NCBI RefSeq assembly: GCF_000447755.1
Contig: NZ_AUNE01000050.1
Coordinates: 1 to 64,000, forward strand
Direction: 5' to 3'
DNA length: 64,000 bases
From: Bacteriovorax sp. BSW11_IV
GTDB taxonomy: Bacteria > Bdellovibrionota > Bacteriovoracia > Bacteriovoracales > Bacteriovoracaceae
The translations under genes and the position numbers were made by a program. Position 1 is the stretch's first letter; each line of letters opens with the position of its first letter. The notes beneath the pieces were generated by a model that searched no databases, was not told the DNA's origin, and saw only the letters and a list, made by a program, of their open reading frames with translations. Positions 1 to 64,000 of the stretch are shown here, piece after piece.

Positions 1-909
1 CTCGTCACTTTCCCATTTTAAATGTTCTGTCATATAGAGAGCATAAAGAGCGGCGAGTAGTGAATAATTGTAAATATCAGGGCTCTCAATTCTTAAGTGA
101 TCTGCAAGGTCTAAGTATTCTTTGGAGCTTGCGATAATATTAACCATATTGTGAGCATAGAAGTTGACGTATTTTATGGTTTTATCATCGAGATTCACTT
201 TAAAAATATTTTCCTGCAAAATATTACTGGTATGAATGAGAAAATTCTTTTTCTTCTCCGCATTGATATTTTCATTACTAGCAATCGTTTTACATATTTT
301 TAAATTTAAAAGAGTATAGGCCTGAAATTCATCAATCAGAGCATGCAGAAAATCGATTCCTTTTTCTTCAAATTTTTTAAGGATCTCGTAATTATAATTG
401 TCGCCTTTATTTGCAACTTTAATATATTTTCCTGGGCGAATACGAATATAAATATCAAAGGGAGCAGTTTTTCCTGAGATAAAAGAGCGGATAGGAACTT
501 CACAAAAAAGAATGTCCTCCATCTCTTTTTGTTTGTAACTCTCTTCACTTGCACCCAAGAGAGTCATGATCTTATTTCTAAGCTCGTCTTGATTAATAGG
601 TTTTGCAACAAATTCATCGGCCCCTAAGTGATAGGCCCTTTTAGCATCAAGGGCCGAAAGAAAAGAAGTCATGATCACAAAGGGCGTAGTCGGTAAAATT
701 GTTTTTGTATCAGTAAGTAAGTCGATACCACTACCATCTGGATAGAGGTGGACATCGGAAAGAATAAGATCAAAGTTATTGTTGTTGATTTTGTTTTTTG
801 CTTCAGTGAAAGATTCGGCGAAAGAGAGTTTAACGTCGAGGTTTTCGAGATAATACTCGAGTACATCATGAATTCCTTTTTCATCCTCTACTATTAAGAT
901 CGATTTCAT
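1..909 (-). CDS. Response regulator, C-terminus cut off by window edge
   Basis: Translating the minus strand from the ATG at 909 gives at least 303 residues, and the frame is still open at position 1. Residues 1-125 form a receiver domain: acidic residues near position 8-10 (VEDE), the phosphoacceptor Asp52 (LSDVHL), a Thr near 81 and Lys103 (AKP). A second region (about 125-300) begins with a segment like the extra domain found before HD-type output domains. It ends in an alanine- and leucine-rich helix (LLAALYAL), as in HD or HD-GYP proteins. The output domain is therefore possibly HD-GYP-like (c-di-GMP hydrolysis), but its catalytic motif lies outside the window. The gene is divergent from the small gene at 1072. 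Confidence 0.85.
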   Translation of the reverse strand, partial: MKSILIVEDEKGIHDVLEYYLENLDVKLSFAESFTEAKNKINNNNFDLILSDVHLYPDGSGIDLLTDTKTILPTTPFVIMTSFLSALDAKRAYHLGADEFVAKPINQDELRNKIMTLLGASEESYKQKEMEDILFCEVPIRSFISGKTAPFDIYIRIRPGKYIKVANKGDNYNYEILKKFEEKGIDFLHALIDEFQAYTLLNLKICKTIASNENINAEKKKNFLIHTSNILQENIFKVNLDDKTIKYVNFYAHNMVNIIASSKEYLDLADHLRIESPDIYNYSLLAALYALYMTEHLKWESDE

Positions 910-1071
910 ATTTCAAACTCCCTCGCTTTGTTAGTTTAATCCTAGATTTTGTTTACACAAAGGAGCAATTGACATGATTTAGATAAATCATCGTTTAATA
1001 GCTAAGTTGCTAGAAAAAGCTCAAGTTTAAACAATATTTACCGACAAAAGGAGATAGAAAAGGAGGGAGAC

Positions 1072-1311
1072 ATGTGTGATTTTTGTAAAGCAGAAAAGCG
1101 TGATTGGAGATTCACTAATGGTAAAAACGCTAAGTTATATAAAACAAAATTATTCCGTGTTTTCAAAACGGGATCAGTGCCTGTGACTCTTTGTTATCTA
1201 TGTTTGATCGATCTGTTTTGTCTCGGTGAAAAACGTTTTCTATGCCGTAGTTTGCCACTACTTAGGTCTCTAGGCTCAAGAGTGCAGAAGGAAAGTGAAA
1301 ACATTTGGTAA
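1072..1311 (+). CDS. Small zinc-ribbon-like protein, paralogue 1
   Basis: A 79-residue protein with a strong ribosome site (AAGGAGGGA) just before the ATG. It opens with a CxxC pair (Cys2, Cys5) and has a second CxxC (CYLC) near residue 41, the pattern of a four-cysteine zinc ribbon. The next gene (1470) has the same layout and a similar sequence, so the two are tandem paralogues. The C-terminal third differs between them. I cannot assign a function. Neighbouring a response regulator suggests, but does not show, a regulatory role. Confidence 0.7.
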   Translation: MCDFCKAEKRDWRFTNGKNAKLYKTKLFRVFKTGSVPVTLCYLCLIDLFCLGEKRFLCRSLPLLRSLGSRVQKESENIW

Positions 1312-1469
1312 TTTCGCCCAATTTCATTGGCTTATATTTGCTAAGTTCTCTAAATCTCAAGCTCCATAAATACTGATTAAAATCATCAAACTTTTGATAT
1401 CGTGTAATCATTAAGAAATCCTCAGAATCTCTTTACAATTTCTTCATAAAGAGAGGAAGGGGAATCTTC

Positions 1470-1721
1470 GTGTGTGATGTTTGTTCTATTAAAGAGATTG
1501 ATTGGAAGTTTAAGCATGGTGAGAATAAAGCGCGCTTAAAGAAGGCCTTTCTCTATCGCTTCATTGCTGGTTTCATGGTGGAATTGGAGCTTTGCTCTTT
1601 GTGTGATCGTGAGCTTTTTTATAATGGAGAAATAAAATTTTTGTCTGACTATGAAGAACTTGAAGGGAAGATTAATAAAAATAAAAAGAAGTATCTAAAA
1701 CCAAAAATTCAAGCGCGATAA
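1470..1721 (+). CDS. Small zinc-ribbon-like protein, paralogue 2
   Basis: An 83-residue protein starting at GTG behind a purine-rich ribosome site (GAGGAAGGGG). It shares with the 1072 gene an N-terminal CxxC directly after the start, a DW(K/R)F segment, a basic stretch near residues 15-28, a second CxxC (CSLC) near residue 42 and an LF..GE.(K/R)FL segment. The tail is lysine-rich (KINKNKKKYLKPK). It probably binds zinc and possibly nucleic acid; the family is not recognised. The 158 bp separating the paralogues could hold a separate promoter. Confidence 0.7.
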   Translation: MCDVCSIKEIDWKFKHGENKARLKKAFLYRFIAGFMVELELCSLCDRELFYNGEIKFLSDYEELEGKINKNKKKYLKPKIQAR

Positions 1722-1779
1722 ATTTCCCAGCGGGCCTTTTTTTCGCTACACTAGTTAAGTCTATTTGCGAGGAAAAAGC

Positions 1780-3219
1780 ATGAATCCATTTGAGTTAAAG
1801 TCACTGACTTCTTCTTTTATTAATAACGAATTTTGTAAATCACATAGCGATGCGATCACAGTATTAAATAAGTATTCTAAGGAAGAAATCGCAAGTGTTT
1901 CGCTTGCCAATGAATCCGAAATTGAATTGGCCCTAAGCTCTAGTGAGAGCGCCTTTCAGATCATGAAAAATTGGAGCGCAGGGGATTGTTACTCTCATCT
2001 CGAAAAATTCATTTCACTCATTAAAGAACATCGCAATACTCTTGTTGATATTATTGTTGCTGAAGCTGGAAAGCCTCGCTCTTATGCCCAAGTCGAGTTG
2101 GAAAGAACAATTCAAACTCTCACTTTTGCAATGGAAGAATCACGCCGCTCCCATGGGGAAGTCGTCAATCTTGATTTCGCTAATGGCACGGGAAAAACTG
2201 GCGTCGTTAAGCGTTTTGCTAAAGGTCCAGTGATTGGAATTTCACCTTTCAATTTTCCTCTTAATCTCTCCGTTCATAAAATTGGTCCGGCCTTCGCTGT
2301 AGGGGCCCCAATTATTTTGAAGCCTTCGCCTTATACGCCTTTAAGCGCTCTGTATATTGCTAAACTTTCTGCTCTTGCGGGTTATCCCCCTGGTGCATTG
2401 AATGTCGTGGTCGCCAATAATGAACTTAGCGAGAAACTTGTTCGCGATTCTCGCACCAAAGTTTTTTCTTTCACAGGAAGTCCCGTGGTTGGTTGGGCCT
2501 TAAAAGATAAGGCCCATAAGAAAAAAGTCGTTCTTGAGCTTGGTGGCAATGCGGCCGTGATCGTAGATGAAGATGCAAATCTAGAAGAGGCCTGTGCCAT
2601 AATTGCCAATGGCGCCTATCTTTATGCTGGGCAAATTTGTATTTCAACTCAGAGAATTTTTGTTCATAAAAAAAGAGAGAAAGAATTCACTCAAATGCTC
2701 GTTGCAAAAATACAAACTCTAAAAGTAGGTGACCCCAATGAGATGAACGTCACTGTGGGCCCGATCATCGATGCTGTTCATGTGAAGAGAATTAAAGAGT
2801 GGGTTGACGAGGCCATTGCCATGGGTGCAAAGTGTGAAGTTGGGGGGAAAGTTCTCGATGAACAAAAAAGTTTATACGCCCCAACACTTCTAAGTTCTGT
2901 GAATAAAGAAATGAAAGTTTATGCCCAAGAGGTTTTTGGCCCAGTGGCGACGATTAGTTCTTTTTCTCAATTTAGTGAGGCCATTAATTTAGTGAACGAT
3001 TCTGATTTTGGACTACAGTGTGGTGTGTTCACCAACGATTTTTCTCATGTCAAAATGGCCCACGAAAAAATTGAAGTTGGTGGCATTATCATCAACAACG
3101 TTCCCGGTTTTCGTATGGACCATATGCCTTATGGTGGCGTTAAAGATTCTGGGCTTGGCCGTGAAGGTGTGCGCTATGCCATGGAGGATTTCACCGAGGC
3201 GAGACTTCTGGTCTATTAA
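1780..3219 (+). CDS. NAD(P)-dependent aldehyde dehydrogenase
   Basis: A 479-residue member of the aldehyde dehydrogenase superfamily, which oxidises aldehydes to acids with NAD(P)+. The cofactor-binding core is seen as ISPFNFPLN and KPSPYTP. The catalytic glutamate lies in LELGGNAA and the nucleophilic cysteine in GQICIS (about residue 285). The C-terminus has PYGGVKDSGLGREG, typical of the family. I chose the ATG at 1780 because a GAGGAAA ribosome site precedes it; an in-frame TTG 15 bp upstream has none. The motifs resemble the lactaldehyde/succinate-semialdehyde/GAPN branch, but the substrate cannot be fixed. It appears to be transcribed alone. Confidence 0.92.
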   Translation: MNPFELKSLTSSFINNEFCKSHSDAITVLNKYSKEEIASVSLANESEIELALSSSESAFQIMKNWSAGDCYSHLEKFISLIKEHRNTLVDIIVAEAGKPRSYAQVELERTIQTLTFAMEESRRSHGEVVNLDFANGTGKTGVVKRFAKGPVIGISPFNFPLNLSVHKIGPAFAVGAPIILKPSPYTPLSALYIAKLSALAGYPPGALNVVVANNELSEKLVRDSRTKVFSFTGSPVVGWALKDKAHKKKVVLELGGNAAVIVDEDANLEEACAIIANGAYLYAGQICISTQRIFVHKKREKEFTQMLVAKIQTLKVGDPNEMNVTVGPIIDAVHVKRIKEWVDEAIAMGAKCEVGGKVLDEQKSLYAPTLLSSVNKEMKVYAQEVFGPVATISSFSQFSEAINLVNDSDFGLQCGVFTNDFSHVKMAHEKIEVGGIIINNVPGFRMDHMPYGGVKDSGLGREGVRYAMEDFTEARLLVY

Positions 3220-3357
3220 TCGCATACTAACAACTTAAAATCACAAAATTAGGGCCATAACTGTCAACTTTTTTAAGGGGATAGTTTTGGCCAAACAAAA
3301 GCGCTCAAGGTATGAATAAAGTGGGAAACACGAATCAAAAACACACTGGGAGCTGCT

Positions 3358-5043
3358 ATGCAAAAGATTATCTTTTTTGCATCCTTATTTTTAAGCACGT
3401 ATTGCTATTCAAATTTTGACAATGCCGATTGGTCAACCGAGGCCTCAATTGAAAAAGGTGAGACGAGGGCCAATATCTACAATCTCGAAGAAGAAGAGTT
3501 TGAACAAATTAAAAGAGATGGTCTTATCCACGCTCTTCGCTATCCCGTGACTGTGACGGGACTTCTTATTCCTTATGATCCGATGAAAAACTTTTTCAAC
3601 GATGGTGAAGACAAAGGTCTAAAGAAATATCTCGCGAAGATTGGTCAAAAACTTTCTGGCTTTCATGATGAAAAAAGCATGTACGAGTGGCTAGGCCTTA
3701 ACAAGTATAACGATGAAAATGCCACAGGCATTTACAATATTCCTTATCCTGATGGGCACAAACCTGATTACTACATGGGTGCCAGTATTATTGAAACAAA
3801 GTGGGGCCGTGGGCTTACTTATTCATGTGCCACTTGTCACTCGGCCTCTTTATTTGGTCGCAGCGTGATGGGTCTTACTAATAAAAGACCGCGCGCCAAC
3901 AGATACTTTGTAATGGCGAAAAAATTTGTTCCGCTGATTCCTTCTCATCTTTTTGGTGAATTCACTGGGGCCACGCCAGAAGAAGTTGCGATGTTTAGAA
4001 GAACAAAAAGAAATCTTCCATCGGTTGGTGCAAAAACGCCACAGGCCTTGGGCCTTGATACATCACTGCCACAAGTTGCACTTTCACTTTCAAAAAGAAA
4101 GACAGATGAATATGCAACAAAAAGCCGCTTCTTTGAATTCTCTCCAAGACCTAATGCTCTTAAGACAAAGATTGCTGATTCAAAACCAATGGTATGGTGG
4201 AACTTAAAGTATAAAACGCGTTGGCTCTCTGATGGATCTATTGTGCAAGGTAACCCTATTCTTACGAATTTTCTTTGGAATGAAATTGGAAGAGGAACTG
4301 ATCTCAAGGAGCTTGAGCAGTGGATGAAAGATAATCAAGAGACGATTAAAGAGCTTACTGTTGCCGCTTTTGCAACTGAGGCCCCAAAGTACTGGGACTT
4401 TTTTCCAGCAAGTAAAATTGATCTTGCTAAAGCAAAGCGTGGAGAAGCAATCTACAAAAATCAGTGTTTGAAGTGTCACGGTGAATATGTGAAAGCATGG
4501 TCGAGTAACTATTCTCATCTTCTTACTCATGAACAAAAACTCGCGACAACGAAAGTGATCTATCACGAAAAAACACCTGTGAAAGATGTTGGAACTGATC
4601 CAGGTCGCTATGAAGGAACAAAGGCCTTTGCTGATGCACTTAACAAGCTTTCCATTTCAAAATGGATGAAGACAGTTGTCGTTCCTCAAAAAGGTTATGT
4701 GCCACCGCCACTTGTGGGAATTTGGTCGCGCTGGCCTTATTTTCACAACAATGCAATTCCAAATCTTTGCGAACTTCTTACTCACCCAGATAAGCGTGTG
4801 AAGACGTTCTATCAAGGTCCTGCCAATAATCCAGAGACTGATTTTGATGATGAGTGTGTGGGTTATCCGACAGGTGATAAAATTCCTAAAGCATGGAAAA
4901 AAGATAAAGATGCTCTTTTCGATACACGTCGTGAAGGAATGAGCAATAAAGGACACGCCAAGGCGTTTATTGGCGAAAATGGCGAAGAGATCTTAAGTGT
5001 TGAACAGAAAAAAGATCTTATAATGTTTCTAAAAACATTGTAG
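3358..5043 (+). CDS. RoxA-like dihaem cytochrome c
   Basis: A 561-residue exported protein with a cleavable signal peptide (about residues 1-18). Two c-type haem sites are visible: CATCH near residue 156 and CLKCH near residue 370. Towards the C-terminus, PPLVGIWSRWPYFHNN followed by NLCELL and a K.FYQG segment matches the hallmark region of the RoxA-like dihaem cytochromes, related to cytochrome c peroxidase and rubber oxygenase. The length (RoxA is roughly 650-690 aa) and haem spacing fit loosely. Oxygenase, peroxidase or simple electron transfer are all possible. It would act in the periplasm. A hairpin (5053-5072) follows the stop. Confidence 0.85.
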   Translation: MQKIIFFASLFLSTYCYSNFDNADWSTEASIEKGETRANIYNLEEEEFEQIKRDGLIHALRYPVTVTGLLIPYDPMKNFFNDGEDKGLKKYLAKIGQKLSGFHDEKSMYEWLGLNKYNDENATGIYNIPYPDGHKPDYYMGASIIETKWGRGLTYSCATCHSASLFGRSVMGLTNKRPRANRYFVMAKKFVPLIPSHLFGEFTGATPEEVAMFRRTKRNLPSVGAKTPQALGLDTSLPQVALSLSKRKTDEYATKSRFFEFSPRPNALKTKIADSKPMVWWNLKYKTRWLSDGSIVQGNPILTNFLWNEIGRGTDLKELEQWMKDNQETIKELTVAAFATEAPKYWDFFPASKIDLAKAKRGEAIYKNQCLKCHGEYVKAWSSNYSHLLTHEQKLATTKVIYHEKTPVKDVGTDPGRYEGTKAFADALNKLSISKWMKTVVVPQKGYVPPPLVGIWSRWPYFHNNAIPNLCELLTHPDKRVKTFYQGPANNPETDFDDECVGYPTGDKIPKAWKKDKDALFDTRREGMSNKGHAKAFIGENGEEILSVEQKKDLIMFLKTL

Positions 5044-5052
5044 TTGCAAAAA

Positions 5053-5072
5053 ATCCTAAATCCGTTTAGGAT
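5053..5072. other. Perfect 8-bp inverted repeat between the cytochrome and leader ORF
   Basis: Arms ATCCTAAA and TTTAGGAT around a TCCG loop, 10 bp after the cytochrome stop. There is no T-run on the plus side; the run of A before it would be the T-run only for leftward transcription, and no leftward gene is near. It may stabilise the 3' end or be an operator for the leader transcript. Confidence 0.5.
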
Positions 5073-5105
5073 GACAAAGAATAAACCCATCTGGGAGGTA
5101 CTGAC

Positions 5106-5168
5106 ATGAATTCAATTATTGTAAAAGACATTTTAAATAATGAATCGGCAGTACTGTCACTCGTCTAA
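5106..5168 (+). CDS. 20-residue candidate leader peptide upstream of ABC-F gene
   Basis: A 20-codon ORF (starts MNSIIVKD, ends AVLSLV) with an excellent ribosome site (GGGAGGT, about 8 bp before the ATG). A strong intrinsic terminator begins 28 bp after its stop, and the ABC-F ATPase gene follows that terminator. Antibiotic-responsive ABC-F genes are known to be controlled by leader-peptide attenuation, where ribosome stalling on a short ORF prevents a downstream terminator forming. The layout here fits that. I could not find a clear anti-terminator pairing with the terminator stem; a weaker stem joins the end of the ORF (5152-5164) with 5174-5185. Confidence 0.5.
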   Translation: MNSIIVKDILNNESAVLSLV

Positions 5169-5195
5169 ATACCACGATTACAGTAATTCATAATG

Positions 5196-5226
5196 AAGGC
5201 CGGTTCTAGTAACCGGCCTTTTTTTT
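5196..5226 (+). terminator. Strong intrinsic terminator / candidate attenuator
   Basis: A perfect 10-bp stem (AAGGCCGGTT with AACCGGCCTT, loop CTAGT) runs into eight T residues. It sits between the leader ORF and the ABC-F gene, so it would stop transcription before the ATPase unless bypassed. Confidence 0.9.
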
Positions 5227-5296
5227 ATTAAGGCACATTTCTAACAAGGAGAATGATGTGAACGTATTTTTATTATTGAATAAGGAGGATTTTATT

Positions 5297-5431
5297 ATGA
5301 ATCAAAACTACGAGGTCAGAAATGACGTATTTTTTGAAGATAGACAACGTGCAAAGGGGCACAAAAACCCTTTTAGAAAATGTAAATTTGGAGTTTGGAA
5401 GAAACGAAAGAATTGCTCTTATAGGTGCTAA
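5297..5431 (+). CDS. Possible upstream overlapping ORF at the ABC-F start
   Basis: A 44-codon ORF (starts MNQNYEVRND) with a near-consensus ribosome site (AAGGAGG at 5282-5288, 8 bp spacing). It starts 25 bp before the ABC-F ATG and runs over it in another frame. The ABC-F ATG has only a weak GAGG site inside this ORF. The better-placed signal thus belongs to the overlapping frame, which could control translation of the ATPase. The peptide is basic and cysteine-containing at its end and resembles nothing I know. A simple alternative is that the strong site serves the ATPase by re-initiation. Confidence 0.35.
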   Translation: MNQNYEVRNDVFFEDRQRAKGHKNPFRKCKFGVWKKRKNCSYRC

Positions 5432-6884
5432 TGGCACAGGTAAATCAACTCTTTTAAATATTTTATTTGGTGAACGAGAAGGAATTGATTGTTCAAACCT
5501 TCAGACCAATCTTCCAGACTCCCGCTATTACCATAAGCAGGAGCTGACAAATGACAAAGATATTCAATTTTTATTTTTTCCAAAAAACACAGAAGTGGGC
5601 GCACTTTACCATGCCATTTATGAAGGCCATGCAATCGTTGATGACTACTCAAGATATGAAGAACTCGGAGGAACAATTCTTGAAGAAAAGTTCTGGCGAC
5701 TCTTGGAAAATCTTAAGTATGAACCCACAAGGCCACTTTCCACATTAAGTGGAGGCGAGCTGATGCGTTTGTATTTAAAACGATGCGAGTTTCATGAAAG
5801 TGAAGTTGTTCTTCTTGACGAGCCCTCTAATCATTTAGATTTAGAGGGCAAGAAAATGTTATCGCAATTTATTGAAAACTATCGGGGGACAATTATTTGT
5901 ATCTCTCACGATGTGGAGTTTATTGATGGACTTTTTTCAAAACTATGGGTCATTGAAAACTACAAGATCTCTTCTTTTAGTGGTAATGCCACTGCATTTT
6001 TTGAATATAAAAAATTAGAACGCAAAAAACTCATTCATAAAAAAGAGCTTCTGCGTGATGAGATTAAGAAATTAGATCACGCTCTTGAAACAAAGAAGCG
6101 ACTTCAAGATAAAAGAGATCATTTTAAAGAGAGTCGCTCAATTGCAAAGAATGGGCGAATTTGTAAAAGAGATGAAGGATCGGCAAGTGGGAGCTTTAGG
6201 CCCAATAGTATAAGGGCGCAAATGAATCGCCTTAAAAATAGAATTTCAAATACGAGTGACGAATTGTCATCTCTAAAGACGCAAAAGATTTTAAATCCAA
6301 AACTACAAGCAGTATCCCTACAAAAAGGGGGGCGCTTGTTGCTTCATGGAAAAAAGATCATGAGTTTTCCCACGCAAGTTCACCCCATCGAGGAAATCTC
6401 CCTTGAGCGTGGTCAAAAACTTTGGATTAAAGGGGCCAATGGTTCAGGAAAGAGTACTCTCGTTCAATGTCTTATAGGGGAGGGGGAAATTTACTCTGGA
6501 GAAGTTAAAAGTGTTGATAATTTAAAAATCGTTAAGGCCACTCAGCTTATTCAAAATGACGAAAGTCTGTTGAACGAATTTTTTGACCTAGATAAAGAGA
6601 GCTTCACACAAGTGGTCACTCTATTTTGTTCATGGGGTGGAGATTATGAATCCTTAGTTAAAAATAAGGCGCTCTCCTTTGGTCAAAGGGTAAAGTTGTG
6701 GCTGGCCTTTTTAAGTGTGGCCCAATTTGATATTTTGATTTTGGATGAGCCTGAAAATCACTTGGATATTGTCGGCAGACAGGGGCTTTGCAGCTTTTTG
6801 TCTCAATATCAGGGATCATTGGTGCTTATCACCCATGACGAGGTTGTTGGCAAAGCGTCAAACGCCACAGAATTTGCGTTATAG
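5322..6884 (+). CDS. ABC-F family ATPase
   Basis: A 520-residue soluble protein with two ABC ATPase domains and no membrane segment, the ABC-F layout. Domain 1: Walker A GANGTGKST (about residue 35), signature LSGGE (142), Walker B VVLLDEPSNHLD (164). A charged linker (about 225-345) is rich in K/E/R. Domain 2: Walker A GANGSGKST (370), signature LSFGQ (450), Walker B ILILDEPENHLD (472). ABC-F proteins bind the ribosomal E site and rescue stalled or drug-bound ribosomes. The length is like antibiotic-protection members and the upstream leader/terminator supports that, but a housekeeping translation factor is equally possible. Confidence 0.9.
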   Translation: MTYFLKIDNVQRGTKTLLENVNLEFGRNERIALIGANGTGKSTLLNILFGEREGIDCSNLQTNLPDSRYYHKQELTNDKDIQFLFFPKNTEVGALYHAIYEGHAIVDDYSRYEELGGTILEEKFWRLLENLKYEPTRPLSTLSGGELMRLYLKRCEFHESEVVLLDEPSNHLDLEGKKMLSQFIENYRGTIICISHDVEFIDGLFSKLWVIENYKISSFSGNATAFFEYKKLERKKLIHKKELLRDEIKKLDHALETKKRLQDKRDHFKESRSIAKNGRICKRDEGSASGSFRPNSIRAQMNRLKNRISNTSDELSSLKTQKILNPKLQAVSLQKGGRLLLHGKKIMSFPTQVHPIEEISLERGQKLWIKGANGSGKSTLVQCLIGEGEIYSGEVKSVDNLKIVKATQLIQNDESLLNEFFDLDKESFTQVVTLFCSWGGDYESLVKNKALSFGQRVKLWLAFLSVAQFDILILDEPENHLDIVGRQGLCSFLSQYQGSLVLITHDEVVGKASNATEFAL

Positions 6885-6950
6885 GGCCTGACAAACTTCC
6901 CATTGATTTGTGTTTGCGGTATCCTGTTTAGATTAGAGAAGGAGAGTGTA

Positions 6951-7442
6951 ATGCCATCATTTGATTTAGTTTCAAAGCTCGATATGGGTGAAATGAAAAA
7001 CGTGGTGAACATGGCCCAAAAAGTTATTGCTGGTCGCTATGACTTTAAAGGTTCAGATACAACGATAGAATTTAAAGGCGAGAAACAATTAGAGATTCGT
7101 GCTGACGATGATTATAAAATCAAAGCGGCCCTTGATATCTTGCGTGCACAAATGGCCAAGCGTGATATCGGGATGAGAAGTATTGAACCAGGTGAAATTG
7201 AGCCAAGTGGAAACCAAAAACTTAAGCAGATGCTTGATCTTAAGGCCGGCATCGATAAGGATATGGGAAAGAAGATTAATAAGATCATCAAAGACTCAGG
7301 TATCAAAGTTACTTCAAGTTATATGGATGAGAAAATTCGTGTTCAAAGTAAAAATATCGACGATCTTCAAGCATGTTTTCAAATGCTTCGTGCTCACAAA
7401 GAAGTGACGGTTGATCTTCAGATGGAGAATATGAAACGTTGA
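6951..7442 (+). CDS. yajQ: YajQ family nucleotide-binding protein
   Basis: A 163-residue protein with the family's opening (MPSFDLVSKLDM.E..N.V), the YDFKGS motif near residue 29 and a second similar domain ending EVTVDLQMENMKR. YajQ proteins bind nucleotides, including cyclic di-GMP in some species, and act as effectors. The full length matches the family (about 160 aa). The ATG at 6951 follows an AAGGAGAG site; a longer frame from 6903 has no such site. It heads a compact operon with the GDPD, anchor and NUDIX genes; the next gene overlaps its stop by 4 bp. Confidence 0.95.
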   Translation: MPSFDLVSKLDMGEMKNVVNMAQKVIAGRYDFKGSDTTIEFKGEKQLEIRADDDYKIKAALDILRAQMAKRDIGMRSIEPGEIEPSGNQKLKQMLDLKAGIDKDMGKKINKIIKDSGIKVTSSYMDEKIRVQSKNIDDLQACFQMLRAHKEVTVDLQMENMKR

Positions 7443-8182
7443 GATCATCACAATTTATCTTAAATACACCAATTGCCCATAGAGGCCTTCACAATGAAAA
7501 TGTGCCAGAAAATAGTCTAGGTGCATTTTCATTGGCCATGGAAAAAAATCTTCCCATTGAATTTGATCTTCACTTATCAAAAGATGGGAAGCTTTTTGTG
7601 TTCCATGATTACTCATTGGAGCGCATGACTGGGGATTTAAGGGCCTGTGAAGACTTAACGCTAAAAGAGCTTCAAGAGCTGAGGCTTAAAGACTCTCAGG
7701 AGAGGATTCCCTCTTTTCAGGATCTACTAAGATTAGTGAAAGGCAAAGTTCCCCTTGTGATTGAGCTTAAGTGCTACACGCGCGAAGATCATATGGCGAA
7801 GATTTTGATGGAAGAGCTTGCAAATTACGACGGTGAATTTGCAATCCAGTCTTTTAATCCTATGCCTTTGACTTGGCTTCGTCGTCACTACCCTGATTCT
7901 CTTTTGGGACTTCTTAGTGGCAGCTTCGAAGGAGCGAATATTTTATTTCACAGAAAAATTCTTCTGCGCTATCTCCTTGCCACTCCAATGGTAAGACCAG
8001 ATTATTTTGGATTAGAGTTTTTCGATAGACCTACGATCCAAAGTTTTCTTGCGAAGTACATATTTAATAAGCCGATAGTTCATTGGACTATTGATAAAGA
8101 AAAAGATTATTTATTCTGCCTTAAAAAAGGGCGCAACGTAATTTTTGAGGCCTTCTTGCCCCAATTAAATGGAAATTCTTAA
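7439..8182 (+). CDS. Glycerophosphodiester phosphodiesterase
   Basis: A 247-residue GDPD-family enzyme, which hydrolyses glycerophosphodiesters to glycerol-3-phosphate and an alcohol. Seen motifs: IAHRGLHNENVPENS near residue 12 (catalytic His, Arg and the EN pair), EFDLHLSKDG (metal-binding Glu/Asp) and the catalytic VFHD segment, with ELK near residue 110. No signal peptide is present, so it is probably cytoplasmic. The start is TTG, overlapping the yajQ stop (TTGA), so translation is likely coupled. Confidence 0.9.
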   Translation: MRSSQFILNTPIAHRGLHNENVPENSLGAFSLAMEKNLPIEFDLHLSKDGKLFVFHDYSLERMTGDLRACEDLTLKELQELRLKDSQERIPSFQDLLRLVKGKVPLVIELKCYTREDHMAKILMEELANYDGEFAIQSFNPMPLTWLRRHYPDSLLGLLSGSFEGANILFHRKILLRYLLATPMVRPDYFGLEFFDRPTIQSFLAKYIFNKPIVHWTIDKEKDYLFCLKKGRNVIFEAFLPQLNGNS

Positions 8183-8790
8183 TGAAAAGAGCTGCTATTA
8201 TTTTCAGCACGATTTTTATCCTTGCTGGAATTGTTTATTTTTTCTATGCCAATCAATCTCTTAATTCAACTTCTCCAGATACCATCTCTAAAAAAGTAGA
8301 AAGCTCATTTGATAAAAATGATGATTCTGTGAAATCACCAAGTCTACTTACAAAAGAAGATGTTAAGGCCATCTCTGAGAGCACTTCACTTACTGAAGAG
8401 CAAATAATCGAACTAGAGGCCACGTTTGAAGAAATTGAAACGCACTGGCAAGAAGAAGTCCAAGATATTTTTATCAATGACATGGGCCTTACTAAAGAGC
8501 ATGTAGAAGATTACTTTAAGATGCGTGAAGGTTTTGAAAAAGATTCTTATGAGGCCTTTGAGGCCTTTCATGAAGAGATGGTAAGAAAGCACGGTGAGAA
8601 TTACTCTTACAACCCAACAGAAGACGAAGAAGCTTTCCAAAAGAAAATTCGCGAACGTTATGAAACTGAATTTCAAAAAAAGATTGGACTTGAAAATTTT
8701 CAAAAGTATATCCAGCTTAAAGACTCTTTCAATCAGCGCCTTATTGAGAAGTATGACTCAAATAAGGGCGTTCTTCACATAGAGTTCTAA
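8182..8790 (+). CDS. Membrane-anchored helical protein, unknown
   Basis: A 202-residue protein with one N-terminal membrane anchor or signal (about residues 5-23), then a serine-rich linker and a highly charged, predominantly helical domain rich in E, K, F and Y (residues 70-202). The family is not recognised. It starts in a TAATG overlap with the GDPD gene and the NUDIX gene starts right after its stop, so it belongs to the yajQ operon. It likely faces the periplasm. Confidence 0.75.
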   Translation: MKRAAIIFSTIFILAGIVYFFYANQSLNSTSPDTISKKVESSFDKNDDSVKSPSLLTKEDVKAISESTSLTEEQIIELEATFEEIETHWQEEVQDIFINDMGLTKEHVEDYFKMREGFEKDSYEAFEAFHEEMVRKHGENYSYNPTEDEEAFQKKIRERYETEFQKKIGLENFQKYIQLKDSFNQRLIEKYDSNKGVLHIEF

Positions 8791-9327
8791 ATGTTAGGTA
8801 AGTGGAAGGATATTGAAGTTAAAGAAGTTCTGAAGGCCACGGTGTTTCGCTACTTTCAAAAAAGAAGGCAAAACGCTGATGGCACTAAAGAGTTTACTTT
8901 CGATGTCCTCCAGTGTCCCAATTGGGTGAATGTGGTGGCCACAGATACTGATGGCCATTTTGTCATGGTAAAGCAATTTCGCCATGGCACCGCTGAGTTT
9001 AGTTTCGAATTTCCTGCAGGAGTTATCCATAGCGGCGAAGACCCAATGCTTGCTGGAATGAGGGAGCTTAGGGAAGAGACGGGCATGACTTCCAATCAAT
9101 GGACTTATCTCGGGGAGATGAATGTTAATCCCGCATTTATGACAAACAAGTGTTACTTCTATCACGCAAAAAATTGTATCAAAACTCACGATCAAGAACT
9201 CGACCCGCTCGAAGAAATTGAAGTTCATGCGATGAGTGCTAAGACTCTTCACACGGCCATCCAAAATCATAGTGTCAACCATTCGCTTGTGACATGTGGT
9301 TTATATCTTTTGGAGCATCATTCATAA
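8791..9327 (+). CDS. NUDIX hydrolase, ADP-ribose pyrophosphatase-like
   Basis: A 178-residue protein with a complete Nudix box: a glycine at the start of GVIHSGED, then REL.EETGM (about residues 76-98). The FEFPAG segment just before it is typical of the ADP-ribose/NDP-sugar pyrophosphatase branch. Such enzymes cleave nucleoside diphosphates linked to another moiety, using Mg2+ held by the box glutamates. It is the last gene of the yajQ operon, starting directly after the preceding stop codon. Confidence 0.9.
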   Translation: MLGKWKDIEVKEVLKATVFRYFQKRRQNADGTKEFTFDVLQCPNWVNVVATDTDGHFVMVKQFRHGTAEFSFEFPAGVIHSGEDPMLAGMRELREETGMTSNQWTYLGEMNVNPAFMTNKCYFYHAKNCIKTHDQELDPLEEIEVHAMSAKTLHTAIQNHSVNHSLVTCGLYLLEHHS

Positions 9328-9451
9328 TTTTTGTGCTTTCCAGTGCTTTATTCTTGATAATGCGGGGATAGTTTAAAAAAGTTCAGCATGAGTACTTCGT
9401 ATAAACAGATTTGATGTTTAAATAAAGGCAATCTAGTCCGAAGGGATTTTT

Positions 9452-10246
9452 ATGAAAAAGCTCATGGCCTTTATTTTTTTATCACTTCTTTTTTCTTCAT
9501 GTAAAAATCAGATGAATGTGGAATTGAATGATCTTATTAAGGCCAATGCAAGTTATGGTGATGAGAGTTCTTCAGATAACCCCGTAGTAGAAACATACGG
9601 CTATCGCCTAGACGCTACGGATGAAGAATATGCAACATACTCTGGTTATGCTCTTCAAATGGATAGCACTTACTTGGCCGCTACTTATACAATGACAGGT
9701 GCTCAAAAATTTAACTATGGGATTCCCACAAATTTTTCAGGCACGGACAATCAAAAACTCGATTTCACTTCAGGCGTAAAGGCATTTGAGTGTGATATTT
9801 CATATATCGATGCGGCCCCAACAGATAGTATTTTTGGCCAGATTTGTGGTGTTTCAGAGTTCATTACTAATAAGGGTGTTTTGTTTCAGATTGTTGTGAA
9901 TAATTCAAATATTACAGTCATCATTGTTATCGATAACGCCATTGTTTACAGTCAGAGTTTGACATCACTGGATGAAGCACCAGAGCGTATCGGCTTTGAG
10001 TTAAATGCGAACACTGGGATTGTTACAATCTATTTTGATAATATTATCGTCCCTCTAAGTTCTAATGCCTATACTGTGATGGAGTATCTTGGCGTTCTTT
10101 CTATTCAGGAGGGGGATGGCAATACCAACAACACGGGCAAAGAGACTTCGATGCGTTTAGTTTTAGATGGAAGTGATATGACTAATGCTTACGATACTCC
10201 AACAACAGACCCCTTTGGTGGGCCTGTTGCGAATATTGTATTCTAG
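9452..10246 (+). CDS. Putative lipoprotein, unknown
   Basis: A 264-residue protein with a lipoprotein signal (LLFSSC, Cys17). The mature part is rich in D, N, T, S and Y with alternating hydrophobic strands, as in secreted beta-sandwich (LamG/concanavalin-like) domains; the segment near residues 150-200 ends with TIYFDN. No family is recognised. Its end overlaps the convergent NYN gene by 4 bp. A 124-bp upstream gap probably holds its own promoter. Confidence 0.7.
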   Translation: MKKLMAFIFLSLLFSSCKNQMNVELNDLIKANASYGDESSSDNPVVETYGYRLDATDEEYATYSGYALQMDSTYLAATYTMTGAQKFNYGIPTNFSGTDNQKLDFTSGVKAFECDISYIDAAPTDSIFGQICGVSEFITNKGVLFQIVVNNSNITVIIVIDNAIVYSQSLTSLDEAPERIGFELNANTGIVTIYFDNIIVPLSSNAYTVMEYLGVLSIQEGDGNTNNTGKETSMRLVLDGSDMTNAYDTPTTDPFGGPVANIVF

Positions 10247-10767
10247 CGAGTTTTTTTATACGGCGTTTTAGGTCTTTGTTTTTTTGGCTGACCTGTTAAT
10301 TCAAAAACATCTTCAGAAATAATGGGGTGAAAATAATCGGCCTCTTCAACAAGAAGGTGAGAGGTCGTATCTTCGATGGCCGCAATCTCAACTCTTACAC
10401 CTTCACTTTTTAAGTGGCGTACAAGTTCGATATAGTCACTATCACCAGAGAGGATGATAATGGTATCGACCTTACTGGCAAGTTGAGTGGCCTTAATGGT
10501 TAATGGGATATCGGCACTTTTGTGACATGGAATAACTGATCCGTGAAAGTAAAAGTGTAGACGCTCTTTTAGTTTAGAGGAAATATTTTTTCCTTCTCTA
10601 AAATAAATGAGCCTGTTGAGTCCACGATTATCTAAAAGACGTGGGATAAGCACGTCAAAGTTAATCATGGTGTTTTCGCTTTTTGTTACAGTATGGAGCG
10701 AGCGCTCGATATTGTTGCCATCTACAAGAATGGCAACTGATTGATTGATATTTACATCGACTGACAT
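10243..10767 (-). CDS. NYN-domain protein (putative ribonuclease, LabA/DUF88-like)
   Basis: A 174-residue NYN/PIN-like protein. The acidic residues of the active site are visible: VAILVDGNNIERS near residue 11 and IILSGDSDYIELVRHLK near residue 100, followed by VRVEIAAIE. The tail is basic (KKQRPKTPYKKTR). NYN proteins are Mg2+-dependent nucleases acting on RNA. The ATG at 10767 is 1 bp after the stop of the large lipoprotein gene, and its ribosome site (GGAGGAAT) lies inside that gene's last codons. The two are therefore translationally coupled. Confidence 0.9.
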   Translation of the reverse strand: MSVDVNINQSVAILVDGNNIERSLHTVTKSENTMINFDVLIPRLLDNRGLNRLIYFREGKNISSKLKERLHFYFHGSVIPCHKSADIPLTIKATQLASKVDTIIILSGDSDYIELVRHLKSEGVRVEIAAIEDTTSHLLVEEADYFHPIISEDVFELTGQPKKQRPKTPYKKTR

Positions 10768-10768
10768 T

Positions 10769-13700
10769 TTATTCCTCCGGTTCTTCACCCTCGTCATCGG
10801 AGCAAGTGGCACCGTTAACAAGATAATACAAAAGAGAGCCGATGTTAACTCGCTGTGCTTCAGTATTGCGGTAATAGAACCAGAACAGATTATGGTGTTT
10901 GAAAATCGTCACTTTCGAACATGGGATCGTCATATACTTAATCATATGAAAGAAAACGACTCGTGCGTACTTTTCATTTCCATCTCTAAGGTCTGGAGCA
11001 AGCATTAGAATAACGTTGCGGTAAACCTCAAAGGCCCTATCAAGCTCATCTCTGTCGATAACATTGTCTTGATTGCGATCAAAACGTAGGAATGTTGATT
11101 CGATATTGAGCATGGCCCCAATGACAAGAGTGTAATCTCTAATTCTCATTGGTTCTTCAATAGGAATGTCTCTGGCAAAACCTTCAATACTGCGAATGAA
11201 CTCGATATTTTGCTCTTTTGAGTTATCTGTTGAGTACCTCTGCAGTTGAGGGAAGAAGTTGTTAAATTTTAAATCTTTGAAAACTACATCAAAGAAGTTC
11301 TCTCTGTGGCAAACAGGATCAATACGATAGTCGCCATCAGATTTTTCGACAAATGGACAAATGTCTTTCATTCTGTCCATGACTTTGTTGGCAAGCACTA
11401 CTGCTTGTAAAATAAGAGCAACGTACTCCGTTCCTTCTTCTTGATTGAGTTGCATATCTCCATTTGATTGACTCTGGAATAGGTCACCAAGAAGGAGAGT
11501 GTTTCTTGAGAAGAATTGGAAGTTGCTAGTCCATAGGTTGAACTCTTCTAAGATAGAACGAATACCAACAAGGAAATCTCCAAGTTGTTCCATCGTAATT
11601 GAGTTGCCTTTGGCATCGTTTGGATTGCTTACATAAGGGCCATAGGCCACAAGAACTTTTCCTAGACCCCAACGAATCATAGAAAGCTCTTCAAACCCGT
11701 ACTTATTGCGAAGAATCTTGAATGTATAATGTTGCATTCCTGAATCTTGATCTCTGAAGTAGCGGTAGTTTGTTGCAAGCTTTGTGAAATTTTCTTTAAG
11801 CTCTGGCATGTAGCCTTCTCTAAGCTTCTTGTACACAGGAAGGTTAGGGAAGTTCACTGTCTTAAGCTCATTTAAGATTGTTTCTACGATATTTTTCTTG
11901 CCAAAAATATCAGGTAGATTCAATTCTTCAGCTTTATTCTCTAAGAAATCAAGGGCGCGACCACCAAAGCTTTCGGCCGTTTGACTTCTACCACTCTTAG
12001 AAGCTTTCTTTGCCTTTGGCTCAAGTTGATCTTTCATATGATCATAAGTCGCATCAGTGAAGATCATGATCTCGAAGGCCTCAAAGAACGTATTCATGAC
12101 AGTGTCGATATCTTTCTTTGTGAAGATAGAATCAAGGTCTTCATGATTTGAAGGAAGGTCTGGCTCTTTTGCGTTATAAGTCAGCTCTTCTCTCGGTTTA
12201 AGTTCAATAAGCCTTTCTTTAAGATCAATGATTGTTCTTTTAAAGCGAGTAAACTTCACTTCAGTAAAACGCTCAAGAAGTCTAAGAATAGAAGTCACTT
12301 TAATGATATTTGTCTCAGGAGCAATCTTCTCCATAAGATCATTTAGTCCTCTACCAATTTCGTAAACTTTTACATTGAAATCAAGTTTCGTCTCATACTT
12401 ATCGCGCTTTAAAGTAATGGCCTCAATCAGAAGTTTTACTATAGCGCGTGCTTTAGAGATAAGTTTTTTCGCATCTTCCTTAGAAAGATTATCAGGTGCT
12501 CCACCAACAAGAAGCGCCTTTACTGGGAAGACATCTGCAATAAGATCAAGGTCTTCGTCTTTAAGATTTGTTAGATTTTGTGTCTCTTGTAAGAAGCTTA
12601 CAATATCCACATCTTTATTAAAGACACGGCCTTTTTCTAGGTTCTGATCAAGCTTTCCTGTGAACTCTACAACAGTTGAAAGAAGTTCATCTTGGTGCTC
12701 AGAGATTTCATCATTTTCGTATTTTTTGAAGAAGTCCTTAATACCATCAGTAAGGTTAAGTCCATCAATCAATACGTTGATATAGTTAAGAGCACTTTGG
12801 AATTCTTTAAATGTGTACGTTTCTTGATCGCCGCCCAGAATATTTTTCTTGAAGGCCACAAGGGCCTCTGTGAATTTGCTTTGGTCTTCTTTTTCAAAGA
12901 AGAACTCGATGATTTTCTTCGCTTCACTTGCTGCAAGCACAGGGAAGTCCACATCAGTTTTAAGAAGAAGAGATTCAATCTTAACCAGCTGTCCTTCTAG
13001 GAGGATGCGCTTTTGCATGGCCTCTTCTTTTCTTGGAAGAAGGTAGCGAATATCAAAGTAAATCTCTGCTAGCTCTTTAGTCTTACTTAGAGCATCGAAA
13101 ACTTCTTTTCTTGTAATAAGCTCACGTGAGCCACCAAGGGCAAGTTGTTTGATAGAAAACAGAGCATTGACTACTTCCATGTCGAAGTTAAATGTCTTTG
13201 TTTCTTTATTAAGAGTCTCAATAAAATTAAGAACTGCAAGCTCAGAAGGAATAGTCACTTCATTACGAATAAGAGTTTTGGCCTCACTCGGAAAGTGCTT
13301 TGCTAGTGAATAAATCTTTTCACGAGCCGTATTAACATCGTCTTCTTCTTTTTTCGTTAGATCTTTTGTGATCTCTTCAATCTGGTTGTAGCGCTGAAGA
13401 GACTTGATACCTAAACGCAGGTAAGTAAAAATCGTTTTAAGGTCTTTGAAAAGAAATTTTCTTTTGTCGCCACCAATGAGGTCTTTTTTGAAACTTTCAA
13501 TGAGCTTTTCATAATCGCGCAGCTTGAAGCTTCCGCTTTTTAGCGTCACTTCATCTAGATCGATCTGCTCAGCGATATTGAAGAGGTCATCAATATCAAA
13601 GATATACTCTTCGTCTTTGTGCTTATAAAGAGCGTTTTCAATATTGTCGGCCTTATCAATAAGGTAGTCATGATATTCCCACTTATCGCTAAAGTCGCTA

Positions 13701-14485
13701 TCGGCGATAAGAACGGCATCGAAGGCCGCGATCAAAATTCCTGGGGCCTTTGAAACAAGGTCAATAAGCTCAAGTGATGTGATCTCTTCTTTTGTTCCGC
13801 CTAGGAAAAGCTTTTTAATAAACAGAAGTGAGTCGATGACTTTTTCATCAACATTCTTTCCAGAAAGCTTTGACTGAAGGTCTAGGATAAATTGTTTAAG
13901 ATTAATTTTCTTTGGAACTTTGTGACCAATTTCAATGATCTTTAATGTTTCCGCTGAGAAGCGTTCGATGGCCTGAATAAGAAGTTCGCGGTTTTTCCAA
14001 AAATCGGCGCGCTTTTTCTTATCACTCATATCACTAAAAACTTGGTATATAATGATGGCCTCTTTATTCACGCTTGAAAGAAGCTTGAATAGAGGAGTGA
14101 TATTATCTCTTGAGATTTGTCCGGCCTCATCGCGCAGAAGAAGCATATTAAGTTCGAACACAAGGCTTAGACCTTGAATGATCGTCTCACTATTTTTGTC
14201 GAAGAATTTTTTTACGAACTGAGAAAGCTCACCTTCAGTTAGAACGTCGCGGTTTTGTGTTTTCACGTAACGAAATTGAGCGAGCTTTGATTCGATACAC
14301 TCAATTTGTTCTTGGACGTTTTCTACAAATATTTGGCCGATCTTGGCCGGATCAATCGTACAGTCGCTCCCAAGTTGGGGGCTTCTGTAGACGTTAGAGT
14401 CTTCTACAGGTGTGTCCTTCAAATATCCACAACTTGCAAGCAAGGTCATGGCAAGGATTAACATGATATTGTTTAATTTTCGCAT
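10769..14485 (-). CDS. Giant lipoprotein with ~109-residue repeats and an EF-hand
   Basis: A 1238-residue protein with a lipoprotein signal (LLASC, Cys19). Six related segments carry an (F/I/V)K...(L/I)GG-x-acidic core followed by a T/S..E helix, centred near residues 118, 228, 337, 450, 550 and 660, a period of about 109. Near residues 1133-1148 is a consensus EF-hand loop (DRNQDNVIDRDE). The repeats look like decayed EF-hand-type helix-loop-helix units, suggesting a calcium-responsive surface or periplasmic protein; that is inference. Downstream is the coupled NYN gene, and divergently upstream is an outer-membrane-type protein. It is probably specific to this lineage. Confidence 0.8.
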   Translation of the reverse strand: MRKLNNIMLILAMTLLASCGYLKDTPVEDSNVYRSPQLGSDCTIDPAKIGQIFVENVQEQIECIESKLAQFRYVKTQNRDVLTEGELSQFVKKFFDKNSETIIQGLSLVFELNMLLLRDEAGQISRDNITPLFKLLSSVNKEAIIIYQVFSDMSDKKKRADFWKNRELLIQAIERFSAETLKIIEIGHKVPKKINLKQFILDLQSKLSGKNVDEKVIDSLLFIKKLFLGGTKEEITSLELIDLVSKAPGILIAAFDAVLIADSDFSDKWEYHDYLIDKADNIENALYKHKDEEYIFDIDDLFNIAEQIDLDEVTLKSGSFKLRDYEKLIESFKKDLIGGDKRKFLFKDLKTIFTYLRLGIKSLQRYNQIEEITKDLTKKEEDDVNTAREKIYSLAKHFPSEAKTLIRNEVTIPSELAVLNFIETLNKETKTFNFDMEVVNALFSIKQLALGGSRELITRKEVFDALSKTKELAEIYFDIRYLLPRKEEAMQKRILLEGQLVKIESLLLKTDVDFPVLAASEAKKIIEFFFEKEDQSKFTEALVAFKKNILGGDQETYTFKEFQSALNYINVLIDGLNLTDGIKDFFKKYENDEISEHQDELLSTVVEFTGKLDQNLEKGRVFNKDVDIVSFLQETQNLTNLKDEDLDLIADVFPVKALLVGGAPDNLSKEDAKKLISKARAIVKLLIEAITLKRDKYETKLDFNVKVYEIGRGLNDLMEKIAPETNIIKVTSILRLLERFTEVKFTRFKRTIIDLKERLIELKPREELTYNAKEPDLPSNHEDLDSIFTKKDIDTVMNTFFEAFEIMIFTDATYDHMKDQLEPKAKKASKSGRSQTAESFGGRALDFLENKAEELNLPDIFGKKNIVETILNELKTVNFPNLPVYKKLREGYMPELKENFTKLATNYRYFRDQDSGMQHYTFKILRNKYGFEELSMIRWGLGKVLVAYGPYVSNPNDAKGNSITMEQLGDFLVGIRSILEEFNLWTSNFQFFSRNTLLLGDLFQSQSNGDMQLNQEEGTEYVALILQAVVLANKVMDRMKDICPFVEKSDGDYRIDPVCHRENFFDVVFKDLKFNNFFPQLQRYSTDNSKEQNIEFIRSIEGFARDIPIEEPMRIRDYTLVIGAMLNIESTFLRFDRNQDNVIDRDELDRAFEVYRNVILMLAPDLRDGNEKYARVVFFHMIKYMTIPCSKVTIFKHHNLFWFYYRNTEAQRVNIGSLLYYLVNGATCSDDEGEEPEE

Positions 14486-14633
14486 ATTTAAGCCAACTTG
14501 GTTGGTTTATCGTGTTGATTTGTGTTAGAAAACCATATTAAATTTGTCACCAAATAGGAAGTAAAGTTAAGGAAATGTAACTTAATTACATGGTGCGCAA
14601 AAATAAAGTGCATTTTGCCGTTGGAAAGCTACT

Positions 14634-16010
14634 ATGGTTTTAATGATAAAGAAATATTCGATACTACTTGCAACTCTAATCGCAATTCCAAATAGTTGGG
14701 CACTAACTTTGCCTAACGGTGATATGAATGGCAGTGTATCTTTCGAAAAATTTCACCGCCTGAACAGCCCAGGTTATCAAAACAACTTTAATGAGTGGGC
14801 CGGAGTTTCTTTAAGAGGGCAGGGCGACTTTAAGCATATGCGCGGCACTCTCGATGCCGATCTGCGCTTCTTTTTCAACGACACTAACGATATCAATTAC
14901 TCGATTTCCGAGGCGAATCTTGAGTATTCAGATTCAGACCGCCGCTTTGTGGTGGGAAGGAAGCTTCTTGATTGGAATATCAACGAGCACTACTGGATGC
15001 TAGGAAATATGAACGCTCAACAAGGGATGCAGCTTCTTTCTGAAAAGCAGGAAGGACTTGTGGGCCTTTATGCTGAGAGAAAGTTTGATCAGCACTTTAA
15101 GCTCTCGCTGTTTTTCTCATATCTTTATATACCACCGTTGAACCCTGGTATTGATGTGAAGGACGGCAAGATCACGTCGAACTCTGAGTGGGTGAGAAGA
15201 CCGCCAGAATATACTGTTATTGAAGGTAAGCGAGTGCCTATCGTTTACAATATCAATATGCCTGAAATCTCGGATATCGTTTTCAAGAAAAGTCTTGGGA
15301 TTCGTCAGGCCTATGGCTGGGACGGCGGAGAGCTTTCAAGTTTTATTATCTATAAGCCTGAAAATAAAATCAGGGCCAACGCCGATGCCGTTTTAAATCA
15401 AACGCCAGAAGGTGATTACAATATTAATGTTACGGCCAACCCGATTGTGAACCACCACATGATTTATGGTGTGCAGATTCGTCAGGACTTTGGCGATGTG
15501 AAGACGGTGACAGGCCTTGATATTACTGATCCCAACGCTCGTTTAGGAAAGGACTTTGAGATTATTGATCCTGTGAAGATGAAAGAGAGCAACAGAACTT
15601 TTAGTTCTGATTACTTCTCGATCGCACCGGCCTATGATCGCGAGAGCTACTTTCACTCAACGGCCTATATTGACCGCACGAACTACGATATCCTTTTTAG
15701 TTATATCCAGCTTCTTAGTGATAATAAGCGTGGAAACGATGACTTCTATAGTGATGCCATTAAATGGAAGCAGGCCTTCGGTGGGAAGATCCGCTACTTT
15801 ATAACTGACAATTTTAATATTGCGGCGGACTTAAAGTACGATATCGCTAGAAAAGACAATATCTTAAAGCTTGAGACTCAATATCGTTTTGCTCCACAGG
15901 CCGATCTTAAGGTGGGAGCGGAGCTTTTCAAGTCACCTCAAGAGAATTCTTATTGGAGTGCTTATCGTGCTCATGACACGATTTACACACAATTACGCTT
16001 CCTCTTCTAA
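14634..16010 (+). CDS. Outer-membrane beta-barrel-type protein, unknown
   Basis: A 458-residue protein with a signal peptide (about residues 1-23, ending SWA). The body shows alternating polar/aromatic strands (e.g. DLRFFFNDTNDINYSISEANLEY, split over strands) and ends in a phenylalanine (TQLRFLF), the usual outer-membrane assembly signal. No porin family is recognised. It is transcribed divergently from the giant lipoprotein across a 148-bp gap. A second in-frame ATG lies 9 bp in. Confidence 0.75.
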   Translation: MVLMIKKYSILLATLIAIPNSWALTLPNGDMNGSVSFEKFHRLNSPGYQNNFNEWAGVSLRGQGDFKHMRGTLDADLRFFFNDTNDINYSISEANLEYSDSDRRFVVGRKLLDWNINEHYWMLGNMNAQQGMQLLSEKQEGLVGLYAERKFDQHFKLSLFFSYLYIPPLNPGIDVKDGKITSNSEWVRRPPEYTVIEGKRVPIVYNINMPEISDIVFKKSLGIRQAYGWDGGELSSFIIYKPENKIRANADAVLNQTPEGDYNINVTANPIVNHHMIYGVQIRQDFGDVKTVTGLDITDPNARLGKDFEIIDPVKMKESNRTFSSDYFSIAPAYDRESYFHSTAYIDRTNYDILFSYIQLLSDNKRGNDDFYSDAIKWKQAFGGKIRYFITDNFNIAADLKYDIARKDNILKLETQYRFAPQADLKVGAELFKSPQENSYWSAYRAHDTIYTQLRFLF

Positions 16011-16054
16011 TTCTTTACTTTTGTAATTTACGATTATCACGTATAATTTTGGCC

Positions 16055-16384
16055 ATGACGATGAAGTTATGGCCTCGCTTTTTATACGCTCTTTTGCTTC
16101 TTCTGACACTCTGTGTGCCAGGGACTCCTAGTGCAAACGAAGTATCTCGCGAAGCTAAAATTCAAGTTGAATACAAGAGCGTCTTCTCTCACTTTAGAAA
16201 TGGAGAGAAGGAGAGTTTTGAAAACTCTGTTTCAGTTGATTCTCTTCATTTACCTTTTTTAGGGCTTCTTGAATTTAGAGCCGAGCTTCTTTGTCAGCTC
16301 GATTATTTTGAACCCGTATTCAGAGCAAGAACAAATTTCTTCGAATACCCAACAGGTCCGAGTCCTCCTTATTTATTAAGCTGA
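16055..16384 (+). CDS. Small exported protein, unknown
   Basis: A 109-residue protein with a signal peptide (hydrophobic residues about 7-20, then SANE). The mature part is short, with two cysteine-poor beta-like segments and a proline-rich end (PTGPSPPYLLS). It has no recognised family. I chose the ATG at 16055; an in-frame TTG lies 6 bp earlier. It precedes the small membrane protein and antiporter genes and may be transcribed with them. Confidence 0.5.
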   Translation: MTMKLWPRFLYALLLLLTLCVPGTPSANEVSREAKIQVEYKSVFSHFRNGEKESFENSVSVDSLHLPFLGLLEFRAELLCQLDYFEPVFRARTNFFEYPTGPSPPYLLS

Positions 16385-16428
16385 TTACACTTTTTTAAAT
16401 CGTTTAATAAATTCTAAGGAGAATTATC

Positions 16429-16548
16429 GTGGAAAATAATAAAGGCCCTGAAAAAAAAGGGAACAACATCGGGTTATACTTTTTTGCAGTTTTATTTTTA
16501 GCAATGCTTGTTTACGCCATTGTTAGTCAAATGATGTTGAATCAATAA
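16429..16548 (+). CDS. 39-residue single-pass membrane protein
   Basis: A GTG start behind an AAGGAG site (about 8 bp spacing). The N-terminus is charged ([13 protein letters not shown]) and is followed by one membrane helix ([19 protein letters not shown]). It lies 24 bp upstream of the K+/H+ antiporter gene, in the same direction. Small single-pass proteins next to transporters are often regulatory subunits, but that role is inference. Confidence 0.6.
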
Positions 16549-16572
16549 ACGGCCCAAGGAGGGACACTTTTA

Positions 16573-18075
16573 ATGGAAGCGATTTTAAACCAAGGACTAT
16601 TAATTGGCTCAATCCTTCTCTTTGTAAGTGTCATCATCTCTAAAAGCTCTAGCCGCTTTGGTCTTCCCATCCTAATCATCTTCATGCTTGTGGGGATGTT
16701 TGCTGGAGGCGAGGGCCCAGGCGGCATCGAATTTGAAAATTACGAACTCACTCATTCCCTAAGTCTCGTGGCCATCGTCCTGATTATTTTCTCAGGGGCG
16801 CTCGACACTAAATTTGATGAAATCAAACCCGTGGCCCGCCGAGGTGTTCTGCTTTCAACACTTGGGGTTATTCTCACGGCCGGATTGATTGGGGCGTTTT
16901 CATATTACATCTTTAAGATCTCTCTTTTAAAGTCCCTTCTATTAGGAGCGATTCTCTCCTCAACAGATGCGGCCGCTGTCTTTGCTGCGTTTAAAGACCG
17001 CCACTCGGGCTTTGATAGAAAACTTAAAGGCCTTCTTGAATTGGAATCGGGAAGTAACGATCCCATGGCCTATTTTCTCGTGACGATCTTTTTAGGTTTA
17101 GTCGATAAGACTATTACCTATGAGACATTGTGGGTTGATCTGGTTTTAAATATTATCGTGGGCCTTCTTGGAGGTTATGCTTTTTCAAAGCTCTTTTTGA
17201 AAATCAACAACTCCATCAACTTGGACTTCCAAGGTTTATACCCGGCCCTAACGATGGCCTTTCTCTTTTTCACATACGCGGCCACAACACTTTTAAAAGG
17301 AAACGGACTACTTGCTGTTTATCTTTTCGGTCTAATCATTGCCAATAAAAAGTTTGTTCATAAAAATGCTCTCATCTCTTTTTACGATGGGATTGCATGG
17401 CTATCACAAATTGGGCTTTTTATTTTACTTGGGCTCTTGGCCATTCCGTCACGTCTTGTTTCTGTATGGCAAGAGGGGATTTGGTTGTCGATCTTTCTTA
17501 TCGCCATCGCAAGGCCATTGATCGTTTATCTGTTGATGGTTGGGGGAAAGTATTCGCTGGCGCAAAAGTTTTTCGCCTCATGGGCCGGACTTAAAGGGGC
17601 GACACCAATTGTTTTTGCGAGTTTTGCGGCCACGCACCTAGGAAGAGAAGTCTACTTTATTTTTGATATCGTCTTTTTTGTCGTCGTCTTCTCGGCCATC
17701 GTGCAAGGGATGACGCTTAAGTATTTTGCGCGCAAACTGAATTTTCTCTATCCACTTTCTCACGATGAGCACTTTCCCATCGATATGGAAACTCTTGAGC
17801 GTACAAAGTATGGGATTCGAGAGATTCGCTTAAAGTCAGGAGACGATGCCATTGGTAAGCGTATTGTGGATATTAAGCTTATCAATGGCACAAGAGTTCT
17901 TTTCATTAAGCGCGGGGATTTTTTGATTATTCCCGATGGCTCACAAACTTTTGATGAAGGCGACAGAGTACTTGTGGCCACCAATGAAAAAGGACAGCTC
18001 GCAGAAGTGGAAGAGATTCTTCGAAACGGATCTTTTTTCATTGAAGAGCCTGGTGATTTCGAACCCGTTCACTAA
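16573..18075 (+). CDS. Potassium/proton antiporter, CPA1 family
   Basis: A 500-residue integral membrane protein with about a dozen hydrophobic helices and the CPA1 exchanger signatures SSTDAAAVFAAF (near residue 136) and LLELESGSNDPMAY (near 155), where the Asp residues bind cations. Residues about 415-490 form a TrkA-C (RCK-C) domain (EIRLKSGDDAIGK; DRVLVATNE). That domain marks the NhaP2/CvrA subgroup of K+/H+ antiporters. An AAGGAGG site precedes the ATG. Its end overlaps the convergent MBL gene by 4 bp. Confidence 0.92.
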   Translation: MEAILNQGLLIGSILLFVSVIISKSSSRFGLPILIIFMLVGMFAGGEGPGGIEFENYELTHSLSLVAIVLIIFSGALDTKFDEIKPVARRGVLLSTLGVILTAGLIGAFSYYIFKISLLKSLLLGAILSSTDAAAVFAAFKDRHSGFDRKLKGLLELESGSNDPMAYFLVTIFLGLVDKTITYETLWVDLVLNIIVGLLGGYAFSKLFLKINNSINLDFQGLYPALTMAFLFFTYAATTLLKGNGLLAVYLFGLIIANKKFVHKNALISFYDGIAWLSQIGLFILLGLLAIPSRLVSVWQEGIWLSIFLIAIARPLIVYLLMVGGKYSLAQKFFASWAGLKGATPIVFASFAATHLGREVYFIFDIVFFVVVFSAIVQGMTLKYFARKLNFLYPLSHDEHFPIDMETLERTKYGIREIRLKSGDDAIGKRIVDIKLINGTRVLFIKRGDFLIIPDGSQTFDEGDRVLVATNEKGQLAEVEEILRNGSFFIEEPGDFEPVH

Positions 18076-18968
18076 AATTTAGGCACCACCATATTGGCCT
18101 TAAGATCGTGACTTGGAATAACTTTTAAGTTCCCATTGCTCATCCAAATTCTATGAAGAAGCTCAACGCTCTCTCGCGTATGTTCAGCATGACCATCAAC
18201 GAGTTTTTTCGCTAAAAAGTTTTTATCTTTATTTGAGATCACTTGGTCGATTGTCCATACGGCGTCTCCCACTAAAAAGAATCGCCCTTCATTTGTATTT
18301 ATAATGTAGCCCAATGAGCCCTCAGTGTGGCCAGGAAGGGAGACGATTATAAGGGAGCCATCACCAAAGAAGTCGAGAGACTTTTTAAATGGGCCATAGC
18401 TTTTATCTTCAAGATTTAAAAAATTCCATGTTAAAAAATCTGCATCCATTTGTGATTTTATGAAAACTTGTTTGGTGTCGTTTTTCATATTTTCAAATTC
18501 ACTCTTTAGCGTGTGAATAGTGACTGGCCCAAAGTCTTCGGCGCCACTGGCGTGATCAAAGTGAAGGTGAGTAAAGAAAATGGCCTCTATTGGTAAATCG
18601 CCAATTTGCTCTTTAATTGTTTTTGATTCTTCAAAATCAAAAAGAGGGCGCGCATAGGCGGGAAATTCCATAAACTGCTCACGCGCTTTTAGACCAAGGC
18701 CCGTGTCGATAAGATAGTTCTTTTCGTTTTTGGTGAGAAGATAGGCCGAGTGAGTGGAGTAGTGGATAACATCAGAGCGTCCCTCATCCATGATAAGCAT
18801 TTCACGAGAGAGATTTTTACCCGTCTCAAGCCTTTTAACACTAAGAGTGCTAGCATTTTCTTTAATGGGCAGTTTGTATGGAGTTGGGTCAAAATCGTTT
18901 GTAACAAGAGTTCTCGCTGAACAAGACAGAACAAGAGTCGTGATGAGAGGCATAAAAAATACTTTCAT
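18072..18968 (-). CDS. MBL-fold metallo-hydrolase, lipoprotein
   Basis: A 298-residue protein with a lipoprotein-type signal (LVLSC, Cys16) and a metallo-beta-lactamase fold. Metal ligands are visible: THLHFDHASG (near residue 132), LPGHTEGS, GDAVWT and the final IPSHD. It resembles the AHL-lactonase/hydrolase branch rather than true beta-lactamases; the substrate is unknown. An AAAGG ribosome site precedes the ATG. It is divergent from the HxlR regulator, with an operator-like dyad between them. Confidence 0.88.
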   Translation of the reverse strand: MKVFFMPLITTLVLSCSARTLVTNDFDPTPYKLPIKENASTLSVKRLETGKNLSREMLIMDEGRSDVIHYSTHSAYLLTKNEKNYLIDTGLGLKAREQFMEFPAYARPLFDFEESKTIKEQIGDLPIEAIFFTHLHFDHASGAEDFGPVTIHTLKSEFENMKNDTKQVFIKSQMDADFLTWNFLNLEDKSYGPFKKSLDFFGDGSLIIVSLPGHTEGSLGYIINTNEGRFFLVGDAVWTIDQVISNKDKNFLAKKLVDGHAEHTRESVELLHRIWMSNGNLKVIPSHDLKANMVVPKF

Positions 18969-19048
18969 TGATAACCTTTTTTTGGCAGTTTCTATTAACC
19001 TGATGCTAACACGATGATATAATCGTGCATGGCCACCAAATGGTTACT

Positions 19049-19068
19049 AGGTTACCTCAAGGTAACTT
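19049..19068. promoter_or_regulatory. Candidate operator for the HxlR-type regulator
   Basis: A perfect dyad GTTACC-TCAA-GGTAAC (19051-19066), with an extra half site GGTTAC at 19042-19047. It lies in the divergent gap between the MBL hydrolase and the HxlR regulator, where such a regulator would bind to control itself and its partner. Confidence 0.6.
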
Positions 19069-19093
19069 AGAAAAAATTTTGTCTAGGATTTTT

Positions 19094-19420
19094 ATGCTTA
19101 CTGAAGAAGATTTAAATATAAGTGTTAGAAATATAAACACGAGCCTCGACGTTCTGGGCGGCAAGTGGAAGATTAAAATTTTGGGTTTTCTTTTGTTTTA
19201 TGGAAAGCGCGGCTTTAATGAACTTCTGCGCGATACGACGGGAATTTCTCAAAAGGTTCTAAGCTCTCAGCTAAAGGAGCTTGAGCGCGATGAGCTTGTT
19301 GTTAAAGAAATTTCAAGCACCACTCCCATTCGCGTGAGCTACTCTCTTAGTGAGAAGGGCATGGAAGTAAGGCCTGTTCTTGTGGCGCTTTGTAATTGGG
19401 CGCAGAAAAATTATTTCTGA
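19094..19420 (+). CDS. HxlR-family transcriptional regulator
   Basis: A 108-residue winged-helix regulator. The family core is clear: LDVLGGKWKIKIL near residue 20, FNELLRDTTGISQKVLSSQLKELE as the recognition region, and YSLSEKGMEV...L..W near the end. HxlR proteins often sense electrophiles or oxidation through a cysteine; here only one cysteine, near the C-terminus (ALCNWA), is seen. I prefer the ATG at 19094 because the GTG at 19025 would place the operator dyad inside the gene. It probably controls the divergent MBL hydrolase. Its end overlaps mutM by 10 bp. Confidence 0.88.
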   Translation: MLTEEDLNISVRNINTSLDVLGGKWKIKILGFLLFYGKRGFNELLRDTTGISQKVLSSQLKELERDELVVKEISSTTPIRVSYSLSEKGMEVRPVLVALCNWAQKNYF

Positions 19421-20229
19421 CAGTGGGGGCAGTAATATGTCCCCCTCGTTGCTAACACAATCTTTTTCACTTCCGTTTTCTGGCACATGCGACACGTCTT
19501 CTGATAAAAAACCACAAGATTTTTCACCCCTTCACCCTTGTCGCCATAAGCGTCTTGATAGCCCCCAGAGAAAGTTGTGCCACCAGTTTTAATCGTATCA
19601 TCAAGAACAAGCTTTGTGGCCTTAATGACATTTTCTAGATCGGCCTTTGTCAGTGTTTTCATTTTGCGCGTTGGACGAAGGCCCGCACGCGCACAAATTT
19701 CACTGGCCATATAATTACCAATACCCGCAAAGAAATTTTGTTCCAACAAAAACGGCTTCAATACTTTTTCAGGACGAATCTTTTTCAAGTGCAAAAGATA
19801 ATCCACATTGAAATCATCACTACTTACATCAGGCCCAAGGCGTGTGAGCCACTTCGCTTCATTCTCAAGATTAAAAAAGTGCATATTCCCAAATCGTCTT
19901 GGATCAATGTAGCCGAAGTACACGATCTCGTTATCGTGCTTGCCTTTAATGAGAACATGGGTGTGCTTTTCTGTGATCTTTGTTTTTGAGATTCGCCACG
20001 AGCCTGACATACCAAGGCCCGAGATAATGCGCTTATCGTTTTTTAAAAAGAAGCGCAGCACTTTTCCTTGGCGAGAAATCTTCTCGATTACATCGCCCTT
20101 TGTGAGTGCGTAGTCTTTGTCTTTTACAACGCCATCAGAGACGTCGGAGTATGTGACGGAGTCTACTTCCAGAGGGAGGTAGGGGGTGAGTTGGGATTTT
20201 ATTGTTTCGACTTCGGGTAGTTCGGGCAT
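19411..20229 (-). CDS. mutM: Formamidopyrimidine-DNA glycosylase
   Basis: A 272-residue DNA repair glycosylase/AP lyase that removes oxidised purines such as 8-oxoguanine. It has the catalytic N-terminus PELPEVE (Pro2, Glu3), the Lys57 region (RQGKVL), the H2TH region (QNFFAGIGNYMASEIC..AGL) and the zinc finger CRMCQK...CPHCQK at the C-terminus. Length is normal. Its first six codons and leader (20213-20314) recur perfectly at 32882-32983, though this copy of the gene is intact. Confidence 0.96.
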   Translation of the reverse strand: MPELPEVETIKSQLTPYLPLEVDSVTYSDVSDGVVKDKDYALTKGDVIEKISRQGKVLRFFLKNDKRIISGLGMSGSWRISKTKITEKHTHVLIKGKHDNEIVYFGYIDPRRFGNMHFFNLENEAKWLTRLGPDVSSDDFNVDYLLHLKKIRPEKVLKPFLLEQNFFAGIGNYMASEICARAGLRPTRKMKTLTKADLENVIKATKLVLDDTIKTGGTTFSGGYQDAYGDKGEGVKNLVVFYQKTCRMCQKTEVKKIVLATRGTYYCPHCQK

Positions 20230-20314
20230 ATTAAGAAATCTTTTGTTTTGGTTGTGAGGTTGATTATAGCAGAGGTTTTGGGGATTGGGAGGGGGAGGTT
20301 AAGAAAACTTGATT
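20213..20314. repeat. mutM leader repeat, copy 1 (102 bp, perfect)
   Basis: Covers the first 17 bases of mutM and 85 bp upstream. It is identical over 102 bp to 32882-32983 and about 75% identical in its distal part to 35681-35753. Copies 1 and 2 bracket a 12.6-kb accessory segment, as target duplications or attachment sites would. Confidence 0.95.
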
Positions 20315-20377
20315 CAAGATAATATAAACTTTAAACCGATAATTTATTTTATTAATTATTGAAATATTTGGAGATGT

Positions 20378-21496
20378 ATGCATTCCCCTAATTACAAAAA
20401 AGTTTATGTGCTAGGCGCCGGTTTTTCGATAGAGGCAGGAGCTCCAAATCAATATGATTTAATTAAAAATATATTTGAACTGAATGACTCTAGTCCTAAC
20501 CTTTTTGATAGAGAAGTATTTGAGCGGTTTAAAAAGTTTTTATCTGAAGATCTTTTTATTTCAGAAGAGCATTTTGGTGAAGTCGAGTTGGAAGATATTT
20601 TTACTCCACTTGATAGATGTATTGCAGAGAACACTTCATTCAGAGGGTTGTCTTTTGATGAAATGAAAAGAGCTCGAAGTGACGTTTATTATCTGATTGC
20701 AAAAATGTTAGATGAAAAACTAAGAGATATTGATTCAAGTTATATTGATAAGTTTGCGAAACATCTAGTTTTTGAATCTAAAAAACGTAGCAATAATAGA
20801 TATAAAATGATTGACCCGGTTAGTGTTGTAAGTATGAATTGGGACATTATGTTAGATAATTATATTAAAAAAAACATTGATTTGGATGAATCTACAATTA
20901 AAGGAGTTGTTGATTACTGTTGTCATGTTAGTTCATTTAATAAATATGATAATACGATCAAGCCTGGATTAGAAATTTTAGGAGCAGGTGGGTATAATGT
21001 AAAATTATTAAAAATACATGGTTCATTAAATTGGTTAGCCTGCCCAAGATGTTATCGAAATTATGTTGGCTTTAATGAAAAAATAGGCCTTTATCAATTT
21101 ATGAATCAGCAGGAATGCAGACACTGTAAAGAAAACTTTAAAAAAGATAGAAAATCAAGCCATTTGAATTCAAGCTTAGTCATGCCTACATTTATAAAAG
21201 ATTTAGATTCCCCGCAATACAAACAAATTTGGCAAAATTCTGCAGTCGAATTATCTGAAGCCTCAGAGGTCATTTTTATTGGTTATTCTTTACCTAGTGC
21301 TGATTTTGAATTTAGGCAATTGCTTAGTCGTATGGTGCGTAAGAATGCAAAGATTACTGTTGTGGATTTTTCTAGTGAATCAGATAAGCAAAATATTCCT
21401 GTGTTCAAAAGATATAAAAGGTTTTTTGGGAAAAGAGAAATTATTTTCCATTGGAATGGTACAAAGAGTTATGTTGAAAAATATATTGAAGATTAA
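20378..21496 (+). CDS. SIR2-like NAD+-binding protein, putative defence effector
   Basis: A 372-residue SIR2_2-type protein. NAD-binding motifs: VLGAGFSIEAGAP (residues 11-23), MNWDIMLDNY (about 151) and KIHGSLNW with the conserved His (about 213). A CPRC...CRHC zinc-ribbon insertion follows (about 221-249), and FIGYSLPSADFEFR (about 300) is the final sirtuin strand region. Stand-alone SIR2 proteins of this kind often act as NAD+-depleting effectors in phage defence. That is family knowledge plus inference here. The gene is AT-rich and is the first module after the mutM leader, followed 40 bp on by attC-like repeat A. Confidence 0.85.
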   Translation: MHSPNYKKVYVLGAGFSIEAGAPNQYDLIKNIFELNDSSPNLFDREVFERFKKFLSEDLFISEEHFGEVELEDIFTPLDRCIAENTSFRGLSFDEMKRARSDVYYLIAKMLDEKLRDIDSSYIDKFAKHLVFESKKRSNNRYKMIDPVSVVSMNWDIMLDNYIKKNIDLDESTIKGVVDYCCHVSSFNKYDNTIKPGLEILGAGGYNVKLLKIHGSLNWLACPRCYRNYVGFNEKIGLYQFMNQQECRHCKENFKKDRKSSHLNSSLVMPTFIKDLDSPQYKQIWQNSAVELSEASEVIFIGYSLPSADFEFRQLLSRMVRKNAKITVVDFSSESDKQNIPVFKRYKRFFGKREIIFHWNGTKSYVEKYIED

Positions 21497-21536
21497 AATA
21501 TAGAGTTATTTATTTAAATTTATTTTGTCTAGAAAA

Positions 21537-21602
21537 TGCACTAATGTCATTTTAAGTAAGTCGTTCGTTCAATTCATAACATACGTAAAAGGTGTTGGAA
21601 CC
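21537..21602 (+). repeat. attC-like palindromic repeat A
   Basis: Right half is consensus (ACGTAAAAGGTGTTGGAACC). The left outer arm is degraded, but TTTTAAGTAAG and the central AATTCA remain. It lies between the SIR2 gene and the next small gene. Confidence 0.75.
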
Positions 21603-21647
21603 TCAGTTCAGTTAAGGATGTGTATCATTTTTTAATAGGAGGAGTGT

Positions 21648-21818
21648 ATGAGAATTGGTGTTGAAATTTATCTTTGTGACAAGTGTAAAAGTGAACATCG
21701 TGTTGATTTTCCTGTTGCAGAAAATGCAAGAGAGTACAACTCATCTTTAACTCAACTACCCCGACGATTTTCACAGTTTGAGAGTGGTGAATGTAGAAGA
21801 ATGGTTGTTCTGGCATAA
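21648..21818 (+). CDS. 56-residue CxxC protein
   Basis: A short ORF with a strong ribosome site (TAGGAGG, 5-6 bp from the ATG), starting MRIGVEIYLCDKCKSEHRVDF. One CxxC pair (Cys10, Cys13) and a single later Cys suggest half a zinc ribbon. It lies 45 bp after repeat A and 70 bp before the HEPN-like gene, in the same direction. It is not recognised. Confidence 0.55.
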   Translation: MRIGVEIYLCDKCKSEHRVDFPVAENAREYNSSLTQLPRRFSQFESGECRRMVVLA

Positions 21819-21888
21819 ATGGTTGTGAACAGAGCAATGGCGAACCAATACTAGGTAAGTCTTTTGTTGAAAGAGAGTTTGAGTAGTG

Positions 21889-22470
21889 ATGAAATTTTTA
21901 AAGAAAATATTTAAAACAACTAAAAATCAACGTTTAATTAAAATAAGAGAAGAGTGGGGAACGCCAGAGGAAAATGCAGAAGAATTAATAAAACTTTTGA
22001 CAGTCGATTTTGAAAAAATTAGAAACAGAAAAGAGCCAGAACATATCTTTATCGGACAATTCCTTTCGATTATTTTACTTATTGAGGCAAAACTGATTCA
22101 AATATTGAAAAAATATGAAATTAAAATTGAAGATTATACTTTTGGAAGAAAAGTCGACATTTATAAATCTTTTTTAAAGGATATCGTTGAAGTAGGAGCA
22201 GATATAGATGTAGAAGATTGTCGAAGGTATATTGCTCCTCTCAAAGAACTAGCTAAAATAAGAAATAATATGGCCCATGACCTTTCTTATGTTTATTTTA
22301 ATAAGTCTGATTTATCCCAGACAATCGGACTAATGAAGTCTGTTCGACCAGACTTATGCGAACATGAGAAATTTATGCAAGATGAAAAGGATAAATGTTT
22401 GGTCTTAGTAATGAATTTTGGATTCCAGTTTTCAACAGTCTCAGCCAAGCTTGCTCAGCATCTTGCATAA
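21889..22470 (+). CDS. HEPN-like helical protein
   Basis: A 193-residue, mostly helical, charged protein. Near residue 125 the segment IRNNMAHDLS has the R-x4-H spacing of HEPN domains, which in active members form a ribonuclease site. The preceding helices (FLSIILLIEAKLIQIL) fit the four-helix HEPN fold. HEPN proteins are common RNase toxins in defence and toxin-antitoxin loci. No nucleotidyltransferase partner is adjacent. The ATG at 21889 is preferred over an in-frame GTG 3 bp upstream. Confidence 0.6.
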   Translation: MKFLKKIFKTTKNQRLIKIREEWGTPEENAEELIKLLTVDFEKIRNRKEPEHIFIGQFLSIILLIEAKLIQILKKYEIKIEDYTFGRKVDIYKSFLKDIVEVGADIDVEDCRRYIAPLKELAKIRNNMAHDLSYVYFNKSDLSQTIGLMKSVRPDLCEHEKFMQDEKDKCLVLVMNFGFQFSTVSAKLAQHLA

Positions 22471-22615
22471 CACCCAAGTAACACCTATTTTTAGTAAACA
22501 TTCTTTTTTTCAGGTAAGTCAAAGTAAGCGAGAAAAAACTGGAAGACCCTTTATTAGAAGTAGTTCCTTGAAATCGTTAGATTAATTAAAATCGTTGTTT
22601 CGACTTCTGCGAATT

Positions 22616-22682
22616 GGTTCCAACATCTTATTACGTAAGCAGCGCATTTAATTCAGTGCTTACGTAAAAGTTTGCTGGAACC
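22616..22682 (+). repeat. attC-like palindromic repeat B
   Basis: Nearly complete copy. The outer arms are GGTTCCAACA and GCTGGAACC; the inner arms TTACGTAAGC and GCTTACGTAA are perfect. Unpaired bases lie between outer and inner arms. It follows the HEPN-like gene. Confidence 0.9.
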
Positions 22683-22778
22683 TTCTTATTGATAAATCCG
22701 ATCTGGATTTCTTCCGGTTCCATTTGAGATTTAAGCAAATGCATTGATTTTAAATGTGAAAATCCTTTTTTAATGATC

Positions 22779-22809
22779 TTGACCTTAAAGTTAACTTTAA
22801 TTGTAGAGT
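22779..22809 (+). promoter_or_regulatory. MerR-type promoter/operator 1
   Basis: -35 TTGACC, a 19-bp spacer holding the dyad CTTAAAG-TTAA-CTTTAAT, and a -10-like TAGAGT. The long spacer with a dyad inside is typical of MerR-activated promoters. It matches the promoter at 24025 and the CTTAAAG-N4-CTTTAAG site reported for Bacillus AdhR. Confidence 0.8.
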
Positions 22810-22873
22810 TAACTTGTATTGAATTTTTATGAGGATTTTTCCTCAAGAATAAATCGAAACAAAGGAGTTAGGT

Positions 22874-23938
22874 ATGAGTAAAGTAAATCTGAAAAATAGA
22901 AAAATTGCCAAAATATTTTTAGGGGTAGTAATTATTGTTATTACTTTAGCATTTTTTCCAAGCTTCTTGTTGAATGATGCATTATTAAATAGTTCTACCG
23001 GCACTTTAAATGAACATTTTGAAAAAGAAAGTACTAGTAATATTTTTACGGAAATCAAAATGGGTGATCTTCAAGTTCCAATTATTAAGGACGGAATTTA
23101 TGATAAGTATCGCTCAAATCCACCTCTTTCATTTGTAAAAGAACAAAAACCTAATTTAGATTTAAGTTGGTTCATTACTTTAGAAAAAGAACGAAAGGAT
23201 GTTGGATTTGTTACTTACTCACCTAATTTCTACTATAGCAATAGTAGTATTACTGCAATTTATACTGCTGATATGGATACAATCAGCAAACTTATTCCAA
23301 GTTCAGTAAAAGAGATTGTTAAACCAATCTCATTTTCACCCGGCATAGGATTAATTGCTATAACTTCCTATGCTTATCATTATTGTGATAATGGTTCATA
23401 TAATGAGCTTTCAATTTCAATAGTAACAACAACTCCAAGAGCAAAAAACTTTGGACTCATCTCACTAGTTGGAGAACTTAATAATAAGAGTCTTTGGGGA
23501 TACGTATTGAAGCTTCCTGTTGATACTGAGCTAGCTAGAGTTCGTGGTGTTCTTGGATATAATTTACCTAAATGGCTAATCCCAATAAAGTATGAGCTTG
23601 ATAACAATAATATGAGCTTTTCTTACTATAATGAGGAAGGAATCTTTGATTTCTCTATGGTTGGTAAAAGGTTAGATGTCAAAAAATCTGAAACATCCAT
23701 TTCTCGCTTAAATTTTATAAACGTAGATATACAAGGAAGATTAACTCATGGTTACAGTGATGTTAGGGCCATAAAGAAAGCAAGTAGTACTAGCGGTGAA
23801 GACATCCAGTTAAATTTGTCAAATGGTCCGATTTCAAAATTTATCAAGTCGTTAAAAATAAAGAAATTAGTGCGCTATGATTATCAACCTGAGTTTCAGG
23901 CAGCACTGTACACACCAAATTTTTTAACAAATGAATAG
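22874..23938 (+). CDS. Membrane-anchored acetoacetate decarboxylase-like protein
   Basis: A 354-residue protein with one N-terminal membrane helix (about residues 13-33). The rest resembles the acetoacetate decarboxylase-like fold: an ELSISIVTTTP strand pair and the LPVDTELARVRGVLGYNLPKWL segment correspond to the family's core. The lysine of true decarboxylases could not be placed confidently, so the activity is open. Its promoter carries the same MerR-type dyad as the downstream electrophile operon, so it is probably coregulated. Confidence 0.5.
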   Translation: MSKVNLKNRKIAKIFLGVVIIVITLAFFPSFLLNDALLNSSTGTLNEHFEKESTSNIFTEIKMGDLQVPIIKDGIYDKYRSNPPLSFVKEQKPNLDLSWFITLEKERKDVGFVTYSPNFYYSNSSITAIYTADMDTISKLIPSSVKEIVKPISFSPGIGLIAITSYAYHYCDNGSYNELSISIVTTTPRAKNFGLISLVGELNNKSLWGYVLKLPVDTELARVRGVLGYNLPKWLIPIKYELDNNNMSFSYYNEEGIFDFSMVGKRLDVKKSETSISRLNFINVDIQGRLTHGYSDVRAIKKASSTSGEDIQLNLSNGPISKFIKSLKIKKLVRYDYQPEFQAALYTPNFLTNE

Positions 23939-24024
23939 AGGTTTTTTTTAAATAATTAGCTAAGGTCCAATGCGTGTGTGCCTAAGCGTATGAAAATATT
24001 AATGAATGGTGAATGCATTAGACG

Positions 24025-24055
24025 TTGACCTTAAAGTTAACTTTAAGTGTATAGT
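24025..24055 (+). promoter_or_regulatory. MerR-type promoter/operator 2
   Basis: -35 TTGACC, a 19-bp spacer with the perfect dyad CTTAAAG-TTAA-CTTTAAG (24030-24047), and -10 TATAGT. It drives the OYE-PfpI-ALDH-MerR operon. The site is what AdhR/NmlR-type regulators recognise, and such a regulator is the last gene of the operon. Confidence 0.88.
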
Positions 24056-24087
24056 AGGGTTAGATTTAATAAACAAAAGGTGAAAAA

Positions 24088-25323
24088 ATGAAGTTATTTG
24101 AAAATTTAATATTACCAAATGGAAGCATAATCCCAAACCGTATTGGAAAGGCCGCAATGGAAGAGAATCTTGCCGATTCTAACCACCTACCAGCAGATGA
24201 GTTGTTCAAGCTTTATGATTCATGGGCAAAAGGTGGAGCTGGTTTAATCATCACTGGAAATGTCATGATTGATAGAAGAGCGATGACCGGTCCTGCTGGA
24301 GTGGTATTAGAAGATGATAAATATTTAGATAGTTTTAAGAAGTGGGCAGAAATTATAAAATCAAATGGTGCTCAGGCTTGGATGCAAATCAATCATCCTG
24401 GGCGTCAGATGCCAGTAAATATGGGACAACCAACAATTGCTCCATCAGCAATCTCAATTCAATTAGGAGCGGCTTCAAAGGCATTTGGAGTACCAAGAGA
24501 AATGACCATAGAAGAAATTGAAGAGGTTATTGAGCGCTTTGTTAATACAGCAACACTTGCAGAAAAAGCAGGGTTCACAGGAGTTGAAATACATGCAGCA
24601 CATGGTTATCTCATTAGTCAGTTTCTTTCTCCTTTAACAAATAAGCGAACGGATCAATGGGGAGGAAGCGCTGAGAATCGTTCTAGATTTTTATTTGAAG
24701 TAGTAGAGCGTGTAAGATCAAAAGTTTCAAAAAGTTTTGCAGTTGCTGTTAAATTAAATTCCGCAGACTTTCAGCGTGGAGGATTTAGTCCTGAAGATGC
24801 TAAAGAGGTTGTTAAAAAATTAAATGACCTAGAAGTTGATTTAGTAGAAGTCTCGGGGGGAAGTTATGAGGCTCCTGCAATGATGGGAAAAGCTAGAGAT
24901 GAAAGGTCACTTGCGAGAGAGGCCTATTTCCTAGAGTTCGCTAAAGAAATCGCAGCTGTCGCCAAAATGCCTATAATGGTTACAGGTGGTGTGAGAAGAA
25001 AAGAAGTCGCTGAAAATGTTGTAAGCTCTGGTGTTGATGTAGTTGGAATTGCAACTGCTTTAGCAATAAATCCATCGATTCCGAATGATTGGAAATTAGG
25101 CAATTCAAAAGATAATACGCCCTCATTAAGGCCTATCACATGGAGCAATAAAGCATTAGCTTCAATGGCGAACATGGCAATGGTTAAGTACCAATTCAAT
25201 AGAATGATAAAAGGGAAAAAAACAGTTCCAAATATTTCACCGCTGAAAGCATTTATAATAGATAGAATGAATGCTTACAGAAATACAAAATTATACAAAA
25301 AGTGGCTTGTTCAAAAAAACTAG
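24088..25323 (+). CDS. Old yellow enzyme-type NADH:flavin oxidoreductase
   Basis: A 411-residue FMN-dependent ene-reductase of the OYE family. Seen: the barrel start LILPNGSIIPNRIGKAAM, the substrate-binding MQINHPGRQ (His near residue 112), and HAAHGYLISQFLSPLTNKRTD with the flavin/substrate residues. The VEVSGGSYEAP and VTGGVR segments bind FMN phosphate. OYEs reduce activated alkenes such as quinones and unsaturated aldehydes. It is the first gene after the MerR-type promoter at 24025, consistent with electrophile detoxification. It lacks the iron-sulphur extension of 2,4-dienoyl-CoA reductases. Confidence 0.93.
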   Translation: MKLFENLILPNGSIIPNRIGKAAMEENLADSNHLPADELFKLYDSWAKGGAGLIITGNVMIDRRAMTGPAGVVLEDDKYLDSFKKWAEIIKSNGAQAWMQINHPGRQMPVNMGQPTIAPSAISIQLGAASKAFGVPREMTIEEIEEVIERFVNTATLAEKAGFTGVEIHAAHGYLISQFLSPLTNKRTDQWGGSAENRSRFLFEVVERVRSKVSKSFAVAVKLNSADFQRGGFSPEDAKEVVKKLNDLEVDLVEVSGGSYEAPAMMGKARDERSLAREAYFLEFAKEIAAVAKMPIMVTGGVRRKEVAENVVSSGVDVVGIATALAINPSIPNDWKLGNSKDNTPSLRPITWSNKALASMANMAMVKYQFNRMIKGKKTVPNISPLKAFIIDRMNAYRNTKLYKKWLVQKN

Positions 25324-25341
25324 TTCGTTAAAGGATCTTAT

Positions 25342-26145
25342 ATGATCAATTTATTTAAGAAATTATTTGTTTTACAATTAGTTCTTATCACAATGAGTGC
25401 ATGTGCAAGTACTAAGGAAACTAATATGAAACTTAAGTTAGCCGAATCGAAAAAAATATTAATTATAGTCACTAATCATGAGGACTACCCAAATCGTGAG
25501 GATAAAACAGGGCTATGGCTAACGGAGTTGACTCATTTCTATGATGAAGTAAAAGAAGCTGGATTTGAAGTTGATATTGCAAGCCCAAATGGAGGTAAGT
25601 CTCCTTTAGATGAAAGAAGTCTTGGGTGGATGTACATAGATAAAGAGGCAAAAAAACATTTAAAGAATCCTGAGTTTACGAGATTACTAGATGAAACTTT
25701 AGATGTTTCAAAATTAAATGGAGATGATTACATCGCAATTTATTTTGCTGGTGGACATGGGACGATGTGGGATTTCAAGGATAATCCTGACTTGAAGCTC
25801 ATATCTGAGCAAATATATAATAATGAAGGCTATGTAACATCGGTTTGTCATGGTGCCGCAGGGCTTTTAAACCTACAGGCACCTAGTGGAAAACCACTAA
25901 TTGAGAATAAAAAAATAACTGGTTTTTCTAATACAGAAGAATGGCTAGCTGGACTTACATACACAGTACCATTTTCTCTTGAAGATGAGCTGAAGGCTTT
26001 AAACCCTATATATAAAAAGGCCCTATTCCCTTTTGTTTCATACGCAGTTTCAGATGGAAGAATAGTAACTGGTCAAAACCCTAATTCGGGGAAGGCAGTA
26101 GCTAAAGAGCTTTTACGACTTATGAGAATTAAAGAAAGTCATTGA
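25342..26145 (+). CDS. DJ-1/PfpI family lipoprotein, Hsp31/glyoxalase III-like
   Basis: A 267-residue DJ-1/PfpI protein with an N-terminal lipoprotein-type signal (TMSAC near residue 20). The catalytic elbow VTSVCHGAAGLLNL (Cys near residue 172) and the YFAGGHGTMWDF segment match the Hsp31/YraA branch, which includes glyoxalase III and chaperone activities. The acidic residue of the TGLWLTEL segment is the usual partner of the cysteine. In Bacillus, AdhR controls a PfpI-type gene (yraA), matching the operon here. The lipoprotein signal is unusual for the family and suggests periplasmic action. Confidence 0.9.
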   Translation: MINLFKKLFVLQLVLITMSACASTKETNMKLKLAESKKILIIVTNHEDYPNREDKTGLWLTELTHFYDEVKEAGFEVDIASPNGGKSPLDERSLGWMYIDKEAKKHLKNPEFTRLLDETLDVSKLNGDDYIAIYFAGGHGTMWDFKDNPDLKLISEQIYNNEGYVTSVCHGAAGLLNLQAPSGKPLIENKKITGFSNTEEWLAGLTYTVPFSLEDELKALNPIYKKALFPFVSYAVSDGRIVTGQNPNSGKAVAKELLRLMRIKESH

Positions 26146-26153
26146 GGTAATGT

Positions 26154-27527
26154 ATGGAAGGAGTCAAAGAAATTGTTGAAAAACAAAGAGAATTTGCAGA
26201 TAAAGGTGATTCAAAAAATGTTTCATTCAGAATTCAACTGCTTTTAAAGCTTAAGAAAGTATTAAAAGAAAATGAGCAAGAATTGAATGAAGCAATATAT
26301 AAAGATGTAAAAAAATCTGCATTTGAAACTTATCTAACAGAGTTATCTGTTGTGTATCATGAAATTGATTTTGCCGTTAAGAATTTAAAAAAATGGGCCA
26401 AGCCAGTTAGAGTTAAGACTGGAATCGCCAATTTTCCTGCAAGTAGTAAAATTATTCATGAACCACTTGGAACGACATTAATTATTGGAGCTTGGAATTA
26501 CCCTTATCAGCTTGTTTTAAACCCTGCCGTTGCAGCTCTTGCCGCTGGTAATGCCGCTATTTTGAAGCCTAGTGAATTACCAAGTACAACATCAAATGTC
26601 TTAGAAAAAATAATAAATCAAAACTTCGACTCGTCCTACTTACATGTGATGAAAGGAAGTGTTGAACTTACGACAGAACTACTGAAATATTCATATGGCA
26701 AGATTTGTTTCACTGGAAGCACACAAGTAGGAAAAATTATTGCTACGGCGGCAGCTCAAACATTGACCCCAACACTCCTAGAGCTAGGTGGAAAAAGTCC
26801 TTGCTTTGTTTTTCCTGATACAAATTTGAAGTTAGCGGCCAAAAGAATTGCTTGGGGTAAATTTATCAACTCTGGTCAAACATGTATTGCTCCAGATTAT
26901 CTATATGTCCACGATAGTGTTTATAATGAATTTCTTGAAGAACTTAAAATACAAACTCAATTAGTAGTTGGTCCCACCCCTAAAGAAAGTGAAAGTTTTA
27001 TTCGGATTATAAATAACAAAAACTTCAATCGTCTTAAAAATTTAATTGATCCTGCTAAGATTTTTTATGGCGGGGATTTAGATGAAAAAGAAAGTTATAT
27101 TTCACCAACAATTCTTAAGGATGTAAATTGGGGTGATGTATGTATGCAAGAAGAAATCTTTGGGCCTATTTTACCAGTTTTGAAGTTCTCTGAAATAGAC
27201 AATGCTATTAATGAAGTAAAAAGAGGACCTAGGCCATTAGCATTATATCTCTTTACAAGTGATAAACGAATTCAAGATAAAATTTTAAATGAAGTTTCAT
27301 TTGGAGGTGGTGCGATAAACGATGTTGTTATGCACTTTACAAATAACTATCTCCCTTTTGGAGGGGTTGGACAGAGTGGTATGGGAAATTATCACGGGAA
27401 ACATGGTTTTTTGTCATTTAGTCATCAAAAGTCCATCTTAAAAAAGCAGTTATGGTTCGAACCAAGTATAAAATACGCTCCATACACAAGTTGGAAACTA
27501 AAGTTTTCGAAGTTGATATTTGGATAA
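26154..27527 (+). CDS. Aldehyde dehydrogenase, class 3-like
   Basis: A 457-residue aldehyde dehydrogenase of the ALDH3 type: short N-terminus, IIGAWNYPYQL (cofactor region, near residue 105), LLELGGKSP (catalytic Glu), GQTCIAPDY (nucleophilic Cys near residue 242) and EEIFGPILPV. The C-terminus PFGGVGQSGMGNYHGKHGF is characteristic of class 3. It oxidises medium or aromatic aldehydes. It is the third gene of the electrophile operon, 8 bp after the PfpI gene, with a GAGGT site before the ATG. Confidence 0.93.
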   Translation: MEGVKEIVEKQREFADKGDSKNVSFRIQLLLKLKKVLKENEQELNEAIYKDVKKSAFETYLTELSVVYHEIDFAVKNLKKWAKPVRVKTGIANFPASSKIIHEPLGTTLIIGAWNYPYQLVLNPAVAALAAGNAAILKPSELPSTTSNVLEKIINQNFDSSYLHVMKGSVELTTELLKYSYGKICFTGSTQVGKIIATAAAQTLTPTLLELGGKSPCFVFPDTNLKLAAKRIAWGKFINSGQTCIAPDYLYVHDSVYNEFLEELKIQTQLVVGPTPKESESFIRIINNKNFNRLKNLIDPAKIFYGGDLDEKESYISPTILKDVNWGDVCMQEEIFGPILPVLKFSEIDNAINEVKRGPRPLALYLFTSDKRIQDKILNEVSFGGGAINDVVMHFTNNYLPFGGVGQSGMGNYHGKHGFLSFSHQKSILKKQLWFEPSIKYAPYTSWKLKFSKLIFG

Positions 27528-27540
27528 CAAAGGAATAGAT

Positions 27541-27936
27541 ATGAAGATAGGTGAACTAGCAAGCAAGTGTGAATTAGCACCTTCTGCTATTAGATATTAT
27601 GAATCGAGAGGTTTATTAAAATCAGTTACTCGTAAATCAAATGGTTATAGAATTTATACTGAAGATGCCGTGATTCTTTTGAAAGTCATTGTTAATGCAA
27701 AGCAAGCAGGTTTTTCGTTAGATGAAATTAAGCAAATACTTCCTGCTGATGCTTCGAACTGGGAACATGACAAACTGGTTAAGGTTATTAATGTGAAGAT
27801 AAAAGACATTGAGAACTTACAAGCTCAATTAAGGAAGAATAAGTCAAAATTGAAAGAAGTTCTAAGGGCAATTGAAAGTAAACCAAGTGACATGGCCTGC
27901 AAAGATAATGCAAAAAAGGTTTTAGGAAAAATTTAA
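27541..27936 (+). CDS. MerR-family regulator, AdhR/NmlR-like
   Basis: A 131-residue MerR regulator. The N-terminal winged helix (MKIGELASKCELAPSAIRYYE, then SNGYRIYTED) is followed by a dimerisation helix with leucine/lysine periodicity (about 80-115). Cysteines are at about residues 10 and 121, either of which could be a sensor. It is last in the electrophile operon, and two promoters in the cluster contain the dyad recognised by AdhR-type proteins. Autoregulation plus control of the ADC-like gene is therefore likely. An AAAGGA ribosome site supports the ATG at 27541. Confidence 0.9.
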   Translation: MKIGELASKCELAPSAIRYYESRGLLKSVTRKSNGYRIYTEDAVILLKVIVNAKQAGFSLDEIKQILPADASNWEHDKLVKVINVKIKDIENLQAQLRKNKSKLKEVLRAIESKPSDMACKDNAKKVLGKI

Positions 27937-28201
27937 TAGGAGAAAAATCTAAACGAATTAATCGTAAAGTTATATGTATTAACTACGACTTGAACTGATT
28001 TTTTTCTTCTGAACGTACTACTAGATTCAATATTCGCTTGTATATTTTCTGCATTCTTATTTGTATCTTAACTAACTTAATAGGTACTTTCTTTTAAATG
28101 CTATCGAACAAAATTTCTTTCTTGGTAAGTATAAACTGGATACGAGGAAGGAATGTTTTTTGTAAAAGGAACTCTCAGATTTTAGGGACCCCCTTTTTAG
28201 A

Positions 28202-28351
28202 TTACATCACAAGACTTGCAATTTTTGTCCCAAGCCAAATCAAATAAAGGCACAAGATTGGTCTTAGGAGAGGCCAAGCAAAGTCAATGAAGTAGGCGAG
28301 GGCCACTAAAACGATTTTAAATGTGATTGATGGAAGTAGTTTTAAGTTCAT
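28202..28351 (-). CDS. 49-residue membrane protein, uncertain
   Basis: A short leftward ORF (starts MNLKLLPSITF) with an AAAAAGG site about 6 bp before the ATG and one or two hydrophobic helices. An extended start at 28414 has no ribosome site. Just upstream, 28390-28408 is a perfect 8-bp stem (ATGCCAGC/GCTGGCAT). It is one of the few leftward genes in the accessory region. Not recognised, and possibly not a gene. Confidence 0.35.
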   Translation of the reverse strand: MNLKLLPSITFKIVLVALAYFIDFAWPLLRPILCLYLIWLGTKIASLVM

Positions 28352-28573
28352 TTGATACCTTTTTAAATAGTTAAAAATCTTGCCAGCCCATGCCAGCCGA
28401 GCTGGCATATTCATGAATTATCGTGAATTCAAATGAAGTAAGATGAAAAGATAGAGAGCGTGAAAGGCCAGTGTTTATCGCTAGTCTGTTGATTTTAAAG
28501 ATATTCTAGAAGTTCGTGATTATGCCTCCGGGAGCTCTGGAATGGGATACCTCTTTGTTATATTGTTTAGCTC

Positions 28574-28608
28574 TTTGAATTTTAGCGTAGCGCTGACGCT
28601 CGTTCAAA
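28574..28608 (-). terminator. Possible terminator of the leftward 28604 gene
   Basis: A two-tier inverted repeat: outer TTTGAA/TTCAAA and inner AGCGT/ACGCT, overlapping the stop codon of the leftward gene. There is no clear T-run, so termination efficiency is doubtful. Confidence 0.4.
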
Positions 28609-29302
28609 TTAATCTTAGATAAAAAAACTCATTGTCTTGATCGACTTGCCACTCTGTATTGTCATGAGTGTCAGTTAGTATATTGATCATTTCCTGGTTT
28701 AAGGCATTTGGTTCTAGTCGAAACTCAAAGGTTTGTTGATTAGCATTTAAGTGTTCTGCAAACCTATCCAAAAACAACTTAAACGAATGCATGGTCAGAT
28801 TAATATCATCATCACTTTGGTTGTCATGATATCCAACTCCCATTGTGTAGAAGTCTGTTCCATCTGACAAAATGTGAAAGTGTATCTCATAATCGATTAC
28901 TTCAAATTTGACATAATATGGTGATGAAGGTTTTGGGAGAGCTGTGAGTTTACCAAGGTGATAATCTTTGTCGAAAGTCTCTAGTTCTCCGTTTTGACGA
29001 AGCCTAGTAAACTCGACTAGGCATGGATCTTGTTTGTGGGGTTTTGTAGTATCATGAAGGCATTGGTAATCATTAAGCCAAACAAAAAATACTATATTTT
29101 GCCCCTGTATTTCTTCAAAAAATAGAGTGTGTTGAGCATTGGATGGATGTTCCTGTCTATAAGGTGTTAGGTAATACCTTTTGTATGCATTCAGTGTTGG
29201 GTCCTGTAAAATACGTTGTATGGCCTTATCAATGTGGCCCTGATCAGTTCGGCTAAAGCTATGATATTGCTTAATAAATCTACGTGACCTTACTTCGTCC
29301 AT
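28604..29302 (-). CDS. Toxin-like protein (RelE/YhaV-like N-terminus)
   Basis: A 232-residue protein with two parts. Residues 1-75 (FIKQYHSFSRTDQGHIDKAIQRI, then YYLTPYRQEHPS and TLFFEE) resemble RelE-superfamily RNase toxins, particularly the YhaV type with its Y...YR..HP and LFF strands. The remaining 150 residues are an unassigned beta-rich domain ending in FEFRLEP and FFYLRLI. It is divergent from an HTH protein (29455), an arrangement seen for some toxin-antitoxin pairs. The role is inferred; no experimental family match is claimed. Confidence 0.45.
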   Translation of the reverse strand: MDEVRSRRFIKQYHSFSRTDQGHIDKAIQRILQDPTLNAYKRYYLTPYRQEHPSNAQHTLFFEEIQGQNIVFFVWLNDYQCLHDTTKPHKQDPCLVEFTRLRQNGELETFDKDYHLGKLTALPKPSSPYYVKFEVIDYEIHFHILSDGTDFYTMGVGYHDNQSDDDINLTMHSFKLFLDRFAEHLNANQQTFEFRLEPNALNQEMINILTDTHDNTEWQVDQDNEFFYLRLI

Positions 29303-29454
29303 TATCCCTCATGTAATATTAGAGACTTACAATACTGCCATTTAGATAAAAACCTCCATAAAATCTAAAAATATGCTATGATTTAAAGAAAATGGCATGA
29401 AAAACCTAAATAACATGCTAGGATTGCCGATAGGTAAAATGTTTAGGAGCACCT

Positions 29455-29883
29455 ATGCAACAACTATTAACAAAAACTATTGTAGACAATTTAGCAGATA
29501 AGTTGAAGTGCAAAAAGAAAGTGCTCTCTTCTTACTTGGGAGTTACGCCAACAACTCTCTCAATGAATATTGAAAAGCCTTTTGCTGAAGTTAAAGACAA
29601 CAAGTTTGGAAAGCGCCTTTTGAGCTTGTTATATGTTGTTGATGCTATTGGAAAAGATTTGTCTCTCAGTCCTGACGTTATGAGACATATTCTCGTTATG
29701 CCAAAGTATCGAACTAAAGAGGGGATGTTTCTTGATGTCGTATCGGCCATTCATTATGGTGAATTTAATGATGAGTTCTTGGTAGAAGTGGCCAAGGCAG
29801 CCCTTCATAGTCTGAGAGAGAAGTTCGACAGGGATAATACCCCCGCTAAAAATAGTCTTTATCACCAAGCACTCGACGCTTAA
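29455..29883 (+). CDS. HTH protein, possible antitoxin partner of the 28604 gene
   Basis: A 142-residue protein. Residues about 18-40 (KKKVLSSYLGVTPTTLSMNIE) form an XRE-like helix-turn-helix; the rest is helical and has no recognised family. A TAGGAGCACC ribosome site precedes the ATG. It is divergent from the toxin-like gene across a 152-bp AT-rich gap, so it could be its antitoxin/repressor. It is followed 43 bp on by attC-like repeat C. Confidence 0.55.
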   Translation: MQQLLTKTIVDNLADKLKCKKKVLSSYLGVTPTTLSMNIEKPFAEVKDNKFGKRLLSLLYVVDAIGKDLSLSPDVMRHILVMPKYRTKEGMFLDVVSAIHYGEFNDEFLVEVAKAALHSLREKFDRDNTPAKNSLYHQALDA

Positions 29884-29926
29884 TTTTTTATAAAAAGCCA
29901 AATTTCTTTTCCACTTAGAGATACAA

Positions 29927-29992
29927 GTTCCAGCACTTTCTTACGTAAGCAGTGTATTTAATTCAACGCTTACGTAAAAGTCTGTTGGAATC
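29927..29992 (+). repeat. attC-like palindromic repeat C
   Basis: Outer arms GTTCCAGCA and TGTTGGAATC; perfect inner arms TTACGTAAGC and GCTTACGTAA. The RHS-like reading frame begins inside its right arm. Confidence 0.9.
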
Positions 29993-30037
29993 TTAACCTA
30001 TAGTAACATAGATGAATTTTATTACTATGTTGAATGC

Positions 30038-31975
30038 TTGAGTTCTGGGTATGGGCTTGAAAAAAAGAGAGCATTGGTTAAAAGAGAAAAATCAAAAACA
30101 AATATTCAGGTAGATGTTAATCTTTCAGTTTTTGGATGTGATAATAAGTATGAAAACATTCGCTATGATTATTTCTATGATCTAGCAAAAAGATCCCTTG
30201 TTACTAATTTTGGAAAAGTTAATTTTGATAGTAATGGTAATGTTAAAAAGATTGAAGGCGTTGGAAATGCTGTTGCTAATGAAGAATTTCAATATGAGAA
30301 GGATTTGTTGAAAAGCCTTGCATTTAAAGGATATGCTATCTCTAATGAGTACGATTCATTTAAGCGAGTCAAAGAAGTAAGTGTTAATGATGAATTGTTA
30401 TTCAATCACAAATATAGAGGAAGTTCGCTCGATATAAGTCATATTGATTATTCAGGACTTAATGTCGACTTTTCTTTTTCTACTGAGAAATTAGATCCTA
30501 TATATGGTCAGCTCGAGTCGGTTAAACCATTTTTTGACGATATAAGATATGAAGACAGTACGAGCATTTTTTCAATTAATTCTTCATATCTTGGAGACGT
30601 TACAGAGATCAAGGGAAAGTTGACAAACAGAATTCATGAAAAAGTAGTACAAAAAAACAATGATCTAATCATATCGTATAAGGATAACTTTTATGATGAC
30701 TCAAAGAAAGTTAAGAGCATTTCATATTTTGTAAAAGGTGTTGGAAGTTGGGACACTGAAAAGGATAGGTCGATAAGAGCATCTCAATTTAATCGAAATA
30801 AAAAAGGCCATGTTGATAAAATTCTTAATTTAAACATTAAGTGGGATTTGATTAACCCAACTCAATTTACAAGGGCAGATGGTAGTGTTGTTGAAAACAA
30901 CTTTAATGCTTTGGGTGAGTTTCGTTCCTCTTGTAAGGTTTCTAACACCGGAGATGATGAAGAGTGTTTTGTTAGGATAACGGATAATGATTTTTTAATT
31001 GGAGGTTCTTCTGTTCATTATATTAAAATTAATAATGATGTTAAGGGGATCGTAATTAAAAATGAAAATGGAGATGTCTCTTATTATTACGCTTTGACAG
31101 ATTCGCTAGGATCTCTTGTTGGTGTTCTCGATAAGAACCTAGAACCAATTTTTATAAGAAAATATTCTAAATTCGGCTCATTTGAAACAATTATTCTTAA
31201 TGAGGAAATTGGGAGAATTCTTGATCATCAGATAACTCTTGCTTTTGCTGGACTTCATAAAAATCCCTATTTAGAGTATACTGATAATGAGGCCCAAGTT
31301 CTTCATTCAAAGACTCGGTTGTATTTGCCACAGATTAGAGAATGGGCATCTCTGGATCCGATTATTTACTTGAATCCAAAAGCTTTATTGATGATGGAAG
31401 GGAGGATTTCTCCATTTCGTTATGCGAAAGGTGAGCCGCTGAATTTTGTTGATTCGAGTGGGCATATTGCACTTCCTGTAATGGCAATTGGGACAGCTCT
31501 TGGAGGAGGTATTGGGGCCATATCTGGTGGAATAGTCGCCATGGCTACAAACTCAATTCTTTACAGCGGTATAATGGTCGGTATGACGACAGGTGCATTT
31601 ATTGGTAGTGGAGCATCCCTTGTTGCAGGTTTAACTGGAACTGGTGCCATTGCTGCTCAAGGGGCTATCGGGAGTATTTTTGGTTTTACTGGAAACCTTG
31701 TCGGACAAGTCGGTTTTACTGGCAGAGTTGATATTGTTCAATCATTCGTTGCTGGTATAGGTGGAGGTGTAACGACCACCTTCAGTGCGGCATTAGGTTA
31801 CTCATTTAATGCTTTCGCCAAAGACGTAGGTATTGGTATGAGTTATATGTCAACTGATATTGGTTTGTCATTGGCTGCAGATAGGTATAGTGAAGTGAAA
31901 ATTTATAGAGAGACCAATGGATATACTAGAGAAAATGGGTATGCTGAGCCAGCTCCAGGTATGGCAGATATGTAG
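30038..31975 (+). CDS. RHS-repeat protein fragment, 5'-truncated
   Basis: 645 residues from a TTG, but the frame is open without an ATG from 29978, inside repeat C, so the upstream part of a larger RHS gene is missing. Residues about 325-475 hold an RHS-associated core in weakened form (LTDSLGSLVGVLD, SKTRLYLPQIREWASLDPI, PFRYAKGEPLNFVDSSGH). The tail (475-645) is glycine- and alanine-rich and hydrophobic (GTALGGGIGAISGGIV), which could insert in membranes. RHS proteins are polymorphic toxin carriers. The next gene, a membrane protein, could be the immunity protein. No ribosome site or signal peptide is present, so it may be inactive. Confidence 0.7.
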   Translation: MSSGYGLEKKRALVKREKSKTNIQVDVNLSVFGCDNKYENIRYDYFYDLAKRSLVTNFGKVNFDSNGNVKKIEGVGNAVANEEFQYEKDLLKSLAFKGYAISNEYDSFKRVKEVSVNDELLFNHKYRGSSLDISHIDYSGLNVDFSFSTEKLDPIYGQLESVKPFFDDIRYEDSTSIFSINSSYLGDVTEIKGKLTNRIHEKVVQKNNDLIISYKDNFYDDSKKVKSISYFVKGVGSWDTEKDRSIRASQFNRNKKGHVDKILNLNIKWDLINPTQFTRADGSVVENNFNALGEFRSSCKVSNTGDDEECFVRITDNDFLIGGSSVHYIKINNDVKGIVIKNENGDVSYYYALTDSLGSLVGVLDKNLEPIFIRKYSKFGSFETIILNEEIGRILDHQITLAFAGLHKNPYLEYTDNEAQVLHSKTRLYLPQIREWASLDPIIYLNPKALLMMEGRISPFRYAKGEPLNFVDSSGHIALPVMAIGTALGGGIGAISGGIVAMATNSILYSGIMVGMTTGAFIGSGASLVAGLTGTGAIAAQGAIGSIFGFTGNLVGQVGFTGRVDIVQSFVAGIGGGVTTTFSAALGYSFNAFAKDVGIGMSYMSTDIGLSLAADRYSEVKIYRETNGYTRENGYAEPAPGMADM

Positions 31976-32019
31976 AAAATATTTGTCATGAAATTTCGAC
32001 GAGTAAAGGTGGATTTAGT

Positions 32020-32544
32020 ATGAGTGTAGTAAAAGGAAATATCTGGATTAAGCTAATTAAAATAAGTTTCGTTGGACTTCTTTTAATGACATTGATAGTA
32101 ATAAAGAATGAGGGAATAGATGTTCCTGTTGATAAATATGAAAAAAGATCATTTTATTTTTTCTTTTTTTTCATCCTTCCATCTTATGTTTTATTTTCAG
32201 TTTATTATTTAAATAATTTATTGATGGAATTGTGTTTAGGAACAGATGATCTTTTAGTCAAAAAATCTTCTTTTTTTACCTATAAACCATTTAGTATCAA
32301 CAAAAATAGCATAAAAAAAATTCACTTAAAAAATGGAAATTCAACTACTCTTATAATTGATTTAGATAAAAATAAAAAATTAAAAATTGAACTATTAGGC
32401 TTAAAAGAGTTTGAAGGGCAATGGATTGATCCACCATGTAATCAATTTATGCCATCAAGTCCTTATGGTAAAAATGCACACAAGATAGCATATAATATTT
32501 CAAAGAAATACAATATCCCTTTTGAGTCAGACTTTATTGATTAG
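32020..32544 (+). CDS. Two-helix membrane protein, possible RHS immunity partner
   Basis: A 174-residue protein with two membrane helices (about 15-31 and 48-66) and a cytoplasmic or periplasmic beta-rich domain (FFTYKPFSINKNSIKKIHL; LIIDLDKNKKLKIELLG). The layout resembles PH-like membrane domains. It lies 44 bp after the RHS fragment and before repeat D. Pairing with the RHS tail suggests immunity, which is inference only. Strongly AT-rich. Confidence 0.55.
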   Translation: MSVVKGNIWIKLIKISFVGLLLMTLIVIKNEGIDVPVDKYEKRSFYFFFFFILPSYVLFSVYYLNNLLMELCLGTDDLLVKKSSFFTYKPFSINKNSIKKIHLKNGNSTTLIIDLDKNKKLKIELLGLKEFEGQWIDPPCNQFMPSSPYGKNAHKIAYNISKKYNIPFESDFID

Positions 32545-32571
32545 TCTTTTCTTTCGTTCTTGCCTCAACCA

Positions 32572-32642
32572 GCTTCATTTTCTATAAGAAGCATAAGCAG
32601 TGCATTTGACTCATTGTTTACTTAATATTCTGGGTGATTCCC
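32572..32642 (+). repeat. attC-like palindromic repeat D (degenerate)
   Basis: Recognisable by ATAAGCAGTGCATTTGACTC and TTTACTTAA; both outer arms are eroded. It follows the membrane protein gene at 32020. Confidence 0.6.
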
Positions 32643-32708
32643 CAAGTTAGCTAGGGAATTTGCAATCTGATGCAGGCTATGTCAAAAGCCACGAAGGTGT
32701 ACCAGGCA

Positions 32709-32771
32709 ATGAAGAAGAGATTTACCGAAGAGCAGATCATTCAAATCCCACCAATCCCACCGAAGATGTGA
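32709..32771 (+). pseudogene. Remnant of IS3-family OrfA
   Basis: The ORF starts MKKRFTEEQIIQI, the standard opening of IS3-family OrfA transposase proteins, and then departs into PPIPPKM and stops after 20 codons. The rest of the element is absent. It shows an insertion sequence once lay here, beside the duplicated mutM leader. Confidence 0.7.
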
Positions 32772-32881
32772 AACAACGTGAAGTTTATTGAAATAGAGTG
32801 AAGAAGACAAAGTGCGAAGAACGCCTTTAATACTGATAATTCGCTGAATTTAATGAGGATTATTTGTTGTTAATCTTTAGG

Positions 32882-32983
32882 TCGGGTAGTTCGGGCATAT
32901 TAAGAAATCTTTTGTTTTGGTTGTGAGGTTGATTATAGCAGAGGTTTTGGGGATTGGGAGGGGGAGGTTAAGAAAACTTGATT
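32882..32983. repeat. mutM leader repeat, copy 2 (102 bp, perfect)
   Basis: Identical to 20213-20314, including the complement of the first mutM codons, but without the rest of mutM. It could carry the divergent promoter activity of the mutM leader towards the downstream ATPase gene. Confidence 0.95.
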
Positions 32984-33028
32984 AATAATTATGAATCAAT
33001 TATCCGAATAAAAGTTTGTAATGATTCA

Positions 33029-33094
33029 GTTTCAACAGCTTTCTAGTTGAGTAGTACATTTTATTCAGCGCTTACGTAAATGTATGTTAGAACC
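33029..33094 (+). repeat. attC-like palindromic repeat E
   Basis: Right half is good (TTCAGCGCTTACGTAAA, then TTAGAACC); the left inner arm has decayed (CTAGTTGAGTAG). It sits just before the ATPase gene. Confidence 0.75.
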
Positions 33095-33159
33095 TTTTTG
33101 ATTATTTCTTATTATTTGATTTTATTTATAGCTCACGAGTATGTCTTTGGGGAAATTTT

Positions 33160-34692
33160 ATGTTTAATAAATTTATAAAGAAGTTTGATGGGAAACGATA
33201 TACGACAAAGGGAATGCAATTTGGTTGTCCTGAATCAGAGGGAGAAGTTGTATTGAATTCAGAGATAAAGTTAGAAGAAGTATTCTTTGATCCATTTGAT
33301 GTATTTGAGAAACTTGGGAGAGAATCTTTTTTATTAATTGGAAGGAAAGGGTCTGGTAAAAGTGCATATGCTAATTTTTTGACATTGAAATCAAGTCAAG
33401 ATGCGGAGTTGTTCTGTGATTTCATTACCCGAAGTGACATCGAGTTAGAAAAAATAGTAACTAAACTAGAGTCAATTGATGCAAATATTAATCATGAGGT
33501 TTTGTTTAAATGGATAATTTATACGAAGCTAATTTCTCTAATAGTTCAAGATGAAAGCCTTAATGGAACAGAAGAAGTTCAATTGTTAGTAAAATTTTTC
33601 AATAAGAATCGGAAGATGATTGAAATAGATAACACAAAGTTAGAGTCAATTAAAAGCTCAGAAGAAATAAAAATTGAGCCAGAATATCTTAGGAGATACC
33701 TTGGAGTTGGTTATAAGAATTCTTCCGAGATTTTTAGAAAACCTGCTCCCTTCTATGAATTGATTGAGGTTCTAGAGGATATAATAAAGCAGTTGTTTTC
33801 AAAGTATAATTCAACTCAAAATACTTATGCGCTTTTTATGGATGACTTAGATATAAAATTTAGTATTAATGATGAAAATAATATGGAGTCTTTGACAAAT
33901 TTAATAAGGGTAACGAGAGATATTAATAATAGGATTCTTGGAAGAATTTATCCTAATATTAAAGTGATTTTACTTTTAAGAGATGATATCGCTCAATTCA
34001 TAAAAGATCGTGGGGGCGCGGATACTGCTAAGATTATTAGTAGCTACGGTATATGGTTGAATTGGTATGAAGGTGGAAAAGGTAATCCGATTAATTTGCT
34101 CAAATTAGTGAATGAAAGAATCAAAATTGCCTTTAAAAAAAGATCATTAGATTTAAATGAATTAGACCCATGGAGTGCATTGATTGATGAGGGGAGTTTT
34201 GATGGGAATAAGGTCGCTTTTAAATATTTACTTGATCATACATTTTATAGGCCAAGAGATTTAATTTTAATTTTAAGAGCTTTAGGTCGTCATGATTTTG
34301 AAATCCCTGTGAAAAAATATGACGTAAATAGGGCATTAAGTGATTTTTTTGAAGAGACTATAAGTGAGGTTCGAAATGAGTTGGCATGCGCTTATAGTAA
34401 CAATGAAATTGATAGTATTATTTCTGTGCTTGATTCTGTCTCTCAGAAGGGGGTGTCAAATATTTATGGATATGAATTATTAGATATCATTAAAGACAAA
34501 TTAAGGGAGCGGGATCCATTGAATGTTGCAAAAGAGTTATTTAACTACTCATTTATTTTTAATATTGGAAGCGATGGAAAAAAATACTTTAAGTGTCGTG
34601 AATCTGATATTGAAGGTAAAAAATATGATTTTAATTTAGAGTTGCAGGTCGGAGTTCATCCTGCTATTGCTCTATATTTTGTTCGATATTAA
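33160..34692 (+). CDS. P-loop ATPase, Sll1717-like, putative defence protein
   Basis: A 510-residue ATPase: Walker A GRKGSGKSA near residue 60 and Walker B YALFMDDLDI near residue 224, followed by LLLRDDIAQF (sensor-like Arg) and a helical C-terminal half with the FYRPRDLILILRALG segment. The opening FFDPFDVFEKLGRESFLLIGRKGSGKS is typical of the Sll1717-type P-loop family, found with defence genes. An effector domain is not evident, so it may be a sensor or a stand-alone ATPase. It forms a one-gene module between repeats E and F. Confidence 0.7.
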   Translation: MFNKFIKKFDGKRYTTKGMQFGCPESEGEVVLNSEIKLEEVFFDPFDVFEKLGRESFLLIGRKGSGKSAYANFLTLKSSQDAELFCDFITRSDIELEKIVTKLESIDANINHEVLFKWIIYTKLISLIVQDESLNGTEEVQLLVKFFNKNRKMIEIDNTKLESIKSSEEIKIEPEYLRRYLGVGYKNSSEIFRKPAPFYELIEVLEDIIKQLFSKYNSTQNTYALFMDDLDIKFSINDENNMESLTNLIRVTRDINNRILGRIYPNIKVILLLRDDIAQFIKDRGGADTAKIISSYGIWLNWYEGGKGNPINLLKLVNERIKIAFKKRSLDLNELDPWSALIDEGSFDGNKVAFKYLLDHTFYRPRDLILILRALGRHDFEIPVKKYDVNRALSDFFEETISEVRNELACAYSNNEIDSIISVLDSVSQKGVSNIYGYELLDIIKDKLRERDPLNVAKELFNYSFIFNIGSDGKKYFKCRESDIEGKKYDFNLELQVGVHPAIALYFVRY

Positions 34693-34713
34693 ATTTTTTA
34701 AGTATTTATTTAA

Positions 34714-34779
34714 GTTCCATGAAATACTTATGTGAGTAGTGTGTTGAATTCAGCGCTTACGCAAAATTCTGTAGGAGCT
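34714..34779 (+). repeat. attC-like palindromic repeat F
   Basis: GTTCCATG...TCAGCGCTTACGCAAAA...GTAGGAGC. The right inner arm is good and the left inner arm has decayed. It starts 22 bp after the ATPase stop. Confidence 0.75.
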
Positions 34780-34872
34780 TTTTTGTTTTTTTACAAAGTA
34801 AATTTTGTTTTCAGTGTTCAGTGCTGGGCGAAAATATTACTATGAATGAAGTAGATTTATAAGGATTTTTTT

Positions 34873-35586
34873 ATGTCAAATACAGTTTTAAAAAATGTTC
34901 AGGCATATCATTCTAAGGGTAGTGCAATGACAATGTATTATTCAGATTCAATCGATCACTGCCCATATTGTAAGCATTCGATGTCACTAACACCTGATCA
35001 TGCAACTTATACACTTCCGGCACATCCACAATATGATCGTAAAAATGCTTTGTTTTTGACGTATGTTTGTAGGAGGGATAATTGTCAGAAACCATTCATT
35101 GCAGTTTACAACTACCGTTATGATCCAAGTCAACATCGTCACAAATATACCCATCAACTTTCTTTTGTAATACCCTCATTACCTAAAAACATAGATTGGC
35201 CGCATGAAATAGATGAAATTTCACCTTCTTTTTCAGAAATTTATAATCAAGCAGTGGCATGCGAAAGTCATGGTTACAACCATGCTTCTGGGCCGACTTA
35301 TAGAAAGTCGCTGGAATTTCTTATCAAAGATTTTGCTATAATTGAAAACCCTGGAAAAGAAATAGAAATTAGAGCGAAGTTGCTTGGGCAATGTATAAAT
35401 GAATTTATTGATAATGAACCGACAAAACAATGTGCAAAAAGAGCCGCATGGTTGGGTAATGATGAAACCCACTATACTAGAAAGTGGGAAAACAAGGATA
35501 TTTCAGACTTAAAGACTTTGATTCAACTGACGGTCAACCATATTCAAACCACGTTACTAACAAAAAAATACTTGGATGAAATGTAA
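34873..35586 (+). CDS. DUF4145 protein with zinc-ribbon start
   Basis: A 237-residue protein. Residues about 31-85 carry a CPYC...C...C cluster (HCPYCKHS; YVCRRDNCQKPF), a likely zinc ribbon. The C-terminal half is a DUF4145 domain, a HEPN-like fold, with the YNQAVACESHGYNHASGPTYR helix and the LGNDETHY signature. DUF4145 proteins are frequent in restriction and other defence loci; their activity is not settled. One-gene module between repeats F and G with an AAGGAT ribosome site. Confidence 0.75.
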   Translation: MSNTVLKNVQAYHSKGSAMTMYYSDSIDHCPYCKHSMSLTPDHATYTLPAHPQYDRKNALFLTYVCRRDNCQKPFIAVYNYRYDPSQHRHKYTHQLSFVIPSLPKNIDWPHEIDEISPSFSEIYNQAVACESHGYNHASGPTYRKSLEFLIKDFAIIENPGKEIEIRAKLLGQCINEFIDNEPTKQCAKRAAWLGNDETHYTRKWENKDISDLKTLIQLTVNHIQTTLLTKKYLDEM

Positions 35587-35609
35587 ATGAAAAGAAAATC
35601 ACCAAATAA

Positions 35610-35675
35610 GCTCCAACACCTTTTTACGTAAGAAGTGCATTTCATTCAGCGCTTACGAAAAAAGGTGTTGGAACT
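35610..35675 (+). repeat. attC-like palindromic repeat G
   Basis: One of the most symmetric copies: CTCCAACACCTTTTTACGTAAG pairs with CTTACGAAAAAAGGTGTTGGAAC, quoted here by arms of the stem. It follows the DUF4145 gene by 24 bp. Confidence 0.9.
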
Positions 35676-35680
35676 TCTGT

Positions 35681-35753
35681 ATTTGTTTTAATTGTTCGGT
35701 TGATTATAATAGAGGATTTGAGAATTGGGCGAAAAGATTTAGAAAACTTGATT
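35681..35753. repeat. mutM leader repeat, copy 3 (diverged)
   Basis: About 75% identical to the upstream part of copies 1 and 2 (shared TTGATTATA, AGAGG.TTTG and AGAAAACTTGATT). It directly follows repeat G and precedes the gene at 35812. Confidence 0.8.
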
Positions 35754-35811
35754 AAAAGAATTTTTACAGCTTACGAAAAGCTAAGCGTGTATTAAATAGA
35801 GATCATTTTTT

Positions 35812-36198
35812 ATGGATAAAGTGTTAAAACAGGAAGACAAGGAAAAGTTGATATTGCGTGCATTGGCCAAAGCTGGTGCGGCTACTGCGAATGAGCTAAT
35901 TGATAGCTTTTTTAAAAAGGATGTAAGGAAAGGATATCATCATGCAGTATTGAGAGGGTGGCGATTTTATGTTCATTTGAATAAGCATTATTCAGTACTG
36001 GAGAAAAGAGGTTTAATTATTTGTAAAGGTTTAAAACTAGGACCTACAGGCAAGATGGAAAAGATTTGGGTCTTGAGCAATAAATCATTGAAAAAACATT
36101 TTCCTGACAAAGTTAAGAAAAATGATGTAAAATTGCGTATTAAAATGTCTATCAAAAAAATTAGAGATAATGCTAAAAAATCTAATAATAAAAAATAA
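35812..36198 (+). CDS. Winged-helix-like basic protein, unknown
   Basis: A 128-residue basic protein. Residues about 10-80 look like a winged helix (LILRALAKAGAATANELIDSFF; HYSVLEKRGLIICKGLKLGPTG with the wing GKMEKIWVL). The tail is lysine-rich. A DNA-binding role is likely. It lies directly upstream (11 bp) of the Panacea-domain gene and could regulate that pair or be a third component. Confidence 0.55.
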   Translation: MDKVLKQEDKEKLILRALAKAGAATANELIDSFFKKDVRKGYHHAVLRGWRFYVHLNKHYSVLEKRGLIICKGLKLGPTGKMEKIWVLSNKSLKKHFPDKVKKNDVKLRIKMSIKKIRDNAKKSNNKK

Positions 36199-36209
36199 GC
36201 TTGGTTTAA

Positions 36210-36674
36210 ATGTATTCAGTTTTAGATATCGCAATTTACTTTTTAAATAGATCTATTGATGAAAAAAAATACTTAACTCCGATACAAGTTATGAAGCTTT
36301 GTTATTTTGCTCATGGATATAAACTAGCAATAGACAACCAACCACTTGTTGATGAGGTTGTCCAAGCTTGGAAGTACGGTCCTGTGTTCAAAGATCTTTA
36401 TCAAGTATTAAAAATTTATGGAAATCGAAGAATTACAAAACTTCCTGATGTGTTGAGTTATGGCGAAGAGATTGATGCTGATGATTCTGAAATTTTAGAT
36501 GCAGTTTATGAATCTCTATCAGATATGGATGGGATGGACATTTCTGATTTAACGCATGAGGAAGGCACTCCATGGAGTGTCGTTTGGGAGTCGGAAGGAA
36601 AGAATTCTCGTTATGCACTTATCGAGAATAGTTTGATCAAATCTTATTTCGAGAAGGTCCTTGGTGAGTCCTAG
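36210..36674 (+). CDS. Panacea (DUF4065/SocA-like) antitoxin-type protein
   Basis: A 154-residue protein with the Panacea/DUF4065 fold signature: LTPIQVMKLCYFAHGYKLA (residues 22-40), then QPLVDEVVQAWKYGPVFKDLYQ (44-65), and HEEGTPWSVVW near 123. Panacea proteins are versatile antitoxins that neutralise many unrelated toxins, including membrane-disrupting ones. It overlaps the start of the next gene, which encodes a two-helix membrane protein, so the pair is a good toxin-antitoxin candidate. Confidence 0.85.
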   Translation: MYSVLDIAIYFLNRSIDEKKYLTPIQVMKLCYFAHGYKLAIDNQPLVDEVVQAWKYGPVFKDLYQVLKIYGNRRITKLPDVLSYGEEIDADDSEILDAVYESLSDMDGMDISDLTHEEGTPWSVVWESEGKNSRYALIENSLIKSYFEKVLGES

Positions 36675-37056
36675 GAATAAGAAGAAACTAATTTCTTCTT
36701 CAATAAAAAAATTAAAAAACTCTATGAATTCTGAAAGATCTTCTCTATCGGAGGAAGAAGTTTTTAAGATTGAGTATGATTCAAAGATTGCTTTATTGCG
36801 GAGGGAAAATTTAAGAAATGATGAACTGGAGAGTGTTATTGCTCTTCGTAAGCTGTATGCAAATAGAATTATGTATTTTGCAATTGGTTGGTCAATTGCA
36901 ACATTTATTTTAATTATTTTGAATGGACAGAATTATATTCATTTTAATTTGAATTCCTCTGTCTTGAATACAGTTATAACAATAAGTCTTGGTAATGTGT
37001 TTGCACTTGTCGTTGTTGTTGCCAAAGGTATTTTTCCAATTAACTCAAAAACATAG
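36664..37056 (+). CDS. Two-helix membrane protein, candidate Panacea-linked toxin
   Basis: A 130-residue protein starting at GTG inside the end of the Panacea gene (TTG at 36661 is an alternative). The first 70 residues are basic and helical (NKKKLISSSIKKLKNSM). Then come two membrane helices (about 76-95 and 105-124). It has no recognised enzymatic domain. Panacea antitoxins are known to pair with membrane-active toxins, and gene order and overlap fit. It could instead be an accessory membrane protein. Confidence 0.6.
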   Translation: MSPRNKKKLISSSIKKLKNSMNSERSSLSEEEVFKIEYDSKIALLRRENLRNDELESVIALRKLYANRIMYFAIGWSIATFILIILNGQNYIHFNLNSSVLNTVITISLGNVFALVVVVAKGIFPINSKT

Positions 37057-37076
37057 TTCTTATTGAATGAGATTAA

Positions 37077-37142
37077 GTTCCAACACCTTTTTACGTAAAC
37101 AGCGCATTTTATCAGTGCATACGTAAAAGTCTGTTGAAACCT
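37077..37142 (+). repeat. attC-like palindromic repeat H
   Basis: GTTCCAACACCTTTTTACGTAA on the left, ACGTAAAAGTCTGTTGAAAC on the right. The mismatch between CC and GA next to the outer arm leaves an unpaired spacer. It ends the Panacea module. Confidence 0.9.
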
Positions 37143-37194
37143 TAAGGTTAAAGGATAGGTGTTATTTTAAGTTGGGTTCAAGGGTCAGTATTAG

Positions 37195-37250
37195 GCTTTA
37201 ACATCTTTTTACATAGGCAATGAGTTTGACTCATCATTTAGCTTGGAACC
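37195..37250 (+). repeat. attC-like palindromic repeat I (right arm shortened)
   Basis: GCTTTAACATCTTTTTACATAGG, given as the left arm, then a centre like repeat D (TTTGACTCA) and a shortened right end TTGGAACC. It lies only 52 bp from repeat H with no gene between: an empty or eroded module. Confidence 0.7.
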
Positions 37251-37308
37251 TCAGTCAGAGTTTAATTTCATGAACTAGGATATTAACTAATATAATCTAG
37301 ATAACAAT

Positions 37309-38181
37309 TTGTTCGCTAGAGCTTTGCACACTGGAGTTTTCTTGGCAATTTGGCAATATGAATTAAATGTAATTTCAAAAGCAGACTTCGAGTCTAATGA
37401 AGAGATGATTTCTTCAAGTGATGATTCGTTTCTAGGCTCAGTTAAGGGATGGAAGGCAGATGTCATTGAGACAGGTTCAGTAGATAAACTTTTGAAGAAA
37501 AAGAAACATTGGGGTGGTCCAGATACTCTTTATTGGGGAGATACTGAGAAGACTGACGTGTCACTGTATAGACAAGAAGGTCTTTGTCGTTATGCGAGCT
37601 TTCGAGTAGATATTAGAGAGTCGAATATAAAAGATCTTATAAATATGGTTATAAACTTTGCTAAGGATAACGATGGTGTCATTTTAAATACGGATTGCAA
37701 AGTTGTTGGGCCGAGTTTTGAGTCTGTATTAGAGGATTTTCAGAAATCTTCGTGTTGGAGATTTGCTTCTAATCCTGAAAAATACCTTGATAATTTAAAA
37801 GATGAAACGAGACCTTTTACAGCAAAATTTGAAAGAAAGAAGTTCTTAGTTCATTTATTAATTATTATTTTTGGAAGTTCGGTATATTTTACTTTTTTTA
37901 GAGAAGAAGATCACTTTAGGTTGTTCTTCATATCTTGTTTTATGATTATGACTATCGCTTGGATGAATTCTTATCTAATTCGCACAAAGAAAATGATTCT
38001 TGTTCGTCATGGATTTTCGATCTCATCATTTTGTTTGTGGTTGTTATATTTTTTATTACCCCAGTTTGCTCTATGGTATTTTTTCGATTTGCTTTCACGA
38101 GATGCGATATTTTTAATAGCTCTGCCTATGGCCTTTTACTCATCTTGTATTAAATTTAAAAATCCAATTAAGCACCAATAG
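37309..38181 (+). CDS. Protein with C-terminal membrane domain, possibly 5'-truncated
   Basis: 290 residues from a TTG; no ribosome site or ATG is seen and in-frame stops lie shortly upstream, so the true start may be lost. Residues 1-180 are soluble, with a WGGPDTLYWGD motif. Residues about 180-285 hold four hydrophobic helices (e.g. FLVHLLIIIFGSSVYF). It is not recognised. First gene of the last module in the accessory region. Confidence 0.5.
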   Translation: MFARALHTGVFLAIWQYELNVISKADFESNEEMISSSDDSFLGSVKGWKADVIETGSVDKLLKKKKHWGGPDTLYWGDTEKTDVSLYRQEGLCRYASFRVDIRESNIKDLINMVINFAKDNDGVILNTDCKVVGPSFESVLEDFQKSSCWRFASNPEKYLDNLKDETRPFTAKFERKKFLVHLLIIIFGSSVYFTFFREEDHFRLFFISCFMIMTIAWMNSYLIRTKKMILVRHGFSISSFCLWLLYFLLPQFALWYFFDLLSRDAIFLIALPMAFYSSCIKFKNPIKHQ

Positions 38182-38317
38182 CTTTTTGATTTTTCTTGTC
38201 ATGTCTTTGTGATGGAAAAATTTTTAACCATTTCATAAAATTCCAGATTTTGTAAGGTAAGAAAATTGAAATCCCCATCATTATCCAAAAGGATAATTTA
38301 CCGACAATTATTCTCAT
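38168..38317 (-). CDS. 49-residue membrane peptide, uncertain
   Basis: A leftward ORF (starts MRIIVGKLSFWIMMG) with one hydrophobic helix and a basic tail. It overlaps the end of the 37309 gene by 14 bp and has no good ribosome site. Listed for completeness; it may not be expressed. Confidence 0.25.
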   Translation of the reverse strand: MRIIVGKLSFWIMMGISIFLPYKIWNFMKWLKIFPSQRHDKKNQKAIGA

Positions 38318-38403
38318 TATGAATTGTCTATGGAGCTCGTTTCTATTAAAATTGAGAATAGTTATTAAATAGGTACCTGAGCCTTCTTACATGGTGTTGA
38401 GTT

Positions 38404-38946
38404 ATGAGAGTAAATACGGAAAGACTTATTTTAAATTCTTTTAGGATTGAAGAAGCTAAACTCGTTGCAAAAATGGCCGGAGACGTTAGAGTTGTCGAAA
38501 TGACTGCTTCAATTCCTTATCCTTATGAGCCCCACATGGCAGTAGATTGGATAAAGGGCCATGATAAACAGAAAGAAGAGCATAATAATCATATTTTCGC
38601 TATTCGCTTAAAGGAATCTTTAGAGCTAATTGGTTGTATAAATATTGGCTTCAATGAGACGCATGATAGAGGCTATGTCGGCTACTGGGTAGGTTTTGAT
38701 TTTTGGGGAAAAGGCTATTGCACCGAAGCCTTGAAAGAGATTATCAAATACGGATTTTCTTTTGAGAACGTTAATAAAATATGGGCAGAGCATAAAACGA
38801 AAAACATCCCTAGCGGCAAGGTTATGGAAAAAGCGGGCATGACTCACGAAGGTATTATGAGAAAGCATTATAAGCAAAATGCTGGTGAATATTTGGATAT
38901 GTCTGTGAAGTCAATTCTTAGAAGTGAATTTGAGACCAAAGTATAA
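38404..38946 (+). CDS. GNAT N-acetyltransferase, RimJ/RimL type
   Basis: A 180-residue acetyltransferase of the RimJ/RimL-like group, which uses acetyl-CoA to acetylate protein N-termini, amino acids or drugs. Seen: TERLILNSFRIEEAK at the start, YVGYWVGFDFWGKGYCTEALKEIIKYGF (acetyl-CoA loop, about residues 97-124) and NIPSGKVMEKAGMTHEGIMRKHY. Length is normal. GNAT genes are common integron cassette cargo. The ribosome site is weak. Confidence 0.92.
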   Translation: MRVNTERLILNSFRIEEAKLVAKMAGDVRVVEMTASIPYPYEPHMAVDWIKGHDKQKEEHNNHIFAIRLKESLELIGCINIGFNETHDRGYVGYWVGFDFWGKGYCTEALKEIIKYGFSFENVNKIWAEHKTKNIPSGKVMEKAGMTHEGIMRKHYKQNAGEYLDMSVKSILRSEFETKV

Positions 38947-39084
38947 TACTGGTTTTAACTTTTTTTGAATCAGATGCCATGACGCAAATCTCCTCAAGAG
39001 TTACTAGACTCTGTTAAGAAATCTTAAATTTCTAAAGTTCACATTTTCTTATAAAATAGTCTCTGAGATGAGTAAAGGATATGA

Positions 39085-39165
39085 ATTACAAAATTTAGTA
39101 AGCGCTATTGTTAAGTGCTTAATATTTTGTGTGTGTATCGAAAAATTACAAAATTTTGTAATTTT
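39085..39165. promoter_or_regulatory. Operator-like palindromes before the 39195/39447 pair
   Basis: A perfect 24-bp palindrome at 39142-39165 (half AAAATTACAAAA) and an imperfect copy at 39085-39102 (ATTACAAAATTTAGTAAG). Two similar dyads ahead of a gene pair that includes an HTH protein suggest autoregulation, as in toxin-antitoxin loci. Confidence 0.6.
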
Positions 39166-39194
39166 GTGGTAGATGTCTGTCGATAGGAGTTATA

Positions 39195-39445
39195 ATGGCT
39201 AAAAAGAAGCCAGATTATGAAAGAGGACTAATTTTAAAGTTAAGGATATTGAGGATTTCATCATGCTTCTTGACGGAGAAATGATAATTCCAGATGATTA
39301 TAGTGGAAAACGATCTCTGTTCAGTGTGAAAATTGACTGTCCTGTAAAGGGGAAGTTTTTTGGAAAAGTATTTGTCATGATTTTTGATACACATTATGAC
39401 AAAGAAGACGAGATCCATACGATTACATTATATTCAGGGTGGTAA
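39195..39445 (+). pseudogene. Frameshifted small protein upstream of HTH gene
   Basis: An ATG at 39195 with a TAGGAG site opens MAKKKPDYERG and stops after 29 codons. A second frame, open from 39221, encodes KVKDIEDFIMLLDGEM and ends in TITLYSGW at 39445. One frameshift in 39221-39242 joins them into an ~83-residue protein ending just before the HTH gene. It is either a decayed gene, a real recoding event, or separate use of the ATG at 39263, which has no ribosome site. Its position suggests the toxin of a toxin-antitoxin pair. Confidence 0.55.
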
Positions 39446-39446
39446 T

Positions 39447-39878
39447 ATGAGTTATTCAAATGAAGACATTTTAAAAAGAATTTCAAATGCAAAGAAAAAT
39501 AAAAGTAAATTAACTCATGTGACAAATAAAGCATCTTTATCAGTTGAAGATAAAGTGAAGATGGGACTATGTAAGCACTTTGTTCAATTTTCTCTTGAAA
39601 AGAAAATGTTAGCAAAAAACTTGAGTGACTTAACGGGGATTCCCACAAGTCGTATTTCTGAAATTACTAATTATAAGATTAATAAATTTACTGTAGATCA
39701 GTTGCTGAAGTATCTCACCGTACTTGGGAAGCATTCTGCTAAAATCAGACAGTACCTCACATTAATTGAGCAGATTGTCGAAGTTCCAACACTTAAAGTT
39801 AATGAAACTAAAAAATTATCTCGTGAGATAAAAAGTTTTGTTGAAGCTGGGGCTAATTCAACTTTTCAATACGTATAA
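39447..39878 (+). CDS. XRE-type HTH protein, possible antitoxin
   Basis: A 143-residue protein with an XRE helix-turn-helix at about residues 58-85 (LAKNLSDLTGIPTSRISEIT; KFTVDQLLKYL). The N-terminus is lysine- and serine-rich. It starts 2 bp after the frameshifted ORF and shares TAATG with the serine hydrolase gene. HigA-like antitoxins look like this, and palindromes upstream (39085-39165) are probable binding sites. Confidence 0.7.
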   Translation: MSYSNEDILKRISNAKKNKSKLTHVTNKASLSVEDKVKMGLCKHFVQFSLEKKMLAKNLSDLTGIPTSRISEITNYKINKFTVDQLLKYLTVLGKHSAKIRQYLTLIEQIVEVPTLKVNETKKLSREIKSFVEAGANSTFQYV

Positions 39879-40930
39879 TGACAATAAATGACTTCGACAA
39901 AAAATTATCTGAAATAGTAAAAAAACACAAAATCCCTGCAATGTCTGTAATGATCATTGCAAATGATAAAGTCATCTTACACTCAGCAAAAGGTGTTAGA
40001 CGAATAGATAAGAGTGATCCCATTACTTCTCAAGACTCATTTCATTTAGGTTCATGTGCTAAGGCATTTACGGCCACTCTCATATTAAAGATGATGGATG
40101 AAGGAAAGCTCGACATTGAGGATTCCATCACAACATATATACCTGAGCTTGAGGCGAATAAATTTTCTGATATTAAAATTAAGCATCTCTTATCGCACTC
40201 TGCTGGAATCGTTTATGGCCTCGACGAAAGCGTTAGAGAAAAAATGTATTCTGATGATCTAACTCCCGCGCAAGGCAGAATACTTATGGTGAAGTATTTA
40301 AATCAAGTAGAGAGAATTGCTCCCGCAGGCGAAGTCTATGAGTATAGTAACGTTGGGTACACTCTATTAGGTCATATTATTGAAAATGTTGAACAAAAAC
40401 CTTTTGAAGACGCTATCACTGAAAAACTTTTCAAACCTTTTGGTATGACTTCTTGCTCGTTTGGACCAGCAGGAAAAGAAGGCAATTCTGCGACGGCATG
40501 GGGACATGATTTTGAAGACGGACAATACATTCCTAAAGACCCAAAAATTGTGTTCTCCGACAATCCAATGGCATATTCGCCAGCTGGTGTAATAAGCTGT
40601 ACTCAAGAAGACTGGGCAAAGTTCATATTATTCATTATGGGATATGGTGAAAATCGCAATTATCTAAGACCTCACATTCGAAAACTTATATTTACAGAAA
40701 ACCTTGACGACTATACTTACGGTGGCTGGGGGAAGAACTCTTGTAAATGGGCCGGCGCCTTTCTCGCACATTCTGGTTCAAATGGTTATAATTTCGCCTA
40801 CGCCATGGTGGGACTTGATAAGAGTTATGGCATGCTCATTAATTCAAATTGCTGCGAAGACAGTGCTGCAAATGATATTGCACAAGATGTTGTTGATTTC
40901 TACTTAGATTATGAAAAAAGTAACAATTAA
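39878..40930 (+). CDS. Serine hydrolase, beta-lactamase/PBP-like (class C fold)
   Basis: A 350-residue beta-lactamase-family protein without a signal peptide. The catalytic Ser-x-x-Lys is GSCAKAFTA (Ser near residue 60), the YxN motif is YEYSNVGY (near 153), and the HxG-type motif is AHSGSNGYN (near 307). Such proteins include esterases, D-amino peptidases and beta-lactamases. Lack of a signal argues against a periplasmic beta-lactamase. Repeat J begins at the base after its stop codon, the tight gene-attC spacing seen in cassettes. Confidence 0.9.
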   Translation: MTINDFDKKLSEIVKKHKIPAMSVMIIANDKVILHSAKGVRRIDKSDPITSQDSFHLGSCAKAFTATLILKMMDEGKLDIEDSITTYIPELEANKFSDIKIKHLLSHSAGIVYGLDESVREKMYSDDLTPAQGRILMVKYLNQVERIAPAGEVYEYSNVGYTLLGHIIENVEQKPFEDAITEKLFKPFGMTSCSFGPAGKEGNSATAWGHDFEDGQYIPKDPKIVFSDNPMAYSPAGVISCTQEDWAKFILFIMGYGENRNYLRPHIRKLIFTENLDDYTYGGWGKNSCKWAGAFLAHSGSNGYNFAYAMVGLDKSYGMLINSNCCEDSAANDIAQDVVDFYLDYEKSNN

Positions 40931-40967
40931 GTTCCAACATCTTTTTACGCAAAAGTCTGTTGGAACC
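40931..40967 (+). repeat. attC-like palindromic repeat J (short loop)
   Basis: A 37-bp version with GTTCCAACATC and GTCTGTTGGAACC outer parts and TTTTTACG/CGCAAAA joined directly; the central ~29 bp are deleted. It is the last copy and marks the right end of the accessory region. Confidence 0.85.
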
Positions 40968-41006
40968 TCTTTGATAAATAGATCAGTGACCTAGATCGAA
41001 ATATTC

Positions 41007-41342
41007 CTACTGTTTAAGGACAGTTTCAACTGGCGCTGTTATCTGGCATTTTGCATCGTTTTGCATAATCCACTCAGTATCTCCATCAGCTTGATCAATA
41101 CGGTAAAAGCTAGCACTGCATTTTGCAAAGGCATTCTCTTTTGTTCTGTATTGGTCCCAGTTTGTTGATAGTGGATCTAAAGTATAATTAGCGTCTAAGC
41201 TATTATATAAATCTACCGCAGCTTGACCTTTAATTAACATTGTTCCCGTTTCAATAACCCAATCAGCTTCTTTTACGCTGCTGTCTGAGGAAAAGACATT
41301 AAATGAGGCCGAAATGATTACTGCAAAAAACAAATGTTTCAT
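41007..41342 (-). CDS. Small exported protein, unknown
   Basis: A 111-residue protein with a signal peptide (about residues 1-18, FNVFSSD). The mature part has two cysteines (FAKCSAS; DAKCQIT) that could form a disulphide. No family is recognised. A TAGGAGA site precedes the ATG on the minus strand. First gene after the accessory array. Confidence 0.65.
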   Translation of the reverse strand: MKHLFFAVIISASFNVFSSDSSVKEADWVIETGTMLIKGQAAVDLYNSLDANYTLDPLSTNWDQYRTKENAFAKCSASFYRIDQADGDTEWIMQNDAKCQITAPVETVLKQ

Positions 41343-41713
41343 AATTTTCTCCTAAACTTTGCATATTTTATTAATCAAGTTATTTCATAAGTCGTCTTCT
41401 TCTAAAATCATCTTGGTAAATCTTATAGCAAATAAATCTAAGCACCTTTTCTCTTAGTTTATGTAAAAAACAAAAACTAAGTTTCACTATTTCATACTTC
41501 AAGAATTCTTGATTTTTTTTAAGATGGATGAATACGCTCAGGCCTAATGAGATTCAGCTCAATCCAAATAAAAATTATGCTATGCTCATCTTAGATCATT
41601 CAAAAATTTTTTAATTATCATGTAATCCCTATAGGGATTAAGAACTTCATTTTTTCATGTCATTAATTTTTTGATAGGACGGAAGTAAATTTTAAGTTAC
41701 TGGGCCTTAGATA
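41343..41713. other. 371-bp divergent gap with a perfect palindrome
   Basis: No gene seen. It holds an 18-bp perfect palindrome at 41623-41640 (TAATCCC-TATA-GGGATTA), a good operator candidate for the transglycosylase-like gene at 41714 or the divergent small gene. Confidence 0.6.
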
Positions 41714-42376
41714 ATGCTGCAAACAATTATTCTTTTCCTTTTTCTATTCATGAATACTTCATATGCAAATGAAAATTATGAAGATAACCAAGATGATCTT
41801 CTTGGGATTACTGATAAGCTTTTTTCAAGTGGCGGTACTCGCGGCAGATGCAATAATTTTATTGATAAAGAAGGCAACTATGGAGAGTGGGGAGAGTTTG
41901 TCGTAGAGAGGTTGCAAGAAGAAGGAATAGATTCGCTTTTTTATCAAAATGATCTTCTTGCTATGACGAGTGTTTGTAAGCGATGGCCTGAGTTTAATCA
42001 GAATGAAAAAGAGCACTACTGGGTCTGGATTATTGCCTCAATGGCCTGGGATGAGTCTAAATGTGGAGAACACAGGTGGATGGATCACAATGGGCTCGTA
42101 GGGCTTTTACAGATGGAAAAAGATGTTGCTGATAGAAAGTGGCGTGGAGAAAATTGTCGTTTAGAAGACCTTCTTGATCACAGAAATAATATCCGATGCA
42201 GTTTTGATATATTGGCCGAACTTCTCAAAGGCAAGGATGGCCTCTATAAATCCAATGGCCTTCTATATCAAAATCCAAATTCTTATTGGGAAAAATTTAG
42301 ACGAGTGGGGGGAGGGACTATTGGTGCGCGAATGAGAACCTACACTCCATGCGATACGATTGAATCAAATAACTAA
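41714..42376 (+). CDS. Secreted lytic transglycosylase-like protein
   Basis: A 220-residue exported protein (signal about residues 1-18, TSYANE). The segment IIASMAWDESKCGEH (Glu near residue 115) followed by NGLVGLLQM matches the SLT-type lysozyme fold: catalytic Glu, then GL.Q. Several cysteines suggest disulphides. It would cleave peptidoglycan glycan strands, either its own wall or prey wall. The assignment rests on short motifs. Confidence 0.65.
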   Translation: MLQTIILFLFLFMNTSYANENYEDNQDDLLGITDKLFSSGGTRGRCNNFIDKEGNYGEWGEFVVERLQEEGIDSLFYQNDLLAMTSVCKRWPEFNQNEKEHYWVWIIASMAWDESKCGEHRWMDHNGLVGLLQMEKDVADRKWRGENCRLEDLLDHRNNIRCSFDILAELLKGKDGLYKSNGLLYQNPNSYWEKFRRVGGGTIGARMRTYTPCDTIESNN

Positions 42377-42546
42377 ATTTGACCTCATTAACGATAGGCC
42401 CTTTTACCGACATTTCAAATGGGCCGGTGATTGGATTCACAAATATTTAATCTCAAAAAGAGGCCGAAGTTTTATTAAGTAGGGTCAAATGTAGATGATT
42501 TTATTAAGTCATATTTAGCAAAATACTTGCTTTTAAAATTAATGTC

Positions 42547-42687
42547 CTAGCTTCTCTTTTTGTAGCCCCACGGGCAATGGCGACGGCCATCTTTACAGCA
42601 TTTTCTCATGCGCTTTAGACGAACTTCAGTTGAAACAATTCCCCCTGTTACTGGGTCTCTATAATAATCTTCCCTGTGAGTGCCGTT
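42547..42687 (-). pseudogene. Remnant of DUF5522-type cysteine protein
   Basis: A leftward frame without a start codon encodes EDYYRDPVTGGIVSTE, then KCCKDGRRHCPWGY and a stop. Family members normally read CCGSGCRHCPY; here the central Cys is Arg and the N-terminus is cut by a stop at 42688. It lies just downstream of the metalloprotease-like gene. Probably decayed, or started at an unusual codon. Confidence 0.5.
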
Positions 42688-42708
42688 TTAAATTACGATA
42701 AATGATCT

Positions 42709-43713
42709 TTATTCAATCTCATGAATGATTTTTTCAATTAATCTGATATTTCTTTGTGAACTTGTCAAAGTTAATCCCTCTAAGAGGATTTCATCTATTT
42801 CTTTAGCAATGGCCTTTATTAAACCCTCGGCAACAAGGCCTAGATGTTCTTTGTAGCTTGGATTATTCATATATCGGCTCCATAAGAATGATCTTACTGG
42901 GCCGTACATTCTGTGAACTGATTCTTCCTGCCAATTGTGTATAGGAAGATTTGAAGTAAAATCTCGCCCCTTTTTAGAACTACTATTTCCTGAGGCCCTA
43001 TGAATTGCTTTGGGGTCATTTGTCCCAATCACTGCAATGAAGTCAGCAAAAAGTTCATCAAAGGGTGTTGTTATGCTTTTTAATTCAATAGCATTATATT
43101 CTTGCATAATAGGATTTAAAAGGGCACTGGACTCTTGAAGATTGTGATGAAATTTTGATTTTTTAATTCTACTATCCTCAACCCCAGATCTTCGTAGTCT
43201 TGAAATCTTTGTTCTAAGCTTATAGATTCTATCCCTGTGATAAACAAATTTATCCCTTATGTCATAGGCCTTTTTAAGCTCTGGGTGAGTGATATACTGG
43301 CCAATATTTACCGCAAATACTTCATGGCCATACTCATGAACACCAATGGCATGGGTGAAACTAGGATTAGTTTTAACGAGCTTACCCTGTTTGTTTACGA
43401 CAGAGTAAAATTCTGCCGTTTTAATAACGCCCATCATATTGTTTGGGCCATTTCCATTTTGGGTGTGTTCAATAGCAGCTTCTAATTCTATTTGATATTC
43501 AGTTGGAACTTTTAGAGGGCCTAGATTCTCATTTACACGAAGAATTGATTTCTTGAGCAATAGTTCAAATTCTAGTGAGGCCCCGAAGTTCGCAATATTA
43601 ATTTGCTTAGAAAAATTTTGTGAGATCTCGTCAAAACAATTGATCGCGTTTGCAGATGTACAAAGCGTGAGTTTTAACAGCGTGAATAGGACAAATCGTA
43701 AATGATAATTCAT
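42709..43713 (-). CDS. Secreted zinc metalloprotease-like protein
   Basis: A 334-residue exported protein (signal about residues 1-23, ANA). It contains the zincin motif HEYGHE (HExGH) near residue 126 and, about 90 residues on, FDELFADFIA, a suitable third-ligand helix as in gluzincins. No standard peptidase family is recognised. It likely degrades protein outside the cytoplasm. I chose the ATG at 43713; a TTG 6 bp upstream is also possible. Confidence 0.65.
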   Translation of the reverse strand: MNYHLRFVLFTLLKLTLCTSANAINCFDEISQNFSKQINIANFGASLEFELLLKKSILRVNENLGPLKVPTEYQIELEAAIEHTQNGNGPNNMMGVIKTAEFYSVVNKQGKLVKTNPSFTHAIGVHEYGHEVFAVNIGQYITHPELKKAYDIRDKFVYHRDRIYKLRTKISRLRRSGVEDSRIKKSKFHHNLQESSALLNPIMQEYNAIELKSITTPFDELFADFIAVIGTNDPKAIHRASGNSSSKKGRDFTSNLPIHNWQEESVHRMYGPVRSFLWSRYMNNPSYKEHLGLVAEGLIKAIAKEIDEILLEGLTLTSSQRNIRLIEKIIHEIE

Positions 43714-43818
43714 TGGCAACAGGATACTTGAATTTAAAAAAAATGCTTGGGGGATTGTAGAATCTATAGGTTTTGTATTGAATTTTGTGAGGATCTAAGT
43801 TTTTGAAATTATTTGTAT

Positions 43819-44484
43819 TTATTTACATGATTCGAGTTTTTTATCAATGGAGGCCATGTTACGCGTTGGCGAGATTATCTGATATTTGTTCTCTATATAT
43901 TTCCATTTTTTAAAATAGTCGCAGTGATATTCTGAATTTGGCGGGAGCCATTGATCTGGGCCTTGATAACCTTTGGCCCTATTAAGTTTATTCCATACAG
44001 GAATTAAATTTTCTGTATCATTGGCAAACGCTTCTCTTTTTTCAGTCGTCCATTTTTTTGCACCATTTTGAAATGCATATTTGAGTGGAATGATATGATC
44101 TATGTCGAGTTCTTTCGCATCTGTGAAAGTTTTTCCGGAATAGGGGTCAAACCATTTTCCAAATTGAACGACACATTTTTTTACTGTTTTAAAAGTGGGA
44201 GGTATTAAGCTTTTTGCAATAAGCACTTCATGTCGTGTATTTTGGCAGTCTTTATCTTCATCTATCCAATGTTTGAAGAGCTTTCGTGAATATTGAGCTT
44301 CTGTTGAAACTGGACACTTGTTACAGCCTTTGTTCTCACAGCGCTTCGATAGTGATGAGCCATCTCTACACATTGTGATGTTATCTTGGCAAATAACTCC
44401 ACCATGGCCTGAGCAACAACCACGGCAATCTGCTAATGAAATACAGGAGTATAAGAATAGAATAAATATGATTATTTTCTTCAT
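43819..44484 (-). CDS. Secreted HNH-family nuclease
   Basis: A 221-residue exported protein: signal peptide (about 1-18), then a cysteine-rich part (CRGCCSGHGG, CENKGCNKCP) and an HNH-type nuclease domain with ELDIDHIIPLKYAF (near residue 132) and the later ENLIPVWNKLNRAKG (asparagine region). This is the layout of secreted DUF1524/GmrSD-like HNH endonucleases. It would degrade extracellular or prey DNA. The ATG at 44484 gives the signal peptide; a longer frame starts at 44517. Confidence 0.82.
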   Translation of the reverse strand: MKKIIIFILFLYSCISLADCRGCCSGHGGVICQDNITMCRDGSSLSKRCENKGCNKCPVSTEAQYSRKLFKHWIDEDKDCQNTRHEVLIAKSLIPPTFKTVKKCVVQFGKWFDPYSGKTFTDAKELDIDHIIPLKYAFQNGAKKWTTEKREAFANDTENLIPVWNKLNRAKGYQGPDQWLPPNSEYHCDYFKKWKYIENKYQIISPTRNMASIDKKLESCK

Positions 44485-44689
44485 TGATTTCTTATCGGTA
44501 TTTTTTCTTAGAAGCATACATTAAGAAAAAGTAATGTTGACTTAATCTCTCCGTAGTTTGGAAAGATTCAATTAATAAAAACTTAAGTATTGAAAAATTA
44601 TTGTAGCCCTTAGAATTGGGGAGATTCATTTCAGCAGGAATAAATGCAGCTACAATTTCGTACTGCTCTCAATATATTATGGAGGATAT

Positions 44690-45304
44690 ATGGGAAAATT
44701 ATTGTCACTCGTTTTGATTTCAACTTTCTTTGCATCATGTGGACTACTTGGTCCAAGGCCAAATGTTGTCTATCATAGACCAGATATTACAACACCTGTT
44801 AATAAAGTAATCATTTTCCCAACAACAGACTTTAATGGTGTTGTCAGTGAGGGAGCAAAGAGCGTAAATATGTCTCTTGTTTCAAGTTGGGGAAGTCTAT
44901 ACGGCAAGGATAAGGTTATTCCAGCAGGGCCTGTGATTGAAAAGATCACACAGAACTTAGGTAAAGATGCTTATATGAAAATTGTTAAGTCGTTAGACAA
45001 TACAAGTGCAGTAGAGCAGTTGCATAAGAATCCACAAATCAGAGATTTTATTTCACAAGTAACGAATAAGCTAGGCAATCACAATTTTGCATTGGCCCTC
45101 ATCTCTGGTGGAGAAAAAGAATACGATGCAAAGCAACCGGTTTTTTTAAATGTAGGTATGTTTGATACTGAAAGCTTAACTTGGAAGTGGATTACAAAAA
45201 TTGAAGGTCAAAAAGGTATGATGGGCAATTGGACGGCGACGTCTGGAACAATGGTCTCTAATAGTTTTGATAAAATTGAAGAACTTGAAAAAATCAAAAA
45301 ATAA
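44690..45304 (+). CDS. Putative lipoprotein, unknown
   Basis: A 204-residue protein with a lipoprotein signal (FFASC, Cys17). The mature part begins LLGPRPNVVYHRPD, and further on contains FALALISGGEKEYD and PVFLNVGMFDTESLTWKW. This resembles small lipoproteins of unknown function that form beta-rich domains. GGAGG ribosome site. A hairpin follows the stop. Confidence 0.75.
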   Translation: MGKLLSLVLISTFFASCGLLGPRPNVVYHRPDITTPVNKVIIFPTTDFNGVVSEGAKSVNMSLVSSWGSLYGKDKVIPAGPVIEKITQNLGKDAYMKIVKSLDNTSAVEQLHKNPQIRDFISQVTNKLGNHNFALALISGGEKEYDAKQPVFLNVGMFDTESLTWKWITKIEGQKGMMGNWTATSGTMVSNSFDKIEELEKIKK

Positions 45305-45317
45305 TTAAGTGAACTAG

Positions 45318-45364
45318 GTGCTATCATCCAAATGTAAATTTGAATAATAGCACTTAGTGTTTTT
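45318..45364. terminator. Bidirectional terminator between convergent genes
   Basis: Stem GTGCTAT/ATAGCAC with a partially paired interior, followed by TTAGTGTTTTT. It sits between the convergent genes ending at 45304 and 45366. Confidence 0.55.
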
Positions 45365-45365
45365 A

Positions 45366-45863
45366 TTACTTTGTCGAAATAGTGATTGTGTGGTTGTTTC
45401 TGTATCTTGAAACCATAACGTCTACTAATTCTTTTGCAAGAGCTTTTCTTGCACTTCTATTTCCAGACTTTAGCGTCGCGATGTCTTCGTCACTTAGTTG
45501 TGAAAGTTCGATATTAAAGCTTACGAAGAAAGTTTGCTTTCCATTAGTTACTTCACCATCACGATCAGCAACACCAAAAGGTTTGTAGCTAAATAGTACT
45601 GTCGCAACTTTTACAGTTTTAACTTCTGATGTAGAGCAAAGACCTGGTTGCTCTCTATCTCTAACTGGACCTGAATGACCACATGGTCTAACGATAGTTG
45701 TCTTAGAAACTACAGCATTTTGAATTTTAAAATCAAAGTAGTTCAAGTTCACTGATGAAGAAGACTCAACAGTTTTAGCTGTTTGATAAACATCGTAGTT
45801 AACAGTTTTAGCGTTTGCCAATGAAGCTACAGTAATTGCAAGTGCGATAAAAATCTTTTTCAT
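45366..45863 (-). CDS. Exported protein, unknown
   Basis: A 165-residue protein with a signal peptide (about residues 1-18, SLANA). Two cysteines (RPCGHSG, GLCSTS) probably pair. The rest is beta-rich (VATVLFSYKPFG; TFFVSFNIELSQL). No family is recognised. An AAGGAGATC ribosome site precedes the ATG. Confidence 0.7.
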   Translation of the reverse strand: MKKIFIALAITVASLANAKTVNYDVYQTAKTVESSSSVNLNYFDFKIQNAVVSKTTIVRPCGHSGPVRDREQPGLCSTSEVKTVKVATVLFSYKPFGVADRDGEVTNGKQTFFVSFNIELSQLSDEDIATLKSGNRSARKALAKELVDVMVSRYRNNHTITISTK

Positions 45864-46098
45864 TTCGATCTCCTTAATAAGGGTGTTGGTTAATTTTCAA
45901 TGAATATGGCCAAGCAAAGACGACTTTTAAAGAAATGCGATTTAATCGAAATATTTTGAAAGACAAATGTCCCCATTTTCTCTGAAATAGGGGCCTTCTT
46001 GGACATATCTTGGCCTTTGTCTTTGCTGAACAGATTCTTCAGGAAATAGTTACAGGTAATATTGCTCAAAATAATATTCAGTGAGAAATATCAAAAAT

Positions 46099-46902
46099 AT
46101 GGATAATGATATTTTAAGCACATGCAAAAACAGGGACTTAAAGGACCAGGTCGAAAGCGACTTGAATAATTATCTATCCAATTTCAAGGATTATGCTCTC
46201 GGACAGAAGAACTTATCGAGAAGAAGTGATGTCCATTTAAAGACAATTCAGCGCCTTTGTCGCAAAGAAAATACCCCAGGGCATATCACTTTGATCAAGC
46301 TCTATAGAGTCATATATGGGGAGACCCATCCAGAAAAATTATTATCACTGGTTCCAAGAGTTGTACGAGAAGTTCTTTTAAAGAATAAGGCGACAATTTT
46401 GCCTGATGATATCAATTACTCTGCAGAGATTAAAAGGGAAGTTCTTACTGACAAAGTCTTTTCTGAAATCTACTTTCTTATTGATGCCGGAAATATTTCA
46501 AAAGACTATATTGTCTACAAATTTGGAGAGCATGGTCTTCATACTCTTGAGCGCATGTATAAGCTAAATGCGATTAAGTATGAAAGCAATGGACAGATCT
46601 CTCTTGGAAAAGAAAGATTGCACTTTGATACTGAAGTTATCAAGAGTGCAGGAGTGCTTCTTTCTAAAAAATATTCTAAGCCAGTGAACTCAGAAGTTAA
46701 TGGTGAGAACTTCCTAGCTCTTTATGTTGATTGTCTACCAGACAGTGTTTATCAAGAATGGCTTAGAATAGATAAAGAGGCCTTTATTAAAAAAGCGGAA
46801 CTAGCAAAAAAATATAGAGATCCCGTTAATGGGAAAAGAGTTTTCACTTATATGACGACTGATACTCTTACAAGGAAGAACAATGAAGACACTTATAATT
46901 AA
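46099..46902 (+). CDS. HTH-containing regulator-like protein
   Basis: A 267-residue protein. Residues about 30-60 (ALGQKNLSRRSDVHLKTIQRLCR) read as a helix-turn-helix followed by a helical domain. It resembles the TIGR02147/DUF4423-type regulators abundant in Bdellovibrio relatives, but without a firm match. It overlaps the next, exported-protein gene by 20 bp, so the two are cotranscribed. The ATG at 46099 is preferred to a GTG 18 bp upstream. Confidence 0.55.
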   Translation: MDNDILSTCKNRDLKDQVESDLNNYLSNFKDYALGQKNLSRRSDVHLKTIQRLCRKENTPGHITLIKLYRVIYGETHPEKLLSLVPRVVREVLLKNKATILPDDINYSAEIKREVLTDKVFSEIYFLIDAGNISKDYIVYKFGEHGLHTLERMYKLNAIKYESNGQISLGKERLHFDTEVIKSAGVLLSKKYSKPVNSEVNGENFLALYVDCLPDSVYQEWLRIDKEAFIKKAELAKKYRDPVNGKRVFTYMTTDTLTRKNNEDTYN

Positions 46903-47326
46903 TCTTCTGCTAATTTTTAGTGCCACAGCAATCGCTGGAGGGGACTTTGGTGGTGGACCTAAAATTATAGAACTTAGCAGACAAGATTTTTCTGTTAAAC
47001 CTCTAGACTTAGAACTTTCAGAAGATCAGAAAAATATCAATCTGATCGTGGTTTATAAGAAGGTGGATAAAGAATTTAATCCGTTTCATTCTGAGGAAGA
47101 AACGAAGAAGTTACAAATTGGAAAGTATACGACAATCAAAATCCCTTATGACAAAACTCTTTTTAGTGATGAGGTTGTGGAGAGGTTAGAAGATAGAAAG
47201 AAGTTCTTCTTATTTAGAAAAAAGGAAAAGAAGCTTGCTCAAGACAATTTTATGATTGAGGAAGTCACAGATCAACTAAATAGAAATCCTCAAAAAAGAT
47301 ACTACGAAATTATCAAAAAGCATTAA
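46883..47326 (+). CDS. Small exported protein, unknown
   Basis: A 147-residue protein with a signal peptide (about 1-18, TAIAGGD). The mature part has a GGGPKIIEL start, a central charged domain and a basic segment (KKFFLFRKKEKKL). It is not recognised. It overlaps the HTH gene upstream and is followed by an inverted repeat (47337-47374) without a T-run. Confidence 0.65.
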   Translation: MKTLIINLLLIFSATAIAGGDFGGGPKIIELSRQDFSVKPLDLELSEDQKNINLIVVYKKVDKEFNPFHSEEETKKLQIGKYTTIKIPYDKTLFSDEVVERLEDRKKFFLFRKKEKKLAQDNFMIEEVTDQLNRNPQKRYYEIIKKH

Positions 47327-47466
47327 AGACACAATATAAGATCACTGTAAAACAAAGTGTTTACAGTGGTCTTATCTCAGTTATTTCTGAAAAAATCTCT
47401 GAAATTTCATCTCATTTAAATTTGCCCCACTTATTGTGGTCAAAAGCTTGTTGCTTTCATTTTATA

Positions 47467-47491
47467 ATTAATATATATAAAATATATTAAT
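47467..47491. promoter_or_regulatory. NsrR-like inverted repeat before the haemoglobin gene
   Basis: Arms ATTAATATA and TATATTAAT with a 7-bp spacer, 17 bp upstream of the haemoglobin start and overlapping the likely -10 region. An AT-rich dyad here suits an Rrf2/NsrR repressor, encoded at 48952. Confidence 0.55.
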
Positions 47492-47507
47492 TAAGAAAGG
47501 AGATTAT

Positions 47508-47879
47508 ATGAGCACACTATTTGAACAATTAGGTGGTGAAGGCGCTGTTGATGCTGCGGTGGATATTTTTTATCGCAAAGTGCTACAAGACGATCGCATT
47601 AAAGACTTTTTCACAGACGTGGACATGGATGAACAGATCAATAAGCAAAAGGCCTTTTTGACCTTTGCCTTTGGTGGCCCAAATAAATATTCAGGTCTAA
47701 ATATGAAAGATGCCCATGCCAGACTTGTCGATAAGGGAATGAATGATTCTCACGTAGATGTTGTTATTGAACTACTCGGTGGAACTTTAAAAGAATTGGG
47801 TGTTGGTGATAACTTGATTGGTGAAGTTGCTGCCATTGCAGAAAGTGTAAGAGGACAAGTTTTAGGCAAAGAAGGATAG
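47508..47879 (+). CDS. glbN: Group 1 truncated haemoglobin
   Basis: A 123-residue 2-on-2 globin. It starts with the LFEQLGGEGAVDAAVD helix and has the proximal-histidine region DAHARLV near residue 68 and the glycine-rich elements typical of group 1. Truncated haemoglobins of this kind oxidise nitric oxide to nitrate. It lies 5 bp upstream of a ferredoxin-reductase gene that can supply electrons, and a Rrf2-type regulator follows. An AGGAG site precedes the ATG. Confidence 0.93.
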   Translation: MSTLFEQLGGEGAVDAAVDIFYRKVLQDDRIKDFFTDVDMDEQINKQKAFLTFAFGGPNKYSGLNMKDAHARLVDKGMNDSHVDVVIELLGGTLKELGVGDNLIGEVAAIAESVRGQVLGKEG

Positions 47880-47884
47880 ACCAA

Positions 47885-48847
47885 ATGGGGACTATTACTT
47901 TTGAAGGCAAAGAATTTGTTTCGAAAGAAGGAGAGACGGTCTTAGACTGTCTCTTACGTCTTGGTGTTTCTGTTACGAATTCTTGTAAAAGTGGAGTTTG
48001 CCATTCCTGCATTCTTAAAACAACGTCAGAAATTGAAGGAAAATCACAAAAAGGATTGAGTGATTCAAAAAAGAAAGCGGGTTTATTTCTATCATGTCAG
48101 CAGCAGGTTGCTGATAGGATGGAGGTCTTTTCACCAGATGCCAATACTCTATTCATCGATGCAATTATTGTCGATCAGAAAAGAGTTTCGGATTCAGTTG
48201 TGGTGGTAAAAGTTCGACCTCTACAGGATTTCTCTTTTACGGCCGGGCAATTTATAAATATCGTTAGAGGTGATGGTCATTGCCGTTCATATTCAATCGC
48301 TGGCCGTACAGGTGATTCAGAGCTTGAGCTTCATATTAGAAAAGTGCCCAATGGTATACTGTCAAATTGGTTTTATGATGAACAATTAATCAATGAAAAA
48401 ATCAAAATATCTGAGGCCAATGGTGAATGTAGTCTCACAACTGAGATGAAAGGGAAAAATCTTTTACTAATAGGAGTTGGGACTGGTCTTGCTCCACTTT
48501 ATGGTGTTGTTCAAGATGCGCTTGAATCGAGTATCGTTGAAAAAATCAATCTCATTCATGGCAGTTTTACATTTGATGGCCTTTACTATTGTGAGCGCCT
48601 AAAAGAATTAGAACAAAAGAATCATTCGTTTGATTACTATCCTCTTTTTTTAAAAGGTGATGAGAGAGAAGGATTTATCAAGGGGGATATCGTTGAATTT
48701 GTTAAAAAATTTAACTTTGAAGCTTCAAATACGATTGTCATGATCTGTGGTGATCCTGTTATTGTAAAGAGCTTGAAGCAAACGATTTTTCTTGCAGGTG
48801 TTCCTTCAAGGTCTATTTTGAGTGACCCGTTTGTCTCAAAATATTAA
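47885..48847 (+). CDS. 2Fe-2S ferredoxin/FAD/NAD(P)H reductase
   Basis: A 320-residue fusion. Residues 1-85 are a plant-type ferredoxin with CKSGVCHSCI and a later SCQQQ cysteine (2Fe-2S ligands). Residues about 90-320 are a ferredoxin reductase: RSYSIAG (FAD), GVGTGLAPLYG (NAD(P)H) and MICGDPVIVK. This domain order resembles oxygenase reductase components. Next to the haemoglobin, it likely keeps the globin reduced during NO dioxygenation, a two-gene equivalent of flavohaemoglobin. Confidence 0.92.
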   Translation: MGTITFEGKEFVSKEGETVLDCLLRLGVSVTNSCKSGVCHSCILKTTSEIEGKSQKGLSDSKKKAGLFLSCQQQVADRMEVFSPDANTLFIDAIIVDQKRVSDSVVVVKVRPLQDFSFTAGQFINIVRGDGHCRSYSIAGRTGDSELELHIRKVPNGILSNWFYDEQLINEKIKISEANGECSLTTEMKGKNLLLIGVGTGLAPLYGVVQDALESSIVEKINLIHGSFTFDGLYYCERLKELEQKNHSFDYYPLFLKGDEREGFIKGDIVEFVKKFNFEASNTIVMICGDPVIVKSLKQTIFLAGVPSRSILSDPFVSKY

Positions 48848-48951
48848 GCGCAGTGAAGATTCTACTTATCTTAATCTATAATGGGGGTAGATCTTCACAT
48901 GTTTAACCAGTTGTGTTATAAATTATTTGAAAAACAATTATTGGATTTTGA

Positions 48952-49347
48952 ATGAAATTAACATCGAAGACAGATTACGCCCTTAGAGTTTTGATTTTTT
49001 TACAGAATAAGGACAAGGCAACGATTAAAGAAATTGCTGAGTTTTATGATATTAAAAAAAATCACCTTAGTGTTGTGGTGAATAGATTATCTGAACTTAA
49101 TTATGTTCACTCTTCAACTGGTCCCACAGGCGGAGTTTCCCTTAATCCTCACACCCTCCAAAAAAGTGTTGGTGAAATCGTTTTAAATTTTGAAGAGTTT
49201 GAACTCGTAGAATGCTTTAATAGTGAATCTAATAAGTGTTTGTTGAGTCCATCATGTAAATTGAAGTCAATTTTAAAGAAGGCCAATCGTCAGTTTATAG
49301 ATGAACTTAAAAAATATAAGCTTCAAGATATTGCACAAAAATTTTAA
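48952..49347 (+). CDS. nsrR: Rrf2-family regulator, NsrR-like
   Basis: A 131-residue Rrf2 protein. The winged helix begins MKLTSKTDYALRVLIFL, and the wing has STGPTGGVSL. The three cluster cysteines are in VECFNSESNKCLLSPSC (about residues 85-100), the spacing of NsrR, whose iron-sulphur cluster senses nitric oxide. With haemoglobin and reductase upstream in the same direction it forms a complete NO-response module. It has a separate 104-bp leader. Confidence 0.88.
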   Translation: MKLTSKTDYALRVLIFLQNKDKATIKEIAEFYDIKKNHLSVVVNRLSELNYVHSSTGPTGGVSLNPHTLQKSVGEIVLNFEEFELVECFNSESNKCLLSPSCKLKSILKKANRQFIDELKKYKLQDIAQKF

Positions 49348-49355
49348 TTCAATTT

Positions 49356-51542
49356 TTACGCTTCGAGATACTTTCTTATGGCCGTAATCAATTTCTTTTT
49401 GTTTATTGGCTTCGTGATAAAGTCATTTGCCCCAGCTTTAATTCCTTGTTCGTGCTCTTCAGGTAAGGCGTGAGCACTCATAATTACAATAGGAGTTGTC
49501 ACCCCATCTTCACGCAAAGTTTTCAGAGCGCTAATTCCATCTAACTCGGGCATTTGAATATCTGTAAGAATTAAGTCGTAGCTTTTTTCTTTGAATTTTT
49601 CTAAGAGTTCGATTCCATTTTTTGCATAGTCGATTTCAAGTTGATGGTCTTTTAAATAGTGATCAATAAGAAATCTCGCATCTTCATCATCTTCTGCCGC
49701 AAGGATTTTTTTACCAGTTAATAAGTTATCAAGACTTATCTTTGCTTCAGTTGTTGAGCGTGTCTCTACACTTTTGACTTTTGCATCTTCAAAAGGAATG
49801 TTGAGTGTAAATGTCGTTCCTTCACCTTTTTTTGAATTGATCTCAATTTTTCCACCCATCATCTCAACAATATTGTAGACAATAGAGAGTCCTAGACCAA
49901 CTCCTCCTTGGTTTCGGCGATAGGTTTCATTCTCCTGGCTAAAAGGATTGAATATATGAGAAATAAATTTTTCATCGATTCCTATTCCGCTATCTTTTAC
50001 TGTGAAGGTCACAAGGTTTTGACCACGCTCATCCTTAGTTGATTCACAGGTAAGAATGATAAAGCCTTCATTTGTGAATTTGTATGCGTTATTTAAAAGA
50101 TTTATGAGAATCTGTCTTAGTCTGAGTGGGTCGCCATATAAGTTTAACTCTTCACCTATCATAGAGCATTCAAACTTAACATTTGATTTAGTAAATTTTG
50201 TCATCATGATGTTCGTCACATCTGAGATTAGTTCTTTAAGTTTGAAATTATCTTTTTTCAATTGAATCTTACTTATCTCATGGCTAGAGACATGTAATAT
50301 ATCTTCGAGGATTTTTAAAAGATGCTTACCACTTTTTTCCATTCTTTCAATGTACTCAAGTCTTGTGTACTCGCGAGATTCATTTTTAATTAAGTTAGCA
50401 TATCCTAAAATCGCATTCATGGGAGTGCGGATTTCGTGACTCATATTGGCCAAGAAGATCGTTTTAGAATCTGTGGCAACATTTGCTTTAATGAGGGCAT
50501 TTTGCAGTTCTGATCTTGTCTTTAGCAGTTCATTGTTTTGTCGCTCATTGTGCCAAAGAAAGAAAAACAGAACTATCGTAAAGATAAAGAGGGCGACAGG
50601 AAAGAAATACTGCGGAATATCCACATAACTAGCAAGAAATAAATCTGTCGCAAATACTTCAAGCTTCCATTTTTGACCGTAGACATCAATGATTTTGATC
50701 TCACTTAGATTGTCATCTTTATGTAATATTTTTTTTGTTATGCGCTCGTCAGTCGCAAGATCAGTAATTTCTATTTCCAATTGATTTCTTTTAATTTCTT
50801 TTCTGAGTTGAGATAAGAAATCATCGAGATAAATGACTGAGGCAAGATAGCCTCTTAATAATTCTTTTCTTTGCTCAAGAGTTTTGGGAATAACTCCCAA
50901 TTTATACACGGGAAGGGTGATCGCAAAACCAGGGGCGGAGTTTTCAGTGGTGTTAGAGTGCATAACTGGAAATGTATTAGAGGCCATAGGTGCACCAGCA
51001 TCCCTTGACTCGAACTTTGATTGCATTCGCTCTGGTGACCAGGCGAGATCGAGACCTATGGAGAGCTTGTGTCCTCTAGTCGTTATCCCGTAAAGAACTG
51101 GATAGTGCTCGGGCCTTTTTTTTGCATCAATTAATTTTCCATTTTTATCAGGTTCAACAAGTCTAAAATCTTTAACACCCTTAGAAATGACATCCTTGAT
51201 AAAGGCCTGTCTCTCAGAGGCCAAAACTCTTGGTTGCCATTCAACCATTAGGATAGAATCTTTTCTTGTGCTTAAATTTCTAGTGAATTGATCAAATTGT
51301 GATGCATTTAAATCGGGGAATGTAATTAATAGGTTTGAAAGAGAGTAAAGGACTTCAGTTGATACACTTAACTCAGAATTTATTTGTGCGGCCGATTGTT
51401 CGAGTTGTTTTCGAATCCCTGCTCTGGCATTTAAATTTTGCTTTTCATTTGTAAGTTTAAAAAACCAGGCAGAGAGAAATAGGCCAACGATTAAGAAGAC
51501 AAATTTTATGAATGCATTTTTAGTGTGAGATTTTTCTGCCAT
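49356..51542 (-). CDS. CHASE-domain hybrid sensor histidine kinase
   Basis: A 728-residue membrane kinase. N-terminal helix (about 10-28), then an extracytoplasmic CHASE domain (about 70-290: MVEWQPRV, AVIYLDDFL regions), a second helix (about 315-335), HisKA with FLANMSHEIRTPMNA (His near 367), HATPase with NLLNNAYKFTNEG, DSGIGID and GVGLGLSIV, and a C-terminal receiver (about 610-728) with phosphoacceptor Asp near 662 (LILTDIQMPELDG) and KPIN. CHASE domains sense small ligands. No response regulator is adjacent, so its partner is elsewhere. Confidence 0.93.
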   Translation of the reverse strand: MAEKSHTKNAFIKFVFLIVGLFLSAWFFKLTNEKQNLNARAGIRKQLEQSAAQINSELSVSTEVLYSLSNLLITFPDLNASQFDQFTRNLSTRKDSILMVEWQPRVLASERQAFIKDVISKGVKDFRLVEPDKNGKLIDAKKRPEHYPVLYGITTRGHKLSIGLDLAWSPERMQSKFESRDAGAPMASNTFPVMHSNTTENSAPGFAITLPVYKLGVIPKTLEQRKELLRGYLASVIYLDDFLSQLRKEIKRNQLEIEITDLATDERITKKILHKDDNLSEIKIIDVYGQKWKLEVFATDLFLASYVDIPQYFFPVALFIFTIVLFFFLWHNERQNNELLKTRSELQNALIKANVATDSKTIFLANMSHEIRTPMNAILGYANLIKNESREYTRLEYIERMEKSGKHLLKILEDILHVSSHEISKIQLKKDNFKLKELISDVTNIMMTKFTKSNVKFECSMIGEELNLYGDPLRLRQILINLLNNAYKFTNEGFIILTCESTKDERGQNLVTFTVKDSGIGIDEKFISHIFNPFSQENETYRRNQGGVGLGLSIVYNIVEMMGGKIEINSKKGEGTTFTLNIPFEDAKVKSVETRSTTEAKISLDNLLTGKKILAAEDDEDARFLIDHYLKDHQLEIDYAKNGIELLEKFKEKSYDLILTDIQMPELDGISALKTLREDGVTTPIVIMSAHALPEEHEQGIKAGANDFITKPINKKKLITAIRKYLEA

Positions 51543-51612
51543 GTATATTCAGTAAAATTAATTATTCGCTTATGATACACCAACATTTACTGAACATGAA
51601 CATTATCTTACC

Positions 51613-52371
51613 TTAAGAAAACCTTGGTTTTCTTTTCTCACCAAAGGCCGCCACGGCCTCTTTAAGCGCCTCTCCCTTGAGCAAAGAGGCGAATGCTTCA
51701 CACTCTTCATCTATGGCCTTTTTCATCTCGCCAATAAGTGGCGATTTTATAAGTCTTTTTGTTTCCATCAAAGAAACAAGTGGCTTTTCCAGAAGGCGAT
51801 TGGCCTGGGCCAAGGCGTGGGCATTTACATCTTCTGATTTTACAATCTCATTAATTATTCCAAGACTCATGGCCTCTTGTGCACAGAACATATCGCCGAA
51901 CATAAGAAGTTTGGCCGCTTGTTGGTGACTTATAAGTCGAGGTAGTAAAAAGCTTGAGGCCGCTTCTGGACATAGTCCTAAATTTACGAATGGAAGCATA
52001 AATTTTGCTGTGTCACTGGCATAAACTAGATCACAATGAAATAGCAGTGTTGTACCAATTCCAATTGCAACTCCTGAAACAGCTGCAATAAGAGGTTTTG
52101 GAAATTCAATTAACGCCAACATAAAATCCCAGGCGGGCGCAGAAGTTGAATCCGCTGCATTTTTTAGAAAATCAGCAAGATCATTTCCTGCAGTGAAGAC
52201 CTCTTCTTGACCTTGGATGATGGCCACTTTTATTTTTGGATCCGTGGCCCCTTGGCGCAAAGCTTTGGCAAGAGTGGCATACATATCTGATGTAATGGAA
52301 TTTTTCTTTGCGGGACGATTGAATGTTAAAGTTAAAATACCATTATCAATTTGTTCTAATATATCACTCAT
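51613..52371 (-). CDS. Enoyl-CoA hydratase/isomerase family protein
   Basis: A 252-residue crotonase. Oxyanion-hole segments are visible: FTAGNDLADF (near residue 56) and AAVSGVAIGIGTTLLFHCDLVYA (near 100), with CPEAASS at about residue 135. The 'GND' motif suggests the enoyl-CoA delta-isomerase/PaaG-like branch rather than a hydratase. It probably acts in fatty acid or aromatic acyl-CoA breakdown. It appears to be a single-gene unit. Confidence 0.9.
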   Translation of the reverse strand: MSDILEQIDNGILTLTFNRPAKKNSITSDMYATLAKALRQGATDPKIKVAIIQGQEEVFTAGNDLADFLKNAADSTSAPAWDFMLALIEFPKPLIAAVSGVAIGIGTTLLFHCDLVYASDTAKFMLPFVNLGLCPEAASSFLLPRLISHQQAAKLLMFGDMFCAQEAMSLGIINEIVKSEDVNAHALAQANRLLEKPLVSLMETKRLIKSPLIGEMKKAIDEECEAFASLLKGEALKEAVAAFGEKRKPRFS

Positions 52372-52467
52372 AAACGATCCTTTTTTTTAATACTTAGATT
52401 ATCATTATGAGAAGTGATGTCGTCAAATGAAGAATGGGGCCCAAATTCTTGGGTCCCAATCATTATC

Positions 52468-52740
52468 TTAATCGTGGCAGCGAACTTTTCCACGTACACA
52501 CATAAATCTTATGTTTATACCTGGCGTCCATTTAGAGTAGATCGTCGTCCAGCTCGAGTAGCCTGCATTGGCACATTTTCTATCAGCATTGGCCCTATAA
52601 TCTTCTACGGCCGATCTTTTGTGTTCGTATTCAGAAGCAAAGAGATAATCTGTACAACCTCCAACGCTTTTGACAACTCTGTCATTGGCAAAACTTGATA
52701 GAGAGGCAAGTGTTAGAACTGTGATCAATAGTGTTTTCAT
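52468..52740 (-). CDS. Small cysteine-containing exported protein
   Basis: A 90-residue protein with a signal peptide (about 1-18, SSFAND). Four cysteines (GGCTDY, DRKCANAG, FMCVRG, VRCHD) are probably paired in disulphides. No family is recognised. An AAGGAGA ribosome site precedes the ATG. Confidence 0.65.
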   Translation of the reverse strand: MKTLLITVLTLASLSSFANDRVVKSVGGCTDYLFASEYEHKRSAVEDYRANADRKCANAGYSSWTTIYSKWTPGINIRFMCVRGKVRCHD

Positions 52741-52832
52741 TTTGTTCTCCTTTTTTTTGGAGACAATAAGGAATAATCAGTTTTATTCCAATGAACATTT
52801 ATGAACATCTTTATAGATTGGGAAATATTCCT

Positions 52833-53660
52833 TTATTTCGGCCCATTTAAAAGGCTCAGAAGTTCATTATATCTTTGTATTTGATTATGTTTTTGAAGCC
52901 CTTTAAGCAAGATAGAGGATTTCTTTTCAATTTCATCTTCAATGAGCTTTCTTTTAACTTCATCATCTGTGTGTTTTTCATTTAAAATATTTATCAGAGA
53001 CTTAACACGCCAGTAGTCCATGGCATCATACATTGTTGAAAGTTGATCTTCATGACCACCATACTTATTAATGAGGTAGTCTGAAATAAAGCCGACTTCT
53101 TCTTTGAGTAGAATTTTTAGCCACAGATCATAGTCTTCACAGATCGTCATTTCTTCGTTGAAAAAGTTAAATTGACTTCCCAATTCTCTTTTCATTAAAA
53201 CGGTAGAAGGCGATATAAGGCAAGTGGCAAGCGATCTCTCTAAAATTCGATCATTGCTTTTATCGAATTTTTTTGGAGCGTTCACTCTCATACCATTTCT
53301 AATCCAGTTCTCGTTACTATGAATAAAGTTGATCTTGGGATTTAATAAGTGAAATTGATTTTGTTTTTCTAATTTATGAGAGAGCCACTCATCGTCTGAA
53401 TCTAAAAATGCGATCCATTCGCTCGATGAATGCTCAATGCCGTAATTTCGTGCTGCGCTTACACCTTTGTTTTTTTGGAAGAGGTAATGAATATTCTTTT
53501 TTTCTAAATAAGGTTTAACGATATCTTTCGTGTCATCAGTGGAACCATCATCAACAATAATCAAATTATAGTCTTTATACGTCTGGCCAAGAACAGATTC
53601 GATGGCCCTAATAATTGTTCTAGAGCGGTTGTATGTGGGGATAATGATATCTATAAACAT
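52833..53660 (-). CDS. Family 2 glycosyltransferase
   Basis: A 275-residue GT2 enzyme transferring a sugar from a nucleotide donor. The Rossmann start MFIDIIIPTYNRS, the nucleotide-binding DDGSTDDT near residue 37, GVSAARNYGIE, and the catalytic metal motif FLDSDDEW (near 90) are all present. It may act in cell-surface polysaccharide synthesis; no surface-polysaccharide cluster is nearby. The ATG at 53660 gives a standard N-terminus; an upstream ATG at 53696 is in frame. Confidence 0.9.
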   Translation of the reverse strand: MFIDIIIPTYNRSRTIIRAIESVLGQTYKDYNLIIVDDGSTDDTKDIVKPYLEKKNIHYLFQKNKGVSAARNYGIEHSSSEWIAFLDSDDEWLSHKLEKQNQFHLLNPKINFIHSNENWIRNGMRVNAPKKFDKSNDRILERSLATCLISPSTVLMKRELGSQFNFFNEEMTICEDYDLWLKILLKEEVGFISDYLINKYGGHEDQLSTMYDAMDYWRVKSLINILNEKHTDDEVKRKLIEDEIEKKSSILLKGLQKHNQIQRYNELLSLLNGPK

Positions 53661-53766
53661 TTTCAAATTATAGCTTAAATCTTGCGATAAGACCATCTCT
53701 TCGCGATTTACTAATAAGGTCCAGTTTGTTATAATGGTCTCTTTTCTTAAAGTAAGGAGCGCGACC

Positions 53767-55026
53767 GTGAAAGAATTTTATGCCATCGACTTTGGTACTT
53801 CGAACTCCTTACTTGCACATATTGATGCGTCTGGAGTTTCTAAACTAATCCCCATGGACCATGACGGAGACGTTATGCTTAAGTCCCTCATTTTTACACC
53901 AACATTACGTGAATGGTATTTTGGTAAACATGCTATTGAAATGCGTGAGGAAAATGACGGAGAAGGACGCTTTTTTAGATCTATTAAAAAATTTCTGGCC
54001 GAATCAAATTTTAAAGGGACTGAAGTTCACGGACAGATGATGCCCATCGAAAAACTTGTTTCTACATTTTTGAAACATATGAAAAAACAGGCCGACAAAG
54101 CGACTGGTAAAGATATTAAAAATGTCGTTCTTGGGCGTCCTGCTCGTTATTCATTAGATGATGAAAAAGATAAACTGGCAGAACAAAGAATGATGGCCGC
54201 GGCCAAACTTGCAGGCTTTGATGAAATTCTCTTTTGCCCAGAGCCTCTTGCCGCCGGTTTAAGTATTGCTAAAAGTGAAACTGAGGAACTTGTAATGATT
54301 GCGGACTTTGGTGGGGGGACGTCTGATTTTACCATCCTGAAAGTTCACAATAGAAATTATTCTACAGATGACGTTATGGGGATGAGTGGTGTTTTTTTAG
54401 CTGGAGATGCCCTCGATGGTCGTATGATGAAGGAGTTTATTTCTCCACACTTTGGCTCTCGCATTGAATATCGTATTCCCTTTAATGATGGTCTTTTAAA
54501 ATTTCCTAAAAAACTTATGAACATTCTTTGTTCACCCGCTCATATTTCAGTTTTACGTGAAAGAGAAACTTGGGACTTTTTAAAAGAAATTCAAACATAC
54601 AGCGTAAATGAAGAGTATAAGAGACAATTGTCACAACTCTTTATTTTAGTAGAGGAGCAATTGGCCTACCCAATCTATAGAGAAATTGAAAAAACCAAAA
54701 TTGATCTCAGTTCAACGCCTGTAGGTCATTTCCAATTTTTACACCCAGGAATCAAAATCCACGAAGATATTTCAGAAGGGGATTACAAAGAATCTATTTC
54801 TGAGGTGGTGGCAAAAATTAAGGATTCAATGTTGGAATCATTCACTCAAAACGATCTTGAACCAAAAGATATTCAAAGAGTCTACATTACAGGGGGGACG
54901 GGTCAGTCACCTTATATTCAAGAAATGCTTAGAAATGTATTTGGCGCCAATAAAATATCTGGAGGAGAAGTCTTCCAATCTGTTATTAGTGGTCTTGCCG
55001 AATTTGCAAAACTTCAACAGTTATAA
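53767..55026 (+). CDS. Hsp70-like protein, YegD-type
   Basis: A 419-residue protein with the actin/Hsp70 ATPase fold only: YAIDFGTSNSLLA at the N-terminus (phosphate 1), MIADFGGGTSDF near residue 190 (phosphate 2) and YITGGTGQSPYIQ near 380 (adenosine region). The peptide-binding domain of DnaK is missing, as in YegD. Start GTG at 53767 behind an AAGGAGCG site. An inverted repeat (55042-55075) follows. Confidence 0.88.
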   Translation: MKEFYAIDFGTSNSLLAHIDASGVSKLIPMDHDGDVMLKSLIFTPTLREWYFGKHAIEMREENDGEGRFFRSIKKFLAESNFKGTEVHGQMMPIEKLVSTFLKHMKKQADKATGKDIKNVVLGRPARYSLDDEKDKLAEQRMMAAAKLAGFDEILFCPEPLAAGLSIAKSETEELVMIADFGGGTSDFTILKVHNRNYSTDDVMGMSGVFLAGDALDGRMMKEFISPHFGSRIEYRIPFNDGLLKFPKKLMNILCSPAHISVLRERETWDFLKEIQTYSVNEEYKRQLSQLFILVEEQLAYPIYREIEKTKIDLSSTPVGHFQFLHPGIKIHEDISEGDYKESISEVVAKIKDSMLESFTQNDLEPKDIQRVYITGGTGQSPYIQEMLRNVFGANKISGGEVFQSVISGLAEFAKLQQL

Positions 55027-55166
55027 CTAGATAGCTTTTTCCACGAAGGTCTTTTTATAAAAGAAGATCTTCGTGTCTAATTCTTTTACGGCCTTATAAA
55101 TAGTACCCTTTCAATATACAAATATTCCTGAACGACTATAGTTTCTAGTTATTAAGGAGTATTTCT

Positions 55167-56162
55167 ATGATTAAGAATTTGATTCCATTATTGATTTTAT
55201 CAACTGCACTTGTGGCCTGTAATGAATCTGGCCGAAAGAGCAGCGTTAGCAATGATAATATTACAAATCTCGTCGCAACAGCTTCTATGACAGAAGTTTC
55301 CTTAGAGAGAGTTAAGAAAATTAGTGCTGGCGGACTCGACTTCTTCTACGATCCTGAAACACTCTACTTTGAAACAGCGGTTGGCAATATATTAAGAGAT
55401 AGGGCAAGTGGTGAGCGTGTTGCTGAAATCACTTTGATAGAAGGTTCTACGATCAAAGGTGTCACTATTGATACTTCAGGGACTAATCCAAAGCTAAATA
55501 TTAGTAATGGTGAAAGATCTCTTAGCGTTGAAATTTTAAGTCTTAAAGATGTAGAGCGCATCCTTCCTCATAATATCTATGACAGAAAAGGTGGCAATAA
55601 AAAGAATATTCTTTTTGATACAATCACAGTTTCTAAAGAAGATAGGGCCCAGTATCAAAACTATGCCCAAGACGTATCAGAAGCACCTATTCAAAATCTA
55701 ACGGCAAATATTCTCGATATCGGTCCCAAAAAAATGGGAACTTATGAATTTTGGTTCAATCATGAATTAAAAATGGTTCGTGAAAATGAGCGCACATCTC
55801 TTAGAGAGCGCTCTTTTGAAATTATCGAGAGCATTGATATGACTAGTGCTGAAGAAGATAATTTTAAAGTTGAAGTTAGCTACAAAGAGTTGGATTCAGA
55901 ATACAATATTTTCGAATTTGTTATTAGAAATGTAGACGATAATGGTGCCTTTGTAACTTCGAATCCTATAAGTGCTCTAGGACATAAGTGTAATGGTTTC
56001 CGCTACAGCTCAAGCATTACTTCCAAGCGCGTAGAAGATGGAATCAAGTACACACTTCCAGTGAATAAAAGCATGGTTCAAAACTGTCTAAAGTCTGATC
56101 AATTGACAGGAAAGATCTATGTTTTTGACAGCTTACTGAACTTTAAGGCCATTAATTTTTAA
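55167..56162 (+). CDS. Putative lipoprotein heading the ankyrin operon
   Basis: A 331-residue protein with a lipoprotein signal (ALVAC, Cys18). The mature part is a serine-rich linker followed by beta-rich sequence. Two cysteines (GHKCNGF, MVQNCLK) lie near the end. No family is recognised. It is the first of six genes (55167-63847) in the same direction; later members overlap. AAGGAG ribosome site. Confidence 0.75.
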   Translation: MIKNLIPLLILSTALVACNESGRKSSVSNDNITNLVATASMTEVSLERVKKISAGGLDFFYDPETLYFETAVGNILRDRASGERVAEITLIEGSTIKGVTIDTSGTNPKLNISNGERSLSVEILSLKDVERILPHNIYDRKGGNKKNILFDTITVSKEDRAQYQNYAQDVSEAPIQNLTANILDIGPKKMGTYEFWFNHELKMVRENERTSLRERSFEIIESIDMTSAEEDNFKVEVSYKELDSEYNIFEFVIRNVDDNGAFVTSNPISALGHKCNGFRYSSSITSKRVEDGIKYTLPVNKSMVQNCLKSDQLTGKIYVFDSLLNFKAINF

Positions 56163-56183
56163 TTATCTAAAGGGAGAACCTTA

Positions 56184-56825
56184 ATGAAATATCTTATCTT
56201 TGTTGGCATGTTAATTGCTTCATTTGGAGCATCAGCAAATTACTGTGAAAACAGTCTCGTGGAAATTGAGCGATATATAAAAAATGAATTTCCTGTGGCC
56301 CCAATTATTGATTATGGCTGCTTGAATTCATCAAATGAATATGTAAGAGGGGCCCTAGATATTTATGCTGAACAACTTGAAGGTTTGTTTGTCAGAATCG
56401 AAAATTTAGAAGATGAGGCCAAGCAATTAAGGAATAAATACTTAGGTCAGATTGATAAAATTGAAGAAGAAATACTCGTTGATCTTGGAAATAATGCTTT
56501 AGATAAAGGAAAAATCTTCCAAGCAGTAGTTAACCTTAGTCAAGATATTGCCGTGAATTCAAGATTATTCATGGTGCAAAGAGATAATATGATTGCGATG
56601 GGCTCTTTACTAGGATTGTTTTTGCCCCATTTAAAAGGTGATGATGTCACTGTTCAACAAAAGCTGGGTTATGAGTCTGTTGAAGAAGTGACGACACTAA
56701 GAAACTATTTAATTGATTACGGTAGGGACTTAAGAGACGCGCCAGTAGAAATTCAAGTAGCTCTTGATCAACTGGAGTCGGTAAATCAAAGAATAAATTT
56801 AATATGGAAAAACTATTTGCAATAA
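56184..56825 (+). CDS. Exported helical protein, unknown
   Basis: A 213-residue protein with a signal peptide (about 1-18, SASANY). Two cysteines (NYCENS; YGCLNSS) flank a short N-terminal domain. The rest is helical with coiled-coil potential (RIENLEDEAKQLRNKYL). Second gene of the ankyrin operon; its last 22 bp overlap the next gene. Confidence 0.7.
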   Translation: MKYLIFVGMLIASFGASANYCENSLVEIERYIKNEFPVAPIIDYGCLNSSNEYVRGALDIYAEQLEGLFVRIENLEDEAKQLRNKYLGQIDKIEEEILVDLGNNALDKGKIFQAVVNLSQDIAVNSRLFMVQRDNMIAMGSLLGLFLPHLKGDDVTVQQKLGYESVEEVTTLRNYLIDYGRDLRDAPVEIQVALDQLESVNQRINLIWKNYLQ

Positions 56826-57751
56826 TATTCTTCGTATTTTCTCAGGCCATTCTAGCAGATGGCCTTGAGCTTTCTGCTGGTCAAATCCTCTCATTTCGCA
56901 ATTTCGAACTCGATAAAAAAGAACAAGTTTATAAGGCCCATCTCGAATATCTCATTTTAAACGATAAATCATACTTTCTCGTACCTGAGCGATTTTCAAA
57001 TAAAAGTGTAAAACTAGTCATAGATAATTTAATCGTAAAAGGTGAGGCCTATCTTGGTCAAACATTTGATGAGAACACAGGTGTTTTACAAAATGTTGGG
57101 AACCCTGGAACTTATTATTGGCAAAAACACGTTGCACGCGCTGCAAATGGTAAAAATGGAGTTGATTATTCTCAAGATGATAAACCTGAATATGGTGGCG
57201 GTGATCGTGGTCGTGATGGACGCGATGGCGAAAATGGAAGAAGTGGACGCAATTCTATTAACCATCTCGTAATTGATGCCAATATCTCAAGACTTGATAA
57301 GTTAACGGTCTTTCTTGTGGCCCAAAGTGGCGGCCATGGAGGAAGAGGAGGAAGAGGCCAGGCCGGTAGTGATGCAAAATGTGATCGCAACGCAGGTGGC
57401 GATGGCGGAAATGGTGGCGCTGGTGCTATTGGTGGTGCTGGTGGCAGTGTTGGTAATATTACATTTAAATGGAAAGCTATAAACCCTATTCTAGAAACGG
57501 GAAGTGCTCCTTTTGGACTTCACTTTGTTCAAATTCCAGGTGCCAATGGCTTCCCTGAGGCCGGTGGTCCGGGTGGTAATGGCGGTGACGAAGTTGTTTG
57601 TAAAGTATTGTGGCAAAAAGTAGGAAGAAGAAGTGGTGGTCATGCTGGGCATGAAGGCAGACATGGTTGGGATAAAATTGATAAAACGAAATATTTACAA
57701 TTAGGAAATGTAGGTAAGGTTGAAGTCATCAACAAGGAGAGAAGCGAATGA
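56804..57751 (+). CDS. Exported collagen-like glycine-rich protein
   Basis: A 315-residue protein with a signal peptide (about 1-18, ILADG). After a beta-rich first third, residues about 125-150 are collagen-like (GRDGRDGENGRSGRN). Two more glycine-rich blocks follow at about 175-225 (GGHGGRGGRGQAGSD; GGDGGNGGAGAIGG) and 250-265 and 280-295. It contains few cysteines. Such sequences form extended fibres or surface structures. Third gene of the ankyrin operon, overlapping both neighbours. Confidence 0.75.
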   Translation: MEKLFAIIFFVFSQAILADGLELSAGQILSFRNFELDKKEQVYKAHLEYLILNDKSYFLVPERFSNKSVKLVIDNLIVKGEAYLGQTFDENTGVLQNVGNPGTYYWQKHVARAANGKNGVDYSQDDKPEYGGGDRGRDGRDGENGRSGRNSINHLVIDANISRLDKLTVFLVAQSGGHGGRGGRGQAGSDAKCDRNAGGDGGNGGAGAIGGAGGSVGNITFKWKAINPILETGSAPFGLHFVQIPGANGFPEAGGPGGNGGDEVVCKVLWQKVGRRSGGHAGHEGRHGWDKIDKTKYLQLGNVGKVEVINKERSE

Positions 57752-59478
57752 AATTCTCTCTTATTTTTTCAATGATGATTTTCTTCAACGTACAAGCTAA
57801 AGAATTAGACCTCTCGCTTATCCAAAGTGGAGAGTTAAAATATGAATCTTCTCTAGACGCCTCGAATCTTAGTGGCAGCAACCTTTTTTGTCGTAAAATT
57901 ATCGCCCAAAACGTCAATTACACTGAATTCGGATCAAGTATTTATACTGAGGATTTATCATTTCGTAATTTGATGTTTAAGCAAAATGAAAATAAGAGTA
58001 TTCGCTCTGTTGTTTCACAAGATTTGCTCGATATTGCTGATCTTTATCCTGAACTGGAAGTTAGCTTAAGTGACATTCAATTCCTATCAGAGTGTGAAAA
58101 TAGTGATGCACGCTTTAATAATATCTATATCCTCGATAAGGGAGATCAATGTGGCAAAGCGGTTGAGCTGAAAAAAGCTATTTATGATCCCATTAATAAT
58201 GAACTTTTAAATATTTCAAAAATTGATATCTCCGTTTCAGCGAAGACCAAGATTTTTAATCTTAACTATGACGACAAAATTCTCGTTTATGAAGACAATA
58301 AAATTATTCTTCTGAATAAGTTTAATGATAAATCAATTCTAGTTGATGTAGATTTCAAATCTGAGATTGTTGTGGGCGCAATCTCCATAGATAAAAATAT
58401 CTTCGTGATCGCAACTTATGATATTGAAGGGGTAAAGCTTTATAAGTTTCAGCAATCTTCATCTGAAAATGGATCTAAAGTCGCACAAATATCTGTTTTG
58501 CAAACACAAATTGCTAAAATTCATCTGCCAACTGAGAATGAAGGTATTTCAAACTTTGATGAAGTTGTGAGACAATTAAAAAACGAAAAAGAAAATGTCG
58601 CTAATTCACTTAAATTTTATCTTAATTCAAAAAGAGGCTATGAGACAATTGATTTGATTGTGATATCAAGTACCCCGTCATTTCTCAAATACCATACTCA
58701 AGTAAATACTGATAAATGGATTTATGAGGGAGCACAAAGGTATTCTTTTTTCAATACTTTCACAAGTGGCCTAAAGTTTATCCATTCATATAAAATAGAA
58801 TTTCAAGACAATTTTAGAATCGTCAACTCAAATAGTGTAAGCGATTCAGAAGTTCCATCATTAATCTTTTCTGGTGGCCATTTCCCAATCGATGGTCAAG
58901 GACGTGTTTTAAAATTCAAAGATACTCAACTCCATATAAGTGGAAATAATATCTTCAATGCTTATGAAATGGCAGCGACTAAGAATAATGATTTTTGTTC
59001 TCCACTTTCTATTATTTCTGATAGAACTGATGATATTTCGAAAGGCGGAATTAACGATTTTTATAATGGTAAAACGCACCTGACGATGGCCGTTAAGAAA
59101 AAGGATTATAATAAAGTTCTAGAACTATTAAGCGCTGGTGCAGATGTTAATAAAAAAGATGTTTTAAGAAAATCTCCGATTGATTACGCTTTATTAGTTA
59201 AAGATAGTAATATTTTAGAACTCCTCTTTTTTAATGGTGCTACGCTAAAAGGCACGGGTTCAACTTCCATAATGAATTTATTTAATAGATTATTCGACAA
59301 TGCAGAAATTCAATCTGCACAAGAATTAGAGAATAATGCCAAGATTTTTAAAACTTACTACAAGCATATATCAACTCTTGAATCTCAGTTCATTAAAGTT
59401 GATGAAATGTTGAAAATTAAGGCCGTCGTACAATCAAGCTCGGTTTTAAAACCAGTCATCGGGGAGATTCTTAAATGA
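57748..59478 (+). CDS. Exported protein with C-terminal ankyrin repeats
   Basis: A 576-residue protein with a signal peptide (about 1-15, VQAKE). Residues 20-430 are an unassigned, beta-rich region. Residues about 445-505 hold two ankyrin repeats (KTHLTMAVKKKDYNKVLELL; SAGADVNKKDVLRKSPIDYA), followed by a helical tail. It starts in an ATGA overlap with the collagen-like gene and ends in an ATGA overlap with the giant gene. Exported ankyrin proteins usually mediate protein binding at the surface or in a partner cell. Confidence 0.75.
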   Translation: MKFSLIFSMMIFFNVQAKELDLSLIQSGELKYESSLDASNLSGSNLFCRKIIAQNVNYTEFGSSIYTEDLSFRNLMFKQNENKSIRSVVSQDLLDIADLYPELEVSLSDIQFLSECENSDARFNNIYILDKGDQCGKAVELKKAIYDPINNELLNISKIDISVSAKTKIFNLNYDDKILVYEDNKIILLNKFNDKSILVDVDFKSEIVVGAISIDKNIFVIATYDIEGVKLYKFQQSSSENGSKVAQISVLQTQIAKIHLPTENEGISNFDEVVRQLKNEKENVANSLKFYLNSKRGYETIDLIVISSTPSFLKYHTQVNTDKWIYEGAQRYSFFNTFTSGLKFIHSYKIEFQDNFRIVNSNSVSDSEVPSLIFSGGHFPIDGQGRVLKFKDTQLHISGNNIFNAYEMAATKNNDFCSPLSIISDRTDDISKGGINDFYNGKTHLTMAVKKKDYNKVLELLSAGADVNKKDVLRKSPIDYALLVKDSNILELLFFNGATLKGTGSTSIMNLFNRLFDNAEIQSAQELENNAKIFKTYYKHISTLESQFIKVDEMLKIKAVVQSSSVLKPVIGEILK

Positions 59479-62400
59479 TCTCTAAACTAATTATCCTCGT
59501 GATGACTTTGTTAAGCTTTAGGGCCCACTCATTATCTTTAGATACTAAAAAACTTATTGATGCAGGCAATCTTTCAAGTATTGAGAAACTTGATACTAAA
59601 GAACTTGATGGTGCCTCTCTTGATGAGGCCGGAAGATCGGCACTCATGTATGCAATTCAGAAAAAAGAGTATGGGATTGCAAAATATCTTATCACGAGAA
59701 ATCTAGGTGTGAATGCGCGTGATTACCTAGGGCGATCTCCTTTATTGTTTGCCGCAATGAATGTGGAACAAAGTACATTTATGTCATTTCTATTGGAAAG
59801 TGGCATTGATTTTTTTGCTAAAGATAGAAGGGGACGTGGCCTTGATTATTACATGGCCAAAAATAAATCTCAATCCATTCAAAAACTCATTAAGAATAAG
59901 GCGCTATCTCAAAAAGGGCCATCGAAAGAACAAAATTTGGCCCTTCAAAAAGCCCTTGATTCTGGTGAGGTTTCAGAAATTGAAAAATACCTTGGTCTTT
60001 ATAAAACCTTGCATTTTAGTATTGATGGCAAGGGTGTCGTCGAATACTTGATAGTTTCTGGTGCCATTAAAAAATGGAGTTTAAAAGTTCTTGCAAAGTA
60101 CGGTGTTGATGTTCTTGCAGATGGTGTTGCTCAAGAACTAATCAAAAGTGAGCTTTTTGAACATTTTAGAGAGATCTCAAAATATAAATTTAATCTTCAA
60201 GATGAGAACAAAAGAGATATTATTCAATTGGCACTGGTTCACAAGGCACCAAGTGATATTACTGTTGATCTTATTAATAGGCAGCGAGATCTAGCAATTA
60301 GTGATATTAATAACAATAATTATCTTCATTTGGCCCTTACGCATGATTCAGATAAACGAGTATTAGATATCCTAAAACAAAAGGGTGTTAGTACCATACA
60401 ATATAATACTGAAGGTAAGTCTCCCGCAATGATTGAAGTGGATCAATCTAGTCCTGAAGAGATATTGACTATTTTAAAGGCCAATTCAAATAATCTAAAT
60501 GTTAAAAATCAAAAAGGTGATGATCTTGTTATGTATATAGCAAAAGTATCACCTACTGTTATCAAAAATAATATTCAATTGATTCAGTCTTTAAAATATG
60601 ACTTTAATTCAAGAAATGATCTAGGACAAAATGCATTATCTATTGTCGGTGTTAAGCTTGATAGCTCACGCATTGATTCGAAGGATTTAAATAAAATACC
60701 AGAAGCTAAAAAAGATTTAAATCAGCTTAATGAATACAAGGTTGATGGTGCTTTTTCTCACAAAGAAATTTTGGAAGACTCTTATCTCGGTGATCGAGTC
60801 TTTGATGATCTTGTAAATTCCCTTGTTTCGGAACATTTAAAAGATTTAGAGAACCAGTATATTCAAAAGTATCTTTCTCATGATGACAGTAATTCTGATT
60901 CATTAAAACTTGATATTAAAAGTAGAAAAAATGCTATCAAGCAATTAGAAAACAATTCTCATAACCTCGCATCACGTGAAAGAGAACTTTTAGCTTTATT
61001 AGAGAGCGGTCGCTTATCAACTCGTGATGGGGACTTTAGAAGATCTCATGAGCAATATAGTCAATTGACGAACGAATTGATTCAAAAAGTAAACGAGTTA
61101 AAAAACTACGTTAATTATATCAATGAAGATTTCACGGAGCTTTCTTCCAAAAAATCAGAACTCGAATCGATAATTAACCTTTTTAAAGGTGGTAAAGATA
61201 AATTTTCCATGGAAATAAAGGATAAAAGAGACTTTCTGACAAATTTTAAAGAAGAAATCACTATTACCATTAAGTCATACGAAGCTCAAAGAAGAAAATC
61301 TCTGGATTTTATTCGTTATGAGTATGATGACGCTGTATCTCGTTTAAATGATGCTAAAAATAATCTTAATGAAGTTGGACATAAAAGAAATCGTGCCGAA
61401 AATGCCTATAATGACCTATACAATAAGCGTAAACAATATGAAGCAAACGAAAACCACCCTGGACATAATCCAAATGATTGTCAGTGGACTGGATTAAAAA
61501 TCTCTGCTGATAAACGTCTACCAGGTTTAGAATCAAATATGAAAGCTAGCGTTAAAGAATACGAGCGCTATGAGAGATATTACCAAGAAGCGAAAAGCTA
61601 TGAGAATAGAGTTTCTAATAAATATACAAAAGAAAAATCTGTTGTTGAAAAGGAAATTTTAGAGTTTCAAAAAGATCAACAAAATCGCTTCAAGACTATT
61701 GAGAGAAATACAATTAACGAAATTTCATCACTTGAAGGACAAAGAGAGCTTGATTACAATGAGGTTTCGGCCGAAGTTACGGCGCTTATACAAAATGTAG
61801 AGTTGAAATATGGTCCTATTGATAGCGTTACTTCTTCATGGAAGATCATTTATGATTATGCCTCACAATTAAGTAGTGTCGATAGTCTCAAGTCTAAGGT
61901 TGCCTGTTTTTTCGGTAGCAGTTGTTCACCACTTATCGATACAAAAGCTCTAGAAGGCACTAAAATAGGGGACCAGTTTATAGCTCTATCGTCTCAAATT
62001 GCTGCTACCTACGAGCAGTATATGCACAAAGAGCTGCAATTTAACTCAGTTACCCATTTACAGCGCTCATTTGATCAAACTGTTAGTGAACTCAATAGTG
62101 TTAGGCAGAATAAAGATTCAAATGCTTTAAAAATCCGTGATTACAGAGCTGAACTAGGCCGATTGGAAGAAGAACTTTCTTCTTTACAGTTGGGTGAAAA
62201 CAAAGACTTTTCTGATTTGCTGGAGTTGGAAAAACGCCTCTATCAAGGGTTGGATGTTTCCTTAGATAGCTTAAAATTAAAACGTGCTGATCATGGTATC
62301 AGAAGTACCCGCGGCTTAAATGAATTTACTAAAAAAACTGAAATTTTAGAGTATTCACTCCATTTGTCTGATATTAGTGATGAGGAAATTATCTCTAAAA

Positions 62401-63581
62401 CCCAGTTGTCTTCTGAAAAGACGGTATCATATTTGAATCGTTGGTTTACTATTTTGAGTGAAAAGGCCCAGTCCCAATCAAATACTGCCATTAGTTTTTA
62501 TAATGAAATTAATCGCATGATTTTTATCCGTGCCTTAATGAGCTCAACATCTTTTCAATTAGTGAAGTCCGAGCACTCTGAGACTTTGGTTGTAACTATT
62601 TCTGGTCAAGAATTTCTCTTAGGTGAGGATGGTTATCCAGTAAGTTTAGAAAGTGATAACCCCCTTGATTTCGAATTAATCACAACTGGAAGTGCAAGGG
62701 CCAGTGCAATTGCCTTCATTGAAAAGTTAAAAGAGAAATTTCCTGATTTGACAAAAGAAGATCTGGAAAGAAATCACGACCTAGCGATTGTAATAAGCTT
62801 ACTTAAAGAAGTGGATCAGTTCAATGATTCACAAAAAATGCTCCAGTATTTAGAAATTGCAGAAGTTATGATTGCTCCCATCGCCCTTGTTACACCAGCG
62901 GGTGTTGGGTTGAAAGTCATTCCTGCTATTTTTGGTCTTTCAAAATGTGCAGCCGAGGCCATAATTTATTTCAGAACAGGCATGTATAGAACGGATTCGA
63001 GTAAATTTTTATGGTCATTAACTTGTTTCGTAAACGCGCTGCTATCGACTTCACTTAAAGCTGATAAGATTTATCATGTTTTTGATGAGTTCGTTGCAAA
63101 TATTATACCTAGTAAATTGTTTATTAAGCTTTTAAAAATTTTTATCAAAGACGATATTTCTAATTTAAAGAATACTAAGTCTTTATTTCTTTTTATCGAG
63201 ACTTTATTTAATGCTAAAATCACTGAATTTGATAATTATATTTTTAGAGATAATAGGAATAAAATTGAAGCAAAAATTAGTAGCTTTATAATCAGTGTTA
63301 ATAATCTTGTCAGTTCAGAAGAAACAACGGTGAAATTATACAATACTGATATTGTTGCGAGAGGGTTTAAAGTTGTAAAACCATTTTCATTCAATTCATT
63401 CAAGTATCGTGATACAATATTTATGAATGTATGTGATTTATCAAAAGATGAGTTACAAAATCTTCTTGCAGTTAAGTTTGGTTTTGAAGAATCTATTATC
63501 GATATAAATTCATTTAATTATGATATGGGTGATTCGCTCTATAAAGTGAATGGTGAAAAATGTCTTATTCTAAAAGAATAA
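59475..63581 (+). CDS. Giant exported ankyrin and coiled-coil protein
   Basis: A 1368-residue protein with a signal peptide (about 1-19, FRAHS). Residues 45-145 contain ankyrin repeats (AGRSALMYAIQKKEYGIAKYL; YLGRSPLLFAAM), and more divergent ones run to about 400. Residues about 440-960 are long charged coiled coils interrupted by a CQWTGLKIS segment and a CFFGSSC segment. The last 250 residues include hydrophobic stretches (MIAPIALVTPAGVGLKVIPAIFG) and a beta-rich end. No known family covers the whole. The size, stalk-like middle and hydrophobic end suggest a delivered effector or surface filament; this is inference. The next small membrane gene overlaps its end. Confidence 0.75.
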   Translation: MISKLIILVMTLLSFRAHSLSLDTKKLIDAGNLSSIEKLDTKELDGASLDEAGRSALMYAIQKKEYGIAKYLITRNLGVNARDYLGRSPLLFAAMNVEQSTFMSFLLESGIDFFAKDRRGRGLDYYMAKNKSQSIQKLIKNKALSQKGPSKEQNLALQKALDSGEVSEIEKYLGLYKTLHFSIDGKGVVEYLIVSGAIKKWSLKVLAKYGVDVLADGVAQELIKSELFEHFREISKYKFNLQDENKRDIIQLALVHKAPSDITVDLINRQRDLAISDINNNNYLHLALTHDSDKRVLDILKQKGVSTIQYNTEGKSPAMIEVDQSSPEEILTILKANSNNLNVKNQKGDDLVMYIAKVSPTVIKNNIQLIQSLKYDFNSRNDLGQNALSIVGVKLDSSRIDSKDLNKIPEAKKDLNQLNEYKVDGAFSHKEILEDSYLGDRVFDDLVNSLVSEHLKDLENQYIQKYLSHDDSNSDSLKLDIKSRKNAIKQLENNSHNLASRERELLALLESGRLSTRDGDFRRSHEQYSQLTNELIQKVNELKNYVNYINEDFTELSSKKSELESIINLFKGGKDKFSMEIKDKRDFLTNFKEEITITIKSYEAQRRKSLDFIRYEYDDAVSRLNDAKNNLNEVGHKRNRAENAYNDLYNKRKQYEANENHPGHNPNDCQWTGLKISADKRLPGLESNMKASVKEYERYERYYQEAKSYENRVSNKYTKEKSVVEKEILEFQKDQQNRFKTIERNTINEISSLEGQRELDYNEVSAEVTALIQNVELKYGPIDSVTSSWKIIYDYASQLSSVDSLKSKVACFFGSSCSPLIDTKALEGTKIGDQFIALSSQIAATYEQYMHKELQFNSVTHLQRSFDQTVSELNSVRQNKDSNALKIRDYRAELGRLEEELSSLQLGENKDFSDLLELEKRLYQGLDVSLDSLKLKRADHGIRSTRGLNEFTKKTEILEYSLHLSDISDEEIISKTQLSSEKTVSYLNRWFTILSEKAQSQSNTAISFYNEINRMIFIRALMSSTSFQLVKSEHSETLVVTISGQEFLLGEDGYPVSLESDNPLDFELITTGSARASAIAFIEKLKEKFPDLTKEDLERNHDLAIVISLLKEVDQFNDSQKMLQYLEIAEVMIAPIALVTPAGVGLKVIPAIFGLSKCAAEAIIYFRTGMYRTDSSKFLWSLTCFVNALLSTSLKADKIYHVFDEFVANIIPSKLFIKLLKIFIKDDISNLKNTKSLFLFIETLFNAKITEFDNYIFRDNRNKIEAKISSFIISVNNLVSSEETTVKLYNTDIVARGFKVVKPFSFNSFKYRDTIFMNVCDLSKDELQNLLAVKFGFEESIIDINSFNYDMGDSLYKVNGEKCLILKE

Positions 63582-63847
63582 TTAAATTCATAGAAGTTTC
63601 TATTTATATAATTTTATTCACTAATCTTATTTTTATGGAAAGATTTTTAGGCCAAGATAATATGGTGTACTATGGTTTGACCACAATTCCTCTAGTTGGT
63701 TTTATAAACTGGAAATTCAAGCATATCTCTTATATTCAGGTCTATACGGCGATTGTTTTTTATTTTCTTCCAGTCATTAAGTATTTTATAGAAGTACCAA
63801 GTACTGATAACGTCTATATTAACTTTGTGAAATTTCAGTTTCTTTGA
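63560..63847 (+). CDS. Small membrane protein, possible immunity partner
   Basis: A 95-residue protein with three hydrophobic helices (about 10-27, 36-48 and 58-73). It begins inside the last 22 bp of the giant gene in another frame, so translation is coupled. A small membrane protein directly after a giant exported protein is the usual place for an immunity gene, but no toxin domain is recognised upstream, so this is speculative. Confidence 0.6.
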   Translation: MSYSKRIIKFIEVSIYIILFTNLIFMERFLGQDNMVYYGLTTIPLVGFINWKFKHISYIQVYTAIVFYFLPVIKYFIEVPSTDNVYINFVKFQFL

Positions 63848-63967
63848 TCATCTCGTCCATCGTAGTGTGGCAACCATGCCTTACAATCTCTTCATGAATT
63901 AAGCTTTATATTTTTCATTCGATGTGCTTCGCAGTAAGAGTAGGCGAGCTCATAATAGGAGAGGGGC

Positions 63968-64000
63968 ATGAAGGGACTATTTATTTTATTTTCACTTTTA
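63968..64000 (+). CDS. Start of an exported protein, cut by window edge
   Basis: An ATG behind GGAGAGGGG opens MKGLFILFSLL, the start of a signal peptide, and runs off the window. Too short to identify. Confidence 0.5.
   Translation, partial: MKGLFILFSLL

Follow-up and report, generated by a model that had tools for sequence, protein, structure and literature searches.

Gene content and promoters of the cluster

The window, by which we mean the whole 64,000-nt stretch of DNA analyzed, carries a cluster of five genes and two promoters on the forward strand, with attC-like repeats on either side.

22616-22695 (+): imperfect attC-like inverted repeat that directly precedes P1 (outside the regulon; given for context)
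22779-22809 (+): promoter P1, with TTGACC, a 19-bp spacer holding the dyad CTTAAAGTTAACTTTAAT, and -10 box TAGAGT
22874-23938 (+): ADC-superfamily protein, with an N-terminal hydrophobic segment at about residues 13-34 and invariant Glu219, Arg224 and Lys233
24025-24055 (+): promoter P2, with TTGACC, a 19-bp spacer holding the perfect palindrome CTTAAAGTTAACTTTAAG, and -10 box TATAGT
24088-25323 (+): Old Yellow Enzyme (OYE) family NADH:flavin oxidoreductase, 411 aa
25342-26145 (+): Hsp31/glyoxalase III-type DJ-1/PfpI protein, with an N-terminal signal, a lipobox-like MSAC and conserved Cys169-His170
26154-27527 (+): aldehyde dehydrogenase class 3 (ALDH3/fatty aldehyde dehydrogenase-like), with Cys244 and Glu210
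27541-27936 (+): MerR-family regulator, 131 aa, of a subfamily with a single C-terminal cysteine (Cys120)
29926-30005 (+): next attC-like repeat, which bounds the segment between the two repeats on its downstream side (given for context)

A sequence-only reading of this DNA had named an OYE, PfpI, ALDH and MerR set with an additional ADC-like membrane protein, and these identities are borne out by Pfam matches for the first four (OYE PF00724, E 4.5e-56; DJ-1/PfpI, 1e-9; ALDH, 2.5e-86; MerR, 3.4e-18) and by relatives and predicted fold for the fifth. The same reading had placed all five genes in one operon. The OYE, DJ-1/PfpI, ALDH and MerR genes, with intergenic gaps of 18, 8 and 13 bases, do form a four-gene operon, but the ADC gene stands alone behind its own promoter, giving two transcription units instead of one.

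The promoter geometry described in that reading, with TTGACC, a 19-bp spacer containing a dyad and a -10 box at both 22779 and 24025, was confirmed. It is that of MerR-type promoters, which have a palindrome in a 19-20 bp spacer between the -35 and -10 boxes. The two dyads follow the pattern CTTAAAG-TTAA-CTTTAA(G/T). At P2 the dyad is a perfect 18-bp palindrome and an exact copy of CTTAAAG-N4-CTTTAAG, the reported AdhR operator; at P1 there is one mismatch to it, located at the palindrome end, and the -10 box is weak, weaker than that of P2. Within the window, three dyad matches with up to two mismatches were found against 0.79 expected. The combined promoter-dyad string has exactly two copies in the 3.65-Mb genome, both at P1 and P2, and none with one mismatch, and with up to three mismatches the genome-wide total of 37 is near that of the mirrored control (35).

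An operator conserved with the enzyme genes in Pseudomonadota

Scanning genome contigs with an OYE alignment returned 80 loci, all titled Pseudomonadota, to which eight plasmid loci were added. Of the 85 OYE genes that could be scored, 80 have the operator TTGACCTTNAAG-N4-CTTNAAG upstream. Like the counts that follow, this shows conservation rather than independent events, since OYE served as the query for collecting the loci and many of them are related. The operator also precedes the genes for ADC (42/50), DJ-1 (33/44) and an alpha/beta hydrolase (25/34), and none of the 22 scanned ALDH genes. Across the 1.41 Mb of these loci, 258 operator matches were found in comparison with 0-3 for shuffled or mirrored patterns, and the consensus of the 80 OYE promoters, with a TA(A/T)(A/G)GT-like -10 box behind a spacer of 19 bp, reproduces the geometry of P1 and P2. 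Twelve whole genomes searched with up to one mismatch yielded 27 sites in 11 of them, nearly all inside the OYE cluster, against none for the mirrored controls.

Operator and regulator tend to come and go together: both are present in 78 OYE loci and both absent in four, and four of the five OYE genes without the operator also lack the MerR gene. Loci L119, L123, L125 and L130 (Comamonadaceae and Burkholderiales bins, and Rhodoferax), which have neither, are related and fall together as a single clade when the OYEs are placed in a tree. The regulon enzyme set recurs in Acinetobacter, Pseudomonas, Burkholderia, Stenotrophomonas and others, and in plasmid records from Shinella, Roseateles, Paraburkholderia, Agrobacterium, Acinetobacter and Caballeronia the OYE, ADC, ALDH, DJ-1 and MerR genes adjoin in varying sets. 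What began as a guess from a single window is now a widespread regulon, in which one operator and one regulator subfamily, marked by its single invariant cysteine, go with a set of enzymes that recurs.

The same enzyme module is found next to other regulators in Streptomyces sp. WAC00288, where plasmid p2 (locus L215, 983-14020) carries OYE twice, ADC, alpha/beta hydrolase, DJ-1, ALDH and a saccharopine-dehydrogenase-like gene beside TetR genes. The homologues there are 54% (OYE), 30% (ADC), 28% (DJ-1), 42% (ALDH), 27% (saccharopine-dehydrogenase-like) and 45% (alpha/beta hydrolase) identical, and neither the MerR gene nor the operator was found at this plasmid locus. Because the set recurs beside TetR regulators, it is a functional module whatever regulator controls it.

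A MerR subfamily with one invariant C-terminal cysteine

Among 89 relatives of the window MerR protein, Cys120, which sits in the C-terminal loop region, is present in 88; the one that lacks it is a distant paralogue encoded outside the cluster. Conservation extends to Trp74 and Pro68, and His76 is found in 79 of the 89. We define here a distinct subfamily by Cys120, Trp74, Pro68 and a nearby TTGACCTTNAAG-N4-CTTNAAG operator, all of which the window protein has. A family profile search placed CueR best (7e-25) and NmlR HI_0186 much weaker (5e-11), and the best curated family-model match of the window protein is ZntR, below its cut-off. The pattern of the metal sensors, with a C-terminal cysteine pair and, in ZntR and CadR, a cysteine starting the dimer helix, was not found: Cys120 is single, there is no cysteine near positions 76-77, and most relatives have Asp, Gly or Glu at the position after His76, which aligns with CueR Ser77.

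In AdhR and NmlR, Cys52 and Cys54, respectively, are essential for the aldehyde response (PMC4776306). The corresponding position, assigned by alignment with an NmlR-like protein of Neisseria (N. gonorrhoeae), is Asn52 in the window regulator and is Cys in just 2 of the 89 relatives, and on the absence of this defining residue we reject AdhR/NmlR orthology. The NCBIfam NmlR model gives the window protein 38.8 bits against a cut-off of 175, a weak test, as the N. gonorrhoeae protein of that alignment scores below it too (82.7). The missing cysteine, together with a profile nearest to CueR, thus leaves an AdhR-like dyad with a regulator that is not AdhR, and the sequence-only label ‘AdhR-type’ holds for the DNA site but not for the protein.

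The enzymes and the ADC-fold protein

The window OYE is 61-69% identical to the regulon OYEs of Pseudomonadota, and the closest chains to the DJ-1 protein are 4p5p, 1u9c and yeast Hsp31, which assigns it to the Hsp31/glyoxalase III type. The window ALDH has only ~35% identity to the ALDHs of other loci. The OYE, ADC and DJ-1 sets have each kept residues of the catalytic type.

Taken alone, the ADC-like protein falls below the Pfam cut-off (E 0.034), while PF06314 is reached by 8 of 18 relatives. A PDB sequence-profile search with the ADC family gave no match, and it was the fold search that produced matches. The AlphaFold model (mean pLDDT 81, with residues 1-54 unreliable) was matched by Foldseek to solved structures of acetoacetate decarboxylase, MppR and aldolase-dehydratase with E-values from 3e-13 (3bh2) to 9e-10, so that the predicted structure has an ADC fold. 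Its Lys233, invariant in 48 of 48 sequences, is a candidate for the Schiff-base lysine of the superfamily.

Several ADC and DJ-1 members, in the window as well as in Acinetobacter and Pseudomonas, have hydrophobic N-termini resembling export signals. The two window proteins may therefore be exported, and some of the module's enzymes probably act outside the cytosol. Both the ADC-fold family, about which little is understood, and exported Hsp31-like enzymes gain a likely context from this regulon.

Origin of the cluster

Among the genomes sampled, the window cluster is the sole copy in its phylum. No OYE among 291 phylum genomes exceeds 52% identity to that of the window, the best ADC relative reaches ~31% over part of the protein, and the best MerR among 59 phylum relatives reaches 42%. 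Near-matches to the operator occur in 41 of 369 genomes of the phylum, slightly above the mirrored control; none of the 19 such loci examined has regulon genes, and all of their sites lie in a stop-free frame of at least 139 codons. With such low identities and with near-matches close to control and away from these genes, vertical inheritance within the phylum is not supported.

In the OYE tree, the window protein falls within the Pseudomonadota regulon clade (97% SH-aLRT), apart from the OYEs of its own phylum and without a named sister. The cluster was probably acquired horizontally from Pseudomonadota, as judged from these sequence comparisons, so that a bacterium which is Bdellovibrio-like by the kinship and gene content of its relatives would carry a proteobacterial stress operon. 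The phylogeny that had been proposed to trace the donor succeeded in placing the OYE, but the donor itself cannot be named because the window MerR and ADC proteins lie on long branches. A search for the empty site in a genome of the same genus found no synteny around the antiporter gene, and a search for phage carriage gave a sole match, the OYE gene in Acinetobacter phage records (67% DNA identity).

Repeats and genes around the cluster

Seven attC-like imperfect inverted repeats are located in the window (22616-22695, 29926-30005, 33028-33107, 34713-34792, 35609-35688, 37068-37151 and 40922-40977). These are nearly all the copies in the genome, with one further weak match on another contig (C23). 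Folding of the first repeat's bottom strand gives a z-score of -6.2, and the repeat-bearing stretch is A+T-rich (~29-39% G+C in comparison with ~40-43% upstream). An Rfam search gave no match, and no integron integrase scored above the family cut-off in the genome. The suggestion that the operon is cargo between attC-like sites agrees with hairpin repeats on both sides of it, but no integrase reached the cut-off, and a 7.2-kb segment with multiple promoters is not a typical cassette. Three more ORFs lie within the repeat pair that flanks the operon, so its capture as a single cassette is possible yet unproven.

Other features of the region include a 111-nt direct repeat at 20213-20323 and 32882-32992 (96% identical, 12.7 kb apart), with a weaker 48-nt third part at 35682-35729, and a SIR2-like protein at 20378-21496, possibly a defence gene by weak PADLOC matches (E 3e-8), which adjoins the repeat region. 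Between the repeats lie genes for a Panacea-domain antitoxin-like protein (36210-36674), a GNAT acetyltransferase (38404-38946) and a beta-lactamase-fold protein (39878-40930), the kind of cargo seen in cassette arrays.

Proposed function and alternatives

We consider it likely that the locus represents a MerR regulon, cis-acting and acquired horizontally, that removes reactive carbonyls and related electrophiles through a thiol switch at Cys120. A MerR dimer would sit on the palindrome in the spacers of P1 and P2, which at 19 bp are over-long, and, when unmodified, hold both promoters off. Modification of the Cys120 thiol in the C-terminal effector region by an electrophile would lead the protein to distort the spacer and activate P1 and P2, including the promoter of its own gene. 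OYE would then reduce activated C=C bonds or quinones, the class-3 ALDH would oxidise aldehydes, and the Hsp31-like DJ-1 lipoprotein and membrane-anchored ADC-fold protein would deal, outside the cytosol, with dicarbonyl or keto compounds, the products acting on both sides of the inner membrane. The earlier suggestion of a self-regulated MerR operon for electrophile or carbonyl detoxification is supported by the gene content, the promoter geometry, and the conservation of site and genes in about 80 loci. The nature of the inducer is deduced from the enzyme families, of which OYE, ALDH and DJ-1 also serve catabolism, and a single conserved cysteine could serve redox, nitrosative or metal sensing. 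Counting against this detoxification reading are the weak -10 box of P1 and the low identity of the window ALDH to the ALDHs of other loci, which are without the operator.

The double role of these enzyme families gives a catabolic alternative, in which they degrade a specific carbon source, such as a cyclic enone or an aromatic aldehyde, and MerR responds to the substrate or a metabolite. The enzyme set does stay together under unrelated regulators (MerR in Pseudomonadota, beside TetR in Streptomyces), and some loci adjoin ring-cleavage or hydrolase genes. Yet in the annotated loci neither a transporter nor a ring-cleavage gene recurs as a core member, an apparently exported Hsp31-like enzyme and OYE are typical of detoxification, and the conserved thiol fits an electrophile signal, so that we hold a catabolic operon to be unlikely. 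A metal or redox regulon, with a MerR of CueR-like ancestry sensing a soft metal or oxidant through Cys120, would account for the profile nearest to CueR/CadR, the sub-threshold ZntR match, the location of Cys120 in the C-terminal loop region, and the frequent His76. It is very unlikely in view of one C-terminal cysteine rather than a metal-ligand pair, of the Asp, Gly or Glu that mostly aligns with CueR Ser77, and of the annotated loci, in which no metal transporter or chaperone recurs. The dyad reported for AdhR, the DJ-1/PfpI gene found in both regulons and the MerR fold would all suit an AdhR/NmlR orthologue governing a formaldehyde/methylglyoxal regulon, as in Bacillus subtilis. Such orthology is highly improbable against Asn52 in place of the essential cysteine, an NmlR model score far under the cut-off with a family profile nearest to CueR, and an operon that has no formaldehyde dehydrogenase of the adhA/adhC type.

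Beyond the detoxification regulon itself, we offer more tentatively, as a possibility that we still rather doubt, that this protein belongs to a class of MerR thiol sensor not yet described. An ancestor resembling the metal sensors would have kept one cysteine in its C-terminal loop region and become an electrophile sensor, arriving at the operator of Gram-positive AdhR by convergence and controlling a carbonyl-detoxification module that is common to Pseudomonadota and Actinomycetota and acts partly outside the cytosol. If true, this would mean that a MerR protein can sense electrophiles through one thiol in the C-terminal loop region.

Comparison with known systems

In the open literature on this enzyme set with a MerR regulator, we found no description of the regulon or of the sensor subfamily. 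An electrophile-responsive regulator controls an OYE family enzyme in the NemR-NemA system of Escherichia coli, but NemR is a TetR repressor, in contrast to the MerR protein, operator and gene set of the window. CueR, ZntR and CadR, the nearest solved relatives of the window MerR family, are likewise short MerR proteins with a C-terminal thiol region, and differ from it in that the window protein has a single C-terminal cysteine, no cysteine at the inter-subunit ligand position and no accompanying metal genes.

The window promoters share their spacer dyad, CTTAAAG-N4-CTTTAAG, with the site reported for the AdhR (YraB) regulon. A MerR activator and a DJ-1/PfpI gene (YraA) are also common to the window and to this regulon of Bacillus subtilis and the NmlR family (PMC4776306). 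In contrast to it, the window regulator is without Cys52/54 and nearest to CueR, and its regulon has no AdhA-type dehydrogenase and adds OYE, the ADC-fold protein and ALDH3. The closest counterparts are the proteobacterial MerR-OYE-ADC-DJ-1-ALDH clusters, for example of Shinella, Acinetobacter and Caballeronia, which have the same regulator subfamily, operator and enzyme families; the window differs from them in gene order, in forming one compact cluster, in having an ALDH3 from a different branch and in lacking the alpha/beta hydrolase. The gene families and the regulation of carbonyl stress by MerR proteins are already known, and what appears to be new, judging from the open papers searched, is the sensor subfamily and its regulon.
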